The notes beneath the pieces were generated by a model. The model worked only from the letters and a program-made list of their open reading frames with translations, searched no databases and was not told where the DNA came from. Positions 1 to 64,000 of a DNA stretch of 64,000 nt are shown here, in pieces. Source of the DNA: Psychrobacter sp. I-STPA10. Its GTDB lineage: Bacteria; Pseudomonadota; Gammaproteobacteria; Pseudomonadales; Moraxellaceae. The stretch's first letter is position 1, and each line of letters begins with the position of its first letter. Position numbers and translations under genes: made by a program. Location of the stretch: positions 124,001-188,000 of the forward strand of contig NZ_VFYU01000012.1 of assembly GCF_021012795.1 (NCBI RefSeq), written 5' to 3'.

Positions 1-123
1 GTCTATTAAATCTGTTTGCTCTGCTGTAGACGATATCTCAGCTGTAGATTGGTCATTTTGATTATCAGTAGTACAGGCAGCCAAGACAAATAGCACACTG
101 CTAAGATAAATTGATTTTTTCAT
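1..123 (-). CDS. Lipoprotein, N-terminal part only (runs off the window)
   Basis: Reading the minus strand from the ATG at 121-123 gives 41 codons open to the window edge. The product starts MKKSIYLSSVLFVLAAC, a typical lipoprotein signal peptide with lipobox LAAC and Cys at residue 17. A Thr/Asp/Gln-rich linker follows, as in many outer-membrane lipoproteins. The start lies 4 bases after the stop of the lipoprotein gene at 128-670, so the two are probably co-transcribed. The C-terminal function is not visible and the family is unknown. Confidence 0.7.
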   Translation of the reverse strand, partial: MKKSIYLSSVLFVLAACTTDNQNDQSTAEISSTAEQTDLID

Positions 124-127
124 GTTT

Positions 128-670
128 TTACTCTGTGTGAGGCTCTTGAGTATGACTTAGTGCTGCTGGCAGTGGAATACATTCTGTGGTCTTTTGTGAT
201 TGATAGGGCTGGCAATATGCAATAGGTCCTTCTATATATTCTTCTTGAACTTTTGCTCCTTCAGCATCTTTGGCTGTGAGATAAACTTTTCCCATATCTA
301 TATATCTTTTTTCTTCATAGGAAGATACGGTTCGCTCTCCAGTTGCATTGATAGTAGGCAAGTCTCCAACGGCATATGACTTTAATTTATAACCATCTGC
401 CATAAACATGAGTGATGAATAATTATAATAACCATACTCATAACGTTTGGGCGGTGATACTCTATAATGATACTCTGCAGGGGGTATTAAAAATTGTCCT
501 TTTTCATCACTTATATCAAAGTCACCCGAACTATACATGACTTTGACATTACTAATCGGCTGCTCTGTCATTCTATCTATCACTTGCCCTTTTATTTCAG
601 CTGTCATATATTCTACTTTTTGTTGACAGCCCATCATGGATACACAAATTAAGATGAGGTATGGTTTCAT
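128..670 (-). CDS. Small lipoprotein with carboxypeptidase-regulatory-like fold
   Basis: The product begins MKPYLILICVSMMGCQQ: a signal peptide and lipobox ending at Cys15. A start seven codons further upstream is possible but would put charged residues in front of the signal, so the inner ATG is chosen. Residues about 25-60 (IKGQVIDRMTEQPISNVKV, then a DEKGQF turn) resemble the beta-sandwich CarboxypepD_reg/transthyretin-like domain used as a surface add-on. The rest is Tyr-rich and not recognised. It is followed at 4 bases by another lipoprotein gene. Exact role unknown; envelope location is likely. Confidence 0.65.
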   Translation of the reverse strand: MKPYLILICVSMMGCQQKVEYMTAEIKGQVIDRMTEQPISNVKVMYSSGDFDISDEKGQFLIPPAEYHYRVSPPKRYEYGYYNYSSLMFMADGYKLKSYAVGDLPTINATGERTVSSYEEKRYIDMGKVYLTAKDAEGAKVQEEYIEGPIAYCQPYQSQKTTECIPLPAALSHTQEPHTE

Positions 671-802
671 TAGTGAGCATTCCATTTTCATTGCATATAT
701 GGCTGTAATATATCCACTTCAATATTATCGCCTTCAAAGTCAAGTTACTTATTCAGACAGGCCATTTTTTTAATAAGCTGTTTAACTAAAAGAAAATTTA
801 CA

Positions 803-1888
803 ATGAGATATTATCTGCAATTTACCTACGTTTTATTTTTTAGTTTCTTTTTAACATCTTGTAACGCTTATGATAAGGTAAACTCTACTATGCCTGAAGA
901 ACCATTATATATTGAACTTAATATGACTGCTGAAGAGATGTACCAGCGTAATCCTGAATATAGAGCCTTTCAGGAAGCTGATGCCCAACCTATGGGGGTT
1001 ACTTTTCAGGGGTATAACTTTCCAAGATATAGAGAACCTACAGTCATTATTAAATATCCTAATGGTACGTTAAGTGTTGATGGCGTAATGTCCGTATTGG
1101 CGTATGATGATAACAAACAAGAAAACTACCAACTTTCTAAAATTAATCTTGGATTTTTGTTCAATCATGAAGTAAGTGGCATCTCAGACAAAGATGCCTA
1201 CAGCAAAATGATGAGTTTTTTTCAAGAACTGCAAGATAAAGGCTGGATATATTCTCATTCAAACGATGCACCTAGGTTGACCGCTAAAGACAGTTTTATA
1301 TTTGCAACAACAGAAGGCGGCTCAAGTAATTATCTTGATTATAGTTATCCACTGACTTTTGATGAATGGATGCAGCTTAGTGATTTTCAGCGATGGCAAT
1401 TAAGATACAACACAGAAGCTTATATGGATATAAGAATAAATAGACAAACAGATCCTTCTACTGGTCATCGGCACTATCTTATCAGTTTGGATATTTATGA
1501 TGAGTTAGAAGAAATCAAAAGCAATATTGATGCTAAGGATAGAGACAGATGGCAGGCTGCCTATTCAGAGGTCTACCCAGAAATAGCTTCGTGGAGATTA
1601 GAAAGTGAATCTGCTGCTGTCAAAATGGGGCTAAAAATACAACAAGATCAGCCTGACTATACCCTACCACTTGTACTCAAAGAAACTGGTATTGATACTG
1701 CTGATTTCGTTTCTATTGACCCCTACAAAATCACTTCTAAAGAGTTTATAGAGCGTTCTGATGCAGGGGAAGACATGACCCCTTATTATGAAAATTATTC
1801 TGAGAAAAGTAAACCTGACACCACACTTAGTAGCCGAGATAATAGACGTTGCCTAGCAGGACAACCTTGCCCACAATCTGGATATTAA
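803..1888 (+). CDS. Putative lipoprotein of unknown function
   Basis: 361 residues. The N-terminus (MRYYLQFTYVLFFSFFLTSC) is a hydrophobic signal followed by a lipobox-like FLTSC, which predicts an envelope lipoprotein. The mature part is acidic and rich in Tyr and Asp, with no catalytic motif that I recognise. It is transcribed away from the minus-strand lipoprotein pair and followed at 30 bases by a small membrane-protein gene that probably shares its transcript. The neighbourhood looks like a cell-surface or interbacterial-type accessory cluster, but no function can be given. Confidence 0.6.
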   Translation: MRYYLQFTYVLFFSFFLTSCNAYDKVNSTMPEEPLYIELNMTAEEMYQRNPEYRAFQEADAQPMGVTFQGYNFPRYREPTVIIKYPNGTLSVDGVMSVLAYDDNKQENYQLSKINLGFLFNHEVSGISDKDAYSKMMSFFQELQDKGWIYSHSNDAPRLTAKDSFIFATTEGGSSNYLDYSYPLTFDEWMQLSDFQRWQLRYNTEAYMDIRINRQTDPSTGHRHYLISLDIYDELEEIKSNIDAKDRDRWQAAYSEVYPEIASWRLESESAAVKMGLKIQQDQPDYTLPLVLKETGIDTADFVSIDPYKITSKEFIERSDAGEDMTPYYENYSEKSKPDTTLSSRDNRRCLAGQPCPQSGY

Positions 1889-1918
1889 TACCCCTTACCA
1901 AGGTGGAGGATAAAATTA

Positions 1919-2098
1919 ATGTGTCTAACTGCCTTTAAACCAGCTATTTTATCGTTAGTCTCAATACTTATTTTTATTACTATTCAATATAGACAAGAAA
2001 GCAATAAAACCACGCCGCCTCCACAAACTATGTTACTAAGCTTTTTAACTACTGCATATAATGATGAATATCAACAATATAAAACAACTGAAGAATAA
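1919..2098 (+). CDS. Small single-pass membrane protein
   Basis: A 59-codon ORF begins at an ATG preceded by a good GGAGG ribosome binding site about 10 bases upstream. Residues 7-22 (FKPAILSLVSILIFIT) form one hydrophobic segment, followed by a short polar tail rich in Gln, Thr and Tyr. It lies 30 bases after the upstream lipoprotein gene on the same strand. The strong SD and the membrane-like composition support a real gene; no family is recognised. Confidence 0.5.
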   Translation: MCLTAFKPAILSLVSILIFITIQYRQESNKTTPPPQTMLLSFLTTAYNDEYQQYKTTEE

Positions 2099-2206
2099 GT
2101 GAATAATGGCTTTGGTGGCAAAGTTGCTCCGTTACACAAAGATCAAAGCCACTAAAAATCAATAATGATAGTCAATTCAAAATAATACTGGTACAAAAAA
2201 GCCCTG

Positions 2207-2734
2207 CTAAGCAGTGAGCACAGTATATACAGGCACAGGGAAAGCATCGTGCAACTCTGCTAAATCAAGCAGTACCAATGCACCAACCACTTCATGCCCC
2301 GCTGAAATACAAAGCTCATGTGCTGTGTTTAATGTTCCCCCAGTAGCCAGTATGTCATCAACCAACAATACCTTAGCGGTAGGCAAACCATCTTGCATCT
2401 CCAGCGTATCTGACCCATATTCTAAGGCATAAGATTTATTAGCAACAGGTGGCGGTAGTTTACCTTGCTTTCTAAGTAAAATAATACCTTTACCCAAACG
2501 TCCCGCCAATAAACTGGCAAATACAAACCCACGCGCCTCAATTGCTGCCAAACAATCGACCTCATCTAGCAACCCTTCTGGCAATGCTGCCAACATGGCA
2601 TCAATCACTTCATTAATATGTGTCCGCAGCAGTGGCGTGATATCATAAAAGTCAATGCCTTCTTTAGGAAAGTTAGGCACAGTACGAATAATATCCCAAA
2701 AATGATGCTGATTGCTGGCTGATGACTCTGACAT
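2207..2734 (-). CDS. apt: Adenine phosphoribosyltransferase
   Basis: 175 residues, the usual length for Apt, which makes AMP from adenine and PRPP in purine salvage in the cytoplasm. The start region contains FPKEGIDFYDITPLL, the conserved Apt N-terminal motif. The PRPP-binding loop is VLLVDDILATGGT near residues 122-134, and EARGFVFA lies around 66-73. AGGGA sits 9 bases before the ATG. A GC-rich sequence and T-run (GGGCTTTTTT on the minus strand) directly follow the stop and may terminate transcription. It stands alone on this strand. Confidence 0.96.
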   Translation of the reverse strand: MSESSASNQHHFWDIIRTVPNFPKEGIDFYDITPLLRTHINEVIDAMLAALPEGLLDEVDCLAAIEARGFVFASLLAGRLGKGIILLRKQGKLPPPVANKSYALEYGSDTLEMQDGLPTAKVLLVDDILATGGTLNTAHELCISAGHEVVGALVLLDLAELHDAFPVPVYTVLTA

Positions 2735-2744
2735 AAATCAATCC

Positions 2745-2939
2745 CTATAACATAAATACAGATAAAAATGATGGATAATCCACAACATAAACATTAAATA
2801 AATACTGTATAGCACCAGTGTATAAGAGTATAAAAGACAGACACATAAAAAATGGGCGAATCACTTTGCCCATGTTGATAAGCTGCCAACTGATGCCACT
2901 TAATTTTTTGCAGCACCAGTTTAGCATAACTTGACGCAC
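2745..2939 (-). CDS. Doubtful small membrane ORF upstream of apt
   Basis: A 64-codon reading frame ends 10 bases before the apt start on the same strand. Its product has one hydrophobic stretch (about residues 30-48, FFMCLSFILLYTGAIQYLF) and a Cys/Lys-rich N-terminus. There is no clear Shine-Dalgarno and no recognised homologue. It could be a leader or small membrane protein co-transcribed with apt, or chance coding in AT-rich DNA. Kept only because nothing else occupies the stretch. Confidence 0.22.
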   Translation of the reverse strand: MRQVMLNWCCKKLSGISWQLINMGKVIRPFFMCLSFILLYTGAIQYLFNVYVVDYPSFLSVFML

Positions 2940-3192
2940 AGATTAAGGTTAGAAATTATTTGCAAAAAATGATCATCACCAATGACGTATGCTTCTACTC
3001 TGAATTACAAAAAAGCGATAATATGCTAAAATAGTTTTATACGAGATTGGATACGATATTTGTTTGAGCTAAATAGCCAAATAATTGCTATAAATAGCTA
3101 CTGCCTATCAATCTACCCATAGGATTGAGCCATAAAGCAGCAATATTTATCCTATCATTCTCGTTTCTTAAGTTAATAAAGGAAATGGTTGT

Positions 3193-3357
3193 ATGAAGAA
3201 GTATGAATGCATCGTCTGTGGTTGGATATATGATGAAGAATTGGGCTGCCCTGAAGAAGGCATAGCACCAGGTACAAAATGGGAAGATATCCCTGATGAC
3301 TGGACTTGTCCTGAGTGTGGCGTGGGTAAACTTGATTTTGAGATGATGGAAATATAA
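3193..3357 (+). CDS. rubA: Rubredoxin
   Basis: A 54-codon gene. The product begins MKKYECIVCGWIYDEELG and later has WTCPECGVGKLDFE. The two CxxCG knuckles (Cys6/Cys9 and Cys39/Cys42) bind one iron in an Fe(Cys)4 site, and the aromatic and Pro-rich core is that of classical rubredoxins (52-54 residues). AAGGAAA lies about 9 bases upstream of the ATG. Rubredoxins pass single electrons; in Moraxellaceae relatives they serve alkane hydroxylases or oxidative-stress enzymes. Here the gene is monocistronic, with a strong terminator about 170 bases downstream, so its partner is not shown. Confidence 0.95.
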   Translation: MKKYECIVCGWIYDEELGCPEEGIAPGTKWEDIPDDWTCPECGVGKLDFEMMEI

Positions 3358-3527
3358 TCCACCGCTTTTAACAATGACATTTTTAATCATGGTAGTTTTA
3401 AATAGTAGTTTTGATGCGAACCCACATGTTTAAATAACAAGTATTTAAATAAAACGTGTTGTACGTAAATCATACAATATACAATTTGGATAAAACCTAG
3501 CTTTTACTAGATAACTTACTCTATATA

Positions 3528-3561
3528 AAAGGGTGCATATTTAATATTGCACCCTTTTTTT
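3528..3561 (+). terminator. Rho-independent terminator after rubA
   Basis: Perfect 10-bp stem AAAGGGTGCA / TGCACCCTTT with a 10-base loop, followed by a T-run on the plus strand. It closes the rubredoxin transcript before the hydrolase gene. Confidence 0.85.
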
Positions 3562-3619
3562 ATGTCTATTATTCTTTTATACTCAAATGACTCATATACC
3601 AACTGATTAAGCATTTACC

Positions 3620-4651
3620 ATGTCTACAGACAATGACTCAACTCAAACCACAAGCTGGGATAATACTAGCAATCACTCAAACTTGCCTTCAGGTTGGGAT
3701 AAATTAGCAAAATTTGACTGGCAACCCTCAGCACTGTGCCCACAGATGTATTCCTGCTTCATTGATATAGATGATGAGCTGTCTTTGTGTGTCGAGGCAG
3801 GTGGTCATCCCAAAAACCCTGCCATCATTCTAATCATGGGGCTAGGCTCACAGTTGGTATTTTGGCCCAATGAATTTATTGAGCGACTCATCGCCGCAGG
3901 GTTTTTTGTGGTACGCTTTGATAATCGTGACATGGGCTTATCTACCAAGATAGACCTTGGTCATCATGAAAATCTTAGTGTGATGAAAATGATGTTGCGC
4001 TTGCAAGTTGGATTAAGCAATCAAGATGCTAAAGTTGCTTATCATTTAACCCATTTAGCTGATGATACCGCCAAGCTTATTAAGCGTCTAGACTTAGATG
4101 AAGTCAATTTGGTCGGTGCGTCTATGGGGGGTATGGTGGCACAAATTACTGCTGCTGGGTATCCACATTTAGTACAAAAATTAGGGCTATTATTTACCAC
4201 CAATAACCGCCCATTTTTGCCTACGCCCAAACCACGTCAACTGTATACACTATTTAAAAAACCTGACAGCCCTAAGCGAGAGGATGTGGTTCGTCATGGG
4301 CAATGGTTTTCAGATGTGGTCGGCAGCCCAGGTCATATTGACCAGCAACGCAATATTGAAGCCGCTCAACTACGTTATCAACGTAATTATCGACCCAAAG
4401 GCACAGTACAACAGTTGCATGCCATCTTAGGCACAGGCTCTATAGCCAGCTATAGCCAAAAAATTACTGCTCCTACTTTGGTGTTACATGGCAGTAAAGA
4501 TGGGTTATTGCCACCTGCACATGGTCGACAAGTCGCTGCTGATATTCCTAATGCGCGCTTTGAGCTGATTGACGGCATGGGACATGATTTACCACTATAC
4601 TATCTGCCCTTTATTGTGCAAAGGCTACAACGTCACTTTATGAGTTATTAA
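3620..4651 (+). CDS. Alpha/beta hydrolase
   Basis: 343 residues with an alpha/beta-hydrolase core. The oxyanion region is ILIMGLGSQL (about 71-80). RFDNRDMGLS follows strand beta-4. The nucleophile elbow GASMGG puts Ser at about 169. The acid is in LHGSKDGLLPP (about 290-300) and the catalytic His in GMGHDLP near 320. No signal peptide, so cytoplasmic. The family contains esterases and lactonases of the type often annotated proline-iminopeptidase-like; the substrate cannot be read from sequence. The next gene is a paralogue with the same motifs, so a local duplication is likely. Confidence 0.85.
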   Translation: MSTDNDSTQTTSWDNTSNHSNLPSGWDKLAKFDWQPSALCPQMYSCFIDIDDELSLCVEAGGHPKNPAIILIMGLGSQLVFWPNEFIERLIAAGFFVVRFDNRDMGLSTKIDLGHHENLSVMKMMLRLQVGLSNQDAKVAYHLTHLADDTAKLIKRLDLDEVNLVGASMGGMVAQITAAGYPHLVQKLGLLFTTNNRPFLPTPKPRQLYTLFKKPDSPKREDVVRHGQWFSDVVGSPGHIDQQRNIEAAQLRYQRNYRPKGTVQQLHAILGTGSIASYSQKITAPTLVLHGSKDGLLPPAHGRQVAADIPNARFELIDGMGHDLPLYYLPFIVQRLQRHFMSY

Positions 4652-4827
4652 GCCAGACAAAATAACTTTTTATTGCCGTCTAATAGCAACCCTATTTACA
4701 CCTGTGTCATCTCACTGACATATCTTGGCTTTATCTTAATATAATATTCCTTAGTTTTTTATAATATCTTTATGCTACATGGCTAAACTCATTTAAGTAT
4801 CATCTTAAGCAAACTATAATAAAAGAT

Positions 4828-5847
4828 ATGGCAAATTATAAAGTCCGTAAAAAATCCTCTAAATATGCCAGCTTTATGCAAGCATATAAAGTCAACACCC
4901 CAAAATATAAGTTTTATGTCGAGCGGGGTGGTGAGCGTGATAAACCTGTTATTTTGTTAATCATGGGACTAGGCGCACAATCACTGGCATGGTCAAACTT
5001 ATTTTGTAAACGCTTGATTGAATCAGGCTATCACGTTATTCGCTTTGATAATCGTGACATAGGAAAATCCAGCAAATTAAAGCACAAAAACTCGCTGCTA
5101 AAAAAAAATCAACCCCTCAACAAACAGCTAAAACTCATCTCTCGCTTTAAACTTGGTCTTCCCCTACCCTTAAATACTGATGATATTCCTTATAATCTTT
5201 ATGCAATGGCAGAAGATGTCAATCAACTGCTAACTGCACTAAAAATAGAATCTTGTCATGTATTAGGTATGTCGATGGGCGGTATGATTGCGCAAATTTT
5301 GGCAGCAAACTATCCGCATCGAGTACAAAAATTAGGACTATTAGCCACCAGTAACAATCAACCTTTTTTACCACCACCACATTTACAAGCCCTAAAAGCC
5401 TTGCTGGCACCCATGCCAAATAAAAAAGACACCAAGGCGATTATTGAAAAAAAAGTTGAGTTATTACGTAGTATCGGCTCGCCTGCCTATTTTAATGAAT
5501 ACACCACTCGCAAACATGCTGCCATCCTACACAATAGAAAGTTTTATCCCAAAGGCGTAACAAGGCAGCTATTAGCCATATTGGCAACTGGCTCACTGCT
5601 GACAATTGACCAAAAAATCACTCAACCCACGTTAATCATTCATGGAGAAAAAGATAGACTGCTGCCCCCTGCACATGCCCGTGCCCTTGCCAAAGCCATC
5701 ACTCATGCCAAGCTACAAATGATTCCTGAATTAGGGCATGATATCCCCTTAGTTTTAACTCGATATTTAGCCGATAACTTTGCCATTCATTTTGCTGCGT
5801 ATGATGATATTGAAGGTGATAGTATCTATCCTCTAACAAAAAAATAA
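4828..5847 (+). CDS. Alpha/beta hydrolase, paralogue of the upstream gene
   Basis: 339 residues, co-linear with the preceding hydrolase: LLIMGLGAQSLAWSN, RFDNRDIGKSS, nucleophile elbow GMSMGG, acid loop IHGEKDRLLPPAHA and terminal LGHDIP with the catalytic His. The N-terminus is Lys/Tyr-rich instead of Ser/Asn-rich, and the lid region carries a Lys-rich insertion. The 176-base gap to the first copy holds no terminator, so the two may be co-transcribed; a clear terminator follows this copy. A soluble esterase-type enzyme is expected, substrate unknown. Confidence 0.85.
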   Translation: MANYKVRKKSSKYASFMQAYKVNTPKYKFYVERGGERDKPVILLIMGLGAQSLAWSNLFCKRLIESGYHVIRFDNRDIGKSSKLKHKNSLLKKNQPLNKQLKLISRFKLGLPLPLNTDDIPYNLYAMAEDVNQLLTALKIESCHVLGMSMGGMIAQILAANYPHRVQKLGLLATSNNQPFLPPPHLQALKALLAPMPNKKDTKAIIEKKVELLRSIGSPAYFNEYTTRKHAAILHNRKFYPKGVTRQLLAILATGSLLTIDQKITQPTLIIHGEKDRLLPPAHARALAKAITHAKLQMIPELGHDIPLVLTRYLADNFAIHFAAYDDIEGDSIYPLTKK

Positions 5848-5888
5848 CAAGCCACCTTATTCCAAAAGCGGCTATTTAATCCATAAAA

Positions 5889-5915
5889 AAACTCTAGCAT
5901 TAAGCTAGAGTCTTT
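5889..5915 (+). terminator. Terminator after the hydrolase pair
   Basis: 8-bp stem ACTCTAGC / GCTAGAGT with an ATTAA loop, then CTTTT on the plus strand. An A-run on the other side lets it act in both directions between the convergent hydrolase and lipoprotein genes. Confidence 0.7.
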
Positions 5916-6040
5916 TAATAACTATATTTTAAGAACTATAGCTGCTGCTTTATCATACATACTTGATAACCCTTGATAGCCTTTTGCGCTATCATCAAGT
6001 TAATCACGCAGCTTTATAGTATCTTTTTTATAGAATATAT

Positions 6041-6445
6041 TTATAGAACTTCTGCTGTGTCAGTTACTACTTCATTCAAAACCCATACTGGTTTGACCAC
6101 ACCTTTTAGTTTATCAGTAACCGTTTCTTGACGCACATCTAGCAGATAACGGTGACCTGGTTGATAAGTGAAGCCTTGGATATCACTATGTAGGGTATTG
6201 AAATTCTTTTGGAATGGCTGACGATATTGCAGACATTCTGATTCAGTCACACCACCATCAGTGGTTGGTACTTGACAAACTGCTTTACGAGGCGCAATTT
6301 CAACTTGGAAGCTTGGAATATTGACTACTTTAACTATCTGTGGCTCACCGTCAACCATAAGTACACGTTGGTCGTTCAGTCCCATGCTTGAACAACCAGC
6401 TAAAGTCATGCTTGTTAAAATTGCGGCAATGGCTAATTTTTTCAT
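6041..6445 (-). CDS. Small lipoprotein of unknown function
   Basis: 134 residues. MKKLAIAAILTSMTLAGCSS is a clear lipoprotein signal with lipobox LAGC (Cys18). The mature part has the paired cysteines C58/C71 (VCQVPTTDG... ESECLQY), which could form a disulfide in the periplasm, and ends in a beta-rich stretch (HRYLLDVRQETV). GAGGA lies about 6 bases before the ATG. Monocistronic between terminators. No family recognised; an envelope location is the only safe inference. Confidence 0.75.
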   Translation of the reverse strand: MKKLAIAAILTSMTLAGCSSMGLNDQRVLMVDGEPQIVKVVNIPSFQVEIAPRKAVCQVPTTDGGVTESECLQYRQPFQKNFNTLHSDIQGFTYQPGHRYLLDVRQETVTDKLKGVVKPVWVLNEVVTDTAEVL

Positions 6446-6743
6446 AATATCCTCTTTAAGTTGTGAATTGTGGTTTAAAATTAATTATATTGCTTTTATA
6501 GTTAAACTTCAGTATAAGCAATCTCTCAATCTTGTATAAAGTCTCTTGTATTAAGTTTAAGCATTCTGCTATTTAGATCAGAACTTTTAAAACACTTCAA
6601 TTTTAATTAATGATTAAACTTTCCAAAAGATTATACAAGGACGTAACAGTTTCAATCTATGTTATCTTTGTAACGTATCGTAAGATAAATAATAGATAAC
6701 ATAACTTTTACTTAACTACTGAAACACGCCAGCTACCTATGAA

Positions 6744-7973
6744 TTAACTGCGATAATCTGCATTAATCTTAATATAGTCATAGGATAAATCACAAGTATA
6801 AACCGTATCCTCGTAGTCGCCTCGTGCCAAATCCACCTTAATAACAATCTCAGGGCGTGACATTGCAGCCTGCCCACGCTCTTCTGTGTAATCTTCAGCT
6901 ATTTGCCCACGCTCACAGATATTTACCTCATTTAGGCTCACAGAAACATTATTTTGATCCAGCCCTTCTACTCCAGCATAGCCAATGGCTGCCAATAAAC
7001 GACCCCAATTAGGATCACTGGCAAAGCAGGCAGTTTTTACCAAAGGTGAATGCGCTATTGCATACGCCACATCACAACATTCTTGCTGAGTTGCACCACC
7101 ACACACATTCACACTAATAAACTTTGTTGCCCCTTCGCCATCACGAACAATCAGTTGCGCCAAACGCAAAAATACGCGTGCCAATGCCTCATACAATGCT
7201 TGATAGTGAGGATGCCTATCTGAATCAATGACACCAGTATTCGCTTTTGCAGTGGCTAATAACACACAACAATCATTGGTTGAAGTATCACCATCAACAG
7301 TAATTCGATTAAATGACTGCTGTGTTAAGCTGCTAAGCATCTGTTGTAGCAATGGCTGAGTAATATTAGCATCAGTAGCAATAAAGCCCAACATGGTTGC
7401 CATATTGGGACGAATCATACCCGCCCCTTTTGACATACCAGTAATGTGATAGGTCGTACCATCAACTGCTACTTGCTCACTGGCAAGTTTGGCAATAGTA
7501 TCAGTTGTACGAATGGCATTTGCCCCTACCTGCCAATTTGCCACATTTAAATTAGCCAATGCAGCATCTAATCCAGCAATGAGTGCATCGGTATTTAATG
7601 GCTCACCAATCACCCCAGTAGAAAAAGGCAATATATTTTGTGCGCTGATACTTTCATCTAGTCTTTCTGCTAATGACTCACAGGTCAACTGTGTCCGTTT
7701 GATACCTTCTCTTCCTGTGCCTGCATTGGCATTGCCCGTATTAATAAGTAAATAGCGTGGCTGATAATTAGCTATATGCTTACGCAATACTTGCACAGGA
7801 GCAGCACAAAAGCTGCTTTGTGTGGTCACAACCGCACAGCTCGTTTTTTCAGCAAGCTCAATCACTACCAAATCATTACGATTTTTATAGCGCACACCGG
7901 CAGCAGTCACACCAATTCTTACACCATCAATCTCATAAATCGTCTCAGGATTCGCAACATTTCCTACTGGCAT
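6744..7973 (-). CDS. argJ: Bifunctional glutamate N-acetyltransferase / amino-acid N-acetyltransferase ArgJ
   Basis: 409 residues, the normal ArgJ length. It recycles the acetyl group from N-acetylornithine to glutamate in arginine synthesis and may also use acetyl-CoA. The autoprocessing site is in KGAGMIRPNMATMLGFIATD (about 185-204): cleavage before the second Thr gives alpha and beta subunits, with that Thr as nucleophile. NTGNANAGTG (about 77-86) is another family signature. The C-terminus ends near CDLSYDYIKINADYRS, matching the usual end. AAGG precedes the ATG. Monocistronic and cytoplasmic. Confidence 0.96.
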   Translation of the reverse strand: MPVGNVANPETIYEIDGVRIGVTAAGVRYKNRNDLVVIELAEKTSCAVVTTQSSFCAAPVQVLRKHIANYQPRYLLINTGNANAGTGREGIKRTQLTCESLAERLDESISAQNILPFSTGVIGEPLNTDALIAGLDAALANLNVANWQVGANAIRTTDTIAKLASEQVAVDGTTYHITGMSKGAGMIRPNMATMLGFIATDANITQPLLQQMLSSLTQQSFNRITVDGDTSTNDCCVLLATAKANTGVIDSDRHPHYQALYEALARVFLRLAQLIVRDGEGATKFISVNVCGGATQQECCDVAYAIAHSPLVKTACFASDPNWGRLLAAIGYAGVEGLDQNNVSVSLNEVNICERGQIAEDYTEERGQAAMSRPEIVIKVDLARGDYEDTVYTCDLSYDYIKINADYRS

Positions 7974-8044
7974 AACAGTAACCTTCTTATCAATTAAATA
8001 GTTAAAGTGTTTTTCTATAACACATAAATAAATATCATAATATC

Positions 8045-8089
8045 AAACAGCTATCACTTTAATAGTCAATATTATAGTGATAGCTGTTT
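8045..8089. terminator. Bidirectional hairpin between argJ and xthA
   Basis: 14-bp perfect stem AAACAGCTATCACT / AGTGATAGCTGTTT around a 17-base AT loop, with T-rich flank on the plus side. It lies just downstream of the xthA stop and upstream of argJ, so it most likely ends the xthA transcript; the T-run on the minus strand is weak. Confidence 0.6.
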
Positions 8090-8114
8090 TATAAAGCCCA
8101 TACCACCAATTTAA

Positions 8115-8942
8115 TTAGTCATTGGATGCAGAAAAATCAAATGCAGCCCAAATCGGAGCATGATCAGATGGCTTTTCCATCGCTCGTAGCTGATAACTAA
8201 TACCTGCATCTTGACAAGAATCTTTAAGATTTGGGGTACACAAAATATGGTCAATACGAAGCCCACGTTTAGGCTCATCATTAAAACCACGACTGCGATA
8301 ATCAAACCAGCTTAACGCATCACTGTCAGGATAATGTAATCGATAAGTATCATAAAGTTCTCGTGACATCAAACTAGCATACCATTCACGCTCTTCGGGC
8401 AAAAATGAGCATTTTTCTGTCTTTAGCCAGCGTTTGGCATTCACCTCTCCAATACCAACATCAATATCTTGTGGCGCAATATTCATATCGCCCATGACAA
8501 CCAACGACCGCCCTTCTGCAATTAGCCCATCGATATAAGTCATCAGACTGGCATAATATGCCCGCTTCATCGGAAATTTGGTCTCATGGTGGCGATTTTC
8601 TCCTTGCGGAAAATATCCATTTAACACATCGATTTCTTGCCCATCAAATTCATAACGAGCATGGATAAACCGCTTTTGCGTGTCCTCACTATCTTCTGGA
8701 AAGCCTTTGTGCACAAAAATAGGCGCTATTTTCGACAGCAAAGCTACTCCATAATGCCCTTTTTGACCAAAATATTCGACATGATAACCAAGTGACTCAA
8801 CTTGGCTTAAAGGAAACTGCTCATCATGAACTTTTGTTTCTTGTAATCCAATCACATCAGGGTCTATCACATCTCGAAGTGCCTCTAACTGATGTTGACG
8901 TGCACGAATACCATTGATATTAAAACTAACAAAACGCGGCAT
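8115..8942 (-). CDS. xthA: Exodeoxyribonuclease III (AP endonuclease)
   Basis: 275 residues, Exo III family of the EEP fold. It opens abasic sites and removes 3' blocking groups in base-excision repair. Motifs: SFNINGIRAR (Asn at the start), GLQETKVHDEQFP (metal Glu about 35), YFPQGENR, VMGDMNIAPQDIDVG (Asp/Asn), RIDHILCTP (about 229) and the final SDHAPIWAAF with catalytic Asp-His. AGGAAG lies 5 bases before the ATG. Monocistronic, with a long hairpin downstream. Confidence 0.95.
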   Translation of the reverse strand: MPRFVSFNINGIRARQHQLEALRDVIDPDVIGLQETKVHDEQFPLSQVESLGYHVEYFGQKGHYGVALLSKIAPIFVHKGFPEDSEDTQKRFIHARYEFDGQEIDVLNGYFPQGENRHHETKFPMKRAYYASLMTYIDGLIAEGRSLVVMGDMNIAPQDIDVGIGEVNAKRWLKTEKCSFLPEEREWYASLMSRELYDTYRLHYPDSDALSWFDYRSRGFNDEPKRGLRIDHILCTPNLKDSCQDAGISYQLRAMEKPSDHAPIWAAFDFSASND

Positions 8943-9001
8943 AACACTTCCTATAAGAATATACTAAAAACTTGTCTTGAGTGGACTATAAAATACAGAC
9001 A

Positions 9002-9026
9002 GGCGTTATAGAAACTCTATAACGCC
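9002..9026. terminator. Hairpin between acyl-CoA ligase gene and xthA
   Basis: Perfect 11-bp stem GGCGTTATAGA / TCTATAACGCC with a 3-base loop directly after the ligase stop. There is no strong T-run, so it may be an mRNA 3' stabiliser or a weak terminator of the ligase transcript. Confidence 0.5.
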
Positions 9027-9055
9027 ATCTAAACAATAAATTTTAGGATAATCAA

Positions 9056-10726
9056 TTAAACTTGAGTTTGATTGGCAAATTGCTCACGCATGGCTTTTTT
9101 ATCATGCTTACCAACAGAAGTTTTTGGCATCTCATCAACAAATATATACTGCTCGGGCACACCATACTTTGGAATCATACCTTTTTGTGCTGCTTGCTCA
9201 GCAATGGCTTTGATGTCTTTTTGCTCCGTCTGCTGATGCTCAGGTTTAAGTACAATAATCGCCAAAGGTCGCTCACCCCATTTTTCATCATACACACCGA
9301 TAACAGCAACATCAGCAACCGCAGGATGCAAGGACAAAATGGTCTCAATCTCAAGCGATGATATCCACTCACCACCTGATTTAATCACATCTTTTAAGCG
9401 GTCAGTAATGCGAATATAGCCATCTTGACGAATATTGGCGATATCTTGGGTGTGCATATACCCGCCTTCCCAAAGCTCTTGACCTGCATCTTCATTTTTA
9501 AAATAGCTTTGGGTCAGCCACGGTGCACGTAATACCAACTCACCCGTTTGTTTACCATCACGAGGTAACAACTGATTATCTGAGTTCCAAATATCTGCCT
9601 CTACCATAATCACAGGTTGACCTGTCATACAGCGGCGATTGATGTCCTGCTCGGTATCCATCTGTGGCTCATTGATGGCAAAACTACTTAAGCTAATCAA
9701 AGGTGCCGTCTCCGACATACCATAACCAGTATATACCTCGATGTTTTGAGCCAATGCAGCTTTAGCAAGCCCCTCAGTCAGTCGTGAACCACCGATAATC
9801 ATTTTCAGACCACCGAAATCTTCTGCACGGCTCTGCCCTTCTTGTAACAACATCTGCAAAATGGTTGGCACACAATGAGTCAAAGTGACTTTTTCATTTT
9901 GAATCAAATCAAACAATACATCAGGTGCATAACGCCCCGGATAGACTTGCTTCAGCCCTACCATGGTTGCGGTAAATGGAAAACCCCACGCATGTACATG
10001 GAACATGGGCGTCAACGGCATATACACATCGCCATAGCTTAGACCTTGTTTTTGTGGCAATACCCCTATTGAAGCCGCCTCAGTTAAGGTATGTAGCACT
10101 AACTGGCGATGGCTAAAGAAAACACCTTTGGGATTACCTGTCGTACCAGAGGTATAAAAAGTACTGGCAATGGTATTCTCATCAAAATCAGCAAATTCAA
10201 ATTCATCACTGGCAGCCTCTAATAACGCCTCATATTCTCCCACCACACGTTTTTGATTGTCACCAAAAATCCCCTCACTACTCACCCCATTATCATCTAG
10301 CCAAATAATGTGCTCTATCGAGGAGTTTTCAAATTGGTAATTTTTGACCAAAGGCGCAAACTCAGAATTTAACAATAATACTTTAGGTTTGGCATGGTTG
10401 ATGGTATATAAAATCTTCTCAGGAGATAAACGAATATTTACTGTTTGAATAATGAATTCAGACATGGGAATGGCAAAATAGGACTCTAAATAGCGATGGC
10501 TATCCCAATCCATCACTGCCACCACATCGCCTTTTTGCAAATTCAAATCTGCCAATACATTCGCCAGTTTATTGATACGTAAAAACAAATCGGCATAAGT
10601 CATGCGTTTTTTGTTGGCATAAACTATCTCTTGGCTAACAGAGACTTGACGGGCACGATTTAATAATTGTTTTATAATTAAAGGGAAATTATAAGCTTCT
10701 GGGGCTGCGGCATAAAGATTTGACAT
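9056..10726 (-). CDS. AMP-forming acyl-CoA synthetase (fatty-acid--CoA ligase)
   Basis: 556 residues of the ANL adenylating family. The P-loop-like motif TSGTTGNPKGV lies at about 193-203, the adenine motif GYGMSE near 338-343, the hinge region ITDRLKDVIKSGGEWISS near 438-455, and the C-terminal Lys in MPKTSVGKHDKKAM. The order and length match medium/long-chain fatty acyl-CoA ligases (AlkK or FadD type), which activate free fatty acids with ATP and CoA. No signal peptide; a membrane-peripheral location is usual for the family. AAGGAAG precedes the ATG. Chain-length preference cannot be told. Confidence 0.88.
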   Translation of the reverse strand: MSNLYAAAPEAYNFPLIIKQLLNRARQVSVSQEIVYANKKRMTYADLFLRINKLANVLADLNLQKGDVVAVMDWDSHRYLESYFAIPMSEFIIQTVNIRLSPEKILYTINHAKPKVLLLNSEFAPLVKNYQFENSSIEHIIWLDDNGVSSEGIFGDNQKRVVGEYEALLEAASDEFEFADFDENTIASTFYTSGTTGNPKGVFFSHRQLVLHTLTEAASIGVLPQKQGLSYGDVYMPLTPMFHVHAWGFPFTATMVGLKQVYPGRYAPDVLFDLIQNEKVTLTHCVPTILQMLLQEGQSRAEDFGGLKMIIGGSRLTEGLAKAALAQNIEVYTGYGMSETAPLISLSSFAINEPQMDTEQDINRRCMTGQPVIMVEADIWNSDNQLLPRDGKQTGELVLRAPWLTQSYFKNEDAGQELWEGGYMHTQDIANIRQDGYIRITDRLKDVIKSGGEWISSLEIETILSLHPAVADVAVIGVYDEKWGERPLAIIVLKPEHQQTEQKDIKAIAEQAAQKGMIPKYGVPEQYIFVDEMPKTSVGKHDKKAMREQFANQTQV

Positions 10727-10869
10727 AACGAGACGACTTCCTTATATGATATGAATTTAACAAATTTAGTAATAATAAAGTAGTAATAATAAATTTTAAT
10801 TATTATAAACATACACATTATTTATGTTATTGAAAAACAGCCCAGTTGTAAAGATAAGCCGTCTTTATA

Positions 10870-11523
10870 TTATGGTAACAGTCGTTGTATGTGCCATGTA
10901 TCATTTTGCTTACCGTATGTATAAAGGATACGGTCATGCATACGATTGGCTCGACCTTGCCAAAATTCAACTGCCTCAATCATCAGCTCATACCCACCCC
11001 AAAACTCAGGTCTTGGTACAATGCTGCCTTGTGGATATTGTGCCTTTAAGTCTGCAAATTTTTGTTCCATCTGTTCACGACTGGCAACCACGCCACTTTG
11101 CGGCTCACTCACCCAAGCTGCCAATTGGCTATCGTGAGGGCGTTTATGATAATAGTCATCTGACTGCTGTGCAGGCAGTTTTTTTATGGCACCACGAATA
11201 CGTACCTGACGCTCAAGCTTATGCCAAAAAAACATTGCTTCTGCTTTTGGATTGACTGCCATATCTTGTGCTTTAGCACTCAGATAGTTAGTATAAAATA
11301 GCAAACTATGTGCTGTTAAGTTACGCATCAATACGATACGTACTGACGGCATACCATCTTCTCCACACGTTGCCAAACTCATGGCGTAAGGCTCATTAAC
11401 GTCTTGCTCTACGGCAGTATCAATCCACTGCTGTAAAAGCTCATAGGCAGTATCTGGTAGATTATCTTCATCGAGTTTGTCTTTTTCATAAGACATCCTG
11501 TGACTGGTAAAATCAATACTCAT
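10870..11523 (-). CDS. pdxH: Pyridoxamine 5'-phosphate oxidase
   Basis: FMN enzyme that oxidises PNP or PMP to pyridoxal 5'-phosphate. The ATG at 11521-11523 is chosen because GAGGA lies 11 bases upstream; an upstream GTG has no SD. The product has EPYAMSLATCGEDGMPSVRIVLMR (substrate/FMN strand), FFWHKLERQVRIRGAIKKL (FMN contacts), SEPQSGVVASREQM and the closing RMHDRILY plus W..QRLLP C-terminus of the family. The start falls 7 bases before the glmM stop on the same strand, so the two genes are translationally close and very likely one operon. Confidence 0.95.
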   Translation of the reverse strand: MSIDFTSHRMSYEKDKLDEDNLPDTAYELLQQWIDTAVEQDVNEPYAMSLATCGEDGMPSVRIVLMRNLTAHSLLFYTNYLSAKAQDMAVNPKAEAMFFWHKLERQVRIRGAIKKLPAQQSDDYYHKRPHDSQLAAWVSEPQSGVVASREQMEQKFADLKAQYPQGSIVPRPEFWGGYELMIEAVEFWQGRANRMHDRILYTYGKQNDTWHIQRLLP

Positions 11524-11530
11524 AATGTGC

Positions 11531-12907
11531 CTAATCCTCACTCATCTCAAGTTCAATTTTCATTGCCAGTTCTTCTGCAAGCTGCTGACAATATGCCGCA
11601 TCATCAGACTCTATCATCACTCGTATCACAGGCTCAGTACCAGACAAACGAATCAATAACCGCCCTTTTCCCTCTAAACTTGCTGATGCTTCATTAAATG
11701 CTTTGACCAATTCTGGATAATCATAAGGATCACGTTTTTTATCCAAACGTACATTAATCAGCGTTTGTGGCAACACATCAAAATCTGCTGTTAACTCACT
11801 CAAAGATTTGCCAGTTTGTGCCATGACTGCCAATACCTGCATCGCTGCCACTAAAGCATCGCCAGTGCGGCTTTTATCCAAACATAAGATATGTCCAGAT
11901 GGTTCACCACCTAATATCCAGCCTTGCGCTTCAAGCCCCTGCATCACATAACGATCACCTACTTTTGCCCGATCAAATGGAATACCTGCTGCTTGCAGTG
12001 CCAACTCTAGACCCATATTACTCATCACTGTACCCACAACACCAGCAACCTTAGTCTCAGCTTGAGTAGCTAGGACATACAAAATACCATCACCATCGAC
12101 AAGCTGACCTTGCTCATCAACCATAATGATACGATCCCCATCACCATCTAAAGCAATCCCAAGATTAGCTTTATTTTCTAATACCGCTTGCTGCAACGAT
12201 TTGGGGTGGGTTGAGCCACATTCATGGTTAATATTAACCCCATTTGGCGTATTATGAATGGCAATAACCTGTGCACCGAGCTCTGCTAACACCCGAGGCG
12301 CAACGCTATAGCCTGCACCATTGGCGCAATCAATCACAATTTTAAGATGCGACAAGTCATATTGATAAGGAAAAGTCCCTTTACAAAACTCAATATAACG
12401 TCCTTTAGCATCGTCAATACGATGATTTTTACCCAGCAGTGCAGGATCAGTAATATCAATCACTGCCGTATTACCACTTCTTTTTGACTCTAAAAGCACA
12501 TCAAGCTTTTTATTAATGGTATTTTGCATCGCATCAGGCAGTTTTTTACCGTCACCAGTAAATAGTTTGATGCCATTATCTTGATAGGGATTATGTGAGG
12601 CAGAGATGACCACGCCAGCATCAGCATGAAAGCTACGAGTAATATGCGAGATGGCAGGGGTTGGTAGTGGACCTGTCATGTGCACATCAACACCAGCAGC
12701 ATTAAATCCTGCTTGCAATGCTGCCTCGATCACATAACCAGATAAACGCGTATCTTTACCAATGACGACGCTGGGTTTACGCTCAGGGTGAGTATTTTGT
12801 TCAACCAATACCTGACCTGTGACATAGCCTAGCTTTAAGATAAAATCAGGTGTGATTGGAAACACACCAAACTGTCCTCGAATACCATCTGTACCAAAAT
12901 AACCCAT
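11531..12907 (-). CDS. glmM: Phosphoglucosamine mutase
   Basis: 458 residues; converts glucosamine-6-P to glucosamine-1-P for UDP-GlcNAc, peptidoglycan and [14 protein letters not shown] is the family start. The phosphoserine loop is [15 protein letters not shown] (Ser about 103), the metal loop [13 protein letters not shown] (about 242-254), the sugar loop GGEPSGHI (about 334) and the phosphate-binding [14 protein letters not shown] near 420. AAGGA sits about 10 bases before the ATG. It overlaps translationally with pdxH downstream. Cytoplasmic and expected to be essential. Confidence 0.96.
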
Positions 12908-13122
12908 GTGTTACCAGTCCTTTTTATTTATCACGTAATTGAATATATTGACTAAAAGTATAAACCCACACAGTATATGGGTCTAGTAATTTTTGTTACC
13001 TCCCATGCCCTATTTTTCAGCCTTTATATACTTTTACAATCACCATCATTAATTATATAAAATTACTTCTATGATAAAATAATAGCAATAAATACTAGAA
13101 GTTATAGAGCCATAGGCTAAAA

Positions 13123-13452
13123 ATGGTCAATCAAAAAATCAATACTTATGCTTATAAACTCGGTTTTATACCCAATTTAGATGATTGGTTAACAGAATTA
13201 AGAACACTTATTAATAATTACAGCAAAAATACTAAGAAAAAAATATTAAGTCCTGCACAAAAAAAAGTCTTTTTAGCCAGCATTGATGCCTTATTCTTTT
13301 TGTATAACAATGGTACTTATTATGAAGTAGATAAAGAGAATAAAGCGAAAATTTCAGCCATAAAAAATGAATTAATCCACTTCTTTGACACTCAAGATTG
13401 GAATGAAGAAGAGCAGGAGCTTTTATATCAAGTTTATTTACATTCGTTTTAA
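13123..13452 (+). CDS. Hypothetical cytoplasmic protein
   Basis: 109 residues, Lys- and Asn-rich, mostly helical in appearance, without signal peptide or membrane segment. Aromatic residues are spread through LTELRTLINNY, ALFFLYNNGTYYEV and WNEEEQELLYQVYLHSF. No SD is clear, but the frame fills the gap between glmM and guaB and faces guaB convergently, with a shared terminator between. I do not recognise the family; a small genus-specific protein is the best description. Confidence 0.5.
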   Translation: MVNQKINTYAYKLGFIPNLDDWLTELRTLINNYSKNTKKKILSPAQKKVFLASIDALFFLYNNGTYYEVDKENKAKISAIKNELIHFFDTQDWNEEEQELLYQVYLHSF

Positions 13453-13498
13453 TGATATTCCTAAACCTTTTCTGTCAATTTAACAAACCTATACACAA

Positions 13499-13529
13499 AA
13501 AAAGCAGCCACTATCTTTTAATGGCTGCT
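13499..13529 (-). terminator. guaB terminator
   Basis: On the minus strand an 8-bp stem AGCAGCCA / TGGCTGCT with an 11-base loop is followed by seven T. It lies about 60 bases after the guaB stop and also faces the convergent small gene. Confidence 0.85.
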
Positions 13530-13590
13530 TGTATTTTTCTACCCTCAAGCAAATTAACAACCTATTAATTGCTACGATGGTTAACGATGG

Positions 13591-15087
<1,497 letters not shown>

Positions 15088-15117
15088 TCAAAATTGTGGT
15101 CACAGTAAGTGGTTATA

Positions 15118-15315
15118 GGGTCTGTTGAACTTTCACCCCGTTAGGCTAATATCTACAAGGATACAGCTACTTTTTACTTTCATATAAAAAATGGCTAAAT
15201 TTGCATAATGAAGCGTTAATGAACTTGTTAAAATCTTGATATTAATAAGTTTATTGCCTTGATTAAGTCAAATTTTTCTCAATTTTTCCTATGAAGATGA
15301 ATGTTCAACAGACCC
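15118..15315. mobile_element. MITE-like element with 18-bp terminal inverted repeats
   Basis: 198-bp element. The left end reads GGGTCTGTTGAACTTTCA and the right end, reverse-complemented, GGGTCTGTTGAACATTCA: 17 of 18 identical. The dinucleotide TA flanks both ends directly (15116-15117 and 15316-15317), fitting a TA target duplication as made by IS630/Tc1-type transposases. The interior is AT-rich and has no ORF, so it is non-autonomous. It sits 55 bases upstream of guaB. Confidence 0.75.
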
Positions 15316-15542
15316 TAATTAAATTCATCATCTGTATTTAGTAGACCGACTGCTTTTATATCCTTGTTATACCGTAACATTGGTATAATCTGTATAAATA
15401 GCATCAGCCTAGCTATAAAATAACCGCGTATTATAGCAAACTTTATCCAAAACCAGCTACAAACTCTACAAAAACTCAACACCTAACTAGGGACTGTTAC
15501 ACCGTCATCTTTATGTAAAAAATAGCTGTATCCCTTGTAAGT

Positions 15543-15684
15543 ACCTCACTCTCAACTTCTACCCCCTCCTAGCCTCCCCGTTAAAAAAGAAGGAGGAACT
15601 GGCTTTTAAGTCCTCCCCTTACTTCAAGGGGAGAGTTTGGGAGGGATCATATATCAATTTAGTAAAATAAGTTGAGAGTGAGGT
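15543..15684. mobile_element. MITE-like element with 16-bp perfect TIRs and 8-bp target duplication
   Basis: 142-bp element bounded by ACCTCACTCTCAACTT and its exact reverse complement. The octamer TTGTAAGT flanks both sides (15535-15542 and 15685-15692), a clean 8-bp target-site duplication. The interior is itself partly palindromic (CCCTCCT... and CTCCCCTTACTTCAAGGGGAG... GGGAGGG). No coding capacity. The perfect duplication suggests a fairly recent insertion; the mobilising transposase is not in this window. Confidence 0.8.
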
Positions 15685-15734
15685 TTGTAAGTATAAGTCT
15701 GATTTAACAAACCTTATTACCAATAAATATAAAA

Positions 15735-17633
15735 TTATGTACGTGATACCAATGTGATACGCTCAGTTGGCAAATAATTTTCTTGCTCCTCTTTAAGATA
15801 AGTCACCATCTGCTCACGGATAGCACATTCCAAAATCCATGTATTTTGTGGTCCATCAGAGCTAACCTTACAGCGCATTTTGATGGTTTCTTCCGTTACA
15901 TCTGTAATTAATAGCTCAGGTTGTTGATTTTTATCCCACAACTCATGCGCCTTCACCAACGCAAAAAATTTCTTTCTAATTTGCTCAATATTCGCACCAT
16001 AATCTATATACAAATAAATTGCTGAAGACTGAGCAGGATTAGTATGAGACCAGTTCTCCAAAGTCTCAGTCACAAAATACTTCATGGGCACAATCATACG
16101 TTTGTTATCCCATGTCTTTAATACTGCATAGGTATAGCGCAAGTCTTCTACCTCACACCACACACCATCAAGCATCACCGTATCACCAATACGTACTGGC
16201 TGAGTAATGGCAACTTGCACTCCAGCGATAATATTACCCAATGTTGGCTGTGCGGCGACGCCCAATATAACCCCAGCAATACCCGCCGAAGTCAGCAAAG
16301 TTTTACCCAAACCTTCTAAGTCAGCAAACTCTGCTAGACTTATCCACACCCCACCAATAATCATTACAAAAATAAAGACACGGCGAAATACGGATAAATA
16401 AGTACGCCTTTTGCGCTCTTGTTTAAACTGCTCATCATCTAAATTTTCAATTTGTAGATTTTGATAACGATTGGCAAAAAAATTGATGATGCGTATGCCT
16501 AGCCACAAACAACTAAATACCAAACACACCCATAAAATTGGCTGCGTCGACACCGCAATGGCAGGAATGCTAGGTAAGCCACCTGATACTAAAGTAAATA
16601 CTAAAACAAAACTCACAGTCACTGCAAAAGGGGTGGTAATCTTACTAAAAAAATCTGCCACGCTGTGATTAGAAACCGTCACGTCACCTTGTTTCTTTTT
16701 GTGATTGGCATACCAATTGATACACTTTTCCACACCTTGACTAAACACCCAGCCTAACCCTAATGTTAACAACATAAATAACAGTAAAGCCAAATATTCC
16801 CAAATACTGATACCAAAAAACTTACTGACCAACCAATCTGGCAAATAACGTTCAAACTCAGCAGGTTTATGCACATCATACAAAGCATCAATATTAATGA
16901 CTGTTTGTGATGAAAACACCCAAATAGGGGCATTATCTTTAACCCGTACTCGCTCCATAAATATCGGAATATTGCGAGATTTATAACTGATATAACCAAG
17001 CTTAATAGAGCGGCGTGGAATACCCATGATGCTATTTTGACTACCAATCGGTGGCTCTATTAATCCATCGGGACGGTCTGGTAAGTCATCATAAAGATAT
17101 AAATTATTCTCAAGTAACAGATAATCAAGCTTTTGAGCCAAATCTGCACTGAGCGTGGTTTGCTGCTCGGTAGGAATAGAATTAAGATTTAACGCATACG
17201 CCGCCAAGCCAAACTTTTTTTGTGCAATGGCAGTTTGAAAAAACTCAATGCTGGCGAGCGGCGTTTGTAAATTAGCAGGGGTTTTTAAGGGAGGTAAGCC
17301 TTGATTAAGGCTAGTCAGTGGATAGTACGCTTGATTGTACTCTCCAGTCAGCGCATTGTTTGCTTGTAATTGGCTGGCATGATTGGTTTGTGAATTGGGT
17401 TCTCGAACCAAACTTTGAGCTTCTCCAATCCATTGCTGCTGTATATAGTCCGTTAAAGTATCAGGCTGCTCAATGATTTGACTAGATGCTTGATTAGATG
17501 CTTGATTAGTTTCAGCAGCCTGAGCATCTGTTGCCATCACACTCATATAAATGACAACAATGCCTATTACTACAGTTAACATTAAACAACTGACATATCT
17601 AGCCGAAGAAATTGCTTCTTTACCATCCCTCAT
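15735..17633 (-). CDS. Mechanosensitive ion channel of the MscS family, with periplasmic N-terminal domain
   Basis: 632 residues from the ATG at 17631-17633, which has AGGGAG 5 bases upstream. A hydrophobic signal-anchor (about 16-32) precedes a long extracytoplasmic region to about 270. Membrane segments follow at about 270-290, 340-360, 370-390 and 420-440. The MscS pore/beta signature is GVILGVAAQPTLGNIIAGVQ, then ITQPVRIGDTVMLDG (about 455-490). The C-terminal cytoplasmic alpha/beta domain ends near 630. This is the plan of larger MscS homologues that release solutes on membrane tension; ion or osmolyte preference is unknown. No operon partners. Confidence 0.88.
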   Translation of the reverse strand: MRDGKEAISSARYVSCLMLTVVIGIVVIYMSVMATDAQAAETNQASNQASSQIIEQPDTLTDYIQQQWIGEAQSLVREPNSQTNHASQLQANNALTGEYNQAYYPLTSLNQGLPPLKTPANLQTPLASIEFFQTAIAQKKFGLAAYALNLNSIPTEQQTTLSADLAQKLDYLLLENNLYLYDDLPDRPDGLIEPPIGSQNSIMGIPRRSIKLGYISYKSRNIPIFMERVRVKDNAPIWVFSSQTVINIDALYDVHKPAEFERYLPDWLVSKFFGISIWEYLALLLFMLLTLGLGWVFSQGVEKCINWYANHKKKQGDVTVSNHSVADFFSKITTPFAVTVSFVLVFTLVSGGLPSIPAIAVSTQPILWVCLVFSCLWLGIRIINFFANRYQNLQIENLDDEQFKQERKRRTYLSVFRRVFIFVMIIGGVWISLAEFADLEGLGKTLLTSAGIAGVILGVAAQPTLGNIIAGVQVAITQPVRIGDTVMLDGVWCEVEDLRYTYAVLKTWDNKRMIVPMKYFVTETLENWSHTNPAQSSAIYLYIDYGANIEQIRKKFFALVKAHELWDKNQQPELLITDVTEETIKMRCKVSSDGPQNTWILECAIREQMVTYLKEEQENYLPTERITLVSRT

Positions 17634-17725
17634 TAACACTCCCTACCAACAAACTCACTAGCCTATTATTAGCAGGTAATTTATTGATGATTATTCAATA
17701 TTCTTATCTTAGTTTGACCATAAAA

Positions 17726-19243
17726 TTAACTCTCTCTGCGCCATGTTGTCCCTTGACGACTGTCTTCTAATACCACACCTTGCGCTTTTAGCAGCTCACG
17801 TATCTCATCTGCTCGGGCAAACTCTTTATTGGCTTTGGCTGCTTGTCTGTTAGCAATCAACGCTTCAATTTGTTCAGTGCTAAGCCCATTATCTGTTTGC
17901 AAACCAGTCGATGCCTGCAAAAAATCTTGCGCACTGTTTTGTAAGATATTCAAACTTGCTGCCAAAGTTTTTAATTGGCTCAATAAAGTTGCAACCTCAG
18001 CAACTTGCTCCGCTTTCACCGCTATATTAATGTCTTTTGCCAAGCCAAACAGCACACTAATAGCTGCGGCGGTATTAAAGTCATCATTCATCACCCGCAC
18101 AAACTCTCTACCCACTTCTGAGGTATAAACCACATCTGTCTTATTTGCTTTATCTGTATCTGCCTTATGGCTATCATTCTTGGCATCTGCCAACAACTGT
18201 TCAGCATTTTTTATCGCTTGATATAAGCGCGTCAATCCAGTATGAGCATCGTTTAATGCCGTATCCGAAAAGTTGACCTGACTACGATAATGGCTAGACA
18301 AAATAAAGAAGCGGATAGTCTCAGGGTTATATTGCTGCATCACCTCACGAATGGTAAAAAAATTGCCCAATGATTTTGACATTTTTTCGCCATCAACATT
18401 GATAAAACCCACATGCATCCAATGATTGGCATAGGTGCAGCCAGTGGTCGCTTCTGACTGTGCAATCTCATTTTCATGATGTGGAAACTGTAAATCATGT
18501 CCACCACCATGAATATCAAAGGTGTTACTCAAACACTTTATCGACATTGCCGAACACTCAATGTGCCAACCAGGGCGACCATCTCCCCATGCAGATGCCC
18601 AATGTGGCTCACTAGGTTTGGCTGCCTTCCACAACACAAAGTCAAATGGATTGCGCTTAATCGTATCCACTTCTACTCGAGAGCCTGCCTGCATCTCATC
18701 AAGCTGACGACCTGACAGTTTGCCATACTCAGCAAAACTATCAACCGCATAATATACATCACCATTATCAGCAGCATAGGCATGATTGCTACTAACCAAC
18801 TTGGCAATCATCTCTTGCATCTCCTCGATATGCGCTGTGGCTCTCGGCTCAATATCAGGCGATACACAGCCCAATGCAGCGGCATCTTCGTGCATGGCTT
18901 TGGTAAATCTTTGCGTCAGCGCACCAATGCTTTCATTATTTTGCTGCGCACGGGCGATAATTTTGTCATCAATATCGGTGATATTACGTACATAGGTCAC
19001 TTCATAACCTAACTGCCGAAACCAACGCACAATCATATCAAATGCAACCATGACCCGAGCATGTCCAATATGACAATAATCATAAACAGTCATACCACAC
19101 ACATACATATCCACCTTACCTGCTTGCAATGGCTCAAATTTCTGCTTTTGATTATTCATTGAGTTATATACAAATAAAGGGGCAATTTGCTGTGACTGTG
19201 ATAAAGACAAAGGTGTTGATAAGCTTTGCGTTGCTGCCGTCAT
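17726..19243 (-). CDS. cysS: Cysteinyl-tRNA synthetase
   Basis: About 505 residues; charges tRNA-Cys. The ATG at 19241-19243 has AAGGA 10 bases upstream; an ATG three codons earlier is too close to that SD. After an unusual 25-30 residue N-terminal extension, the zinc/cysteine site [11 protein letters not shown] and HIGHARV (class I HIGH) appear, then GWHIECSAM (zinc Cys), [11 protein letters not shown] and KMSKSLGNF. The C-terminus ends with the usual [22 protein letters not shown]-type tail. Cytoplasmic, monocistronic. Confidence 0.95.
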
Positions 19244-19252
19244 GACATTCAT

Positions 19253-19642
19253 ATCCTTACAACTATAATTAACAAAATGGACTAATAAGATAAATCAATA
19301 AAATAGGTTATTATTACTCAAAAACTATCACATACCAAATAAACATAAATGCCATTAAAACAAATGATTTTAATATAAACCATTGACCAAAACACTTTAA
19401 CATCTAAATCTAAATCCAAAAAAACAAACTATAAACACGCTTGATTTTAACTACAGTAAGCACGGCCAATACCCTGCTGGATTTTAGGCAAGCCATAGAC
19501 ATAGTAAACTTACTTCAATCCGCTATAATTCATACACTAATCACTGTAAACTAATAGCCTGCAATCATAACCTAATATAGCTAAAGAACAACTAAACAGC
19601 CGACACGTTAGCAAAACATTGATTAAACTGCAAGGACGACAC
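19253..19642. other. Intergenic region between divergent cysS and adenosyltransferase genes
   Basis: About 390 bases without a credible gene. It must hold both divergent promoters. I see AT-rich tracts but no riboswitch-like structure; in particular no cobalamin-riboswitch signature in front of the adenosyltransferase. Confidence 0.5.
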
Positions 19643-20305
19643 ATGGGCAATCGACTCAGCAAAATATATACACGCACAGGGGATAATGGCAAAACGGGCA
19701 TGGCAGATGGTAGCCGAGTGAGCAAAGCAGATAACATCTTTACTGTTATGGGCGATATTGATGAGCTTAACGCACATATTGGTATGATTAGAGCCTTATT
19801 AACAACAGCATCATCGACTAAGATGCCTGCACCCACTAATCCAACACCCTGCAAAATCAGCCACTATCAGCATCAACTTAGTATCATTCAACACCTTTTA
19901 TTTAACATTGGTGGCGAATTGGCAATGCCTGAATATCAAGGTGTCAAGACGCAGCATATCGACTGGCTTGAAGCAGATATTGATGCGATGAATGCTCACT
20001 TGCAACCCCTCAAAGACTTTATCTTGCCAGCAGGCAAGCCGTTAACCTGCCAAATTCACATCGCACGTACTGTATGTCGCCGTGCTGAGCGTCATGCTGC
20101 ACGACTCAATGAAGACAAGCCCAATGCGCTATCAACCACCACCTATCAATTTATCAACCGTCTATCTGACTGGTTGTTTGTTTTTGCTCGGCTTAGCAGT
20201 CACACCGCTTTTTTGGCAACTGACGATGAACAGAACAATCCCAGTCAAGAAGTGTTATGGGATAAAAATATTTTAGATAACTTTAATCAAAGCAATCAGA
20301 CTTAG
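19643..20305 (+). CDS. PduO-type ATP:cob(I)alamin adenosyltransferase
   Basis: 220 residues from the ATG at 19643 (AAGGA 8 bases upstream). It transfers the adenosyl group of ATP to cob(I)alamin, giving adenosylcobalamin. The N-terminal ATP motif is SKIYTRTGDNGKTG..DGSRVSK; FILPAG lies near 130 and the substrate/ATP motif RTVCRRAERHAARL near 147-160, all typical of the PduO/MMAB fold. About 30 residues between FTVMGDIDELNAHIG and YQHQLSIIQHLLFNIGGELA are a Pro/Thr-rich insertion. No B12-dependent enzyme is adjacent. Confidence 0.9.
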   Translation: MGNRLSKIYTRTGDNGKTGMADGSRVSKADNIFTVMGDIDELNAHIGMIRALLTTASSTKMPAPTNPTPCKISHYQHQLSIIQHLLFNIGGELAMPEYQGVKTQHIDWLEADIDAMNAHLQPLKDFILPAGKPLTCQIHIARTVCRRAERHAARLNEDKPNALSTTTYQFINRLSDWLFVFARLSSHTAFLATDDEQNNPSQEVLWDKNILDNFNQSNQT

Positions 20306-20337
20306 CCTTTATTTACAGTGCATTTTCAACAACTCAA

Positions 20338-20445
20338 TATAGTCTGCCCAATATAAATCCACCACGGTGTTAACCTCACTCGATGTACTACTTGTACTAT
20401 CTTCACTCGGTTGCCTTGTGGTGAAATTATATTAGATTGACTATA
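20338..20445. repeat. Short imperfect inverted-repeat element (MITE-like)
   Basis: 108-bp element with ends TATAGTC...AATATAA..CACCAC and its reverse complement; about 21 of 28 terminal positions match. The centre contains GTACTACTTGTACTATC. It lies in the convergent gap between the adenosyltransferase and a lipoprotein gene. Elements of this style are, from memory, common between genes in Psychrobacter/Moraxella; a genome-wide count would settle it. Confidence 0.55.
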
Positions 20446-20456
20446 GCAAATAAAAA

Positions 20457-20498
20457 ACGACAATTTTTAGCTAAGATATATGTAGCAAAAATTGTCGT
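20457..20498. terminator. Bidirectional terminator between convergent genes
   Basis: ACGACAATTTTT pairs with AAAAATTGTCGT around an AT loop (one bulge), with A-run and T-rich flanks. It separates the plus-strand adenosyltransferase gene from the minus-strand lipoprotein gene. Confidence 0.6.
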
Positions 20499-20552
20499 AG
20501 CTCATAGAAAATATATTAAACAAAACACAATTTTATTTTTAATAAAAATTAT

Positions 20553-21536
20553 TTAATAAGTTACATCTTCTTCAATAATAACCATATCCATACTATCATC
20601 TGTTGGTACATTCAACTTCTGATTGGCTTTGGGTACAGATGGTGCTGCATTACGATTCTCATTAATCGTTTGTTCTACTGACTCATCTTGAGTATTACTG
20701 GTAATCGGATTGCGTATGGTTTCCACCTGATTTTGCAACTCTGTGCCACGACTACCCAAACTTGAACCTGTCGTATTAGAAGATTGACGATTTTGACGTG
20801 TTGTGTCATCTTGAATTCTAGGCTCTGCTGGTGGACGAGGTATAACAGGGGCAATCGGGCGCACCGTATGGTTGCTATTCGCACTGGTTTCTACCATTTC
20901 TTTAAGCTGAGACTTTGCCATAATATCTGCCACTGCTCTGATAATGGCAGGTTGTCCAACGACTTTTGCCACTGCTTGACCACCTTGCATACCTACTACA
21001 TAGGTAAAAGCATCATCAACCAGCATATTATTACTTAGTCGTACATTTGCAGCCGCCAAAGTTTGCTGCATATTTTTACCTTCTACCCCATTATATACTT
21101 CATTCGCTAAATAAATATTTTCACTTGGTAATGTCAAACTTAAACTGGTTTGGCAAGTTTGCATTCCATTGCTATTGGTCGAATCCATCACTGTTGGCGT
21201 AGCAAAATCGATGATAATGTCATTCATAGCACCATTGACGGCTGCCATATCAAAGTTTGCACCAACTTGGGTCGCATACTTTGATATCTCAGTACGAGAT
21301 TGCTGAGCAATCAATTCTTTTATTGAGCGTGATAAAGTATTTTTAATTGTCGCATCATCGCAGGGTATAACAGTAGTGGCATCTGGAGACACTACCTGAG
21401 TTTCTACTGTGCTATCAGTCTCTGCCGTGGTGGCAGTATCCTTATCTTTTTTACTACAGCCACTCATACTTACCACGCACAGCAAGCTCAGGCTCAAGGC
21501 AGATACCCATTTGCCTTTTGAATATGTCAATGCCAT
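20553..21536 (-). CDS. Lipoprotein with low-complexity C-terminus, unknown function
   Basis: 327 residues. The signal MALTYSKGKWVSALSLSLLC ends in a lipobox at VVSMSGC (Cys27). Residues about 30-55 are a Thr/Asp-rich linker. Residues about 58-210 look globular, with helices and short strands and a possible disulfide between the Cys of VIPCDDATIKNTL and TCQTSLSLTLP. From about 220 on it is Pro/Arg/Asn-rich and probably disordered. GAGG precedes the ATG. Likely an envelope lipoprotein; I cannot assign a family. Transcribed alone, divergently from the GDPD gene. Confidence 0.7.
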   Translation of the reverse strand: MALTYSKGKWVSALSLSLLCVVSMSGCSKKDKDTATTAETDSTVETQVVSPDATTVIPCDDATIKNTLSRSIKELIAQQSRTEISKYATQVGANFDMAAVNGAMNDIIIDFATPTVMDSTNSNGMQTCQTSLSLTLPSENIYLANEVYNGVEGKNMQQTLAAANVRLSNNMLVDDAFTYVVGMQGGQAVAKVVGQPAIIRAVADIMAKSQLKEMVETSANSNHTVRPIAPVIPRPPAEPRIQDDTTRQNRQSSNTTGSSLGSRGTELQNQVETIRNPITSNTQDESVEQTINENRNAAPSVPKANQKLNVPTDDSMDMVIIEEDVTY

Positions 21537-21939
21537 TATTAAAACCTCACTAAATTAAATGAATAATGAATAGATAACTGGTATATTTGGTTATGACTAA
21601 CAATAACAACAAGTAGCTAAAATTAAAATATGAGTTTTAACAACCACAACGTCGTTTTGTCATAAAAAATATATTTTTAGCTGCTAATATATTTGCCACA
21701 TAACCAAACTTTTATAAGTTATTAATCGTTGTCTTCGTCATTGTTTTAAATAAATATTATTTAATAGTTAAATATAACCAATCATCATACTATTAACCTA
21801 TATTTATTTTAACAAGTCAGTAAGTATATTACGACTATTATATAAAGTTTGTTTACCTAATTGCTTTATAATATCCTATTCGCTATGACACTCATAGCCA
21901 TTAATGATAATAAATTTTTTTGTTATTAAAGATGCTGTC
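21537..21939. other. Divergent promoter region
   Basis: About 400 very AT-rich bases between the lipoprotein gene (minus) and the GDPD gene (plus). No ORF and no strong inverted repeat is seen; it presumably holds both promoters. Confidence 0.45.
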
Positions 21940-22818
21940 ATGAAATCATCAACGTCTTTACAAAATTTAGCCAATTTATCTACAGCCACTTATGCTACGC
22001 CAGCCGTACCAACTGTACGCCTACTGGGACATCGTGGCGCACGCGGGGAGTTTATCGAAAACTCTGAATATGGCTTTAAAAATCTGCAACAGTTTTATCT
22101 TAATACCCTCAGCAATCACTGCACCCACCTAAATAACAAACCGCAAAGGCAGTTAGTTGGTATAGAATTTGATGTTCAGCTAACCTCAGATGGGGTATTG
22201 GTTGTGGTACATGATGAAACCCTCGAACGCTTTTATCGCCTACAAGCTCATATTAATGAATTAAGCTATATTGAGATTAAAAAACTCACCCAACCCATTT
22301 TACCCATCATACGGTTGCAAGACTTACTGCCACTGCTATCAAAATATCCACGTATCGAATTAGAAATAAAAACTCATTCACGTTCGCAACCACAAAAGAT
22401 TGTTGATGCACTGATAAAAACATTTGCATCAATAAAAAACAATGATAATGATATTGATCTCCGTCACTTACCGATTACCTTAACAAGCTTTGATGAAAAT
22501 CTACATGTCTGTCTACAACGACATACTGCCTTAGCCTCTTTTGCCCGAGGATTATTAATCGAAAAGTTTGACAACCCCGAAAAAATCAATTTGGCGAAAC
22601 GACTTGGCTGTGGACATTTAGGTCTTTATTATGCCGCCATTACACCAAAAATAATCGCCAGTTGCAAAAAAGCACACATGACAACCAGCGCATGGACCGT
22701 CAATGAAGCACAACACATTGATTACCTAGCGAGTATTGGTGTCGATTTTATCATCACTGATTACCCCTGCCTTTATAGCAAATATAACAAACTACCCATT
22801 CATAAAAATGAGAGCTAA
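21940..22818 (+). CDS. Glycerophosphodiester phosphodiesterase
   Basis: About 292 residues. The ATG at 21940 (weak AAAGA upstream) is preferred; an in-frame ATG at 21904 would add 12 hydrophobic residues without any SD. GDPD TIM-barrel signatures: LLGHRGARGEFIENS (catalytic His and Arg near 27-40), GIEFDVQLTSDGVLVVVHDE (metal Glu/Asp and second catalytic His near 76-95), LEIKTHS and the closing AWTVNEAQ with DFIITDYP. It splits glycerophosphodiesters into glycerol-3-phosphate and an alcohol. No signal peptide, so probably the cytoplasmic (UgpQ-like) type. Confidence 0.88.
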   Translation: MKSSTSLQNLANLSTATYATPAVPTVRLLGHRGARGEFIENSEYGFKNLQQFYLNTLSNHCTHLNNKPQRQLVGIEFDVQLTSDGVLVVVHDETLERFYRLQAHINELSYIEIKKLTQPILPIIRLQDLLPLLSKYPRIELEIKTHSRSQPQKIVDALIKTFASIKNNDNDIDLRHLPITLTSFDENLHVCLQRHTALASFARGLLIEKFDNPEKINLAKRLGCGHLGLYYAAITPKIIASCKKAHMTTSAWTVNEAQHIDYLASIGVDFIITDYPCLYSKYNKLPIHKNES

Positions 22819-23157
22819 TTAATATAAAAACCTTGATAACTGATAGAAACACCCAATTTATCTATTATGCTTTATAAAAAAGCAATCACTTTATGGTTAT
22901 TTATAAAAATTGCATCTTATCAATATTTTAAACCATAATTTGTAAATCATAGGTTGCAGAAGTTATGTATCTCAATTTTCTCTTTTAGCGACAACATTTA
23001 GATACAATAAGGTGATATTGGGACATTTCTACTACCAAGTAGCATTAAAAAACATCATTTTTTAGTGCATAAGTGTTCACATTTACCCTGTTTTAGAGTA
23101 AGCTATGTCTTACTAACTTCTTACCTTTTTTATTTTTTCGGCGTTAGGATATTTAAT
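22819..23157. other. Upstream region of the desaturase gene
   Basis: About 340 AT-rich bases. No credible gene. A GTG-started extension of the desaturase frame from 23065 is rejected in favour of the ATG at 23158, so the desaturase 5' leader and promoter lie here. Confidence 0.4.
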
Positions 23158-24636
23158 ATGAAAGTTACAAAAATCGCAAAAATGGGCATCAAAGTTCCAT
23201 TGAATGTTATGCGTCACTCCGTAAAATTTGGTAAGAATCTGTTAAATGTAGCAACTGAACAACTCAATCAACGTAGCCAACAACGTAATCAACAACATGG
23301 TTATGATGGATATGCCGCTTCAGCAGCAAAAACAACGGGTTCAGCAAAAGCAAACGAAATCAATGTGGCTGTTAGTAAAGGCGGTGCAAGTACACTAGCA
23401 ACCAAAAAAACCCTAAGCAAAGTTAAAGTTGCAGATGATAGAGAATATACTGAAGAAGAATTACAAGAACTGGCATTTCAACATGCCTCTATTAACTGGA
23501 TTCCTGCAACCGTACTGATTGCCACACCCATTGCCGCTGCCGTCATCACTCCTTGGTATCTCATGACCCATGAAGTCAGTGCACCCGTTTGGGGCGTATT
23601 TGCCGCATTTATGGCTTGGACAGGTCTGAGTATTACCACAGGCTACCATCGTTTAATGGCACATCGAGCCTATAAGGCACACCCTGTGGTACGTAATTTC
23701 TTTTTGCTTGGAGCGACGTTTGCGCTAGAAGGCTCAGCATTTGATTGGTGCTCAGGACATCGTACCCACCATCGTTATGTTGATGACCCCATTCAAGACC
23801 CCTACTCTGCCAAACGTGGATTTTGGTTTAGTCATATTGGTTGGATGCTGAGAAAATATCCAAGTGGTGACTTTGATTACAAAAACATTCCCGATTTAAC
23901 CAAAGACAGATTATTACAGATTCAACATAAATATTATGGTATCTGGGTATTGGCGACAAATGTTGGTCTGATAGCAGCCATTGGTTGGCTGATTGGTGAT
24001 GTTTGGGGTACATTGGTACTAGCAGGATTACTACGCTTAGTACTGACCCATCACTTTACTTTCTTTATTAACTCACTGTGCCACATGTTTGGTACACGTC
24101 CTTATACTGATACCAATTCTGCCCGTGATAACTTCCTACTGGCAATCGCAACGTGGGGTGAAGGTTATCACAACTATCACCACTTCTTCCAATATGACTA
24201 TCGTAATGGCGTTAAATGGTGGCAGTATGATCCTACAAAATGGGTGATTGCAGGCTTAGCAAAAATAGGTCTTGCCAGCGATTTGCGTACCGTAGATGAC
24301 ATTACCATCAAGCACGCTGAAGTGAAGATGCAGTTTAAACGTGCTGAGCAAAAGATTGAAAAGTTATCTAGTGAAACTTTTACAGATATTGACCACGCTT
24401 TACATACTTTTAAAGATCGTATCACCTTTGAATATGAAATGTTTAAAGAAACGGTTGCTGAATGGCAAGATCTGAAAGCAAAAGCCATAGAAATGAAAAA
24501 GACAGAGTTTGCTGATCGGCTACATGAAGTTGATGAGATACTTAAAGATCAATACACGCTACTTGAAAAACGTATATTGACCCACAATCGCAATTTAAAA
24601 CAAGCATTTCGTCTGATTGCTAAACAACCTATTTAA
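23158..24636 (+). CDS. Acyl-CoA delta-9-type fatty acid desaturase with coiled C-terminal tail
   Basis: 492 residues from the ATG at 23158, which has TAGGAT 8 bases upstream. The integral-membrane di-iron desaturase has all three His boxes: HRLMAHR (about 164-170), HRTHHRY (201-207) and HNYHH (338-342), with GTRPYT and WGEGYH around the last. Membrane segments lie at about 115-160 and 265-300. It introduces a cis double bond into saturated acyl chains, helping membrane fluidity. Unusual parts are a 90-residue polar N-terminus rich in Gln/Asn and a 100-residue Lys/Glu C-terminus (about 385-490) that looks like coiled coil. Confidence 0.9.
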   Translation: MKVTKIAKMGIKVPLNVMRHSVKFGKNLLNVATEQLNQRSQQRNQQHGYDGYAASAAKTTGSAKANEINVAVSKGGASTLATKKTLSKVKVADDREYTEEELQELAFQHASINWIPATVLIATPIAAAVITPWYLMTHEVSAPVWGVFAAFMAWTGLSITTGYHRLMAHRAYKAHPVVRNFFLLGATFALEGSAFDWCSGHRTHHRYVDDPIQDPYSAKRGFWFSHIGWMLRKYPSGDFDYKNIPDLTKDRLLQIQHKYYGIWVLATNVGLIAAIGWLIGDVWGTLVLAGLLRLVLTHHFTFFINSLCHMFGTRPYTDTNSARDNFLLAIATWGEGYHNYHHFFQYDYRNGVKWWQYDPTKWVIAGLAKIGLASDLRTVDDITIKHAEVKMQFKRAEQKIEKLSSETFTDIDHALHTFKDRITFEYEMFKETVAEWQDLKAKAIEMKKTEFADRLHEVDEILKDQYTLLEKRILTHNRNLKQAFRLIAKQPI

Positions 24637-24703
24637 ATAACTGATATTAATTAACATACTAACAATAAACTCATAATAATTACAGATTTTTCGCTTTCTC
24701 CTA

Positions 24704-24738
24704 CCTCTCGTATTTCTTTATACGAGAGGTTTTTTTTG
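24704..24738 (+). terminator. Terminator after the desaturase gene
   Basis: Perfect 9-bp stem CCTCTCGTA / TACGAGAGG with a short loop and eight T. Confidence 0.88.
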
Positions 24739-24857
24739 CAATTTTTTTGTAGGATAACTCCATACTATTTTTTTATAGTTTAGTAGCCATAGCAACGCAA
24801 ATATAATACCATTTCATCACATCATGTACTCTTCAACCACCATACTAAGCAATCCCT

Positions 24858-26381
24858 ATGAAATTTGATAACAGCTATGCCACTTTAGATCCACGTTTAT
24901 ATCATAAGCAGCCACCTACCCCACTAAAAAACCCACAAGCAGGGCATTTTAATCCCATCATAGCCAAACGCATCGGCTGGAGCGATGATGTTGAGTTAAT
25001 GCAAAACTGGGTATCTATCTTGGGCGGTGAAGTTATACCTAATGGCTTTGCCCCTTTAGCAATGGCGTATGCAGGTCATCAATTTGGACAATGGGCAGGA
25101 CAACTTGGTGATGGACGTGGGTTACTGATGGCGCAAGTACGTGACAACAATGATCAGTTAATAGACTTGCATCTAAAAGGTATTGGTCTGACACCTTATT
25201 CACGCATGGGAGATGGACGCGCAGTGCTACGCAGTACTATCCGTGAGTATCTGTGTGGACATGCCATGACACAGCTAGGCATTGCCTCATCTTCTGCACT
25301 TGGCTTTGTAGTCTCAGATACTGCGGTACGCCGTGAGACGATAGAAGCAGGAGCTGCCCTACTTCGAGTTTCGGACTGTCATATACGGCTTGGGCATGTT
25401 GAATGGATTGCCAGTTTTGCCCCTGACCTGCTTGTAGAGTTTACCGACTATATGATTGACACCTACTATCCTGATAGTCGTCAAGCCAACTATCCAGTGG
25501 TAGACTTTTTGACCCAAGTGGTGAAAAAAACTGCCATAATGATTGCCAACTGGCAATTGATTGGCTTTGCTCACGGTGTGATGAATACGGATAATTTATC
25601 CATCACCGGCAGTACCATTGACTACGGTCCTTTTGGATTTTTAGAGCGTTTTAACCCAGCATGGATAAATAACCATTCAGATTATACAGGACGCTATAGT
25701 TATCAAAATCAGCCTGCCATTGGGCATTGGAATTTAAATGTATGGCTACCACATTTTATGCGTCTGACCCAAGCTGGGGTAACCAAAACAGCACTGGCAG
25801 AATGTTTGGCGCACTATGAAACCAGCTTTATGCAACATTATCAACATGGCATTTGTCAAAAATTAGGCTTAGCATATCCTATCCAACAACCTAATGAATC
25901 GATATCAGCACCAGACTTAGCAACCAATCGTCTGGCATTAACGTTAGCTTATGATTTATTGTCCATCATTGAACAAAATCGACTAGATTATACTAATAGT
26001 TTCCGTGCTTTATTAGCAGTCATTGATGCCAGTAACTTTCAACATGAGCATGACCTACTGCAACAACTCACATTGTCTTTAGATGCCAAGCAACTAAAAC
26101 TTTGGCAAGATTGGAAGACTCGTTATTTACACTATATTGACCAATATACAGAGGCTAACGAAGTTGTCAGCACACTACAAAAGCATAATCCAGTGTATAT
26201 ACTGCGTAATGCCATGGCACAGCGTAGCATCGAGATGGCAGAGGCTGGAGATTTTAGTGAAGTCGAGAGACTATTTCAACTTCTTAGTAATCCTTATGAC
26301 GTTCAAAATATTGCCACTCAAGCAGATGTTACCCCACCTGCGGCTGATGCACCTGAGATTGTTATTAGCTGCTCATCTTAA
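24858..26381 (+). CDS. selO: Protein adenylyltransferase SelO (YdiU/UPF0061)
   Basis: 507 residues; pseudokinase-fold enzyme that transfers AMP to Ser/Thr/Tyr of target proteins in redox stress. Family motifs in order: AYAGHQFGQWAGQLGDGRG (about 73-91), LHLKGIGLTPYSRMGDGRAV (Lys about 115), LRSTIREYL, RVSDCHIRLGH, then the catalytic region FAHGVMNTDNLSITG and TIDYGPFGFLERF (metal Asp/Asn, about 237-265). The Cys-containing C-terminus (IVISCSS) is where many family members carry Cys or Sec. Monocistronic between the desaturase and maeB. Confidence 0.93.
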   Translation: MKFDNSYATLDPRLYHKQPPTPLKNPQAGHFNPIIAKRIGWSDDVELMQNWVSILGGEVIPNGFAPLAMAYAGHQFGQWAGQLGDGRGLLMAQVRDNNDQLIDLHLKGIGLTPYSRMGDGRAVLRSTIREYLCGHAMTQLGIASSSALGFVVSDTAVRRETIEAGAALLRVSDCHIRLGHVEWIASFAPDLLVEFTDYMIDTYYPDSRQANYPVVDFLTQVVKKTAIMIANWQLIGFAHGVMNTDNLSITGSTIDYGPFGFLERFNPAWINNHSDYTGRYSYQNQPAIGHWNLNVWLPHFMRLTQAGVTKTALAECLAHYETSFMQHYQHGICQKLGLAYPIQQPNESISAPDLATNRLALTLAYDLLSIIEQNRLDYTNSFRALLAVIDASNFQHEHDLLQQLTLSLDAKQLKLWQDWKTRYLHYIDQYTEANEVVSTLQKHNPVYILRNAMAQRSIEMAEAGDFSEVERLFQLLSNPYDVQNIATQADVTPPAADAPEIVISCSS

Positions 26382-26652
26382 GCTTAGCCATAATTTAGCC
26401 GAATAAAGATAGGTTTATTTTTTTTGTAAATTTGACTATTTTTATTTATGATATTGGCGAGTTTTTATACTTAGCCACTGGTCAATAGTTAAATAAATGT
26501 TAGAATAGTCAACGACTTTTTTAAGATTCTACTCAACTGACTGTTGTTTTAATATTCAATTGTTTTGATATTCAACATGACTGAGTAGCAGATTTATACC
26601 TTTGTATCACGACAATTTCATTCTCCTTTCTTCCAACTGATTGGTTTTTACA

Positions 26653-29016
26653 ATGAGCAATAATTCAAGCAACACATCTTCAGACACTATCTCTGATGTT
26701 ATCCCCACAACACCTTCTGCCAGCATGAATGCCGAACAATTCGAGCAAGCAGCCTTACATTATCATCAGCATCCTGTACCTGGAAAAATTGCAGTTGTGC
26801 CGACGAAACAGCTAGCAAACCAGCGTGATTTAGCCCTAGCATATTCTCCGGGTGTTGCCATTCCCTGCTTAGAGATTGAAAAAGATCCTAAACTGGCCGC
26901 CCGCTATACCGCCCGTAATAATTTGGTTGGGGTGATTACTAATGGTACCGCTGTATTAGGACTGGGTAATATTGGTCCGCTTGCCTCAAAACCTGTGATG
27001 GAAGGTAAAGGGGTATTATTTAAGAAGTTTGCAGGTATTGATGTCTTTGATATTGAAGTAGCACAAAATGATCCAGACAAATTTATTGAAGCAGTTGCTT
27101 CTTTAGAACCCACTTTTGGTGGTATTAATCTAGAAGACATCAAAGCACCTGAATGTTTTAAGATTGAACGTGAATTACGTGAACGCATGAATATTCCTGT
27201 ATTTCATGATGACCAACATGGCACATCTATTATTGTTGCCGCTGCGATGATTAATGCCCTTGATCTCATTAATAAAAAAATTGAAGACATCAAAGTTGTC
27301 TGCTCTGGTGCTGGTGCAGCCGCAATCTCTTGTCTAGATCTTATCTGTGCGCTGGGGGTGCAGAAATCTAATATCTATGTATCAGACTCTCGTGGCATCA
27401 TTGCCACTAGCCGTACGAATCTAGATGACTCTAAACAACGCTATGCTCGTGACACCCAATTTGCTACCCTTGATGATGTTATTGAAGGTGCAGATATGTT
27501 TTTGGGGCTTTCAATGGCTGGCATATTGACACCAGAAATGGTGAAAAAAATGGCAAAAAATCCGATCATCTTTGCTCTTGCTAACCCTACACCAGAGATT
27601 ATGCCAGAGCTGGCACATGCAGTACGTGATGATGTCATTATGGCAACTGGTCGCTCTGATTATCCCAATCAGGTGAACAACGCCTTATGTTTCCCTTATA
27701 TTTTCCGTGGTGCACTTGATGTGGGCGCAACCACCGTCAATGAAGAGATGAAAATTGCCTGTGTGCATGCCATCGCTGCCATGGCACACGTTGAGGCAAC
27801 TCCGATGCCTGGCGCAAAAAAAGTCGATACCGTCAAACGTTTTGGGCGTGAATACTTAATTCCAGGACCACTTGAGCCAAATTTAATCTTAGAGATTGCA
27901 CCAGCCGTTGCCAAAGCAGCGATGGACTCAGGTGTTGCCACGCTTCCAATTGAAGACTTTGATGCCTATCATCAAAAACTCTCTGAGTTTGTATATAACT
28001 CAGCATTTGTGATGAAACCGATCTTCGCCAAGGCAAAATCTGATCCGAAGCGCATTGTATACTGTGAAGGTGAAGATCCTAATGTACTGCGTGCGGTACA
28101 GGTCGTGGTTGATGAAGGATTGGCATACCCAATTTTGGTTGGTCGCCCCGCGGTTATTGCTGCTCAGTCAGAAGCGTTAGGACTGCGCTTAAAAGAAGGC
28201 GAGAATATCGAGATCATCAACCAAGATAGTGATCCTCGCTACAAAGACTACTGGCAGTTTTATTATGAGAAAAATAAACGTCGTGGTGTCAGTATTGAGT
28301 TGGCACGTCGTGATGTGCGCCGTAAAACTTCATTGATTGGCTCATTGTTGGTCGAAAAAGGGGATGCTGATGGCATGATTTGTGGTACATTCAGCTACTA
28401 TCATCTACATTTAAAATATGTACAAAATGTCATTGGTAAAAAAGAAGGGATCAAAGACTTCTATGCGATGAACGCTGTATTGATGCAAGATCGTAACGTA
28501 TTCATTGCCGATACCTATATTCATGAAGACCCAACTGCTGAGCAACTTGCTGAAATGACAATATTAGCAGCTGAACAAATTCAACGTTTTGGTATTACCC
28601 CTCGTGTTGCTCTGTTATCTCATTCAAACTTTGGTACTTCTGATCGTGCAAGTGCAGTCAAAATGCGCCGTGTGTACGAACTGCTAACAGAGATGAATGT
28701 AGATTTTGAGTTTGATGGTGAAATGCATGGTGACGCAGCGATGGATGAAAGAATCCGTCAACATGATTTGCCTTCGAGCACCTTAAAAGGCTCTGCAAAC
28801 TTGCTGATTATGCCAACACTGGACGCGGCAAATATTGCCTTTAACCTACTAAAAACAGGGACACACAGTGCTTCATTAGGCCCTATTTTACTGGGTGCTA
28901 ATAAACCAGTACATATCTTGACACCATCTGCTACTGCAAGACGAGTGGTAAATATGACAGCCTTAGCTGTTACTGAAGCACAAGATTTACTTGAAGAACA
29001 AAATACTAATAGCTAA
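26653..29016 (+). CDS. maeB: NADP-dependent malic enzyme with phosphotransacetylase-like C-terminal domain
   Basis: 787 residues. The ATG at 26653 is preferred to a TTG four codons upstream. Oxidatively decarboxylates malate to pyruvate. The N-terminal half (to about 430) has [30 protein letters not shown] (metal/substrate loop), the Rossmann-type [14 protein letters not shown] and [10 protein letters not shown]. The C-terminal half (about 435-785) is the phosphate acetyltransferase-like domain ([37 protein letters not shown]), probably regulatory by acetyl-CoA rather than catalytic. A 35-residue Ser/Thr-rich N-terminus precedes it. A terminator follows. Confidence 0.95.
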
Positions 29017-29086
29017 CTAATTACATTGCATAAATAGTATTAGATAGTATTATAATTTAGTTTCTTTTATTATATTAGATAGTTGA

Positions 29087-29117
29087 GCCAGTTAATGATT
29101 ATTAGCTGGCTTTTTTA
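29087..29117 (+). terminator. maeB terminator
   Basis: 10-bp stem GCCAGTTAAT / ATTAGCTGGC (one G-T pair) with a 4-base loop, followed by six T. Confidence 0.85.
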
Positions 29118-29177
29118 TATGGGTATAAATAACGCAATTAAGACCTAACAGTATGCACTAAATAGATCTTAAGAATA

Positions 29178-29342
29178 AGAACCTGTATTCACAACCCATA
29201 ATGGTGGCTTTTTGCCTAAAATAGACATACTACGGCGTTAAATTTTGGGTTAAATAGAGTAACTATTCGCCCCAAAATTTGCCTTGTATTACGCAATTTT
29301 AGTTTAAAATTCCCCTGATTTTGGATTATGAATACAGGTTCT
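29178..29342. repeat. MITE-like inverted-repeat element upstream of cca
   Basis: 165-bp element with 14-bp perfect terminal repeats AGAACCTGTATTCA / TGAATACAGGTTCT. Flanks AAGAATA and AAGAAAT are similar, as a decayed target duplication might be. Inside, AAATTTTGGG and CCCCAAAATTT form a second inverted repeat. No ORF. It accounts for most of the 420-base gap between maeB and cca. Confidence 0.65.
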
Positions 29343-29435
29343 AAGAAATAGCTAGAAATATTAGTATTTATCAGTTTAAATATTATCTAACTCATATCTT
29401 TAGCAACAACTCTCTAGCAAAAAAGGATGATGACC

Positions 29436-30647
29436 ATGCAAGTTTATTTGGTTGGTGGTGCAGTGCGTGATAAGCTGCTCGGTAAACCCATTAAAGACCA
29501 AGATTTTGTGGTTGTGGGTAGCAGCGTCAAGCAAATGCTAGAAGCAGGATTTCTACAGGTCGGTGCAGACTTTCCAGTATTTTTGCACCCCACGACCAAA
29601 GAGGAATATGCCTTAGCGCGTACAGAGCGTAAATCTGGACATGGCTATCAAGGATTTGAGGTACACGCCAGCCCTGATGTCACCCTTGAGGAAGACCTAC
29701 AGCGTCGAGATTTGACCATCAACGCCATGGCTCAGCAAATTCATGGACTACATGATAGCCGCCCGATCAATGATATAATTATAGATCCTTTTGGTGGGCT
29801 TGAAGATATCAAAAACAAAAAACTACGCCATGTCTCCAATGCCTTTATCGAAGATCCTCTACGGGTATTGCGTGTGGCTCGATTTTATGGACGCTATGCA
29901 AACGATGGATTTTGTATTGATGACAGTACAAAAGCACTAATGACTCAACTGGCAGATTCAGGTGAGCTAGATCATCTAACCCCTGAGCGCATCTGGCAAG
30001 AATCTAGTCGAGCACTGATGCAGGAGGCACCACAATTATACTGGCAAGCACTTTATGATACAGGTGCTCTACAACGCCTAAGCCCTAGTCTAACATTGGC
30101 ATGGAAATCATCACTTACGCGTAGATTAATTAACCACGCATTACAACTGAGCGCTCAACTTTCACTGACGCTGCAACAACGCTGGGCTATATTAATGAGT
30201 AGCTTTGCACCCACAGAGTTCATTTTTTCTGAGCAAACCTCCTGTGCTACTAACAATACTGTACCTACCCTTATCAAAGCGTGGCAACTCAATACTCAAA
30301 CGATTGCGCAGCAGTTGAAAATTCCAAAAAATTTAAACAAATTTGCTGAGTTATTCGCCACCTATTTTACTCAATTATCTCACTTTGCTAATTTAACTGC
30401 CACCGAACAACTACATATTATCCAACAAACCCACGCCCATAAAGAGGCGCAATTACTACAGGATTTATTAACAACAGTGCAGACTATCCTGTTGGCAAAA
30501 AATTATCTTGCTTTAGATGATGCCATTACTTGCTTTCATGCTGCTGACATCAAAGACATTGATGCAACGCTACAAGGTGCTCAAATAGGAGATGCCTTGA
30601 TGCAAATTAGAATTGAAAAATTAGAAAACCTACGTGCTGACTATTAA
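29436..30647 (+). CDS. cca: CCA-adding tRNA nucleotidyltransferase
   Basis: 403 residues from the ATG at 29436, with AAGGA 9 bases upstream; an ATG three codons earlier is too close to the SD. Adds or repairs the 3' CCA of tRNAs. Class II head domain: [16 protein letters not shown] (phosphate loop), DQDFVVVG (metal Asp pair, about 21-23), [14 protein letters not shown] and [10 protein letters not shown]; then [28 protein letters not shown] and LTPERIWQE. The C-terminus is shorter than in multifunctional E. coli-type Cca and no HD signature is visible. It stands immediately before a tRNA gene. Confidence 0.94.
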
Positions 30648-30692
30648 TTTTGGCTTTTTGGGTAATAATTTATGATTATTTTATATTTTTAC

Positions 30693-30720
30693 TTGAAAAA
30701 TTTTAATAATCAGGTATGAT
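30693..30720 (+). promoter_or_regulatory. Promoter of the tRNA gene
   Basis: TTGAAA, a 16-base spacer and TATGAT, ending 17 bases before the mature tRNA 5' end. Spacing and hexamers fit sigma-70. Confidence 0.65.
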
Positions 30721-30737
30721 TGTCGGTCTAAGATTTA

Positions 30738-30814
<77 letters not shown>

Positions 30815-30821
30815 TATTTGA

Positions 30822-30856
30822 AAACCCCGTATGCTATAAGCTTCGGGGTTTTTTAT
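30822..30856 (+). terminator. tRNA terminator
   Basis: AAACCCCG pairs with CGGGGTTT across a 14-base loop, then a T-run. It ends the tRNA transcript just before the prophage. Confidence 0.85.
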
Positions 30857-30990
30857 TGCCATTCTATATAGAATTAAAACAATAGTGAATAAGTCTGTTT
30901 TTAACTTTCTGATACTATTCTGATACTTTGATATTAGCTTTTAATGCTTTATTATGGCTTTGATTGTTGCTTATTGTTGTTTGGTGATTC

Positions 30991-32265
30991 ATGAAAATAA
31001 AGCTTACTAAAAAGTTTGTAGATACAGTGCCATACGCAAACAATGGCACAGATATTTATATGGATGAGGATCTATCAGGTTTTGCTTTATATGTGGGCAA
31101 ACAAACCAAAAAATACAGATTACATAAACGCATAAATGGTGAGTTACGTCGTGATGAGGTTGAAGAAACACACTTAATTACTCTCACAGAAGCACGTGAA
31201 AAAGCCAAGTTAATGATGGTTAATATCAAAAAGGGGCTAGATGCTTACGATGGTATTAATGCTGAGCCTAAAATACAAGAATCCAATATTAATGTGCCGA
31301 CACTACGAGAGGCTTATAAGTATGTCAAAGAGTCAAAGAAGCGGCTATCAAAACGCACCATAGAAACTTATGATAATCAGATATTATCAAAATTAGAAGA
31401 TTGGCTAGATCTACCATTGAATGATATTAACAAGTCAATGGTTAGCGATATGCATAAAAAAATAAGCAAGACTAGCAAGGCTCAAGCTAATGCTACTATG
31501 CGTGCATTTCGATCAGTATGGAATTATTGCCGAGTAAGTTTTTTAGATGAAAATGAAGAGTATGTTCTTAAAGAACATCCTGTAAGTATTTTAAATGCCA
31601 AAAAGGACTGGCATAACATAAAGCCAAGAACTAGACATGTAGAAGAAGAATATATACAACCCTACTTTAAAACACTGATTGATCATGTTAATGGTAGTTC
31701 TCACAAGTTTGCACCACATAGTAATAATGCTAGGGATATATTAATCATCTTCTTATTTACTGGTGTACGCCTAAACGAAGCCCAGCCACTACGCTGGACG
31801 AATGTTGACTTAAAAGCAGGTAGAGTTGTATTTAAAGCGACTAAAAATGGATCTGACTATCACATGCCCGTCGGCAAAATATTACATGCCATTTTACGCG
31901 AGCGAAAAAAACTCAGCATGGGCGACGAATGGGTATTCCCAAGCAATCTAGCTACAAGCAATGATCACATTAAAGATTTAAGTAAGAGTTATCATCATAT
32001 CTCAAAAAAAGCTGGCTTGCATATTACGCCACATGATTTGCGACGTACATTTGGCACAGTAGCAAACAGCCTTAATGTAAACTATCCTGTACTTAAAAGA
32101 TTACTAAATCATCGTGAAGCCAAAATTACAGATGACGTGACGCTGCAATACATTCAAGTATCACAGCGTCAATTAAGAGATGCTTTAAATGAAATAGAAA
32201 AGTTTTATTGTAAGCATGTCAATATGACTCAAGATGAGGTTATACAAAAACTTTATCCGTATTAG
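30991..32265 (+). CDS. Prophage tyrosine-family integrase
   Basis: 424 residues. The N-terminal arm-binding part (about 1-90, with LTLTEAREKAKLMMVNIKKG style) resembles P4-type integrases; a SAM-like core-binding domain lies at about 105-190. The catalytic domain carries Arg in FTGVRLNEAQPL (about 255), HDLRRTFG (HxxR, about 350), His in LLNHREAK (about 372) and the nucleophile Tyr in LQYIQVSQ (about 390). It lies directly after a tRNA gene and reads inward, as expected for tRNA-targeted integrases. It marks the left border of the prophage. Confidence 0.93.
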   Translation: MKIKLTKKFVDTVPYANNGTDIYMDEDLSGFALYVGKQTKKYRLHKRINGELRRDEVEETHLITLTEAREKAKLMMVNIKKGLDAYDGINAEPKIQESNINVPTLREAYKYVKESKKRLSKRTIETYDNQILSKLEDWLDLPLNDINKSMVSDMHKKISKTSKAQANATMRAFRSVWNYCRVSFLDENEEYVLKEHPVSILNAKKDWHNIKPRTRHVEEEYIQPYFKTLIDHVNGSSHKFAPHSNNARDILIIFLFTGVRLNEAQPLRWTNVDLKAGRVVFKATKNGSDYHMPVGKILHAILRERKKLSMGDEWVFPSNLATSNDHIKDLSKSYHHISKKAGLHITPHDLRRTFGTVANSLNVNYPVLKRLLNHREAKITDDVTLQYIQVSQRQLRDALNEIEKFYCKHVNMTQDEVIQKLYPY

Positions 32266-32287
32266 GGAGGGGAGGAAGCCAACCATA

Positions 32288-32716
32288 TTAAATATAAATA
32301 ATAGGCTCATCAACACTATTGCGACTTTCCATATCTTCATCGTACAACACATAATCACCAGATTCATCATCTAGTGTCCATCTATTGTTAGATACTATCA
32401 CTTTGTTACTCATATCCTCATAGAACATGTCTGCCGCTACAATCGTCTCAGCATCATTAGCCCCACGGTAGACTTGAGCAACCTCATCGTCTTTCTGGCT
32501 ACCCACATTGAAGCCCTGCTTGCGCAACACCTCTTTTAACGCCCACCAGTAAGGACCATATACTCGGTAACGCTGAATATTGCTTTTGAGTCGTGCGTAA
32601 ATAATATTAGAGGCAAACTCAGTAAAATCCACCTCTGGCTTTTTTTTAGCTAGATTTCTTTGTTTTTGGGCAGTTTGCTTACTCAAAAATTCTGGTTCAA
32701 AAATATAATTTTTCAT
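32288..32716 (-). CDS. Hypothetical prophage protein downstream of the DarB-like gene
   Basis: 142 residues, hydrophilic, no signal or membrane segment. The middle has RYRVYGPYWWALKEVLRKQG, an aromatic-rich helix-like stretch. Its start lies two bases after the stop of the giant DarB-like gene, so the two are surely one operon and probably functionally linked, for example co-packaged in the virion. It is convergent with the integrase. I do not recognise the family. Confidence 0.65.
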   Translation of the reverse strand: MKNYIFEPEFLSKQTAQKQRNLAKKKPEVDFTEFASNIIYARLKSNIQRYRVYGPYWWALKEVLRKQGFNVGSQKDDEVAQVYRGANDAETIVAADMFYEDMSNKVIVSNNRWTLDDESGDYVLYDEDMESRNSVDEPIIYI

Positions 32717-32717
32717 A

Positions 32718-35700
32718 CTAACTCACTTTCTCAATTTGTAAATCATTGCTTGCTTGTGGTTTATCTTCAATAAGTTTTAAATATGCTCCATAGCTAATAA
32801 CCCAACACTTATCCCTACCATTCCACAGATATTTTCGATTACCCTTAATTTTAGCACCATAGTTACTGGCATAATCTTTAATATCATCTTTCCATGCTCT
32901 GGTATTACCAGTAATATTGACTAAATCATCAGCTTGCATGGCATCATTAGATGATGTGGATGATTGCTGCATTGATAAATCATGCAGATAATCACTTAAA
33001 TACTCATACTTAGCACCAAGTCTTAGTTTTATCGCTAATAGCCTATCTATCTTATGCTCATCTAAGTCGTCTGGCAGATAAGTACTTTCATAGAAATATT
33101 CTTGATAAAACTGTTTTATAAGTTCATTGAGTGTTGGATTATCTGACTCATTTAATTTGCTAACCATATCAGCAATAATATCATCTATGTTGGTTGGCTT
33201 ATCATTAAGCAATACAACTAATAATGAGTTTATTGCTATCACAGATTCGTCATTAATATCCAGTTTTATATTATTAGCTTTAATAAAGTCAGCAAGCATA
33301 CTACTAACCATACTCTCCAGTGCATAAAATCCATCTCTTACAACTGTCACATGACTATCATGCTCTAATGTAAATGTCTTATTGGTCAAATCGACAACTA
33401 CACCATCTTTTTCATAAGATTCTATAAGCTTATCGGAAAGCAGTGTACTGCTATTTAACATCCAAACAGGTAAAACAAAAGGAAATTTACCATTGATTAA
33501 TTTATGATGATGTCCAACTAAAGCAATTTTAATATCATATATGGGCTGAATATCTTTATCGCGATATTCGGTAACCATAGGTACAGTATTGCTGTACAAA
33601 GGTTCTTGCAAATCACCTTGAGCATGAAGATTATCCTCTATTTGTGCGGCTTGCTTAATATATTCTAGATAATCCTTGTCATCAGGCAAAATTACTTGAG
33701 CATTAGCAAGATTTATATGAGCTCGTTCAGCCTTGCCCTTATGATATCCATCTATTGATATCTGATAGATATTCAAATCATCAGTAATCACAGCCAAAGT
33801 TTCAGTTTCATCATCAACAACAAATGCTTCTTTTTCAACATAAGTATCTCTAACAACCTTTGCCTCACCTTTGACTATTTTTACACCCGCTCCGACTGGT
33901 AGCCCACCAACCTCTTTGGCAATATCATCAATGGCAATGCCCGACTGTTTGATAAGATTTTCTGCCGTCTGCCTGGTTTCATCATACTCCGCTTGATAGT
34001 CACTATCCTCTTTGATAATTACTCCCATGCTATATGAACCTGATAGCAATTTCTCAAATCCATTCTTCCAGAAGCGCCCTTTATCAGATGGCTTAAACTC
34101 TTTATAATTTTGCTCTAACTTATCATATAGATCATCAGCCGTGATAGTCACAGCAACCTTTTCTTTTTCTGGCTCATCAGGCTTGCCATAAGAATAACTA
34201 CGTTCTTGCAACTCCACTGAATCAATGATGGTTTGTAATTTAGCAATGGCAATAGCTTTGGCTGACTGATATTTTTTGATGTCGTTTTGCCTAGTTACCT
34301 CTTTACGACTATTCTTTTGTGAGTTTTGTAGATTTTTAACATTATCACGCACAATGCTTATTACATCAGTAAAATCACGCTCATAAAAACTCTTGATACT
34401 TAGTTTATCTAAAAGCTGACGTTGTTCAGTAATAATATCTAAGTTAATCATTTGTCGACGTTTCGCTGTCTCTACCCTTGCTTTTTGCTCATTTTTCGCC
34501 CTTTGCGCCTGATACTTATCAATGGCATCTTGATCACCAATAGAAGAGATTAAGGCATCTTGTTCTTCGCGTGAGATACCACCAGATACTGCCACTGTGT
34601 TTTTATCATCATTAGACAATACACTACTAATCCACTCATCTTTTTTATTGATCATGGTGCGTTTAAACTCATCAAACGTGCCATCAGCGTCATAATGATA
34701 GATGGTGACTTTATCAGTTTTATTGCCCTGCCTTGCCCCACGTCCATTACGTTGCTCAAGGCTATCTGGGGTCCAACCTGTAGTTAAATGATGGATTGCT
34801 TGCGTACCTTTTTGCAGATTGATACCTACTTCTGCTTTTTTATTGGCAATCACCACTTGATATAAGTTATCTTCACCCATCGCATTAAAGCCATCTTGAA
34901 TATCAATCATTTGGTCAGGCTCATTATTCGTCTGACCTGTAATAATAACGATTTTATTGGCAGACATACCTGCTTGAGTGGTTAATAGACGCTTAATTTT
35001 GTTATGCAAAAACAGATGATCACAAAAGATAATTTGCTTAACAATTTTGCTATTTGTGCCATCATTATGTACACCACGAGGATTTGCCATCTCGTTTTTA
35101 AAGTTTTCTAACATCATAGCTAGTTTGGCTGGTACAGTAACGTCCAGTTTTAATCCTGCTTTATCTGCCATTGCCTCAAATGAGCTTTGTACCTTAGCGT
35201 TAAGCGTATCAATGACAATTCTCTCACGCCCTTGATCCATAATAATACTAGCTTTGATGATAACCTTATAACCAATTAAGGTTTTTACGCCATCAGATGA
35301 CTGCCATTTTTCACTGGCATTATCTGGGTTAGTAAATGGGCTGATACGAGATCGCTCATCACTGTATTTCTTTTTGTTGAAAGTGTTGATGACTTTTTCA
35401 GCAATATTCTTTTGTTCTTTATCAAAATCATAAAATGTGGCTTGATTGCTAAATTCATCATCAGCAATCATCACGTCCATTTTACGAATAAGGTTAAATG
35501 GGTGCGCCATTAACTCATCGGGCTCACCAAACATTCTTTTAACTTGTAGATAGGGGCTATTGGGATTAAAAGGGCTATTGGGGTCTTCTGGAGGTAGTCG
35601 CGCCTCTAATTTATCATTAACAATGGCTTGAGCCATTTTATAGGCTTGTTGAAACAGCTTGATTTTTTCTACCGTGTCATCATCAAGCTTAACCTTTGAT

Positions 35701-38700
35701 GCGACTTCATCACGTTCTGGTATCACCACTGATAAACCCACATCACTGGCATCTTTAATGGTTGCCGTTGAGTTAATCGCATGGCGTAATATCTGTACGT
35801 TACGAATGCCTATAAACACATTTTGCGACCGTTCTCCACCATCAATGGTGGGCACTACTTCCTCCTCAATCTGGCACATCACCTGGATAAAGTCATCTGC
35901 CCCATTAATGCCACCTGCCATGCTGTTAACTGCCCGTCGTCCACCTGCCAGCGACAACATAGAGTAAATTTCTAGGGGTGAGTTGGTGATTGGGGTGGCT
36001 GATAGTAATTGTACTCCATCATTATTAGCTGATAGACTGCGGATATACCATAGCTTAGCTTGTGCGTCCTCACCCCTTGTAGATGTTTGCGACAATGATA
36101 GATATTTGACTTGGCTTTCAGTGTTGGGTGCTGATATGGAATTTTTAAAGGCATGTGCCTCATCAACCACCACACTATCAATGCCCATATCTTCCAAATA
36201 AGGAGCATTGGATTTAATATCAATGGTTTGTATCAGTTCGGCAACCAATCCCTGTGCTTTCTCATCTTCTTTTTTTAACTCATGATGTTCATAAGCGGTA
36301 TCAGTGAATTTAAGATATTTGGCATACTCCTCAATACTGCCCTCTTTTAAGCGAATACGTCGAAATGCTTCATAGGTCACAAACACCTTGCGGTACTTGC
36401 CATTGATTGCCTCTAATAAATCCTCATCATATTTATTAGAATATACCCGAAAGCCATCACCTTTTTGGCGTAAGCCAACAAAGATACAATCGTCCATATT
36501 CTCAAAGGCAAATTGCGCCTCTTTTCGCCAGTTTGATAACACACTATTTGGCACAACAAATAAAGTTTTTTGCTTAGCACCAATATTATGTACATGCTGG
36601 GTACTAGCTAAGGCAGAAAAGGTTTTACCAAGCCCTACCCCCATGCCATTAATACCACCAAAATACCGTCCTTGACTGCGGACAAAGGCGTTTTGATAGC
36701 CATGTAAGGATAATTCTGGATTAAGCCCTGCAATATCAATCGGACTTTCATCGCTATTTTGAGTAAAGTACAAATTGTCATCGCTGTTGGCTTTTTGGTC
36801 TAACTCTAACATTAACTTATCATTGGCTTTTACCCACGCATTAAACTGTACATTGGCTTTATTAATATCTTCAGATAGCCAGTCCAATGCTTCACGATCC
36901 GACATTCCTAACTTAATACCGCCTAAAGTAATCGTGCCTTTTGCCAACCAATCACCAATACGATTATATAACTTCTCACTGTCATACAAGTTACTTCCAG
37001 ATACATCAATATCAGGCGTACCCCGCCCATATTCATCATAAGATACGTAAGCATCTTTATGTACAAACTGCTTTAAAAACTTAACCTTAGTTTCAGCATC
37101 AATTAGTGGTGAACGTAGGTCAAACTGCATTTTACGGAAGTCAATACGGTGCACTTGTTGCCGCGCCACAGCTTTTTGAGCAATCAATTTAGCTTTGATA
37201 TCTTCATCAGTCGCTTTACTAATTTGACTATCTATGTCCCTTAAGCGTTCTGCTAAATTACCCACCAAAAAGTCATCAGCATGGATAACTTGACTGCCAT
37301 CATGATTGATAAACCAGTTATCATCACGTAATGGGTCAATTTCTGGGTAAAGTTCGGCAAGTTGTTCACGGCTTAGATAGAGGCTTTTGTTTTCATACTG
37401 CATACGTGCCATTTTATTCTCATAGCTATTTGCACTATCGCCTGTATCAATCGTAGTATCAACATCTCCACGCCATGTACTGCTATACTTACCTTTTTGG
37501 TAATGCAAGCCAATAAGTTTCCATGCTTGTTTGGCTTGCCCTGTCAGTTTGCTATTTTTGCCATCTAAATAAGCAGTTTTCATCGCCTCGGTTAAATCTG
37601 GGGCATGATTGACATAATCATATCCATAACCATGTTTGGCAATAGTATCCTCAATCGCTTTTGCCAAGGCGATACATTGCCATGTTGCTTGTAGATTATT
37701 GCGAGTAGCAGATTTTTTAGTATTATCAATCAATGCCATCATACGGCTATCAATCAAATCACGCTGATTAGTAGATTGACAATAAGCCAGAAGTTCTTCT
37801 ATTTGCTGCCATGTTACTTCATTGATTACTACGCCAGTAGCATCACTCAAATTGGCTAACAATGATTGCATTTCTCGGTCTGTATCAGTAACGACATTCT
37901 CAGTTTCATGCCAAACACCATCGCGGTATGTCAACTGTTTGCCATTTTGAAATACCGTATCACCATTGTGATACTGGATAAATGTTGGCTCACTGGCATT
38001 AAGTAGTTGCCAATCAATACGACTATCTCCGAACTTAGTCATCATTTTGGCAATTTCACTGGTAGGCTTGGTGCTAACAACCTTATCTGCTAATTTGCCA
38101 AAGCGGTCTGTAACCTGTTTAACTTCACCCAAAATAAAGTGTTTGCCTGTTTTTTCAAAGTATTTACCGCTTAAATATTCGTCCCATAGCACATTACTGG
38201 TGGTTAAGGTATCTAACTCACCTGATTTATATAATTCATCAATGGCATCTAGCGCATCACTGCTGTGCTTGCGATAAACCACCACATCAGTAATTACATC
38301 AGCTCCCGTTTGGCTAAAGACACTATTAGGCAGACGATATGCCCCCATAAACTCAGCTTTGAGGCTGGTAAGTTTGCGTAGCTTTTGATGGCTGGATTTT
38401 TTACCTGATACTACTGCTGTGGGAGTGATGAAGATGGCTAAACCACCTGGTTTGATTTTTTCGAGTGAACGTAGGATAAAATAGTTTTCTAAGCTTTCAT
38501 TTTGATAGGCATTATCTAACAAACGGTTTGCCCCGCGTGCCGTTTTACTGCCAAATGGCACATTGGTAATTACCATATCTTGACTGTTATCGTCAATACG
38601 TGACGCTTCTTGCTCAAATGGGGCAACCACGGTATGACTACGTTTACCATCGTTTAATATTTTGGCAATACCGCCAGAGGTTTCGTCTAGCTCAACACTA

Positions 38701-40376
38701 TCAATAATTGCCGTTTGAGGGCTAGTAGCAGTAAAAATACCCGTACCTGCCGATGGGTCAAGTACCTGACCACCTGTAAAACCCATTTGTTTGGCCAACT
38801 CCCACATACCAGAGGCAAGCTCTTTGGGGGTGTAGTATTCATAAGCACTACCCCGCTTACCATCACGCCCCGTTAACCCGCCACCATTGCCTGTATATTT
38901 TGCTAAGGTTTCAATTTGCTCATCAGTTAAGTCAGATCGAGTTAAGCCTTTTGTTTTAATTTGCTCTAATAATTCAATAGCTCGGTTATTGCTTTTTTGG
39001 CGTGTGGCTTGAGTAGTAGGAGTATCTATACTATTACGATTATATGGAGACGCACCTATGCTAGTGGAAGTTATGTTATCTGGCTCTTTGTCATCATCTT
39101 TGTCTAATGGTTGATTTATCCCTTTCAATAAAGATTGCAAATCAGATAAATCACTCAATAAATCATATTTACCTATCTCATCAATGCTAACCCATGCAAA
39201 CCCTTGTAATTCCCCTTTTTGTAATTTTACAGTGACATCATCACCCACATTAGCAACAAAACGATGGGAAGTATTACCATTTTCTAATCGCTTACTATCA
39301 ATAGCTTTAAGCTTTGATGGGCTAATCTTAATTCCAGTTTCCTCAAATAACTCTCGACTAGCCCCCTCAGCACTGCTTTCCCCTTCTTCAATCTTTCCAC
39401 CAGGTATCCACCACTTATTCGGCATAAAATCATCATCGGCATTACGCTGAACTAGCAAGATATGATTGTCTTGGTTAATAACCAAAACATCACCATAATT
39501 TAATGAATCTTCTGCATGATTATCATCAATCAGTTCTACTTCCAAACTATCTAGCAATACTTCAAATATAGTGGCATTGGTTGTTTTATCAGTGAGTTTA
39601 TCAAATTGGTTGACTTCATTGTTAAGCTGTGGTGTAATAAATAAAAGCTCATCACAGTACCTCATACTGGGTCGATTTTTTAAATCGAACTTGTTCAGTT
39701 TACGAGATAAACATGATGAGTTTTCTTTATTTTGTAAGCTATCAAGCTGTTGTGAAGCAATATAGTAAGCAGAATTTCCTCCATCTATACGCTCACCAAT
39801 TTTAATTCTTGCCAAATAAGTTTTGCTATCAATTTGTATTTTTTTACTAAACTCATAGAAAGCAATAAAACTATCACTACGGTCTTTATTTAATTCTTCT
39901 CTATCTCCAACACTACCCTGTAATAATATCTCTGGAATGCGAGGTATAGCTAATGCTATAGCTTCACGATTTGCTCGTGATGTCATCTTACCTTTTGCCT
40001 TACTATTTAGTAGAACATAACCTAATGTTGTTTTGACAGCATAGCCTTGTAATTTTTCAGCAAAATAAGTTGCAGATGCTGTCTTTAAATTACCTTGTTT
40101 AGATTTCAAAATAACTTGGAAATCCTTATCTGCCTTTTTACTATCCCACGAATGTATAACTTTAAAGCTAGCAGGCAAAACCGCCTCCTTTGGCTCTACC
40201 GATGTTGTCTGTGAGACTTCCTGTTTGTCTTGTACTGCATATACCCCCAACTTTTGTAGCTCAAGTGCCACCTGCTTACTAGCACGTATTCGCGCCACCG
40301 CATTATCTGCATTTTTAAGCTGTAACATGGCTTGTTTTAAGGGTTTAAGCTTTTTAATTCTTTCAAGTGCAGACAT
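32718..40376 (-). CDS. DarB-like polyvalent anti-restriction protein: Nudix + N6-adenine methylase + SF2 helicase
   Basis: About 2552 residues from an ATG with GGA 7 bases upstream; longer starts to 40475 lack an SD. Order: an N-terminal part resembling domains of phage polyvalent proteins (about 65-215); a full Nudix hydrolase with box GGKIEEGESSAEG..RELFEETGI (about 326-348); an N6-adenine methylase with motif I VLDPSAGTGIF (about 538-548) and catalytic NVPFG (605-609); an SF2 helicase with GVGLGKT (about 1246-1252), DEAH (about 1405) and SATP (about 1459), then a motif VI-like RNGRGARQGN. The long C-terminus is unassigned. Phage P1 DarB, which is packaged and protects incoming DNA from type I restriction, has the methylase-helicase plan. 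The extra Nudix domain is unusual. Confidence 0.85.
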   Translation of the reverse strand: MSALERIKKLKPLKQAMLQLKNADNAVARIRASKQVALELQKLGVYAVQDKQEVSQTTSVEPKEAVLPASFKVIHSWDSKKADKDFQVILKSKQGNLKTASATYFAEKLQGYAVKTTLGYVLLNSKAKGKMTSRANREAIALAIPRIPEILLQGSVGDREELNKDRSDSFIAFYEFSKKIQIDSKTYLARIKIGERIDGGNSAYYIASQQLDSLQNKENSSCLSRKLNKFDLKNRPSMRYCDELLFITPQLNNEVNQFDKLTDKTTNATIFEVLLDSLEVELIDDNHAEDSLNYGDVLVINQDNHILLVQRNADDDFMPNKWWIPGGKIEEGESSAEGASRELFEETGIKISPSKLKAIDSKRLENGNTSHRFVANVGDDVTVKLQKGELQGFAWVSIDEIGKYDLLSDLSDLQSLLKGINQPLDKDDDKEPDNITSTSIGASPYNRNSIDTPTTQATRQKSNNRAIELLEQIKTKGLTRSDLTDEQIETLAKYTGNGGGLTGRDGKRGSAYEYYTPKELASGMWELAKQMGFTGGQVLDPSAGTGIFTATSPQTAIIDSVELDETSGGIAKILNDGKRSHTVVAPFEQEASRIDDNSQDMVITNVPFGSKTARGANRLLDNAYQNESLENYFILRSLEKIKPGGLAIFITPTAVVSGKKSSHQKLRKLTSLKAEFMGAYRLPNSVFSQTGADVITDVVVYRKHSSDALDAIDELYKSGELDTLTTSNVLWDEYLSGKYFEKTGKHFILGEVKQVTDRFGKLADKVVSTKPTSEIAKMMTKFGDSRIDWQLLNASEPTFIQYHNGDTVFQNGKQLTYRDGVWHETENVVTDTDREMQSLLANLSDATGVVINEVTWQQIEELLAYCQSTNQRDLIDSRMMALIDNTKKSATRNNLQATWQCIALAKAIEDTIAKHGYGYDYVNHAPDLTEAMKTAYLDGKNSKLTGQAKQAWKLIGLHYQKGKYSSTWRGDVDTTIDTGDSANSYENKMARMQYENKSLYLSREQLAELYPEIDPLRDDNWFINHDGSQVIHADDFLVGNLAERLRDIDSQISKATDEDIKAKLIAQKAVARQQVHRIDFRKMQFDLRSPLIDAETKVKFLKQFVHKDAYVSYDEYGRGTPDIDVSGSNLYDSEKLYNRIGDWLAKGTITLGGIKLGMSDREALDWLSEDINKANVQFNAWVKANDKLMLELDQKANSDDNLYFTQNSDESPIDIAGLNPELSLHGYQNAFVRSQGRYFGGINGMGVGLGKTFSALASTQHVHNIGAKQKTLFVVPNSVLSNWRKEAQFAFENMDDCIFVGLRQKGDGFRVYSNKYDEDLLEAINGKYRKVFVTYEAFRRIRLKEGSIEEYAKYLKFTDTAYEHHELKKEDEKAQGLVAELIQTIDIKSNAPYLEDMGIDSVVVDEAHAFKNSISAPNTESQVKYLSLSQTSTRGEDAQAKLWYIRSLSANNDGVQLLSATPITNSPLEIYSMLSLAGGRRAVNSMAGGINGADDFIQVMCQIEEEVVPTIDGGERSQNVFIGIRNVQILRHAINSTATIKDASDVGLSVVIPERDEVASKVKLDDDTVEKIKLFQQAYKMAQAIVNDKLEARLPPEDPNSPFNPNSPYLQVKRMFGEPDELMAHPFNLIRKMDVMIADDEFSNQATFYDFDKEQKNIAEKVINTFNKKKYSDERSRISPFTNPDNASEKWQSSDGVKTLIGYKVIIKASIIMDQGRERIVIDTLNAKVQSSFEAMADKAGLKLDVTVPAKLAMMLENFKNEMANPRGVHNDGTNSKIVKQIIFCDHLFLHNKIKRLLTTQAGMSANKIVIITGQTNNEPDQMIDIQDGFNAMGEDNLYQVVIANKKAEVGINLQKGTQAIHHLTTGWTPDSLEQRNGRGARQGNKTDKVTIYHYDADGTFDEFKRTMINKKDEWISSVLSNDDKNTVAVSGGISREEQDALISSIGDQDAIDKYQAQRAKNEQKARVETAKRRQMINLDIITEQRQLLDKLSIKSFYERDFTDVISIVRDNVKNLQNSQKNSRKEVTRQNDIKKYQSAKAIAIAKLQTIIDSVELQERSYSYGKPDEPEKEKVAVTITADDLYDKLEQNYKEFKPSDKGRFWKNGFEKLLSGSYSMGVIIKEDSDYQAEYDETRQTAENLIKQSGIAIDDIAKEVGGLPVGAGVKIVKGEAKVVRDTYVEKEAFVVDDETETLAVITDDLNIYQISIDGYHKGKAERAHINLANAQVILPDDKDYLEYIKQAAQIEDNLHAQGDLQEPLYSNTVPMVTEYRDKDIQPIYDIKIALVGHHHKLINGKFPFVLPVWMLNSSTLLSDKLIESYEKDGVVVDLTNKTFTLEHDSHVTVVRDGFYALESMVSSMLADFIKANNIKLDINDESVIAINSLLVVLLNDKPTNIDDIIADMVSKLNESDNPTLNELIKQFYQEYFYESTYLPDDLDEHKIDRLLAIKLRLGAKYEYLSDYLHDLSMQQSSTSSNDAMQADDLVNITGNTRAWKDDIKDYASNYGAKIKGNRKYLWNGRDKCWVISYGAYLKLIEDKPQASNDLQIEKVS

Positions 40377-40629
40377 ATTCAATTCCATCACAGTTAACAA
40401 AGTAATGAAGTTATTATCGCAGTCTCTATCACTTGAGTTTTCAGGTGTTCCTAAAGCAAGTAGGGTTTGTGTCACTTTATTTATTTAATATTAAGTTTTA
40501 CTAGAAACGATTGCTGAGACTGTACATATAGTATAGTATTATAGTTGTGGTATAACGATATGGCTGAAAAAGCAGCCTGACAAGCTAGGTTGTTATCATA
40601 AATAAGTCAATTCTTAAAGAAAATATAAT

Positions 40630-41574
40630 ATGACTGCACCTCAAGCACAGACTAAACTTAATGATTTAAGCGAATTCATGAATAGTTATGAAGGGCTTGT
40701 AAATCCTAAGAAATTAGAGTGGCATCGTTGGCTCAAAGATGCTCAGGCACTTCGTATAAATGATCCTGCTGAAGGTTATTTAATGGAAGGGTTAGTGTAT
40801 CGAGCACAAGGGAAAATTGCTAAGGGTTTGGAGTATCTAACAAAATCTTATAGACTCGATAAGATGGTTGCTGGTAAAAATTATGCGTTTATGCTGGCTG
40901 AGAATGGGCTACATAGTGAAGCAGAGTTGGCATTTTTGCAGTTACTAGAAATTAATAGAGCTGACTCTAGTTTATTAGAGGGTCTATTACTTAGTGTGCA
41001 TCGAACTTTGAATAAAGATAGTTTAATGAAAGCAATTAAATTATTTTGTCCAACCAATCCTGTTGCTGACAAAGTCAGGGCTGATGCTTTTGTTCTTATA
41101 GAAGAGATAGATGCTGAGATAGCTAGCTTAGAAATGTTGGATATTCCTATTGAGGCATACAGAGAGTTTTGGGAAATAGTAGATAAAACTAAAAATAAGT
41201 ATTACATGGGTAACACTAAAGTTATTATTGAGCATCAGACAGATGAGTTTGGTAAGTCATTATTAATTGAAGATGTTTTGCCTAATGTCAGTGCTGAGGA
41301 TTGTGCAAGACTAAATTATGAGCTAGAGAAAGCGATTAATAATGAATACCTATCAGATATATATCGGAAAACAAACTTTAAGTTTACACCATGGATAAAA
41401 GAGCAAGAGACTAATACTCAAAGTCAGCCAGAGACTACTAGTGTGAGAGAGATGCCAGAACCATTTGACTTCGATTTAGAGCGTATGGAAAAAATGCTAG
41501 ATACGGAGTTTGTAGAAGTGCCTCATTTTAATACCGATGAAGAGCTGATTGCTTGGATTGAGGATGGTGCATGA
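40630..41574 (+). CDS. Helical-repeat protein, probable antitoxin partner
   Basis: 314 residues, cytoplasmic, acidic. Residues about 50-140 read like TPR-type helical pairs (EGYLMEGLVYRAQGKIAKGL, then MLAENGLHSEAELAFLQLL). The C-terminus is very acidic (FDLERMEKMLDTEF.. TDEELIAWIEDGA), as toxin-neutralising tails often are. Its stop overlaps the start of the next gene by ATGA, so the two are translationally coupled. Together with the YafO-like product downstream it looks like an atypical toxin-antitoxin pair, with a far longer antitoxin than usual. That role is inference from order and composition. Confidence 0.55.
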   Translation: MTAPQAQTKLNDLSEFMNSYEGLVNPKKLEWHRWLKDAQALRINDPAEGYLMEGLVYRAQGKIAKGLEYLTKSYRLDKMVAGKNYAFMLAENGLHSEAELAFLQLLEINRADSSLLEGLLLSVHRTLNKDSLMKAIKLFCPTNPVADKVRADAFVLIEEIDAEIASLEMLDIPIEAYREFWEIVDKTKNKYYMGNTKVIIEHQTDEFGKSLLIEDVLPNVSAEDCARLNYELEKAINNEYLSDIYRKTNFKFTPWIKEQETNTQSQPETTSVREMPEPFDFDLERMEKMLDTEFVEVPHFNTDEELIAWIEDGA

Positions 41575-41942
41575 TAAAGGTTGAAATGGGAGAGGCTTTT
41601 CGTTCAGAATTTTCAAACTATCCTAGTTCAGATAAACTAAAAATTGCTCAATTTATCCGTCATGTTAAGCAATATGGATTTGAAGGGTTAGAGGGTAAAA
41701 ATAGACGTTCTGATGGTTTTTCAAATGATGACCCTTTATTTACACAAAAGATGGATTTGGTAAAAAAGTATAATTTGTGGCATTACCATATTGGTATTCC
41801 TAATTATGAGAAGTCATACTCAGGAGATTATAAAACTTCTGAATATGTGTTGCACTATATGAAAGGGGATGATTATATTAGAATTGTTGATATATCACCC
41901 CATCCACCATTCAAGTTACCAGATGAAAGTTATTTAAAATAA
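41571..41942 (+). CDS. Putative YafO/RelE-like toxin
   Basis: 123 residues, basic N-terminal part. The layout KIAQFIRHVKQYGFEGLEGK, LWHYHIG, EYVLHYMKG, YIRIVDISPHPPF resembles the YafO branch of RelE-type mRNA interferases (an HxH strand, a strand ending in Y, and a Pro/His-rich end). Resemblance is by eye only. It overlaps the upstream gene by four bases and is followed by its own terminator, so the pair forms a closed two-gene operon within the prophage. It could stabilise the prophage or limit superinfecting phage. Confidence 0.55.
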   Translation: MIKVEMGEAFRSEFSNYPSSDKLKIAQFIRHVKQYGFEGLEGKNRRSDGFSNDDPLFTQKMDLVKKYNLWHYHIGIPNYEKSYSGDYKTSEYVLHYMKGDDYIRIVDISPHPPFKLPDESYLK

Positions 41943-41944
41943 AC

Positions 41945-41972
41945 AAACCCACTTGCTTAGGTGGGTTTTTTG
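41945..41972 (+). terminator. Terminator of the toxin-antitoxin-like operon
   Basis: AAACCCAC / GTGGGTTT stem, 8-base loop, then T-run; it starts within a few bases of the toxin stop. Confidence 0.85.
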
Positions 41973-42038
41973 TTTGTATAAGTTAGCTGAAACCTTTATT
42001 TTTCGGTATGAGCGTAATTTTACGCTTATACAAATAGC

Positions 42039-42073
42039 TTGATACTTTTATTTAAGTACCTTAATATAGGTAC
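42039..42073 (+). promoter_or_regulatory. Promoter and operator of the HTH regulator gene
   Basis: TTGATA, 17 bases, TAATAT. The palindrome GTACCT-6 bases-AGGTAC (42056-42073) covers the -10 region, so its binder would block transcription. The same palindrome, with one change, recurs after the regulator gene. Confidence 0.6.
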
Positions 42074-42094
42074 AATCATTAAAGTAGGTGAATT

Positions 42095-42307
42095 ATGGAT
42101 ATTGAATTATTAGAAGCAATCGGAAATACATTATATGGTGACCAATGGCAAACTAACTTAGCAAGAAGTTTGGATATTGATTCTAGACGAGTGCGGCAAT
42201 GGATAAATAAAGAAAGACCTATTCCTGATTGGTTAGCAAAGGAGTGTAAAATTCTTCTTGAGAAGAATAAATTAGAGTGTGAAGAATTAATTAAAAAATT
42301 ATCTTGA
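42095..42307 (+). CDS. Small helix-turn-helix regulator (Cro-like)
   Basis: 70 residues. The predicted HTH is WQTNLARSLDIDSRRVRQWI (about 19-38), with the pattern of phage Cro/YdaS proteins and of short antitoxin-like regulators; a Lys/Glu helix ends the protein. AGGTG precedes the ATG. Palindromic operators sit on its own promoter and in front of the next gene (the Rha-type antirepressor), so it probably represses both. Confidence 0.72.
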   Translation: MDIELLEAIGNTLYGDQWQTNLARSLDIDSRRVRQWINKERPIPDWLAKECKILLEKNKLECEELIKKLS

Positions 42308-42311
42308 CCGT

Positions 42312-42329
42312 GTTCCTATAATTAGGTAC
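42312..42329. promoter_or_regulatory. Second operator, over the -10 of the Rha gene
   Basis: GTTCCT-ATAATT-AGGTAC matches the upstream operator at 11 of 12 arm positions. It contains the hexamer TATAAT (42317-42322), a consensus -10 for the downstream gene. Confidence 0.6.
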
Positions 42330-42384
42330 ATTAATAACATTAAGACAAGGCAATCGTGCCAGTCTGTAACTTGGAGATACACAA

Positions 42385-43143
42385 ATGAATGCTATGGCAT
42401 TGACTTATCAACAGCTTGTACAAACCCATGATAATCAAGTAATCACTACCTCAAAAATTATTGCTGATACTTTTGGCAAATTGCATAAAGATGTTTTAAG
42501 AAAGATTGAGCATTTATCAGCTGAAATTCAAAAAACATGGTATAAGACAAATTTTCGTCTGATACAAATTGAAGTAGATTTAGGTCAAAATCGTACTCGA
42601 TTAGATAAAGGCTACGAACTCACCAAAGATGGGTTTATGTTACTGGTGATGGGTTTTACTGGTAAAAAGGCGATGGCATTAAAGATTGAATTTATCAATG
42701 CCTTCAATTGGATGTATGATCAGTTACAAAGAACAGACAGCAAACAACGAGAATGCCTCATATCAGCATGTGACAAGTTAGCGGTTGGCAATACACTCAG
42801 AAGTGAAGTGTATACGATGGTCGCAAATCATTTTGGCTATGAGCGAGTAACGCAGATACCAACGCCTTTATTACCTGAAGCCGTCGCTTTTGTTTACGAT
42901 GTAATTTTAGCAAGACAGAAAGGCAGTACCAACCAAGACTACCAAAATAGCCTACGTTTACTAGGTTTATCTAAAGTTGAAGACATTAATCATGCGGTAG
43001 GCGTTGCTAAAAAGCAATTGTGCCAGTTTGAGCATGTTTTAAAAGCCTTAGATTGTGCCATTGAGGTTATCCATACCCATAATCATACCAACGGTAGTGT
43101 ATTTAAAAACTTAGAGAATGAGCTAATCGGTAATAACAAATAA
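42385..43143 (+). CDS. Rha-type phage regulatory protein with ORF6C-like C-terminal domain
   Basis: 252 residues. The N-terminal domain (about 8-108) is phage Rha: ITTSKIIADTFGKLHKDVLRKI, then YELTKDGFMLLVMGFTGKKA. The C-terminal domain (about 115-252) is an ORF6C-like module with RECLISACDKLAVGNTLRSE and FGYERVTQIPTPLLPEA, almost identical in protein sequence to the C-terminus of the antirepressor at 48222-48998. Rha proteins interfere with lysogeny decisions in lambdoid phages. An operator-covered promoter precedes it and a strong terminator follows. Confidence 0.82.
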   Translation: MNAMALTYQQLVQTHDNQVITTSKIIADTFGKLHKDVLRKIEHLSAEIQKTWYKTNFRLIQIEVDLGQNRTRLDKGYELTKDGFMLLVMGFTGKKAMALKIEFINAFNWMYDQLQRTDSKQRECLISACDKLAVGNTLRSEVYTMVANHFGYERVTQIPTPLLPEAVAFVYDVILARQKGSTNQDYQNSLRLLGLSKVEDINHAVGVAKKQLCQFEHVLKALDCAIEVIHTHNHTNGSVFKNLENELIGNNK

Positions 43144-43200
43144 GATTTAATTTATCAGTAAATAGAGAAAACCCCCAATCAGCAATGGTTGGGGGGTTTT
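42733..43200 (+). repeat. Left arm of a 470-bp inverted repeat
   Basis: This arm covers the C-terminal half of the Rha-type gene plus its terminator. It is repeated in inverted orientation at about 48160-48631. The stretch 42964-43082 is identical in both arms, while the earlier part has many silent differences. Confidence 0.8.
43168..43200. terminator. Bidirectional terminator between Rha gene and endolysin
   Basis: AACCCCCAA pairs with TTGGGGGGTT; A-run on one side and T-run on the other serve both the plus-strand Rha gene and the minus-strand lysis operon. It is part of the inverted repeat. Confidence 0.8.
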
Positions 43201-43217
43201 AAGAAGAGAAAATATAG

Positions 43218-43865
43218 TTAGGCAGCTAAAAACATTGCCCGTTCATCTTTACGTCGTCGAGTAAGACCCTTTAACTCGACTAAATCTCCTCTTACCCGCC
43301 CCTTATTCCATAACAAGAAACTATCACCAGCTTTTTTATAATCACCCGCCTTAATATATCGTACCACGCTTGACCCTGCCAAACCACGAGTACCAATGTT
43401 ATAAGCCAATGAAACCAAAGCGTCAAACATATTTTGCGTAATCTTACCTTCAGCAATTTCATCAGCAAACAGCAAATTAACCGCTGGTGCAAAATCCATA
43501 TTAATAATATTTTGTTTAAGTTCACTAGCCCGCTTTTCTGTTATGGGTTTATCGCTCATAGATACAGATTTACGGTTTTCATAGTACGTATTACCATAAC
43601 CTATGGTCCAAACTCCAACAGCGTCACGGTATGGGTGTGCAACAAACTTCTCATATTGTTTGATAAAATCAGAACCTGATTTAGATAATTTCATTTGTTT
43701 GGTTTTATCTTCATCTTTCCAACCATTAATCTTTTCCAAGGCTAACATTAGCTTGGTAGTACCAATGAGAGCCAATACCTCATTAGCGCCATCAACCATA
43801 TCTTGAGTCAACCGTCCATTGTCTTGATGCTCACGCAACCAGTTAAAAAACTCTTCTTCAGTCAT
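43218..43865 (-). CDS. Phage endolysin (GH24 lysozyme) with N-terminal extension
   Basis: 215 residues from the ATG with GGAG 8 bases upstream. The T4-type muramidase domain starts at about 55: KSGSDFIKQYEKFVAHPYRDAVGVWTIGYG, with catalytic Glu in YEKF, Asp in YRDAVG and Thr/Gly in the T-I-G-Y-G motif, then FDALVSLAYNIG and GLTRRRKDERAMF. It cleaves the glycan backbone at lysis. The first 50 residues (EEFFNWLREHQDNGRLTQDMV) are extra. There is no signal-arrest sequence, so release through the adjacent holin-like protein is expected. Overlaps the upstream gene. Confidence 0.92.
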   Translation of the reverse strand: MTEEEFFNWLREHQDNGRLTQDMVDGANEVLALIGTTKLMLALEKINGWKDEDKTKQMKLSKSGSDFIKQYEKFVAHPYRDAVGVWTIGYGNTYYENRKSVSMSDKPITEKRASELKQNIINMDFAPAVNLLFADEIAEGKITQNMFDALVSLAYNIGTRGLAGSSVVRYIKAGDYKKAGDSFLLWNKGRVRGDLVELKGLTRRRKDERAMFLAA

Positions 43866-44229
43866 ACTTATCTCCACCTGATTTTTGTTGCATTTTATTA
43901 ATTAAAGACTGATTAACAGCCTTTAGGCGTTTAATTTCATTTACTAAATTTAGAATATTACCTGTCATACTACGCACATACATAACGATTAAAATCATAG
44001 TTATTAGCAATATGATACGAGCTGACATCGTTTGTAGAGACGCATGAAACACATCACTTGCAAAGTCTGCCCAGGTTAATGTCAACCACATTAGTGCCAG
44101 TAAAATAACAATTGTTGAGATTGTTTTTTGTTTGGTACACGACTTACGGCTAAACATCATAAAGGCACATAGTGTTATCCCAATAAAAGGAATAGCATCA
44201 TTGACATGATTCCATGTGATTAAATTCAT
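43858..44229 (-). CDS. Lysis-cassette membrane protein (holin or spanin candidate)
   Basis: 123 residues with three hydrophobic segments (about 12-25, 37-53, 70-87) and a charged C-terminal helix (LVNEIKRLKAVNQSLINKMQQ) that could form coiled coil. It overlaps both neighbours by a few bases, upstream membrane protein and downstream endolysin. Size and position suggest a holin; the C-terminal coil would also suit an inner-membrane spanin subunit. Not recognised by family. Confidence 0.6.
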   Translation of the reverse strand: MNLITWNHVNDAIPFIGITLCAFMMFSRKSCTKQKTISTIVILLALMWLTLTWADFASDVFHASLQTMSARIILLITMILIVMYVRSMTGNILNLVNEIKRLKAVNQSLINKMQQKSGGDKYD

Positions 44230-44774
44230 TTGTTGCCTCCTGACAGCAAATTGATAATGCTCACCAGACGTTTAACAATTAACTTACGCACAGAAGTTTG
44301 TAATTCATCATCTCGCTTTAATTCTGATAAGTTATGAATCAAAACAGAACCTGCAAACGATACAACTAATGATGTTATTAGCATAATTCCCACTGGAGGG
44401 TGTGCAGTAAAAGCAGGTAGAACAACAAATGTGCCAATAATTCCAGTTATAAAACCAATAAATAGATTACCTATCTTTCGACCATTACTTGATTGATATT
44501 TTTGGTCTTTTTCCGATAATGTATCTGTAAAAAATGCCACAAGAGAACCAATAGCAGATAATAAAAAGACAGCAACAAAGAAATACCAAATTGGCAAATT
44601 TAAATATAAAAACTCATGAGGTTGATTTAACTGTTCACCAATGCTCAGTTTAGTCAACCCACTATTGATACCATCGCTAATAACAACAGCACTTGTTGAT
44701 GCACCAATGATGCTTGCTGAGGAGCTAATAATAAGTGCCAGTGTTGTCTTTGCTGCTGCAATATTTTGCGGCAT
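44226..44774 (-). CDS. Lysis-cassette membrane protein, holin-like
   Basis: 182 residues with four hydrophobic segments (about 10-30, 60-83, 103-120, 128-147) and a basic cytoplasmic-looking tail ending LLSGGNK. It overlaps the next membrane-protein gene by four bases (ATGA) and belongs to the run leading to the endolysin. A holin function is inferred from position and topology. Confidence 0.55.
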   Translation of the reverse strand: MPQNIAAAKTTLALIISSSASIIGASTSAVVISDGINSGLTKLSIGEQLNQPHEFLYLNLPIWYFFVAVFLLSAIGSLVAFFTDTLSEKDQKYQSSNGRKIGNLFIGFITGIIGTFVVLPAFTAHPPVGIMLITSLVVSFAGSVLIHNLSELKRDDELQTSVRKLIVKRLVSIINLLSGGNK

Positions 44775-44782
44775 AAAATCTC

Positions 44783-45145
44783 CTAACGCTTTGCTAAAAG
44801 CTTGCTAAGTGCATCAATGCGATCAATCAAAGCACGTTTAAAGTGATGCTCGTTTTCCAGTTTTTTGGAGTTAAACTCGAAAGTTGGTGATGTTTGATAC
44901 AATTGTGTAAATGATAGCCCCATTGTAAGTGCTTCTTTTAAGCTCATTTTGCCATGTTCCATCCATATATTTGCTTCACTAAGTAATAAGCTTTGCAAGT
45001 TGGCTGGCTGTCCCGCGCAAAGCGGCAAGGGTGAGAAATCGCGCAGGTTCAGAATGAACCAAACCCTCCGTGTTTTGTTCCTGATTACTAGCTTGATTAA
45101 CAGATAACAAAGTAATGCCTTGGTTATCATTACTAATATCAACAA
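44783..45145 (-). CDS. Overlapping second-frame segment, probably read by frameshift from the upstream gene
   Basis: A frame offset +1 (or -2) from the gene at 44979-45761 overlaps its last 167 bases and then runs on for about 65 codons. The unique part reads SEANIWMEHGKMSLKEALTMG and ends IDALSKLLAKR. No good start or SD exists in this frame: its first possible start is TTG. Either ribosomes shift into it, as in phage tail-assembly chaperone pairs, or a small insertion broke one longer gene. The overlap is locally GC-rich. Confidence 0.45.
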   Translation of the reverse strand: MLILVMITKALLCYLLIKLVIRNKTRRVWFILNLRDFSPLPLCAGQPANLQSLLLSEANIWMEHGKMSLKEALTMGLSFTQLYQTSPTFEFNSKKLENEHHFKRALIDRIDALSKLLAKR

Positions 45146-45761
45146 AATGAGTCAGACTAGCTAACATATCACTATAGATAGTCACCAAATAATTAAATAT
45201 ATACTCTGGTAAGCTTGTCAGCATTGCTACTCGATTTTGCATCAACTCGTTAATCTCGTTTTCAGTCAAGCCAACGCTAATAGCCTCCCACTTATCATAT
45301 TTATCATCACTATTATCTTCCCCCATAATTTGAGTAAAAATATCACCATATAACTGACATGCCATTTGTCCACACAACCAATCAAATAAGTTTTCACACT
45401 GGGTTTCTAGCACACAAACATGTTTACCACGTAAATGCTGAATACTAATATTTAAGTTAGGATGCTCAAAACTATCTGGCACATCAGATTCAATCGTTGG
45501 CAATAAGTAGCGATGCTGGTCACCCTGCTCAGAATATTTATGCTCTGCTAGCATTTGTTGGTTAAGCAAGATGTAATATCGTTCTTGCACAGTCAGAAGG
45601 TCGGCTAACTCAGCGTCATTTGTTAAATGAGTGATTAAGGCACTCAGTCGTTTTTCATTAAATCGCTCAGGTATTTTGGCAATGTCCATTGCTTGGCCAA
45701 TGGTCAAATCAGGTAAACTGATTTTGTCTTGTAATAACTGTAACTGTATGGCTGTTTGCAT
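44979..45761 (-). CDS. Putative baseplate/tail assembly protein (chaperone-like)
   Basis: 260 residues, no signal. LPDLTIGQAMDIAKIPERFNEKRLSALITHL at about 16-46 and LTVQERYYILLNQQ at about 56-69 resemble the helical start of myovirus tail or baseplate-assembly factors of the kind read with a frameshifted extension. The C-terminus after about 240 is coded by an oddly GC-rich patch, where a second reading frame takes over. It sits between a baseplate-like gene and the lysis genes. Function is inferred. Confidence 0.5.
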   Translation of the reverse strand: MQTAIQLQLLQDKISLPDLTIGQAMDIAKIPERFNEKRLSALITHLTNDAELADLLTVQERYYILLNQQMLAEHKYSEQGDQHRYLLPTIESDVPDSFEHPNLNISIQHLRGKHVCVLETQCENLFDWLCGQMACQLYGDIFTQIMGEDNSDDKYDKWEAISVGLTENEINELMQNRVAMLTSLPEYIFNYLVTIYSDMLASLTHFVDISNDNQGITLLSVNQASNQEQNTEGLVHSEPARFLTLAALRGTASQLAKLIT

Positions 45762-45780
45762 ACTAAAACTCTCTTATTAT

Positions 45781-46599
45781 TTAACGTCTAAGGTTGGTAA
45801 TATCGCTTTTATCCCAGGCTGTCAGAGATAACAGTGTAATTGTTGCACGCACAGCTATACGGCTGCCGTCGGGTGTCATCGGAGCAGTAATAGGAGCTGA
45901 AATACTTTCGATAAATAACGGCTTATAAGTACAGCCACCATATTGCATTTGTACGATAGGAGGTATGACAGAGGGGAACAAACCTTCAGTTATTCCATTT
46001 TGTGCCGCACCAACTATCAATGACTGACTCGATAGTTGCTTAGGGGAGGTCCATTGCTGTAGCTTTTGCATGACCGCTTCAACTTCGGTTTTAGCATCTG
46101 CCCATGCTTGTAGTACCAATGTGCCACTGATACGCACAGAATTAGAGGAGGTATAGATTTGACGGCTATTAAGCTTGGTGAAATTGGAGCGATTAACTAA
46201 CCCTTTTAATGTGCCATTCACTGACTGCAAAGCACTATCTATCAAGCCACCATCACCATCGTCACCAATGCCAAAAAAACTATATAAAGCAGATGGCAGT
46301 TGCCCTGATTGAATCATACCCATCATATTGGGCATACGCCCTTCGGGATTTGAGGATTCAAAAGGGGTAGAATATTGCGCCTCAATAGAAAATTCAGCAT
46401 CTTCAAACAAAGACATCACTTCTGGTTCGTTTGTGTCAACTGTATAAGTCTGATTGCCCTGCCCACCTTCAATATTACCCTCTATGATAGGACGAATTTT
46501 AGCTATCAAATTAGGGTTAAGCCCTTTTTCTAGCCATAATCCGCCCAATGTCTGTGTGGACTTCTTTTCAGGTGCATTGGCAATATAAGTATTTTTCAC
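45781..46599 (-). CDS. Putative baseplate or tail-tube-cap structural protein
   Basis: 272 residues, soluble. The middle carries SSNSVRISGTLVLQAWADAKTEVEAV and the end SAPITAPMTPDGSRIAVRATITLLSL, a beta-rich finish like proteins that cap the tail tube on myovirus baseplates. An acidic Gly/Asp loop (GDDGDGG) is seen near 130. It lies five bases after the DarA-like gene and before the assembly gene, so it is part of the late operon started by the GGAACACCCC box at 48149. Family not certain. Confidence 0.5.
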   Translation of the reverse strand: MKNTYIANAPEKKSTQTLGGLWLEKGLNPNLIAKIRPIIEGNIEGGQGNQTYTVDTNEPEVMSLFEDAEFSIEAQYSTPFESSNPEGRMPNMMGMIQSGQLPSALYSFFGIGDDGDGGLIDSALQSVNGTLKGLVNRSNFTKLNSRQIYTSSNSVRISGTLVLQAWADAKTEVEAVMQKLQQWTSPKQLSSQSLIVGAAQNGITEGLFPSVIPPIVQMQYGGCTYKPLFIESISAPITAPMTPDGSRIAVRATITLLSLTAWDKSDITNLRR

Positions 46600-46604
46600 G
46601 ACAA

Positions 46605-48083
46605 CTACTCAGTATCATTACTTGTACTATTGTCATCTGAAGCAGACTGAGCATCAGCTAACATGCACTGCTTAACATGCAGGGCGACTTTATCCAGACG
46701 GTCTGCAAGCTCTTGATTGCTTTCTACTTGATGATATAAATCCTCAAAAGCATCATCATCTAGGCTTAATGGATTCCAATCATCAGCAAATACTTCTTGT
46801 TCTAAAGCAGTGACTTGAGCTTCTAAATCAGCTAGATTTTCAGATTTACCCCCATCGTTATCATCTTCCACAGGTGGCACTGCCTTTTCTTTCATCGCTT
46901 CATCAATTTGCTTATTCAGTAACTCAATATCCTTATTAAGTTGCTCAATAGTAGCCTGTTTATCAGCGACCATTTGCTCAGCTTCTTTTAATTCAGCTTC
47001 GGTTTTGGCTTTGCGTATTTGAGTACGTTGAAAGCGAGTAGAATTTTTGGCTGCCAGCCGCATCATACGATTAGCAAGGGCGGGAATTTGAACATTTTCA
47101 CCATTTTTTGGTGATAAAACGGCTGTCACATCACGTTTATTAAGTAGCCATTTCCAGCTAATCATAATGTCGTCAGGTAGAAGTTTTGTCGGGGTACTAT
47201 CAGGGTTATGAAACCAGATAGAGAGTTTTTGTCCATCGGACAAGTCAAATACAAATGCAACGTTAGATACACCTTGGCGTTTAAATGGCTTGGTTTGAGT
47301 GACATTAGTAACCTGAATATCATCATTACCCGCCCGACTCATGGCACTATAAAGACGGTCCTTGAGAAGTGGCAAACGATTATTAGTATCCATCAATGAG
47401 TCAAAACTAGCAGCTTCAGCCCCCATCTGCATTAAAGCATCACGTAAATTAAACTCACCTACCAACTCATTGTGTGTATCACAACGCATCATATCACGAT
47501 ATAAATCACTATCATTACCACCATGACTAGCAAGGCTCATACCGTCCCATGCCACATCATCAAAAGTTACTCGGGTTGCCTCACACGCCAACTCGGGAGC
47601 GGTGATAACTGGTAAGTAATGTTTATCTTGCGATGGATTATCAAGTAGTTTTTGGACAGCATCAATAGACCATGTACCATCCTGTTTACCCAAAATTAGA
47701 TTATCAAACTGGTGTTCACTATCTAAAGCAACAACCACACCGTAATCTGTACTCTTGCCACAATCGGTTTCCATGTAATCAAATTGAGTCTCAGCAATGG
47801 TCAAAGCATGGTCATCGTCTATTGCACCAGCAATTGCTACCGTATCAATATACCTGCCACCATCAGCAAATAGATTGATAACGTGCCAATTATCATCTTC
47901 ACTACCCACACTGGTATCAAAACCCATGCCATCAAAGCCTCCTTCATCGGCAATTAACGCATGAATATCCCGATGTTTGCCTGTGATGATGCCTGTTTCG
48001 TAGCGACAATAACGAGTCGTTTGGCTACCATCAGGTAGTGTAATGGTGTGATTAGAATGAGCTTTATTAAGTTTGTTATACAT
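46605..48083 (-). CDS. DarA-N-domain protein (defence against restriction)
   Basis: 492 residues. The first 240 have no recognised fold. Residues about 265-345 match my memory of the DarA N-terminal domain of P1-like phages: SNVAFVFDLSDGQKLSIWFHN, PDDIMISWKWLLNKRDVTAV and ALANRMMRLAAKNSTRFQR. A coiled coil (about 350-395, AEQMVADKQATIEQLN) and an acidic tail follow. In P1 DarA is packaged in the head and needed for DarB-mediated protection of DNA from type I restriction. SD AGGTAGGG precedes the ATG; a GGAACACCCC box lies 66-75 bases upstream. Confidence 0.75.
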   Translation of the reverse strand: MYNKLNKAHSNHTITLPDGSQTTRYCRYETGIITGKHRDIHALIADEGGFDGMGFDTSVGSEDDNWHVINLFADGGRYIDTVAIAGAIDDDHALTIAETQFDYMETDCGKSTDYGVVVALDSEHQFDNLILGKQDGTWSIDAVQKLLDNPSQDKHYLPVITAPELACEATRVTFDDVAWDGMSLASHGGNDSDLYRDMMRCDTHNELVGEFNLRDALMQMGAEAASFDSLMDTNNRLPLLKDRLYSAMSRAGNDDIQVTNVTQTKPFKRQGVSNVAFVFDLSDGQKLSIWFHNPDSTPTKLLPDDIMISWKWLLNKRDVTAVLSPKNGENVQIPALANRMMRLAAKNSTRFQRTQIRKAKTEAELKEAEQMVADKQATIEQLNKDIELLNKQIDEAMKEKAVPPVEDDNDGGKSENLADLEAQVTALEQEVFADDWNPLSLDDDAFEDLYHQVESNQELADRLDKVALHVKQCMLADAQSASDDNSTSNDTE

Positions 48084-48148
48084 GACCCTACCTTGCCAAT
48101 AAGATTTTTGATGGTACTATTGTGGCAAAGTCAAAGTAGATTGGTTGA

Positions 48149-48158
48149 GGGGTGTTCC
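48149..48158 (-). promoter_or_regulatory. Late-promoter box GGAACACCCC, copy D
   Basis: On the minus strand GGAACACCCC lies between the antirepressor terminator and the DarA-like gene. It is one of four copies placed 60-75 bases before late-gene start codons. Unlike the other three, no hairpin follows it. Confidence 0.6.
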
Positions 48159-48159
48159 A

Positions 48160-48631
48160 AGGCAAAAAACCCCCAACCATTGCTGATTGAGGGTTTTGTT
48201 TATTTACTGGTAAATTAAATCTTATTTGTTATTGCCAATTAGCTCATACTCTAAGCTTTTAAATACACTACCGTTAGTACCATTATGGGTATGGATAACC
48301 TCAATGGCACAATCTAAGGCTTTTAAAACATGCTCAAACTGGCACAATTGCTTTTTAGCAACGCCTACCGCATGATTAATGTCTTCAACTTTAGATAAAC
48401 CCAGTAAGCGTAGGCTGTTGTGGTAGTCTTGGTTAGTACTACCTTTCTGTCTTGCCAATATCACATCATAAACAAAAGCTACTGCTTCTGGAAGAAGTGG
48501 CGTTGGGATTTGCGTCACTCGCTCATAGCCAAAATGATTTGCAACCATCGTGTACACATCACTGCGTAGGGTGTTGCCAACTGCCAAGCGGTCGCAAGCA
48601 GTGATTAGGCATTCTCGTTGTTTACTGTCTG
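48160..48631 (-). repeat. Right arm of the 470-bp inverted repeat
   Basis: It covers the C-terminal half of the antirepressor gene and its terminator, and mirrors 42733-43200. The last 118 bases (about 48285-48402) are identical to the left arm; the rest differs mostly at third codon positions. Confidence 0.8.
48168..48197. terminator. Terminator of the antirepressor gene
   Basis: AACCC(C)CAA / TTGAGGGTT stem with T-run on the minus strand, 25 bases after the antirepressor stop; the counterpart of the terminator at 43168. Confidence 0.75.
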
Positions 48632-48998
48632 TGCGTTGCTCATTTGTCCAATATCGCCATAGCACATCATCACATTCTTCTTGATATATAATGACCTTTT
48701 CACGTAATTCTGACTTAACTTTATTTGGACTAATTGTGTACAACCAACCTGCTAATTTACGTACTGGCAAACAAGTCATTAAACGTTCTTTACCATCTTG
48801 GGCAACTATTGCGATTTCCACAATGGTTGAGCTAAATCTTTGTTTTATCTTAGTATATTGGCTTGCCCAGTTCAAACCCATATTTTCTACAATAGGTTTC
48901 ATAGGTGTGTATGGCTCACCATCATGATTGACTAAGAATAAATTCTGACCATGAAAAGGGATTGTGATTGTTTCGTGTAAAACTGATATACTATTCAT
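48222..48998 (-). CDS. P22 Ant-type antirepressor with ORF6C-like C-terminus
   Basis: 258 residues. The N-terminal domain (about 8-115) is of the P22 antirepressor type: TITIPFHGQNLFLVNHDGEPYTPMKPI..NMGLNWASQ, LPVRKLAGWLYTISPNKV, YQEECDDVLWRYW. The C-terminal 139 residues are nearly identical to those of the Rha-type protein. AGGAA lies 7-8 bases before the ATG. In P22, Ant blocks the prophage repressor. Here the gene is divergent from an Arc-like repressor gene, with operators on both promoters and a predicted antisense RNA over its leader. Confidence 0.85.
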   Translation of the reverse strand: MNSISVLHETITIPFHGQNLFLVNHDGEPYTPMKPIVENMGLNWASQYTKIKQRFSSTIVEIAIVAQDGKERLMTCLPVRKLAGWLYTISPNKVKSELREKVIIYQEECDDVLWRYWTNEQRTDSKQRECLITACDRLAVGNTLRSDVYTMVANHFGYERVTQIPTPLLPEAVAFVYDVILARQKGSTNQDYHNSLRLLGLSKVEDINHAVGVAKKQLCQFEHVLKALDCAIEVIHTHNGTNGSVFKSLEYELIGNNK

Positions 48999-49068
48999 AG
49001 GAATATTCCTTGATAAGGTTGATGTTCCAAGCCCTTATTTAGATTGGTAGTCGGATAAGGGCTTTTTA
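48999..49068 (+). ncRNA. Predicted sar-like antisense RNA to the antirepressor leader
   Basis: An extended -10 promoter (TG-A-TATACT, 48984-48992; weak -35 TTGTGA at 48962) would start plus-strand RNA near 48999. A hairpin AAGCCCTTAT / ATAAGGGCTT (49029-49064) with T-run ends it near 49068. The roughly 70-nt product is complementary to the antirepressor SD and leader. P22 sar RNA is about the same size and role. Prediction only. Confidence 0.5.
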
Positions 49069-49080
49069 TTTACTTTAATA

Positions 49081-49095
49081 ATCCCCATTGGGGAC
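49081..49095. promoter_or_regulatory. Arc-type operator 1 (antirepressor side)
   Basis: ATCCCCATTGGGGAC: arms TCCCC / GGGGA with a 3-base centre. On the minus strand it falls within the spacer of a likely promoter (CTTAAA, 17 bases, TATTAA) for the antirepressor gene. Confidence 0.7.
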
Positions 49096-49123
49096 TTTTT
49101 AAGTCTATTCCTATATTTATAGC

Positions 49124-49152
49124 TTGTCAATCCCCATTGGGGATATTATAAT
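49124..49152 (+). promoter_or_regulatory. Promoter of the Arc-like gene with operator 2 in the spacer
   Basis: TTGTCA (49124-49129), exactly 17 bases, TATAAT (49147-49152). The spacer contains ATCCCCATTGGGGAT (49130-49144), the second copy of the operator, 49 bases from the first. A repressor bound there would block RNA polymerase. Confidence 0.75.
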
Positions 49153-49181
49153 AAATTTATTAAATAATGTTGGAGTACAAA

Positions 49182-49520
49182 ATGGCTAGAACAGCAGATG
49201 TTGAATACAAAATGCGAATGACGCAAGAATTAAAAGATAAAATCAAAGCGTCTGCCGACCAATACAACCGTTCTATGAATGCGGATATTATTGCCCGTCT
49301 TGAAGAAAGCTTTAACACTCCATCTTTTGAACAACAAAATATTAACAAAGAACAATTGGAACATATTACAAATTTGGCTGGCACTGCATACTTGCTAACA
49401 TTAAGAAGTAAAATTGCCAATATGAGCGAAAAAGAAGCCTATGATACTATTATCCGTATCATGAACGAAGCGGCTCATGGCTTTAATGCTCTCGATAAAA
49501 AACCCCTACTCGATAAGTAG
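49182..49520 (+). CDS. Arc-family ribbon-helix-helix repressor
   Basis: 112 residues from the ATG with TTGGAG 6 bases upstream. The ribbon-helix-helix domain covers about 1-45: VEYKMRMTQELKDKIKASAD then NRSMNADIIARLEESF, the strand and two helices of P22 Arc and related repressors. The C-terminal 60 residues are an added helical part. It is divergent from the antirepressor gene, with two identical operators between, so it most likely represses both genes. The 3' end of the gene forms the arm of its own terminator. Confidence 0.85.
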   Translation: MARTADVEYKMRMTQELKDKIKASADQYNRSMNADIIARLEESFNTPSFEQQNINKEQLEHITNLAGTAYLLTLRSKIANMSEKEAYDTIIRIMNEAAHGFNALDKKPLLDK

Positions 49521-49529
49521 GGGTTTTTT
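49497..49529. terminator. Terminator overlapping the end of the Arc-like gene
   Basis: AAAACCCCTACT / AGTAGGGGTTTT with a 5-base loop and T/A-runs on both sides. It includes the stop codon and also faces the convergent minus-strand gene. Confidence 0.85.
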
Positions 49530-49533
49530 AACA

Positions 49534-50106
49534 TCAAGTCTCAAACAACAATGGTCGCAGTTTTTGAAAAATCACATTTTGTTTGACTACCTCGCTACGC
49601 CCTGAGCTGGACGCTTCCGCCTCGCACTCTTTCACACCAACAATCCATGATTTTTGTAGCGAAGTCTCTTTATTTGTCTTGGGGTGAACAAAGCCGACTG
49701 TCAATTTAAAGGCATATTTTTTTGGCTCATTGACTGTGCCATCTTTATTAAAAGCCAATCTACGACACGCTAAAAATGATTTGCCAATATGGGCTTCAGT
49801 AGTCTCCAAAAATGTGACATTTGTTGTGTCATTCGATTTTTGTGTCAGATAACCACATTGATACGCGCCTGCGTAAAAACTCTCTGACTCATTACTACCC
49901 AGACTCAAGCTTGCATCGGTCGCCAAATAACATAACGACTCATTATCAAACCAGGGCGCATCCACTCTTAAACCAAAAATATTTTCAATGCGTACAAAAT
50001 ACACAGCTTGCAATAGCAAGTCATATATTTTAACTTGTCCATAGATTTTTTTAAGTTCGGTCATATTTAACGCTGGGTGCAAGCTCTGATTTACATTATT
50101 CATCAT
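49534..50106 (-). CDS. Phage structural protein candidate downstream of portal
   Basis: 190 residues; starts with ATG codons overlapping the portal stop (…GAT GAA TAA), so translation is coupled. Mixed alpha/beta, no signal, five cysteines. The end EAEASSSGRSEVVKQNVIFQKLRPL is Ser/Arg-rich. It closes the structural operon before the convergent Arc-like gene. The family is not recognised; head- or tail-associated by position. Confidence 0.5.
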   Translation of the reverse strand: MMNNVNQSLHPALNMTELKKIYGQVKIYDLLLQAVYFVRIENIFGLRVDAPWFDNESLCYLATDASLSLGSNESESFYAGAYQCGYLTQKSNDTTNVTFLETTEAHIGKSFLACRRLAFNKDGTVNEPKKYAFKLTVGFVHPKTNKETSLQKSWIVGVKECEAEASSSGRSEVVKQNVIFQKLRPLLFET

Positions 50107-51703
50107 CAAGCCCTAATTCATCGGGTAGATCATCATCTTGTGCATATCGAGTCTCGCCCATCGCCTGATTATCTATATTTTGACCGTCTATTGGCATCAT
50201 CGGCTTAGGCTCAATCGCCTCTGCGATTTTCTCTGCTTGCGCCATATCCATACCTAAATCATCTTCTAATATAAGTTGGTTAACCTCTTTACCCATATTA
50301 GTCTCTTTAAGCATGGCTACCGTCTGTAGCGTCATCATTGTGGTATTTGCTCGATTTTGTTTATTATTAAGTGCTTGAGTGGCGGCTGCATTTTGATCAC
50401 TATAAAAATCAAATGCCCACGGATATTCACCATCTTTAAAATACTCACCATATTTGATACCCCAGTGAATACTCATAATATGATTATAAGCATCAATTAA
50501 CGCTTGACGTATCATCGTTGAGCGTCGCATGATTTGTGCTGAGGTATAAAAGGCTGCACCATCACCCAAACCGCCTGCCAGCATATCTGCCCAGCCAATC
50601 AGTGATAAATCTATACCTAACCCACCTGCCAATCGCCTCAAATTGACCATTAATGTGCCTTCATTTAATGGCGTACTACGCTGTGATAAGTCACCCACTG
50701 ACTGTAAGATTTGCTTTTCACCCCATTGCGGCATCACATGGTATTGCGTGCCATATAACGCCTCGCCCCCCTCAAATGCCTCTTCAACTTTATCACGATA
50801 ATTGATAAGCATTTTTTCTAAGGCTGCTTTATATTTCTTTTGCTGGGCTGGTGGCATACCCTCCATGTTCATGGTTAAAAATGCTTGTCTGACACTATCA
50901 GCTATCTGTTGATTATTAAGACCTGCCCGGGCAATAGTGACATCTTTCCACGGCTCTTCTATCTGATACAAGAACGAACCTCCAACATCGGCAGGTAATA
51001 ACGGACAATCACTTTGTATGTCATAAGTTAATATCTTGCTGTCTTGCCATACTTGTAGTGGTACTTGCGGCACGATATCGACTCGCTGCATCTTCACCCG
51101 CAGCAACTGACTTGGATTTAACTTAGCAATTGTTCGTTGTTTGTCTTCATCTTCTAAAGCATGGAATCCTATGGTCTTACCACCTTGTTCAAAAGGCATA
51201 ATCAGTGGGGGTGCAGTATGACGATTATTCATTAAATCATAGACACCCCGCCTATTATCGCTATAAATACGCGCATAGCTGTCACCATAAACGATGGCTT
51301 GGCGACATAAAGCAAAAGCATAACGATTTAGTAAAGGTCCTATTGTCTTCTCTTCACGTTCGACTTTTTTACGTAAATCCTCCGCACGTCGCCCCTTGCC
51401 TCTTACTCGCTCATGTGGTGTGATAAAAATGGTATCACCTGTGGACTCATGCCCACCCAAAGCTGCAGTGACATGCAAGCCCAATGCTTCACCTATTTGT
51501 GGGTCTTTAAGCATTAAGTCCCACATGGTGTAAATCTGCTGCCTTGTACGTGGTTTATTGTCTTTATGATGAATATTACCCAGCCCTTGCTGATTTAATA
51601 ATTCATAATTTCTATCCACATCATGAATACTTGCAGATTTATCATGTTGCTGAGCAATACGGTTATCTGTGAGCATGTTTGCTAAAAACTTTTGTATTTT
51701 CAT
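50096..51703 (-). CDS. Phage portal protein
   Basis: 535 residues. Typical portal pattern: RTRQQIYTMWDLMLKDPQIGEALGLH near the start, a middle beta region (FALCRQAIVYGDSYARIY), a DIVPQVPL loop, and the helical stem/crown region SLIGWADMLAGGLGDGAAFYTSAQIMRRSTMIRQALIDAYNHIM (about 375-420; conserved in myovirus portals), ending in an acidic tail. The dodecameric portal is the DNA gate of the capsid. It lies just after the tail-spike gene on the same strand. Confidence 0.78.
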   Translation of the reverse strand: MKIQKFLANMLTDNRIAQQHDKSASIHDVDRNYELLNQQGLGNIHHKDNKPRTRQQIYTMWDLMLKDPQIGEALGLHVTAALGGHESTGDTIFITPHERVRGKGRRAEDLRKKVEREEKTIGPLLNRYAFALCRQAIVYGDSYARIYSDNRRGVYDLMNNRHTAPPLIMPFEQGGKTIGFHALEDEDKQRTIAKLNPSQLLRVKMQRVDIVPQVPLQVWQDSKILTYDIQSDCPLLPADVGGSFLYQIEEPWKDVTIARAGLNNQQIADSVRQAFLTMNMEGMPPAQQKKYKAALEKMLINYRDKVEEAFEGGEALYGTQYHVMPQWGEKQILQSVGDLSQRSTPLNEGTLMVNLRRLAGGLGIDLSLIGWADMLAGGLGDGAAFYTSAQIMRRSTMIRQALIDAYNHIMSIHWGIKYGEYFKDGEYPWAFDFYSDQNAAATQALNNKQNRANTTMMTLQTVAMLKETNMGKEVNQLILEDDLGMDMAQAEKIAEAIEPKPMMPIDGQNIDNQAMGETRYAQDDDLPDELGLDDE

Positions 51704-51718
51704 GTGCTCACCTATATA

Positions 51719-52282
51719 TTAATTGGGTTTATCAGTGCTACTTTTGCCATTTTTGACACCTGGATGTGTATGTGATTTAAGCGACACGCCACCACCATTA
51801 ACATCTGTAGTAGCTGTGATTTTCCCCGTTGTTTTTTGATTACCTGTATGTTTGATATCAGCATTAACAGTCAGATTATCAGCATTAATAGTCATATTAA
51901 CCGCATTAATAGTCACTGTATCCCCTGCTATTTCGATTAAATCAGTGGCTTTGATGGTTGCTCTTGAACGTGCTAATAACTCAATATTTTTTTGGCGAAT
52001 ACGACGCACATCAGTGACTGCCCTACTTTTACCATGACGACGATAGAAAGCCACCACAGGCATTGTAGTATCACCTTGCTCAAAAAACACCCAAACATCT
52101 GCCCCTGCTATTAACTCTCGCTCGGTATCTAAGTCATCATCACCAATCGGATAAGCAATCATGGCATGAATACCTTCAGGCACGCCATCAGTTAACCCTG
52201 CAATACTCACCATAGCAGTACGTTCATTTTTATCGTAAGAAACCAAGACGGCAGGAAATAAAAAAGGTGATGTTAAGTTCAA
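51719..52282 (-). CDS. Baseplate spike protein (gpV/gp5-type)
   Basis: 187 residues. The N-terminal OB-fold-like part (about 1-90: VLVSYDKNERTAMVSIAGL.. DVWVFFEQGDTTMPVV) is followed by a beta-helix repeat (DTVTINAVNMTINADNLTVNADIKHT) and the tip GGGVSLKSHTHPGVKNG. The HTH iron-binding motif at the apex is the hallmark of contractile-tail membrane-piercing spikes. It overlaps the upstream hub-type gene by four bases. Confidence 0.88.
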   Translation of the reverse strand: MNLTSPFLFPAVLVSYDKNERTAMVSIAGLTDGVPEGIHAMIAYPIGDDDLDTERELIAGADVWVFFEQGDTTMPVVAFYRRHGKSRAVTDVRRIRQKNIELLARSRATIKATDLIEIAGDTVTINAVNMTINADNLTVNADIKHTGNQKTTGKITATTDVNGGGVSLKSHTHPGVKNGKSSTDKPN

Positions 52283-53178
52283 ATCAAAGCTCCCTGCTCA
52301 CTAATTTGTGCCAGCCATGCACGAGTTGCCGTGATTGGCGCACCACCCAATACACCTGAGTCATAGCGATGCACGCCTGTTAATACAACATACTTTTGCC
52401 CCTCTATACTCACTAAATTACCTGCATTTAGCTGTTCATCTAGCTGTCTAGTAATGGTAGCTTTGGTAACTAAAATACGGCGTAGATTTTGTAATTCTCG
52501 CGCCTGAGCACGGGGGTAGTAGTTGATAGCCCGTTGTGGGTGTGCATTGCCAATGATTTGTGTACCATCGTCATCAATGGTTAAATAATTGGTATTGTCA
52601 TGACGAATGGCGTTAGGATTATTTATAAATTGGACTGTGCTTTTATCGTAAGGGGTTGCGTCACCATTAAATAGCTCATTAATCCTAATAATAGATAAGC
52701 GATTGTCAAAAAACCGCACCACGGCTGCCTCTTTTTGTAGTGCTGCAGCGATACGAACTGTCGGTAAATGCCCTTTTAAGCAGATAAAGCCGCCTAATTT
52801 CATATCGTCTTTAATACGCAGCTTTGCACCTAGTGCCCGATACGCCTCGTTAAAACTGGTATTAGTTAGGCTTGTGGCTCGACTGGCAACGCCTAACAAG
52901 GCACTACAACCTGCCAGCACAGCAATAATATGTAGGGCAGCGATACGCTTGCCATCTTTTACTGATTGAGTATTAATAATTTGTGATTTAACAACTTCTA
53001 ATTGTATGTCTTGATTGGTAGTAATGATATGACCTGTATTTAGTAACTCTTTTAATTTATCATTGGCTTTTACAACCAACTCAAGTGATACTGGTACTGG
53101 CACAAGGTCTGTACGATAAATAGCACTGATTAAGTCGCTACCATCAATGCTACTGCCATCACCCAAATACAGCTTCAT
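52279..53178 (-). CDS. Tail hub protein candidate (gp27/gpD-type)
   Basis: 299 residues, beta-rich. The N-terminus has VPVPVSLELVVKANDKLKELL and the C-terminus NAGNLVSIEGQKYVVLTGVHRYD, the pattern of hub proteins that carry the spike. It ends inside the spike gene start by an ATGA overlap, and hub and spike are normally adjacent. Assignment rests on that order; the sequence itself is not recognised. Confidence 0.55.
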   Translation of the reverse strand: MKLYLGDGSSIDGSDLISAIYRTDLVPVPVSLELVVKANDKLKELLNTGHIITTNQDIQLEVVKSQIINTQSVKDGKRIAALHIIAVLAGCSALLGVASRATSLTNTSFNEAYRALGAKLRIKDDMKLGGFICLKGHLPTVRIAAALQKEAAVVRFFDNRLSIIRINELFNGDATPYDKSTVQFINNPNAIRHDNTNYLTIDDDGTQIIGNAHPQRAINYYPRAQARELQNLRRILVTKATITRQLDEQLNAGNLVSIEGQKYVVLTGVHRYDSGVLGGAPITATRAWLAQISEQGALI

Positions 53179-53702
53179 GGCAGCCCTCGATAGCCAGTTG
53201 CATAAAGACTACGACTAACCCAATGTCTAGGCTCACCATCACGTTTACTATCCGTTAAATCAACTGTAAACGGTTCACACTGGAACGCCTCTTTTTGCAT
53301 TTGTAAAACAGCCTCCTTATAAAGCATATCGGCTTCTGATTTAGACGGTCCAGAAGGTGCAACACCTAAGCCTTGCGCCCCTTCCATACGACCCGCTTGC
53401 AATACCTCACAATGCGCCCGAAGTACTGGCTCAATAATCACCCACTCATCAGTGGCTAGTTGTGTGGTTTCGTTGATATCTAACACAACTAAGCTATTGG
53501 TTAAATCACCATCAATATCATCAGGCTTGATTTGCAATCCACCCGCCCAACCAACATACTTTTTAGTGTCCTCAATTAAAAACTTAGTCACCTCGCTAAG
53601 CATGAGTGATGAACCACTTGTCAATAACTCATCATATAATGTTTGAGCAATCTCATTGATAGTGCCTGCACTATAACTGGGTATTGCATTTAGATTAGCC
53701 AT
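53175..53702 (-). CDS. Phage structural or neck protein, unknown
   Basis: 175 residues, soluble, alpha/beta. Residues about 75-105 (DEWVIIEPVLRAHCEVLQAGRMEG) look like part of a tail-completion or head-tail connector fold. It overlaps the hub gene by four bases and starts five bases after the tube-like gene, so it belongs to the tail operon. Family unknown. Confidence 0.5.
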   Translation of the reverse strand: MANLNAIPSYSAGTINEIAQTLYDELLTSGSSLMLSEVTKFLIEDTKKYVGWAGGLQIKPDDIDGDLTNSLVVLDINETTQLATDEWVIIEPVLRAHCEVLQAGRMEGAQGLGVAPSGPSKSEADMLYKEAVLQMQKEAFQCEPFTVDLTDSKRDGEPRHWVSRSLYATGYRGLP

Positions 53703-53707
53703 TATAT

Positions 53708-54331
53708 TTACCCATAGATGGTTACATTATTACCAGAGGACTGCGGGGTTAGGTGGCCAAAGTTGTTTAGTGCATTGGTCAATACATTGGCAAAAACATC
53801 TTCACTGCCTGACGATCCTAACTTGCCTGACTGCCCAAAATACATATATCGGCAGCCTGCTTGCACTTGCAAAATCTGACTGCGACTAGCAGAGTCAATT
53901 TCACCACCTCCATCAGCAAAGGTAACTGCACAGTCAATAATTTCATACTCACGCTGACCTTTAATTTCATTGCCATCACCAACAAAACCATCATAAATGC
54001 GGGCAGATGGCAAGATGCCACCATAGACATTAACAATTTTTTCAGCAAAGTCGGCAATGACACCAGATTCTGTTTCAATCATGGTCCACTGCGATTCAAA
54101 GCTAGTTTTCGGTACACCAGCCACATGAGCTGCCAAGCCTCGCGCATAATCAACATCAGCAGCATCATTATTAGTGACCATTGGACGCTGAAAATTTTGA
54201 ATAAGTACATATAAGTTTTCAAAGCCTTCAGGTACAAGCACAGCGTTACACGCCAGCATCGCTGCACCTAAGCTTTTGCTAGTTTCATATTGTCTGCGAT
54301 ATGCTTGCAGTGTGGGGAGATTGTTTTTCAT
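53708..54331 (-). CDS. Tail tube-like protein
   Basis: 207 residues. TSKSLGAAMLACNAVLVPEGFENLYVLIQN, then EIKGQREYEIIDCAVTFADG and ILQVQAGCRYMYFGQ give the beta-strand pattern of tail tube subunits. The start codon sits 7 bases after an AGGG that lies in the 3' arm of a hairpin, and a GGAACACCCC box is 61-70 bases upstream. High late expression would fit a major tail protein. Tube assignment is tentative. Confidence 0.5.
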   Translation of the reverse strand: MKNNLPTLQAYRRQYETSKSLGAAMLACNAVLVPEGFENLYVLIQNFQRPMVTNNDAADVDYARGLAAHVAGVPKTSFESQWTMIETESGVIADFAEKIVNVYGGILPSARIYDGFVGDGNEIKGQREYEIIDCAVTFADGGGEIDSASRSQILQVQAGCRYMYFGQSGKLGSSGSEDVFANVLTNALNNFGHLTPQSSGNNVTIYG

Positions 54332-54401
54332 AAAAAAACCCTATCGTAAGTAGATAGGGTTATTTTGAGGGAAGTTGAAAGATAGTAAGTGGGGGTGTTC
54401 C
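54332..54401 (-). promoter_or_regulatory. Late leader A: GGAACACCCC box and SD-burying hairpin
   Basis: On the minus strand GGAACACCCC (54392-54401) is followed by TACTAT, then a hairpin AACCCTATC / GATAGGGTT (54337-54361) with a T-run running into the ATG. The SD AGGG is in the hairpin's 3' arm. Nearly the same leader is found at 57745-57817. Confidence 0.65.
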
Positions 54402-54408
54402 GAATAAA

Positions 54409-55017
54409 TCAAAAAGGCGAAAAATTACCAACATGAAATCTCTGCCCTGCTAATGCCACCCCTAACCCACTTGTCTGTGTATTAAAACTAATCGCAATCT
54501 CTGGCACAATTTGCCACGGTACAAGTCTAGTTAAAATAGGTGTGAGTTCAGATAGCTCAGTAATGTCAACCTGTGCATCAAGTTTAATACGGATACGGCT
54601 GGTCAAAAAAACATCATTACTTTGAGTTTCTTTTAGATAGTTTGGATATTGTGCGGCAAACCTCTTAGAATGCCAAAGCCTTACAATCTCGTTTTGCTGT
54701 GGATACAGCATATCAAGTACAAACTGTAAAAAGCCTAAACCACGCTCACTTGCCAATGCCGACCAATTTGCATAAATAATGCTCATTATTTTGTCAGACA
54801 GTCCACCATCATCACGTCGTAAAACTACCAAACCATCAAGCTTAGTAAATCTCTCAACCACAGTACGGCTACCTTGCCATGGTGCACCATAATCAAATAA
54901 ATCTTGTAATTCACTATCAAGATGTTGGCTAATAAGATTATCAAATAAACTGGCCATTGCTCGCTCAAGCTCATTTGCTTTGTGACTATGATTAATAATA
55001 GCAACAAAATCACTCAC
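54409..55017 (-). CDS. Baseplate wedge-type protein (gpI/gp53-like position)
   Basis: 202 residues. ERAMASLFDNLISQHLDSEL and LRRDDGGLSDKIMSIIYANWSALASERGLGFLQFVLD are helical; the end is beta (FNTQTSGLGVALAGQRFHVGNF). It follows baseplate J directly, the usual place of the gpI-type protein that links the baseplate to tail fibres. Family match not certain. Confidence 0.55.
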   Translation of the reverse strand: MSDFVAIINHSHKANELERAMASLFDNLISQHLDSELQDLFDYGAPWQGSRTVVERFTKLDGLVVLRRDDGGLSDKIMSIIYANWSALASERGLGFLQFVLDMLYPQQNEIVRLWHSKRFAAQYPNYLKETQSNDVFLTSRIRIKLDAQVDITELSELTPILTRLVPWQIVPEIAISFNTQTSGLGVALAGQRFHVGNFSPF

Positions 55018-55044
55018 TTGCTGTTACCTCTCTTACAATGCTTA

Positions 55045-56502
55045 TTACAATGTCCAAAGCGCATTACCTGTATCTGCTGTACGTGTCAAATTAACCGTAA
55101 TGCTATCTTCACTTAAAAACACCCACTGATGCGGCTTAATAAGATTGTCTGATGTCTCGCCACTGACGGTAAAATCACTAATACGGTCTTGAAAAGCAGG
55201 AATACTGGTACGTATACGTGTAGCAATCTCTTGTAAGTTGAATCCGTCAATATTGGGGTGACTGGCAGCCAGTGATTTTTTGCCATAGCTTGCCAGCAAT
55301 AACTCTTTAATTTGAGTTTGTACTGCGGATATATCATGTACTGCTGCCAATCTACCAGTGATAGCAATTTGATAGGGTCTATCTTCTACTGCTTTTACTC
55401 GCACCCGACCTTCTAGCAAGCTATCTGCTCGTGCCACCATCTGCCTAATATCTTTAATCAGTTGCTCACGTTCGCCATCGTACTTTGCAACAACTGTCAA
55501 ATTTAAATGATTAATACTATCTAGTGATGCGCCATAGTATTTTTCATGTGTGGTTTCATTCCAGATTGCCATATAGTCAAAGCGATTCATAAAGTGCCAG
55601 CGCACTAAAAAATCAAAATTACCCATAAACACAGCGTTACGGTCATACATCGAAGGGAAACTTGCTAATAAACGCAACTGAGCAACGGTTAAAGGATTTG
55701 CGCCAATACGCACCATGTCGCCCTGGTGAAAATAAAGATTTAGCTTGGTCTCATCATTGGTATAGATGTTAACCAATGCTGCTTGTTTTAAGCCATTGGG
55801 GTCTACCTCACCATAACATTGTGTAATAGCAACCTCATACACCTCACCCGCTTGTACTGTTTTTCCTGCACGCACACTGTCACCAAAGGTAATGCTCAGA
55901 TTGGTTAAATCATCACTATGTATGCTATATACTGGCTCATCAATACCAGCATTCATAAACTTTGGTGTGTGTCGATATATCTCACCTGTTGTTGTATTGG
56001 TCACACCAATACCTGCAAAATAAGCATCGTCAGTCGTTGCCACAGTTAAATTATAAAAAGGCTCATTGACTGGCACAGTCATGGTAATACGATTGATTTC
56101 ACTTTGTTCAGCCAATACTTTTTTTGTTTCACCTGCTATTAATGTGGTCGATGACATCAATCGCCATTGTCTACCTGTACCATCATCAATTTGCCGCCCT
56201 TGAGACAGGCTAATGGTATGCTCACTGTGGTTTTCTATAGTAATAAGGTGCTGACAGGGTGTAGCCACTGGCAAAATACCTTTATTAATAGCGTCGGCAA
56301 TGATGGTTCTATCTTTAGATTTAATAAATGGCTCAATGATATTGATATCATTATCACGAGATAGCCAAACCACAGTTTCAACAATACTGGTAAGCATGGC
56401 ACGTACAGTTGGGTCACCTGCCCGCCATCGCTCTGCAATCTCTGTATAGTCATTAATATTACTGCCAATACTGGCAATTAGTTTACTGCGCTCTAGTGTC
56501 AT
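55045..56502 (-). CDS. Baseplate assembly protein J (gpJ/gp6-type)
   Basis: About 485 residues from the ATG with AGGAT 5 bases upstream; an earlier start would add 11 residues without SD. The C-terminal half carries the J-type wedge signature: INHLNLTVVAKYDGEREQLIKDIRQMVARADSLLEGRVRVKAVEDRPYQIAITGRLAAVHDISAVQTQIKELLLASYG, then IRTSIPAFQDRISDF. The N-terminal part is beta-rich. It overlaps the gp25-like gene by 20 bases. Baseplate wedge component of contractile tails. Confidence 0.75.
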   Translation of the reverse strand: MTLERSKLIASIGSNINDYTEIAERWRAGDPTVRAMLTSIVETVVWLSRDNDINIIEPFIKSKDRTIIADAINKGILPVATPCQHLITIENHSEHTISLSQGRQIDDGTGRQWRLMSSTTLIAGETKKVLAEQSEINRITMTVPVNEPFYNLTVATTDDAYFAGIGVTNTTTGEIYRHTPKFMNAGIDEPVYSIHSDDLTNLSITFGDSVRAGKTVQAGEVYEVAITQCYGEVDPNGLKQAALVNIYTNDETKLNLYFHQGDMVRIGANPLTVAQLRLLASFPSMYDRNAVFMGNFDFLVRWHFMNRFDYMAIWNETTHEKYYGASLDSINHLNLTVVAKYDGEREQLIKDIRQMVARADSLLEGRVRVKAVEDRPYQIAITGRLAAVHDISAVQTQIKELLLASYGKKSLAASHPNIDGFNLQEIATRIRTSIPAFQDRISDFTVSGETSDNLIKPHQWVFLSEDSITVNLTRTADTGNALWTL

Positions 56503-56809
56503 AATAATCCTGATTGATGGTATCTGTACTATCACCTAAATAAATATCAATACTACCCACTGACAAATAAACTTTGACCGTATCAAATCCCACTGTCTCT
56601 GAATGTACGCTTAAGCTGCTGTCATCAAATTGATTAAGCAAAGGAATGTCTTGACGCAATTTAATTAATAGCTCATCTGCTTTTGTGCTACTAAGCTCTT
56701 GTAGCAGCATTGAGCGCAAATCTGCGCCATACCCCTGTCCAAAGTAGCTATTTACAGGAGTATCTAGCCAATGATTAATCATATTAATAACTGTTTGCGT
56801 ACCTATCAT
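56483..56809 (-). CDS. gpW/gp25-like baseplate protein
   Basis: 108 residues, the size of T4 gp25/P2 gpW. The layout INMINHWLDTPVNSYFGQGYGADLRSMLLQEL, LLIKLRQDIPLL, then beta strands SSLSVHSETVGFDTVKVYLSVG fits the lysozyme-like gp25 fold, which starts sheath assembly. It precedes baseplate J and overlaps it, the conserved W-J order. Confidence 0.72.
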   Translation of the reverse strand: MIGTQTVINMINHWLDTPVNSYFGQGYGADLRSMLLQELSSTKADELLIKLRQDIPLLNQFDDSSLSVHSETVGFDTVKVYLSVGSIDIYLGDSTDTINQDYYDTRAQ

Positions 56810-57195
56810 TATCTATTCTGCCGTTGTATCGCACCAATATCTATATAACTGCTATGACGCAATGCTACTAAAAGTAATGTTAGCCATATCATTACAGTGC
56901 CCACCAAACCAACAATAATCAGCAATCCAATTCCACTGATACCAAAGGATTGAGTTTTAATCATTAATGCTGCAAACCGCCAACATAAAAATATCCAGAT
57001 TAAAATAAAAGGAATAGAGGCAATGCTAACTTTTATCGCCAATTTACCGATGGCAATGGCCAATAGTTCGGTTGAGATACGATGATTAATATCTGTAACC
57101 CGTGCGATGATATCAAAGTACATAAATGCCAACATTACCCAAACGCAACCGCTTAAAGCGGCATCAATAATATAAGCATTTGCCATGTCTAACAT
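56809..57195 (-). CDS. Membrane protein in the tail operon
   Basis: 128 residues from the ATG with GAGGTGG upstream. Three hydrophobic segments (about 10-28, 57-73, 87-110) and a short basic end. It sits between tail genes and shares its last base with the gp25-like gene. A membrane protein inside a tail operon is unusual; it could be a second holin, a superinfection-exclusion protein or an assembly-site anchor. No family recognised. Confidence 0.6.
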   Translation of the reverse strand: MLDMANAYIIDAALSGCVWVMLAFMYFDIIARVTDINHRISTELLAIAIGKLAIKVSIASIPFILIWIFLCWRFAALMIKTQSFGISGIGLLIIVGLVGTVMIWLTLLLVALRHSSYIDIGAIQRQNR

Positions 57196-57207
57196 AACCA
57201 ACCACCT

Positions 57208-57744
57208 CTAACCTGACTTCTGAGATTTAATTTGCGCCAACTGCTCTTCAAGTTGTGCTTTTTCCGTCTGTTTGAGTTCAATTTGAGCATCAAGCTCTTT
57301 AGCTTGTTCAAGCAAGGCATTACGTTGTTGTGCTTTGTTTTTTGGTGCGCTTGATTTTTTAGCGGTAGTATTTTTAGGCTTAATATTTGCTTGTTTTTTA
57401 TCAAACGCTGATTGGCCCTGAACAATTGTGTTAGCAATAACATCAACCGAGGCGTTAAATGCTGGCTTGTAACTATTATCATAATCACCAGATAACACCT
57501 GCCGCTTACCGTTGATATCTATGCGAAAAATATCTAGATGAGCATCATCTCCCATCAATCGCACATATAATTTAACTTGCTGGCCATTTTCTAATACCAG
57601 GTTAACTGGTTTGACGCTAGCCCCAGATATACGCTTTACGCGCTCAGGCTCAACAATGGGAATAGATTGTTTGGTTGATTTAGCCAGTCGATTGACAAAA
57701 TCTTTGATGAGTGGTGTTTTTTTGGTAATGTCAGATAACTTCAT
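57208..57744 (-). CDS. Charged phage protein with C-terminal coiled coil
   Basis: 178 residues from the ATG that lies 9 bases after AGGG in a leader hairpin. The N-terminal globular part (about 35-105) includes VNLVLENGQQVKLYVRLMGDD and HLDIFRIDINGKRQVL, a beta-rich fold reminiscent of small phage anti-restriction/internal proteins of the Dar group, but only weakly. Residues about 120-178 are Lys/Gln-rich coiled coil. Preceded by the GGAACACCCC late box. Function unknown. Confidence 0.5.
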   Translation of the reverse strand: MKLSDITKKTPLIKDFVNRLAKSTKQSIPIVEPERVKRISGASVKPVNLVLENGQQVKLYVRLMGDDAHLDIFRIDINGKRQVLSGDYDNSYKPAFNASVDVIANTIVQGQSAFDKKQANIKPKNTTAKKSSAPKNKAQQRNALLEQAKELDAQIELKQTEKAQLEEQLAQIKSQKSG

Positions 57745-57817
57745 AAAAAATAACCCTAGCATATAGATGATAGGGTTATTTTGAGGGAAGTTAAGAGATA
57801 GTAAGTAGGGGTGTTCC
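57745..57817 (-). promoter_or_regulatory. Late leader B: GGAACACCCC box and SD-burying hairpin
   Basis: GGAACACCCC at 57808-57817 on the minus strand, then TACTTACTATC as in leader A, a shared CTTCCCTCAAAATAACCCTA stretch, and hairpin AACCCTA / TAGGGTT (57752-57777) just before the ATG. Confidence 0.65.
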
Positions 57818-57824
57818 TAAATTA

Positions 57825-58121
57825 TTACTCAATAGTAACTGATAATGCAGTTAGTGTTTGCTGTGCGATTTTTCCTGAATTTCCCACATTTTCATTAAAC
57901 GTGTTGTAAATTGGTAATAAAATAATTTGGTAATTACTGTGACTATTATCTTTTGTCAGAAAACTCATCACCTCTTCAGCACTAGCTTGTGCTATAGAAT
58001 TTAGTCGAGTATTACTAACATACGAATACAGTTCACAATCATTTGTATAAGCCCAGCCATGAGGTATAGGTATCCAACTCACTGTTTCAATTGTCTTTAA
58101 ATGTTTAGCTAAATCTAACAT
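57825..58121 (-). pseudogene. Tail-fibre-like fragment, in frame with the upstream fibre gene past a stop
   Basis: 98 codons from the first ATG, with no SD. The frame is open upstream to the TAA of the fibre gene at 58197 and is the same frame. Between them it encodes LTSATNDTAVENGFTPKAFA, the type of repeat found near the ends of phage tail fibres. So a single TAA appears to split a longer fibre gene. Alternatively a separate short protein or low-level stop readthrough. Confidence 0.5.
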
Positions 58122-58196
58122 TTGTGCAAATGCTTTAGGTGTGAACCCATTTTCAACAGCTGTATCATTTGTTGCTGAGGTTAATTTGATATGTAA

Positions 58197-59162
58197 TTAC
58201 GGTTGCTCTGCCACTTCAGTTTCGATTCGCCCCCAGTTAAACTCGACGGGTATAGTTAATTTATGTTGAGATGTTTTTTGCAGCGGCAGATTGCCATCGA
58301 CAGAGTCGAATTGTATTTGCCAAGATCCCATCGTTGTAATCAAGCTTACTTTACGTATACCATCGTCATAATTATGTTCTGCGTAACCTGCATTTAATTT
58401 TGCGACTCGTTTAAAACTATTAACAACATAATCACCAAATGATGTGCTGCTAAAACTTTTTGAAATATCGGGATTTTCATTAAATACTTTTAACTCATGA
58501 CTACTTGATCCCGAACGGAAATTAAGAGTTAAAACAAAAGATAATGATTTGCCAATTAAATTAGGATTAAAAGCATAGTAATATGTATACCTTTGTCCGA
58601 TATACATCAATCTAGCAGTTGTCTGATACGCTTTAACGCTACCCTGCCCATCACTGACATTAATCTGATTAATAATATCTGCGGTATCAAATCGCTGATA
58701 AATCTTGTAAAATACTTGTAACTGTTGTCCTGCTTTGATATTAAATGCTTGCACTTCGCCGTCGGGGTGCTTGACTAATGCTCTAGTAGCAAGGGTGTCG
58801 TCGGCTAGTGTTAAACCTACCTCAGCGATTGATTGCGCGCCCATATCTTCGAAGGTGTATAGATATTCAGCGTAGATTTCGTAATAACCCTCACTGTCTT
58901 CATATCTATCAACTTGATGGCTAAATAACTCTTTTGTTGTTGTTTTTGCAACAAATGCGTCTAACTGTGTTTGTGATTTTTCAGGCTCACTACTACCAGT
59001 TCCGACTGATAGAGCTGTAAACCAGTCTTGACCGTCGTTACCAAGTGCGTTGAGTCCATTGTCTAACACTAAATTTGAATGATAGCCAGTATCGCTGACT
59101 ATTTCGTTAGTGTTTGTATCACGCGCGATAAGTCGCACTTCGCCTTTCATTCCTATTTTCAT
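58197..59162 (-). CDS. Tail fibre or tail-collar protein
   Basis: 321 residues, beta-rich, no signal. The N-terminus (KGEVRLIARDTNTNEIVSDT.. NLVLDNGLNALG) and a DWFTALSVGTGSSEPEKSQTQLDAFV stretch resemble the N-terminal baseplate-attachment part of phage tail fibre/collar proteins. The start overlaps the end of the frameshift extension upstream (ATGA). The frame continues after the TAA into a fibre-like sequence, so the protein may be truncated. Confidence 0.6.
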   Translation of the reverse strand: MKIGMKGEVRLIARDTNTNEIVSDTGYHSNLVLDNGLNALGNDGQDWFTALSVGTGSSEPEKSQTQLDAFVAKTTTKELFSHQVDRYEDSEGYYEIYAEYLYTFEDMGAQSIAEVGLTLADDTLATRALVKHPDGEVQAFNIKAGQQLQVFYKIYQRFDTADIINQINVSDGQGSVKAYQTTARLMYIGQRYTYYYAFNPNLIGKSLSFVLTLNFRSGSSSHELKVFNENPDISKSFSSTSFGDYVVNSFKRVAKLNAGYAEHNYDDGIRKVSLITTMGSWQIQFDSVDGNLPLQKTSQHKLTIPVEFNWGRIETEVAEQP

Positions 59163-59416
59163 TGTGTTTTTTGCTCCATTTTGATGTCTAATATGCCTAT
59201 GCTTACTTTGTAATTATCTTGCTCAGCTGGGCTATATGGCATAGCTGTATCTAGTATTTTGATTGTTGATTGATACTGCTCTACTTCGGCAGGACTATAT
59301 ATCATGTCTACATCAAGCGTTTTTATCGCATATTCGGGCAGTCGAATTAGATCAATATCTAATGTTTTTACAGACGATTGATAACTGTCTTTTTGCTTCA
59401 GATTACGCTTAACTAC
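59159..59416 (-). CDS. -1 frame extension (85 codons) entered by programmed frameshift
   Basis: Open from the slippery site to a TGA that overlaps the fibre start by ATGA. This frame has a TAG two codons before the slip site and no start codon near its beginning, so ribosomes can enter it only at GGGAAAG. The peptide holds three to four imperfect repeats of about 20 residues (IKTLDVDMIYSPAEVEQYQS; IKILDTAMPYSPAEQDNYK). Fused to the upstream 92 residues it gives a 177-residue protein. Confidence 0.75.
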   Translation of the reverse strand, partial: VVKRNLKQKDSYQSSVKTLDIDLIRLPEYAIKTLDVDMIYSPAEVEQYQSTIKILDTAMPYSPAEQDNYKVSIGILDIKMEQKTQ

Positions 59417-59691
59417 TTTCCCGAGCTACCTACCCTCTGCACCCAGACTTCAGACACTCCTTGCTTTAATGTATCTTCAACTGTGTTGTAGCTATCGTTG
59501 CTAGGATCATGTCCTAGCAACGCCTGATAGTTATTGGCAGTCACTCTAAACGGTTTGTCCATACGACCACGCTTAAACTTACCGACGATGACAGCACTAT
59601 TAGATGGTGGCAGCGATGTAGATTCTGTTTTATCAATCACATCACCGCGCTGAATACCGACTGCTGCACCTAGTATCTTTGTCTCTATCAT
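59413..59691 (-). CDS. Short sheath-like N-terminal domain protein (frameshift donor)
   Basis: 92 residues. SNSAVIVGKFKRGRMDKPFRVTANNYQALLG.. VEDTLKQGVSEVWVQRV looks like the N-terminal domain of contractile tail sheath proteins, but there is no sheath core after it: the frame stops at TAG. Just before the stop lies the heptamer GGGAAAG (59416-59422) in the right phase (G GGA AAG TAG), identical to the lambda G/GT slippery site. Possible role: a sheath terminator or collar subunit made in short and long forms. Confidence 0.75.
   Translation of the reverse strand: MIETKILGAAVGIQRGDVIDKTESTSLPPSNSAVIVGKFKRGRMDKPFRVTANNYQALLGHDPSNDSYNTVEDTLKQGVSEVWVQRVGSSGK
59416..59422 (-). promoter_or_regulatory. 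Slippery heptamer GGGAAAG for -1 frameshifting
   Basis: X-XXY-YYZ site read as G GGA AAG in the zero frame, immediately followed by TAG. Slipping back one base continues as GTA GTT AAG in the long open -1 frame. Confidence 0.75.
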
Positions 59692-59700
59692 GAACTACCC

Positions 59701-60624
59701 TTATTTGATTCCGATGGATCTAGAATGACGCTTTAAGCTTGCATTTGTTAAACCTTTGGCTTGTGCATCGGTTATGTTATAAATATTCATTTTTAGACCT
59801 TTAGAAAACGATCTCATCTGTTTACGAATAGCAGCGGGTGCGTGCGCTTTCTTTTTTGCTTTGCGCAGGGCAGCTTTTTGAGCAGAAGATAATTTAATTT
59901 CTCCAGAAATTCTCTTATTAACAACAACCTTTTTACCATTACGAATGGCTTTAACAGCCTTATAAACAACAGTTTTTCCATTTACTTTTTTAGTCGTTTT
60001 CTTACCTGCCCTGAGTTTCTTTTTCTTAGATTTTGTACTATCAAACTGCACTTCACTTTCTAACGCATCTTGTTCTAAGCTGTCATAAGTAGCATCTTCC
60101 TCCATACCATACGCAAATGCTGCTACAAACTCATCAAAATCATTCCCATCATCGGGCATATTTTCGATAATAATTTCACTGGCAGTCTCAATAGCAGCAT
60201 CTGCAATATCAATATCGTCATCAAAAATATCATCAATAACACCATCATTAACACCCATTGTGCTAAGTGCATCTGATATATGTGCTGCTAACACTGCTTT
60301 GACTGTGCTATCAATACCATCATTGTCATCGTCATCGTCGAAAACATCTAGCATGAACAGGTCTAATATTTCGCTTGGTAATAGATCTTCTTCATCTGCA
60401 CCATCTGATTCAACAATAATTGCAGCTAACATAAAAACAATTTGTAAAGCTGCCAATCGCATCTGAGCATTGGCATGGATAGCCATACGCTCGCTGATCG
60501 GGTCAAATTCAATTTTTTCTGCTGCTTGAGCTGCACTCATTGCATCAAATTGAGCTTGTTGTGTACGTGTTTGAGCATTGGCTTGTATGCGTCGAGCAAC
60601 GGGTGAATTATTAAACATGGACAT
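59701..60624 (-). CDS. Bipolar acidic/basic phage protein, possible internal or scaffold protein
   Basis: 307 residues. The first 210 are strongly acidic with Asp runs (FDDDDDNDGID, DDIFDDDIDIADAA), while about 205-307 are very Lys/Arg-rich (KSKKKKLRAGKKTTKK, ALRKAKKKAHAPAA). Such a split suits a DNA-contacting packaged protein, a scaffold, or a protein cleaved between its halves. AGGAAG precedes the ATG. It sits between sheath and the frameshift gene. Not recognised by family. Confidence 0.6.
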   Translation of the reverse strand: MSMFNNSPVARRIQANAQTRTQQAQFDAMSAAQAAEKIEFDPISERMAIHANAQMRLAALQIVFMLAAIIVESDGADEEDLLPSEILDLFMLDVFDDDDDNDGIDSTVKAVLAAHISDALSTMGVNDGVIDDIFDDDIDIADAAIETASEIIIENMPDDGNDFDEFVAAFAYGMEEDATYDSLEQDALESEVQFDSTKSKKKKLRAGKKTTKKVNGKTVVYKAVKAIRNGKKVVVNKRISGEIKLSSAQKAALRKAKKKAHAPAAIRKQMRSFSKGLKMNIYNITDAQAKGLTNASLKRHSRSIGIK

Positions 60625-60677
60625 TGTGACTTCCTTTTTAGTGTTAAATTTACTTAATAGGTTTCTACAGTTACGAA

Positions 60678-62051
60678 CTACTTCGTTACGGTGGTTTCAA
60701 AGAATACTTGACGCGCACAACCCTCTGGACGTCGTGCCAGCTTCACATCAGCTTTTTCAAATGGATTATCAGCGCGTGGTGTAATAATTAGAGAGTAATA
60801 GCGACCACCCAAATCTGTTGCAGGCATTAAAAGACCTGCAGCAACACAGGCATCTAAAAAGCGATTACATTCTGTCGTTGCATCTTTAACAAAACTACTC
60901 ATACCCTTCAACAAATGCTTTTTGACAATACCTACAATAGTATTGTCTGTAAAAGTGGTGATTTCTGCTGAATTAATCAGACGCAGCGCACTGGTCTTGC
61001 TATCATATTGGGTTAAAGCATCTCCATACACCCAACGACTACCAGCATCAAAACGCTCATTCATAACCACATTAATACCTGCTTTAGCTAACGCATTTTG
61101 TGCCTCTTCATCTAAATTAACCTCCGGAAGTCGTTCAATATCACGAAAACCCACAGGAAAATCATATCCTGCAATTGGTCGATTCAGAGGAGGAATACCT
61201 GAGTTATTAGTTTGAGAATTACGTAGTAGTAATTGTCCTAAATAATCACCTGTGCAGGGACGCCATTTTTTACGTGCCAGCACAGTCGTGGCATTGCTAG
61301 GACGGGATTTATTGGGATTCCAAAACAGCCAGACACGATGATCTTGTACGCTAATTGATTCTGCTAATGCCGTTGCTTGTGTCCAGTCTGTTAGATTGCC
61401 GATATCAATTAACAGATGGATATTTAGTTTATCCATCACTTCGACCATCGCCTCTATCATTGGTAGATTACCCACCTCATTGCACACGATATAGCGTGGA
61501 CGTTCTGCCATATCTAACAGTGAGCGTTTAGCAACTATTGGCTCTACATCTTCAACTTCGGTAGCTGGCACAGCAAGCACTACTTCTTTTTTACGATATG
61601 CACCCAAAACATTAAGGGCTTTAGCTGTATTTATTGCAGTTTTAATGGCTTCAGCATTGGTAGCACTGTATTTGGTTTCAACCGTTTCAAAAAAGTCATT
61701 TTCACCGTCTAAAGCACCTGTAAAATCAAGCTTACGTGTGATATATCCAAAATCATTGGGGTAATTTTGTTCTAATGCTTCAATGCCACCTTCAGTATAA
61801 AGCCGACCTTGCAAGTGAGTGATAACGCTATCGTCAACTTTGTCGGCGAAAATAATGCTAAATACAAGATTATTCAGTGGATCATCACTTGGAGTCGGTG
61901 ATTTATCATCAGTCACACTGACTTTAGCAACGACATTTTCGTCAAAGCCATATTGCGTGTTCATGATGATATTTGCTAATGCACTATTGTTTGGCTCACT
62001 TGTTAAAGTGATGCCATCTGCATTGATATTTATCGAGAGTTTTGTAGACAT
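60678..62051 (-). CDS. Contractile tail sheath protein
   Basis: 457 residues from the ATG at 62049-62051; a longer reading from 62126 would translate the late box and leader. The sheath core is seen in EAIKTAINTAKALNVLGAYRKKEVVLAVPA, VWLFWNPNKSRPSNATTVLARKKWRPC, NRPIAGYDFPVGFRDIERLPEVNLDEEAQNALAKAGINVVMN and the C-terminal arm (RRPEGCARQVFFETTVTK). It lacks the N-terminal AVIVG-type domain, which instead occurs in the separate short gene at 59413-59691. Powers tail contraction. Confidence 0.75.
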   Translation of the reverse strand: MSTKLSININADGITLTSEPNNSALANIIMNTQYGFDENVVAKVSVTDDKSPTPSDDPLNNLVFSIIFADKVDDSVITHLQGRLYTEGGIEALEQNYPNDFGYITRKLDFTGALDGENDFFETVETKYSATNAEAIKTAINTAKALNVLGAYRKKEVVLAVPATEVEDVEPIVAKRSLLDMAERPRYIVCNEVGNLPMIEAMVEVMDKLNIHLLIDIGNLTDWTQATALAESISVQDHRVWLFWNPNKSRPSNATTVLARKKWRPCTGDYLGQLLLRNSQTNNSGIPPLNRPIAGYDFPVGFRDIERLPEVNLDEEAQNALAKAGINVVMNERFDAGSRWVYGDALTQYDSKTSALRLINSAEITTFTDNTIVGIVKKHLLKGMSSFVKDATTECNRFLDACVAAGLLMPATDLGGRYYSLIITPRADNPFEKADVKLARRPEGCARQVFFETTVTK

Positions 62052-62122
62052 AAAAAAGCCTATACGGTTGTTGTATAGACTTAGTATAGAGAGACTCAGA
62101 TAGAGGTATTTGGGGGTGTTCC
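62052..62122 (-). promoter_or_regulatory. Late leader C: GGAACACCCC box and hairpin before the sheath gene
   Basis: GGAACACCCC at 62113-62122 on the minus strand; hairpin CTATAC / GTATAG (62060-62078) followed by a T-run into the ATG, with AGG in the 3' arm. Confidence 0.6.
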
Positions 62123-62128
62123 ACAACT

Positions 62129-62572
62129 TTACTGCTTAATAATCTCTAACTTACCGCCACGAATGTGATTCATTTGTTTTATATTACGTATCACTTGATC
62201 TTTACTTACTCGCGGACTAATTTCGATAGTAGTTTGGTTTCCAGCTTTCAGCAGTGTACAAGTTGCTGTTTCTAGTACATTAAATGCACCAGTATTTTTA
62301 ACTATGACAACATTTTGTGCTACTTCAATGACTTTAGTAGTTTGATTGTTCTCTTCACTTACCATATCATCAGTAAATTCCATACCATTAGCATCCATCC
62401 ATCGCCATACCAACGCATCTTTGCGATCACCTGATAAATACTCAATACCGTCATTATCCATTTTTGTTTTAAGCATATCGGCAGTATATTTATCTTCAAT
62501 GTGTTTAAAACTATCAGTTTGGGCCAACTCTTTTAGATTGGTAGGTAAGTCTTTTGCTTGTTTGTTTATCAT
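62129..62572 (-). CDS. Phage head-associated protein, unknown
   Basis: 147 residues, soluble. The N-terminal half is helical (FKHIEDKYTADMLKTKMDNDG), the C-terminal half beta-rich (TTKVIEVAQNVVIVKNTGAFNVLE). It lies between the capsid terminator and the sheath late box, so it is probably a separate short unit. Decoration, connector or tail-terminator protein by position only. Confidence 0.5.
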   Translation of the reverse strand: MINKQAKDLPTNLKELAQTDSFKHIEDKYTADMLKTKMDNDGIEYLSGDRKDALVWRWMDANGMEFTDDMVSEENNQTTKVIEVAQNVVIVKNTGAFNVLETATCTLLKAGNQTTIEISPRVSKDQVIRNIKQMNHIRGGKLEIIKQ

Positions 62573-62603
62573 GGTTTTATCCTATGTTTTTGAGATTTAA
62601 AAG

Positions 62604-62636
62604 CAAAAAACCTTGCTACCAAATGTGATAGCAAGG
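62604..62636 (-). terminator. Terminator after the capsid gene
   Basis: On the minus strand CCTTGCTA / TAGCAAGG with a 10-base loop, then six T; 35 bases after the capsid stop. Confidence 0.85.
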
Positions 62637-62670
62637 AGAGGTAATATATACTCTTACATCACATTAACAG

Positions 62671-64000
62671 TTACAAGTTAGGCAGATTAATCAGCTCAAT
62701 TAAAAAGCACTGATTGTTATAACGTGGAATTGGATTTAGATCTGCAGCTTGGCGACTATATACACCCACCGACTTCTCAAATGCAGTCACGTCATCAGCA
62801 AGCACCATCGGTGGAACGGCAACATGACCAACAAATGGAGCTTTTGTGAGACTTAATGGACGTGGGGCCATTAGAGCATAAGCCGTACCCGCTTGCTCCT
62901 CATTGAAGACCGCCATGCTAGATGGCACATAATAAACATTTGCGCCTATTGTATTTAAAGTACCAATGCGATAAATGCTGTACTGATCACCAAATGCTAG
63001 ACCAGTTGGCGCAAAAACTTCTGTACTAAGACCCAAGAAAAATGCCGAACCAGCATCACTCACGTATAGATCATAACCACCAATAGCTTGATTAATTGCA
63101 GTTGACAGCTTGGTTCGTGCAATACCAAGCGTCACTTTAATACTTGAGAACATATCCTGCAATGTCGTAAAATGAACACCAGTTTTATTGGCATCAAAAG
63201 TGATCATTCGAGAATCACCGCTAGCCAAACATCGATTGACGGCATGACGCAACAAACGTCCGTATTGTTCAAAATAATATTTTTGCTGAATGATGCTCAA
63301 TGCTGCACCATACCAGTTAATATTTAATTCGTTTGATAACTGGGTAATTGAGTCAATAGTAGCAATATTTTGGGCACGGCTTGGATAAGCAAAGATTGAC
63401 GCATATTCAAATCTAACATCAGCACCTGGCTCTTGTAGTATCTGATTACCATCATCATCTTTACGCTCATAATCAGAGATAACTTCAACCTCAACATCAT
63501 CAGCTTCTGGCACATCACCTGCACTACTATCAAAAATAACTTCAATATAGTGATTATCTAGACTAGCAGTAGCCGACTTAACCAAATAACTTTTTGTGCC
63601 AATCTCAATTTTATCAAGTGGCTGTAGTGTGCTTATGCCGTTTGTTGTTGGGTGATTGCGATGCTTATCATTGGCAACTTCCACACCTTTAACAAAAATG
63701 GAAACTCGTCCGCCCAAGAATGGCAATGCTTTAGCCGAATCATCAACAACAAACTTAGTTGTTTTATTAGCACGTACTTCTTTTGTGTACGCAACACGAG
63801 GGGTTAGTGTGAATTTTTCAGGTGTGCTAGCATCTTTTTTCATGGCAAGCATGTGGCGACCTTCGAGATATGGCTGCCCTGCTTTAGCCCCATCCATTAA
63901 GTCGCCTTTATTCATCACTCCCATTCTGGTTGATGCAACGGCATCACCATACACGAGCGGTACTTCATTAGAGCCAGTGGGGTTAGGTAATTGTGAGACA
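62671..64000 (-). CDS. Major capsid protein (5' end outside the window)
   Basis: At least 442 codons; the frame stays open through the right window edge (upstream residues include NPTGSNEVPLVYGDA), so the start is beyond it. Features: an N-terminal strand region (FTLTPRVAYTKEV), a long insertion-like beta domain (GRVSIFVKGVEVAN.. HYIEVIFDSSAGD), then a capsid-like spine-helix region (SITQLSNELNINWYGAALSIIQQKYYFEQYGRLLRHAVNRCL) and a terminal strand (RYNNQCFLIELINLPNL). The size, order and terminator fit a major head protein of myoviruses. Assignment is by context and pattern. Confidence 0.65.
   Translation of the reverse strand, partial: VSQLPNPTGSNEVPLVYGDAVASTRMGVMNKGDLMDGAKAGQPYLEGRHMLAMKKDASTPEKFTLTPRVAYTKEVRANKTTKFVVDDSAKALPFLGGRVSIFVKGVEVANDKHRNHPTTNGISTLQPLDKIEIGTKSYLVKSATASLDNHYIEVIFDSSAGDVPEADDVEVEVISDYERKDDDGNQILQEPGADVRFEYASIFAYPSRAQNIATIDSITQLSNELNINWYGAALSIIQQKYYFEQYGRLLRHAVNRCLASGDSRMITFDANKTGVHFTTLQDMFSSIKVTLGIARTKLSTAINQAIGGYDLYVSDAGSAFFLGLSTEVFAPTGLAFGDQYSIYRIGTLNTIGANVYYVPSSMAVFNEEQAGTAYALMAPRPLSLTKAPFVGHVAVPPMVLADDVTAFEKSVGVYSRQAADLNPIPRYNNQCFLIELINLPNL

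Follow-up and report, generated by a model that had tools for sequence, protein, structure and literature searches.

A predicted programmed -1 frameshift that would extend a detached sheath N-domain in a Psychrobacter genome

Introduction

In the lambda G/GT system, some ribosomes move to the -1 frame close to where a tail gene ends at its 3' side, which gives a major short product and a minor extended one, in a ratio that a review puts at 30:1, and both products are described there as assembly chaperones that are absent from the virion (PMC5009743). Frameshifting also extends virion proteins, so that some copies of a structural protein carry an additional C-terminal domain. Such frameshift-made domains are reported for the SPP1 gp17.1 pair (PMC8718954), for MTP-TpeX in the lactococcal 936 phages (PMC6669499), and for the T3 coat and Listeria phages (PMC5009743). 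The known examples are tube or coat proteins, and their extensions are either Ig/FN3-like or carbohydrate-binding. According to one reported view, it is a matter of chance whether a domain lands in frame or not, and frameshifting is selected afterwards (PMC5009743).

Contractile sheaths are described as having a conserved core to which both the N- and the C-terminal part contribute; other domains are added to this core, perhaps for stability or adsorption (Evseev et al., 2022; PMC9230969). A sheath made of two proteins is reported for Pseudomonas phage PaBG, where both are full size (about 58 kDa) and derive from a duplication (PMC7412058). Our literature search, in which coverage of subscription journals was mostly lacking, found, among the papers listed, neither a frameshift in a sheath component nor a sheath fold divided in the fashion described below. 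Of three further papers, one deals with a frameshift in a tail-assembly chaperone gene (PMC12846349), and two with subjects other than a divided or frameshifted sheath (PMC11948020; PMC6357053).

Here we analyze a stretch of 64,000 nucleotides from Psychrobacter sp. I-STPA10 (contig NZ_VFYU01000012.1, positions 124,001 to 188,000), called the window from here on, in which a gene for a 92-residue protein ends on the heptamer GGGAAAG. At the codon level the predicted shift would work like lambda G/GT, but its donor, a sheath-fold domain, stands outside that chaperone family. The locus is best explained as a variant of the already established class of frameshift-extended virion proteins: as in these, some copies of a structural protein are predicted to carry an added C-terminal domain. 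What appears to be new is the sheath donor. It differs from the known cases in being a detached N-domain with a short repeat tail, and other phages of its family use paralogous copies. Unlike the two full-size proteins of PaBG, the two genes of the window divide a single fold.

The slip site and its reading frames

The last codons of the 92-codon gene are TCG GGA AAG TAG, which places an X_XXY_YYZ heptamer in the slip phase, G_GGA_AAG (Table 1). A preliminary description of this DNA had noted the in-phase heptamer, the TAG after it, 85 open codons in the -1 frame, and a TGA overlapping the next ATG, and each of these was confirmed. The 0-frame stops directly after the heptamer, and the -1 frame is open and coding. 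A single codon (CTC) separates the heptamer from an upstream TAG in the -1 frame. With this TAG one codon before the heptamer and the 0-frame TAG after it, just three codons permit a productive shift, as had been estimated. It had also been stated that there is no start codon near the beginning of the -1 frame, and indeed the earliest possible one is an ATG located 111 nt inside the extension. Stop-codon readthrough was rejected as a way into the extension, as a second 0-frame stop comes four codons past the TAG.

Table 1. Coordinates of the predicted frameshift locus and its neighbours, as positions in the window
Feature	Position	Strand	Evidence or remark
Next gene, tail-fibre type (phrog_4176)	58197..59162	-	
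TGA ending the -1 extension	59161-59159	-	overlaps ATG of next gene at 59162
Four repeat units, type YxxxVKxLDVxM, in the -1 extension	59162..59383	-	
Predicted -1 frame extension, 85 codons	59162..59416	-	frame, coding score and shuffles
0-frame stop TAG	59415-59413	-	
0-frame gene, 92-aa sheath N-domain protein	59413..59691	-	ORF; phrog_14345 and phrog_1036 matches
Slip heptamer GGGAAAG, read G_GGA_AAG, abutting the 0-frame TAG	59416..59422	-	
Upstream TAG closing the -1 frame	59426..59428	-	
GAGG, weakly Shine-Dalgarno-like	59434..59437	-	11 nt 5' of heptamer
307-aa gene (phrog_1053, a family with no assigned function), between sheath core and N-domain gene	59701..60624	-	
Sheath core gene, 457 aa from ATG at 62051, without N-domain	60678..62051	-	phrog_1036, 3.2e-70

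In E. coli, a lone tRNA-Lys(UUU) makes AAG slippery. The host of the window also reads AAG with a lone tRNA-Lys, whose anticodon is UUU (TTT), among 46 tRNA places that were all typed with ARAGORN. GGGAAAG is the slip site of lambda G/GT itself. In E. coli, G_GGA_AAG is named as highly shift-prone (PMC5009743).

Possible stimulatory elements were compared with those of four relatives carrying the same heptamer (L015, L049, L003 and L100, presented below). Over 80 nt downstream, RNA structure is not unusual in the window (z -0.21), in L015 (-0.53), in L003 (-0.55) or in L100 (0.53), and the shift rate may therefore be low. In L049, a GCCCCC/GGGGGC hairpin of -14.4 kcal/mol lies 5 nt 3' of the heptamer, and the z value is -2.58 over 80 nt. 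Upstream, the GAGG of the window is a possible stimulator, in bases that are also constrained by the coding sequence. A GGAG is present 12, 12, and 9 nt before the heptamer in L015, L003, and L100, respectively, and L049 has GGTG only.

The extension as coding DNA

In the -1 frame, the window extension scores 0.219 bits per codon and is coding in that frame only, where true frames give 0.316 +/- 0.097 and the -1 frame of coding DNA gives -0.246 +/- 0.131 (423 pieces). None of 2000 dinucleotide shuffles of the downstream DNA kept 83 codons open. A -1 run of at least 84 codons past the stop does occur in 7 of the 44 window ORFs of at least 150 aa, and none of these seven is without a nearby start codon.

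The heptamer itself is rare. Across 1433 mechanically defined ORFs of the collected loci (301,151 codons), GGGAAAG is found in phase nine times, and at most 13 nt before the stop in three ORFs, all three being copies of the N-domain family with the window's included. Gly-Lys pairs are spelled xxG GGA AAG in 6 of 928 cases (718 ORFs of at least 150 aa), and two of the six belong to L003 and L100. When 22 listed heptamers were searched near the stops of 1343 distinct ORFs of at least 85 aa, there were 42 matches; seven of them have a -1 run of at least 40 codons, and three of these seven are the GGGAAAG cases. The arrangement of heptamer, stop and open -1 frame is real and not due to chance.

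The donor and the sheath core

The 92-aa donor matches four PHROGs families in all, namely the tail sheath family phrog_1036 (1.9e-08, profile positions 7-93 of 531) and three families of no assigned function carrying the same N-domain, with a value of 3.7e-30 for phrog_14345. Families that share this N-domain (phrog_24956, phrog_14345, and phrog_5283) are single-frame profiles of 279 to 516 positions with no PHROGs function, and phrog_24956 also includes the L015 extension. The AlphaFold2 model of the donor (pLDDT 75.0, pTM 0.57) resembles the N-terminus of a Streptomyces contractile injection system sheath (Z 7.6, 69 residues, 5.6 A), T4 gp18 (Z 6.3, 65 residues, 2.7 A), and the P1 sheath (Z 5.9, 64 residues, 5.7 A). 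These scores are middling, yet the best 45 rows are all contractile tails or injection systems, judging by their titles. Foldseek found nothing at E <= 0.001 for the N-domain model among solved structures, and the best rows of that list, down to rank 29, are all contractile-tail structures. When the N-domain profile was compared with the sequences of solved structures, the sole match up to E 1 was P1 Gp22, a weak one (E 0.099). Homology and modeling thus identify the 92-aa protein as the N-terminal part of the contractile-sheath fold. PHROGs matches and model agree here with the preliminary description, in which the donor was a sheath N-domain and no tail-assembly chaperone. By homology to the sheath, the donor is predicted to be a virion structural module.

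The rest of the fold is found in a nearby gene. The sheath core of the window aligns to positions 200-531 of phrog_1036, and its L049 homologue spans positions 116-531; a phmmer search of the core against solved structures gave 0 matches. Since the core of the window is devoid of the N-part and the 92-aa protein covers positions 7-93, one sheath fold is divided between two genes. N-domain and core are both encoded in the window, although not as a single polypeptide. Sheath proteins such as those of phrog_1036, P1 Gp22, and T4 gp18 come from one gene; here, two genes match different parts of the one profile, and the N-domain exists as several paralogues. In six loci (L093-L098), N-domain and core are in one chain. 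N-domain copies are present in 9 of 105 Psychrobacter genomes, and the core is present in the same nine.

The N-domain family and the recurrence of the heptamer

The family set was limited to distinct N-domain copies whose 3' end is complete and comprises 137 of them, merged only if their first 210 nt were identical; many are kin to one another, and the set includes six whole sheath proteins. Forty copies are short, with at most 100 codons when counted from the first residue in the alignment, and two or more of the forty are partial at the 5' side. The remaining copies continue in frame, many of them with long and varied extensions. Two or three copies, cut ones among them, are present in seven of the nine Psychrobacter genomes, and the window's genome has one. 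In the nearest relatives of the window copy, L150 (= L036) and L149 (= L037), a bare gene of 92 or 93 aa has an extended copy directly after it. The idea of a bare copy in every phage was refuted by genomes with short copies only and by others with long copies only. In the wider order, the N-domain was found in 2 of 390 genomes drawn, both already in the set, and in the Moraxella-type genus it was found in 2 of 6. A scan of viral_contigs with the pattern GTAGGTANNNCGGGAAAGT returned three stretches, of which L024, on the contig of L003, is a true relative, and L027 and L028 are unrelated.

Within nt 240-320, GGGAAAG occurs in five of the 137 copies, each time in the slip phase, and most copies are without it. 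Besides the window, the carriers are L015 (P. aquimaris DSM 16329, also L136), L049 (identical in sequence to Moraxella atlantae L138), L003, and L100. In the window, L015, and L049, the 0-frame reaches a stop no more than one codon after the heptamer, and the open -1 stretch measures 85, 177, and 146 codons, respectively. In L049, a GTG at the shift point and another upstream in the -1 frame mean that the extension could start by itself. In L003 (2734-3597) and L100 (reverse strand, from 366), the long form is the 0-frame, so that it needs no heptamer, and a slip would end 4 or 1 residues further on, giving a bare-size form of 96 or 95 aa. These two copies are the mirror image of the window arrangement. 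The site is kept in relatives, in phase in all five copies and with a -1 extension in three. The comparison also supports the initial reading of a lambda-type -1 slip site with two predicted forms, of 92 and 177 aa.

On a tree of 71 rows and 92 columns, the five site-bearing copies need four state changes, three of which are forced by well-supported branches. This pattern could reflect either several gains or one gain plus losses. The five sites are few and partly kin, L015 and L003 being sisters, and the site label is not clearly clustered on the tree, where 54 of 500 shuffles were equally low.

Other short copies were considered and set aside. Five of these with long -1 runs (L036, L052, L064, L067, and L075) have an ATG of their own at or soon after the stop, and in L036 this ATG, 77 nt further along, opens the next N-domain copy. 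In L038/L040, where GGG AAA TAG is followed by a 40-codon -1 run, the bases make no in-phase X_XXY_YYZ heptamer.

Two copies of the family look incomplete. The second P. aquimaris copy (L015:2390-2764) stops after 125 residues near the contig end, and its own end resembles the beginning of an Ig-rich extension; either decay or an assembly edge is possible. A broken copy with an internal TAA (G100:C1:1606126-1606314, L111) lies beside an intact extended one.

The extensions

The extension of the window is built from four units that start with Y at residues 11, 28, 47, and 68 (0-based), with a spacing of 17-21. A motif of 12 columns was made from 24 units, picked by eye, of two in-frame 417-aa paralogues. 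This motif finds the window extension, whose score is reached by none of 20000 shuffles. In a scan of 4662 ORFs, the extension is ninth at 45.4, and the next ORF scores 16.7; the eight above it (71.8-75.0) belong to the 417-aa type and are closely related to the proteins from which the motif was made. Three of the window units score 11.8-14.9, and the fourth, which is two residues short, scores -5.6. The repeat-built nature of the extension, first seen by the preliminary description, is thus matched in other members of the family. By BLAST, the window extension compares with the 417-aa paralogues at E 1.9, and against the collected ORFs nothing is better than E 0.27 besides the extension itself. 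A profile of its own four repeats gave no significant outside match, and a Pfam search gave no match. The window extension is without a close homologue in the collected set and, on these sequence comparisons, is tied to the 417-aa paralogues at the motif level only.

The 177-aa extension of L015 aligns over 165-168 residues with the C-terminal portions of four N-domain proteins that are extended in frame (L070, L080, L081, and L048), at 36-45% identity, and it matches phrog_24956 at 5e-49. Its model (L015:1776-2306) is a confident beta domain (pLDDT 80.8, pTM 0.81). The nearest solved structures are two TerD-like chains, 2qng, a protein of unknown function (Z 9.5), and the TerD homologue 2qz7 (Z 9.2, 131 residues, 3.2 A); Foldseek gave no match at E <= 0.001 among solved structures. 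Among viral models, the nearest are segments of large phage proteins (best E 9e-17). For the 146-aa extension of L049, nothing better than E 0.11 was found in the collected set, and nothing in PHROGs up to E 0.1. Taken as sequences, the extensions belong with the N-domain. One further copy, of 821 aa (L002:1461-3923), has PKD- and Ig-like Pfam scores over the cut-offs and is a candidate sheath decoration.

A proposed model: a sheath domain extended by frameshifting

We think it probable that a programmed -1 frameshift yields the predicted 92- and 177-aa forms and that the long one decorates the tail; our confidence in the frameshift by itself is higher than in this explanation as a whole. The contractile sheath is split in two genes, and the core and the small N-domain would have to join in trans. 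The majority of ribosomes would stop at the TAG to give the bare 92-aa form. A minority, which the lambda example suggests may be a few per cent, would slip one base back on G_GGA_AAG, bypass the TAG, and add 85 codons, resulting in a 177-aa form with a four-repeat tail. Both forms would then be expected in virions. The tail would leave the N-domain approximately where other sheath proteins insert outer domains, and because the extension is at this end of the N-part it should face outward, so that some of the subunits would probably carry the repeats on the outer side of the sheath. In near relatives, the bare and extended forms would come from adjacent gene copies, and here one gene would supply both. 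The varied extensions of the family suggest surface decoration rather than collar or sheath-end assembly, a role proposed earlier that gained no particular support.

A broader reading, to which we give slightly less than even chances, is that this type of sheath consists of a core plus an interchangeable N-domain cassette with many outward tails. The decorated share would be set by gene copies or, repeatedly, by a stop-placed G_GGA_AAG -1 frameshift. The chance-landing view mentioned above (PMC5009743) fits the mixture of frames in the N-domain family.

Several other explanations can be weighed against the frameshift. A one-base indel or a sequencing error could have broken a continuous gene, the GGGAAAG being incidental. 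Relatives with this architecture in a single frame do exist, some with the same kind of extension, and GGGAAAG is retained in L003 and L100, where the 0-frame gives the long form. The preliminary description had held that homologues with both halves in one frame would mean a mutation or an error. Such relatives were indeed found, either for the P. aquimaris extension or for the repeat motif of the window, but the conclusion does not follow, since the identical heptamer, in the same phase, with an immediate stop and a long -1 frame, is shared by three different phages, and L136 is, according to its record title, a high-coverage isolate assembly. The extension is also intact and coding, its stop overlaps the next start, and the near-stop heptamers counted above are all in the N-domain family. 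A broken gene is thus unlikely. GGGAAAG might instead be a recombination seam for swapped extensions, whose frame would be accidental and which in the window would go untranslated. The extensions of the window, L015, and L049 are wholly different while the junction is common to all, and the landing of domains in or out of frame by chance has been proposed (PMC5009743). Swapping and frameshifting can coexist, however, and a seam alone leaves unexplained both the slip phase in five sites out of five and the open, coding extension. A search covering serine recombinases (PF00239) found none in the host genome, which also led us to reject inversion by such an enzyme. A seam without frameshifting thus appears quite unlikely.

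Translation of the extension as a small gene of its own, through re-initiation past the TAG or from a start inside it, is very improbable. The adjacent frames and the ATG 111 nt in would allow a 48-aa product, and L049 offers GTG codons both upstream of the junction and on it. But the window is without a start codon near the beginning of the frame, the first start in L015 is 47 nt past the stop, and the first 37 codons of the window extension, coding-like and containing the first repeats, would stay untranslated. Finally, heptamer and phase match reported lambda-type sites (PMC5009743), as they would in a tail-assembly chaperone pair of the G/GT type. This we find hardly credible, as the PHROGs families of the donor are the tail sheath and three N-domain families of no assigned function, and its model resembles sheath N-termini.

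If the programmed frameshift is true, the family offers natural replicates, with one gene plus a slip site in some phages and two genes without one in others, which address why phages set protein ratios by frameshifting. It would also hint at what three unnamed PHROGs families do, and provide a way to ask if the tails carried by sheath subunits influence adsorption, stability, or contraction.

Additional observations

Some genes found near the N-domain genes are of separate interest. In the window, a 184-aa gene (57208-57762) has an Hdf-like antirestriction match (phrog_1620, 2.6e-21), and its weak DarA_N score is under the Pfam cut-off. On an Acinetobacter oleivorans plasmid (L023:7238-8642), the N-domain gene adjoins a gene annotated as a recombinase family protein. 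Both an Acinetobacter phage (L021:10253-10769) and the Acinetobacter plasmid (L023:10488-10998) have annotated toxin-antitoxin pairs some 2 kb away from the N-domain gene.
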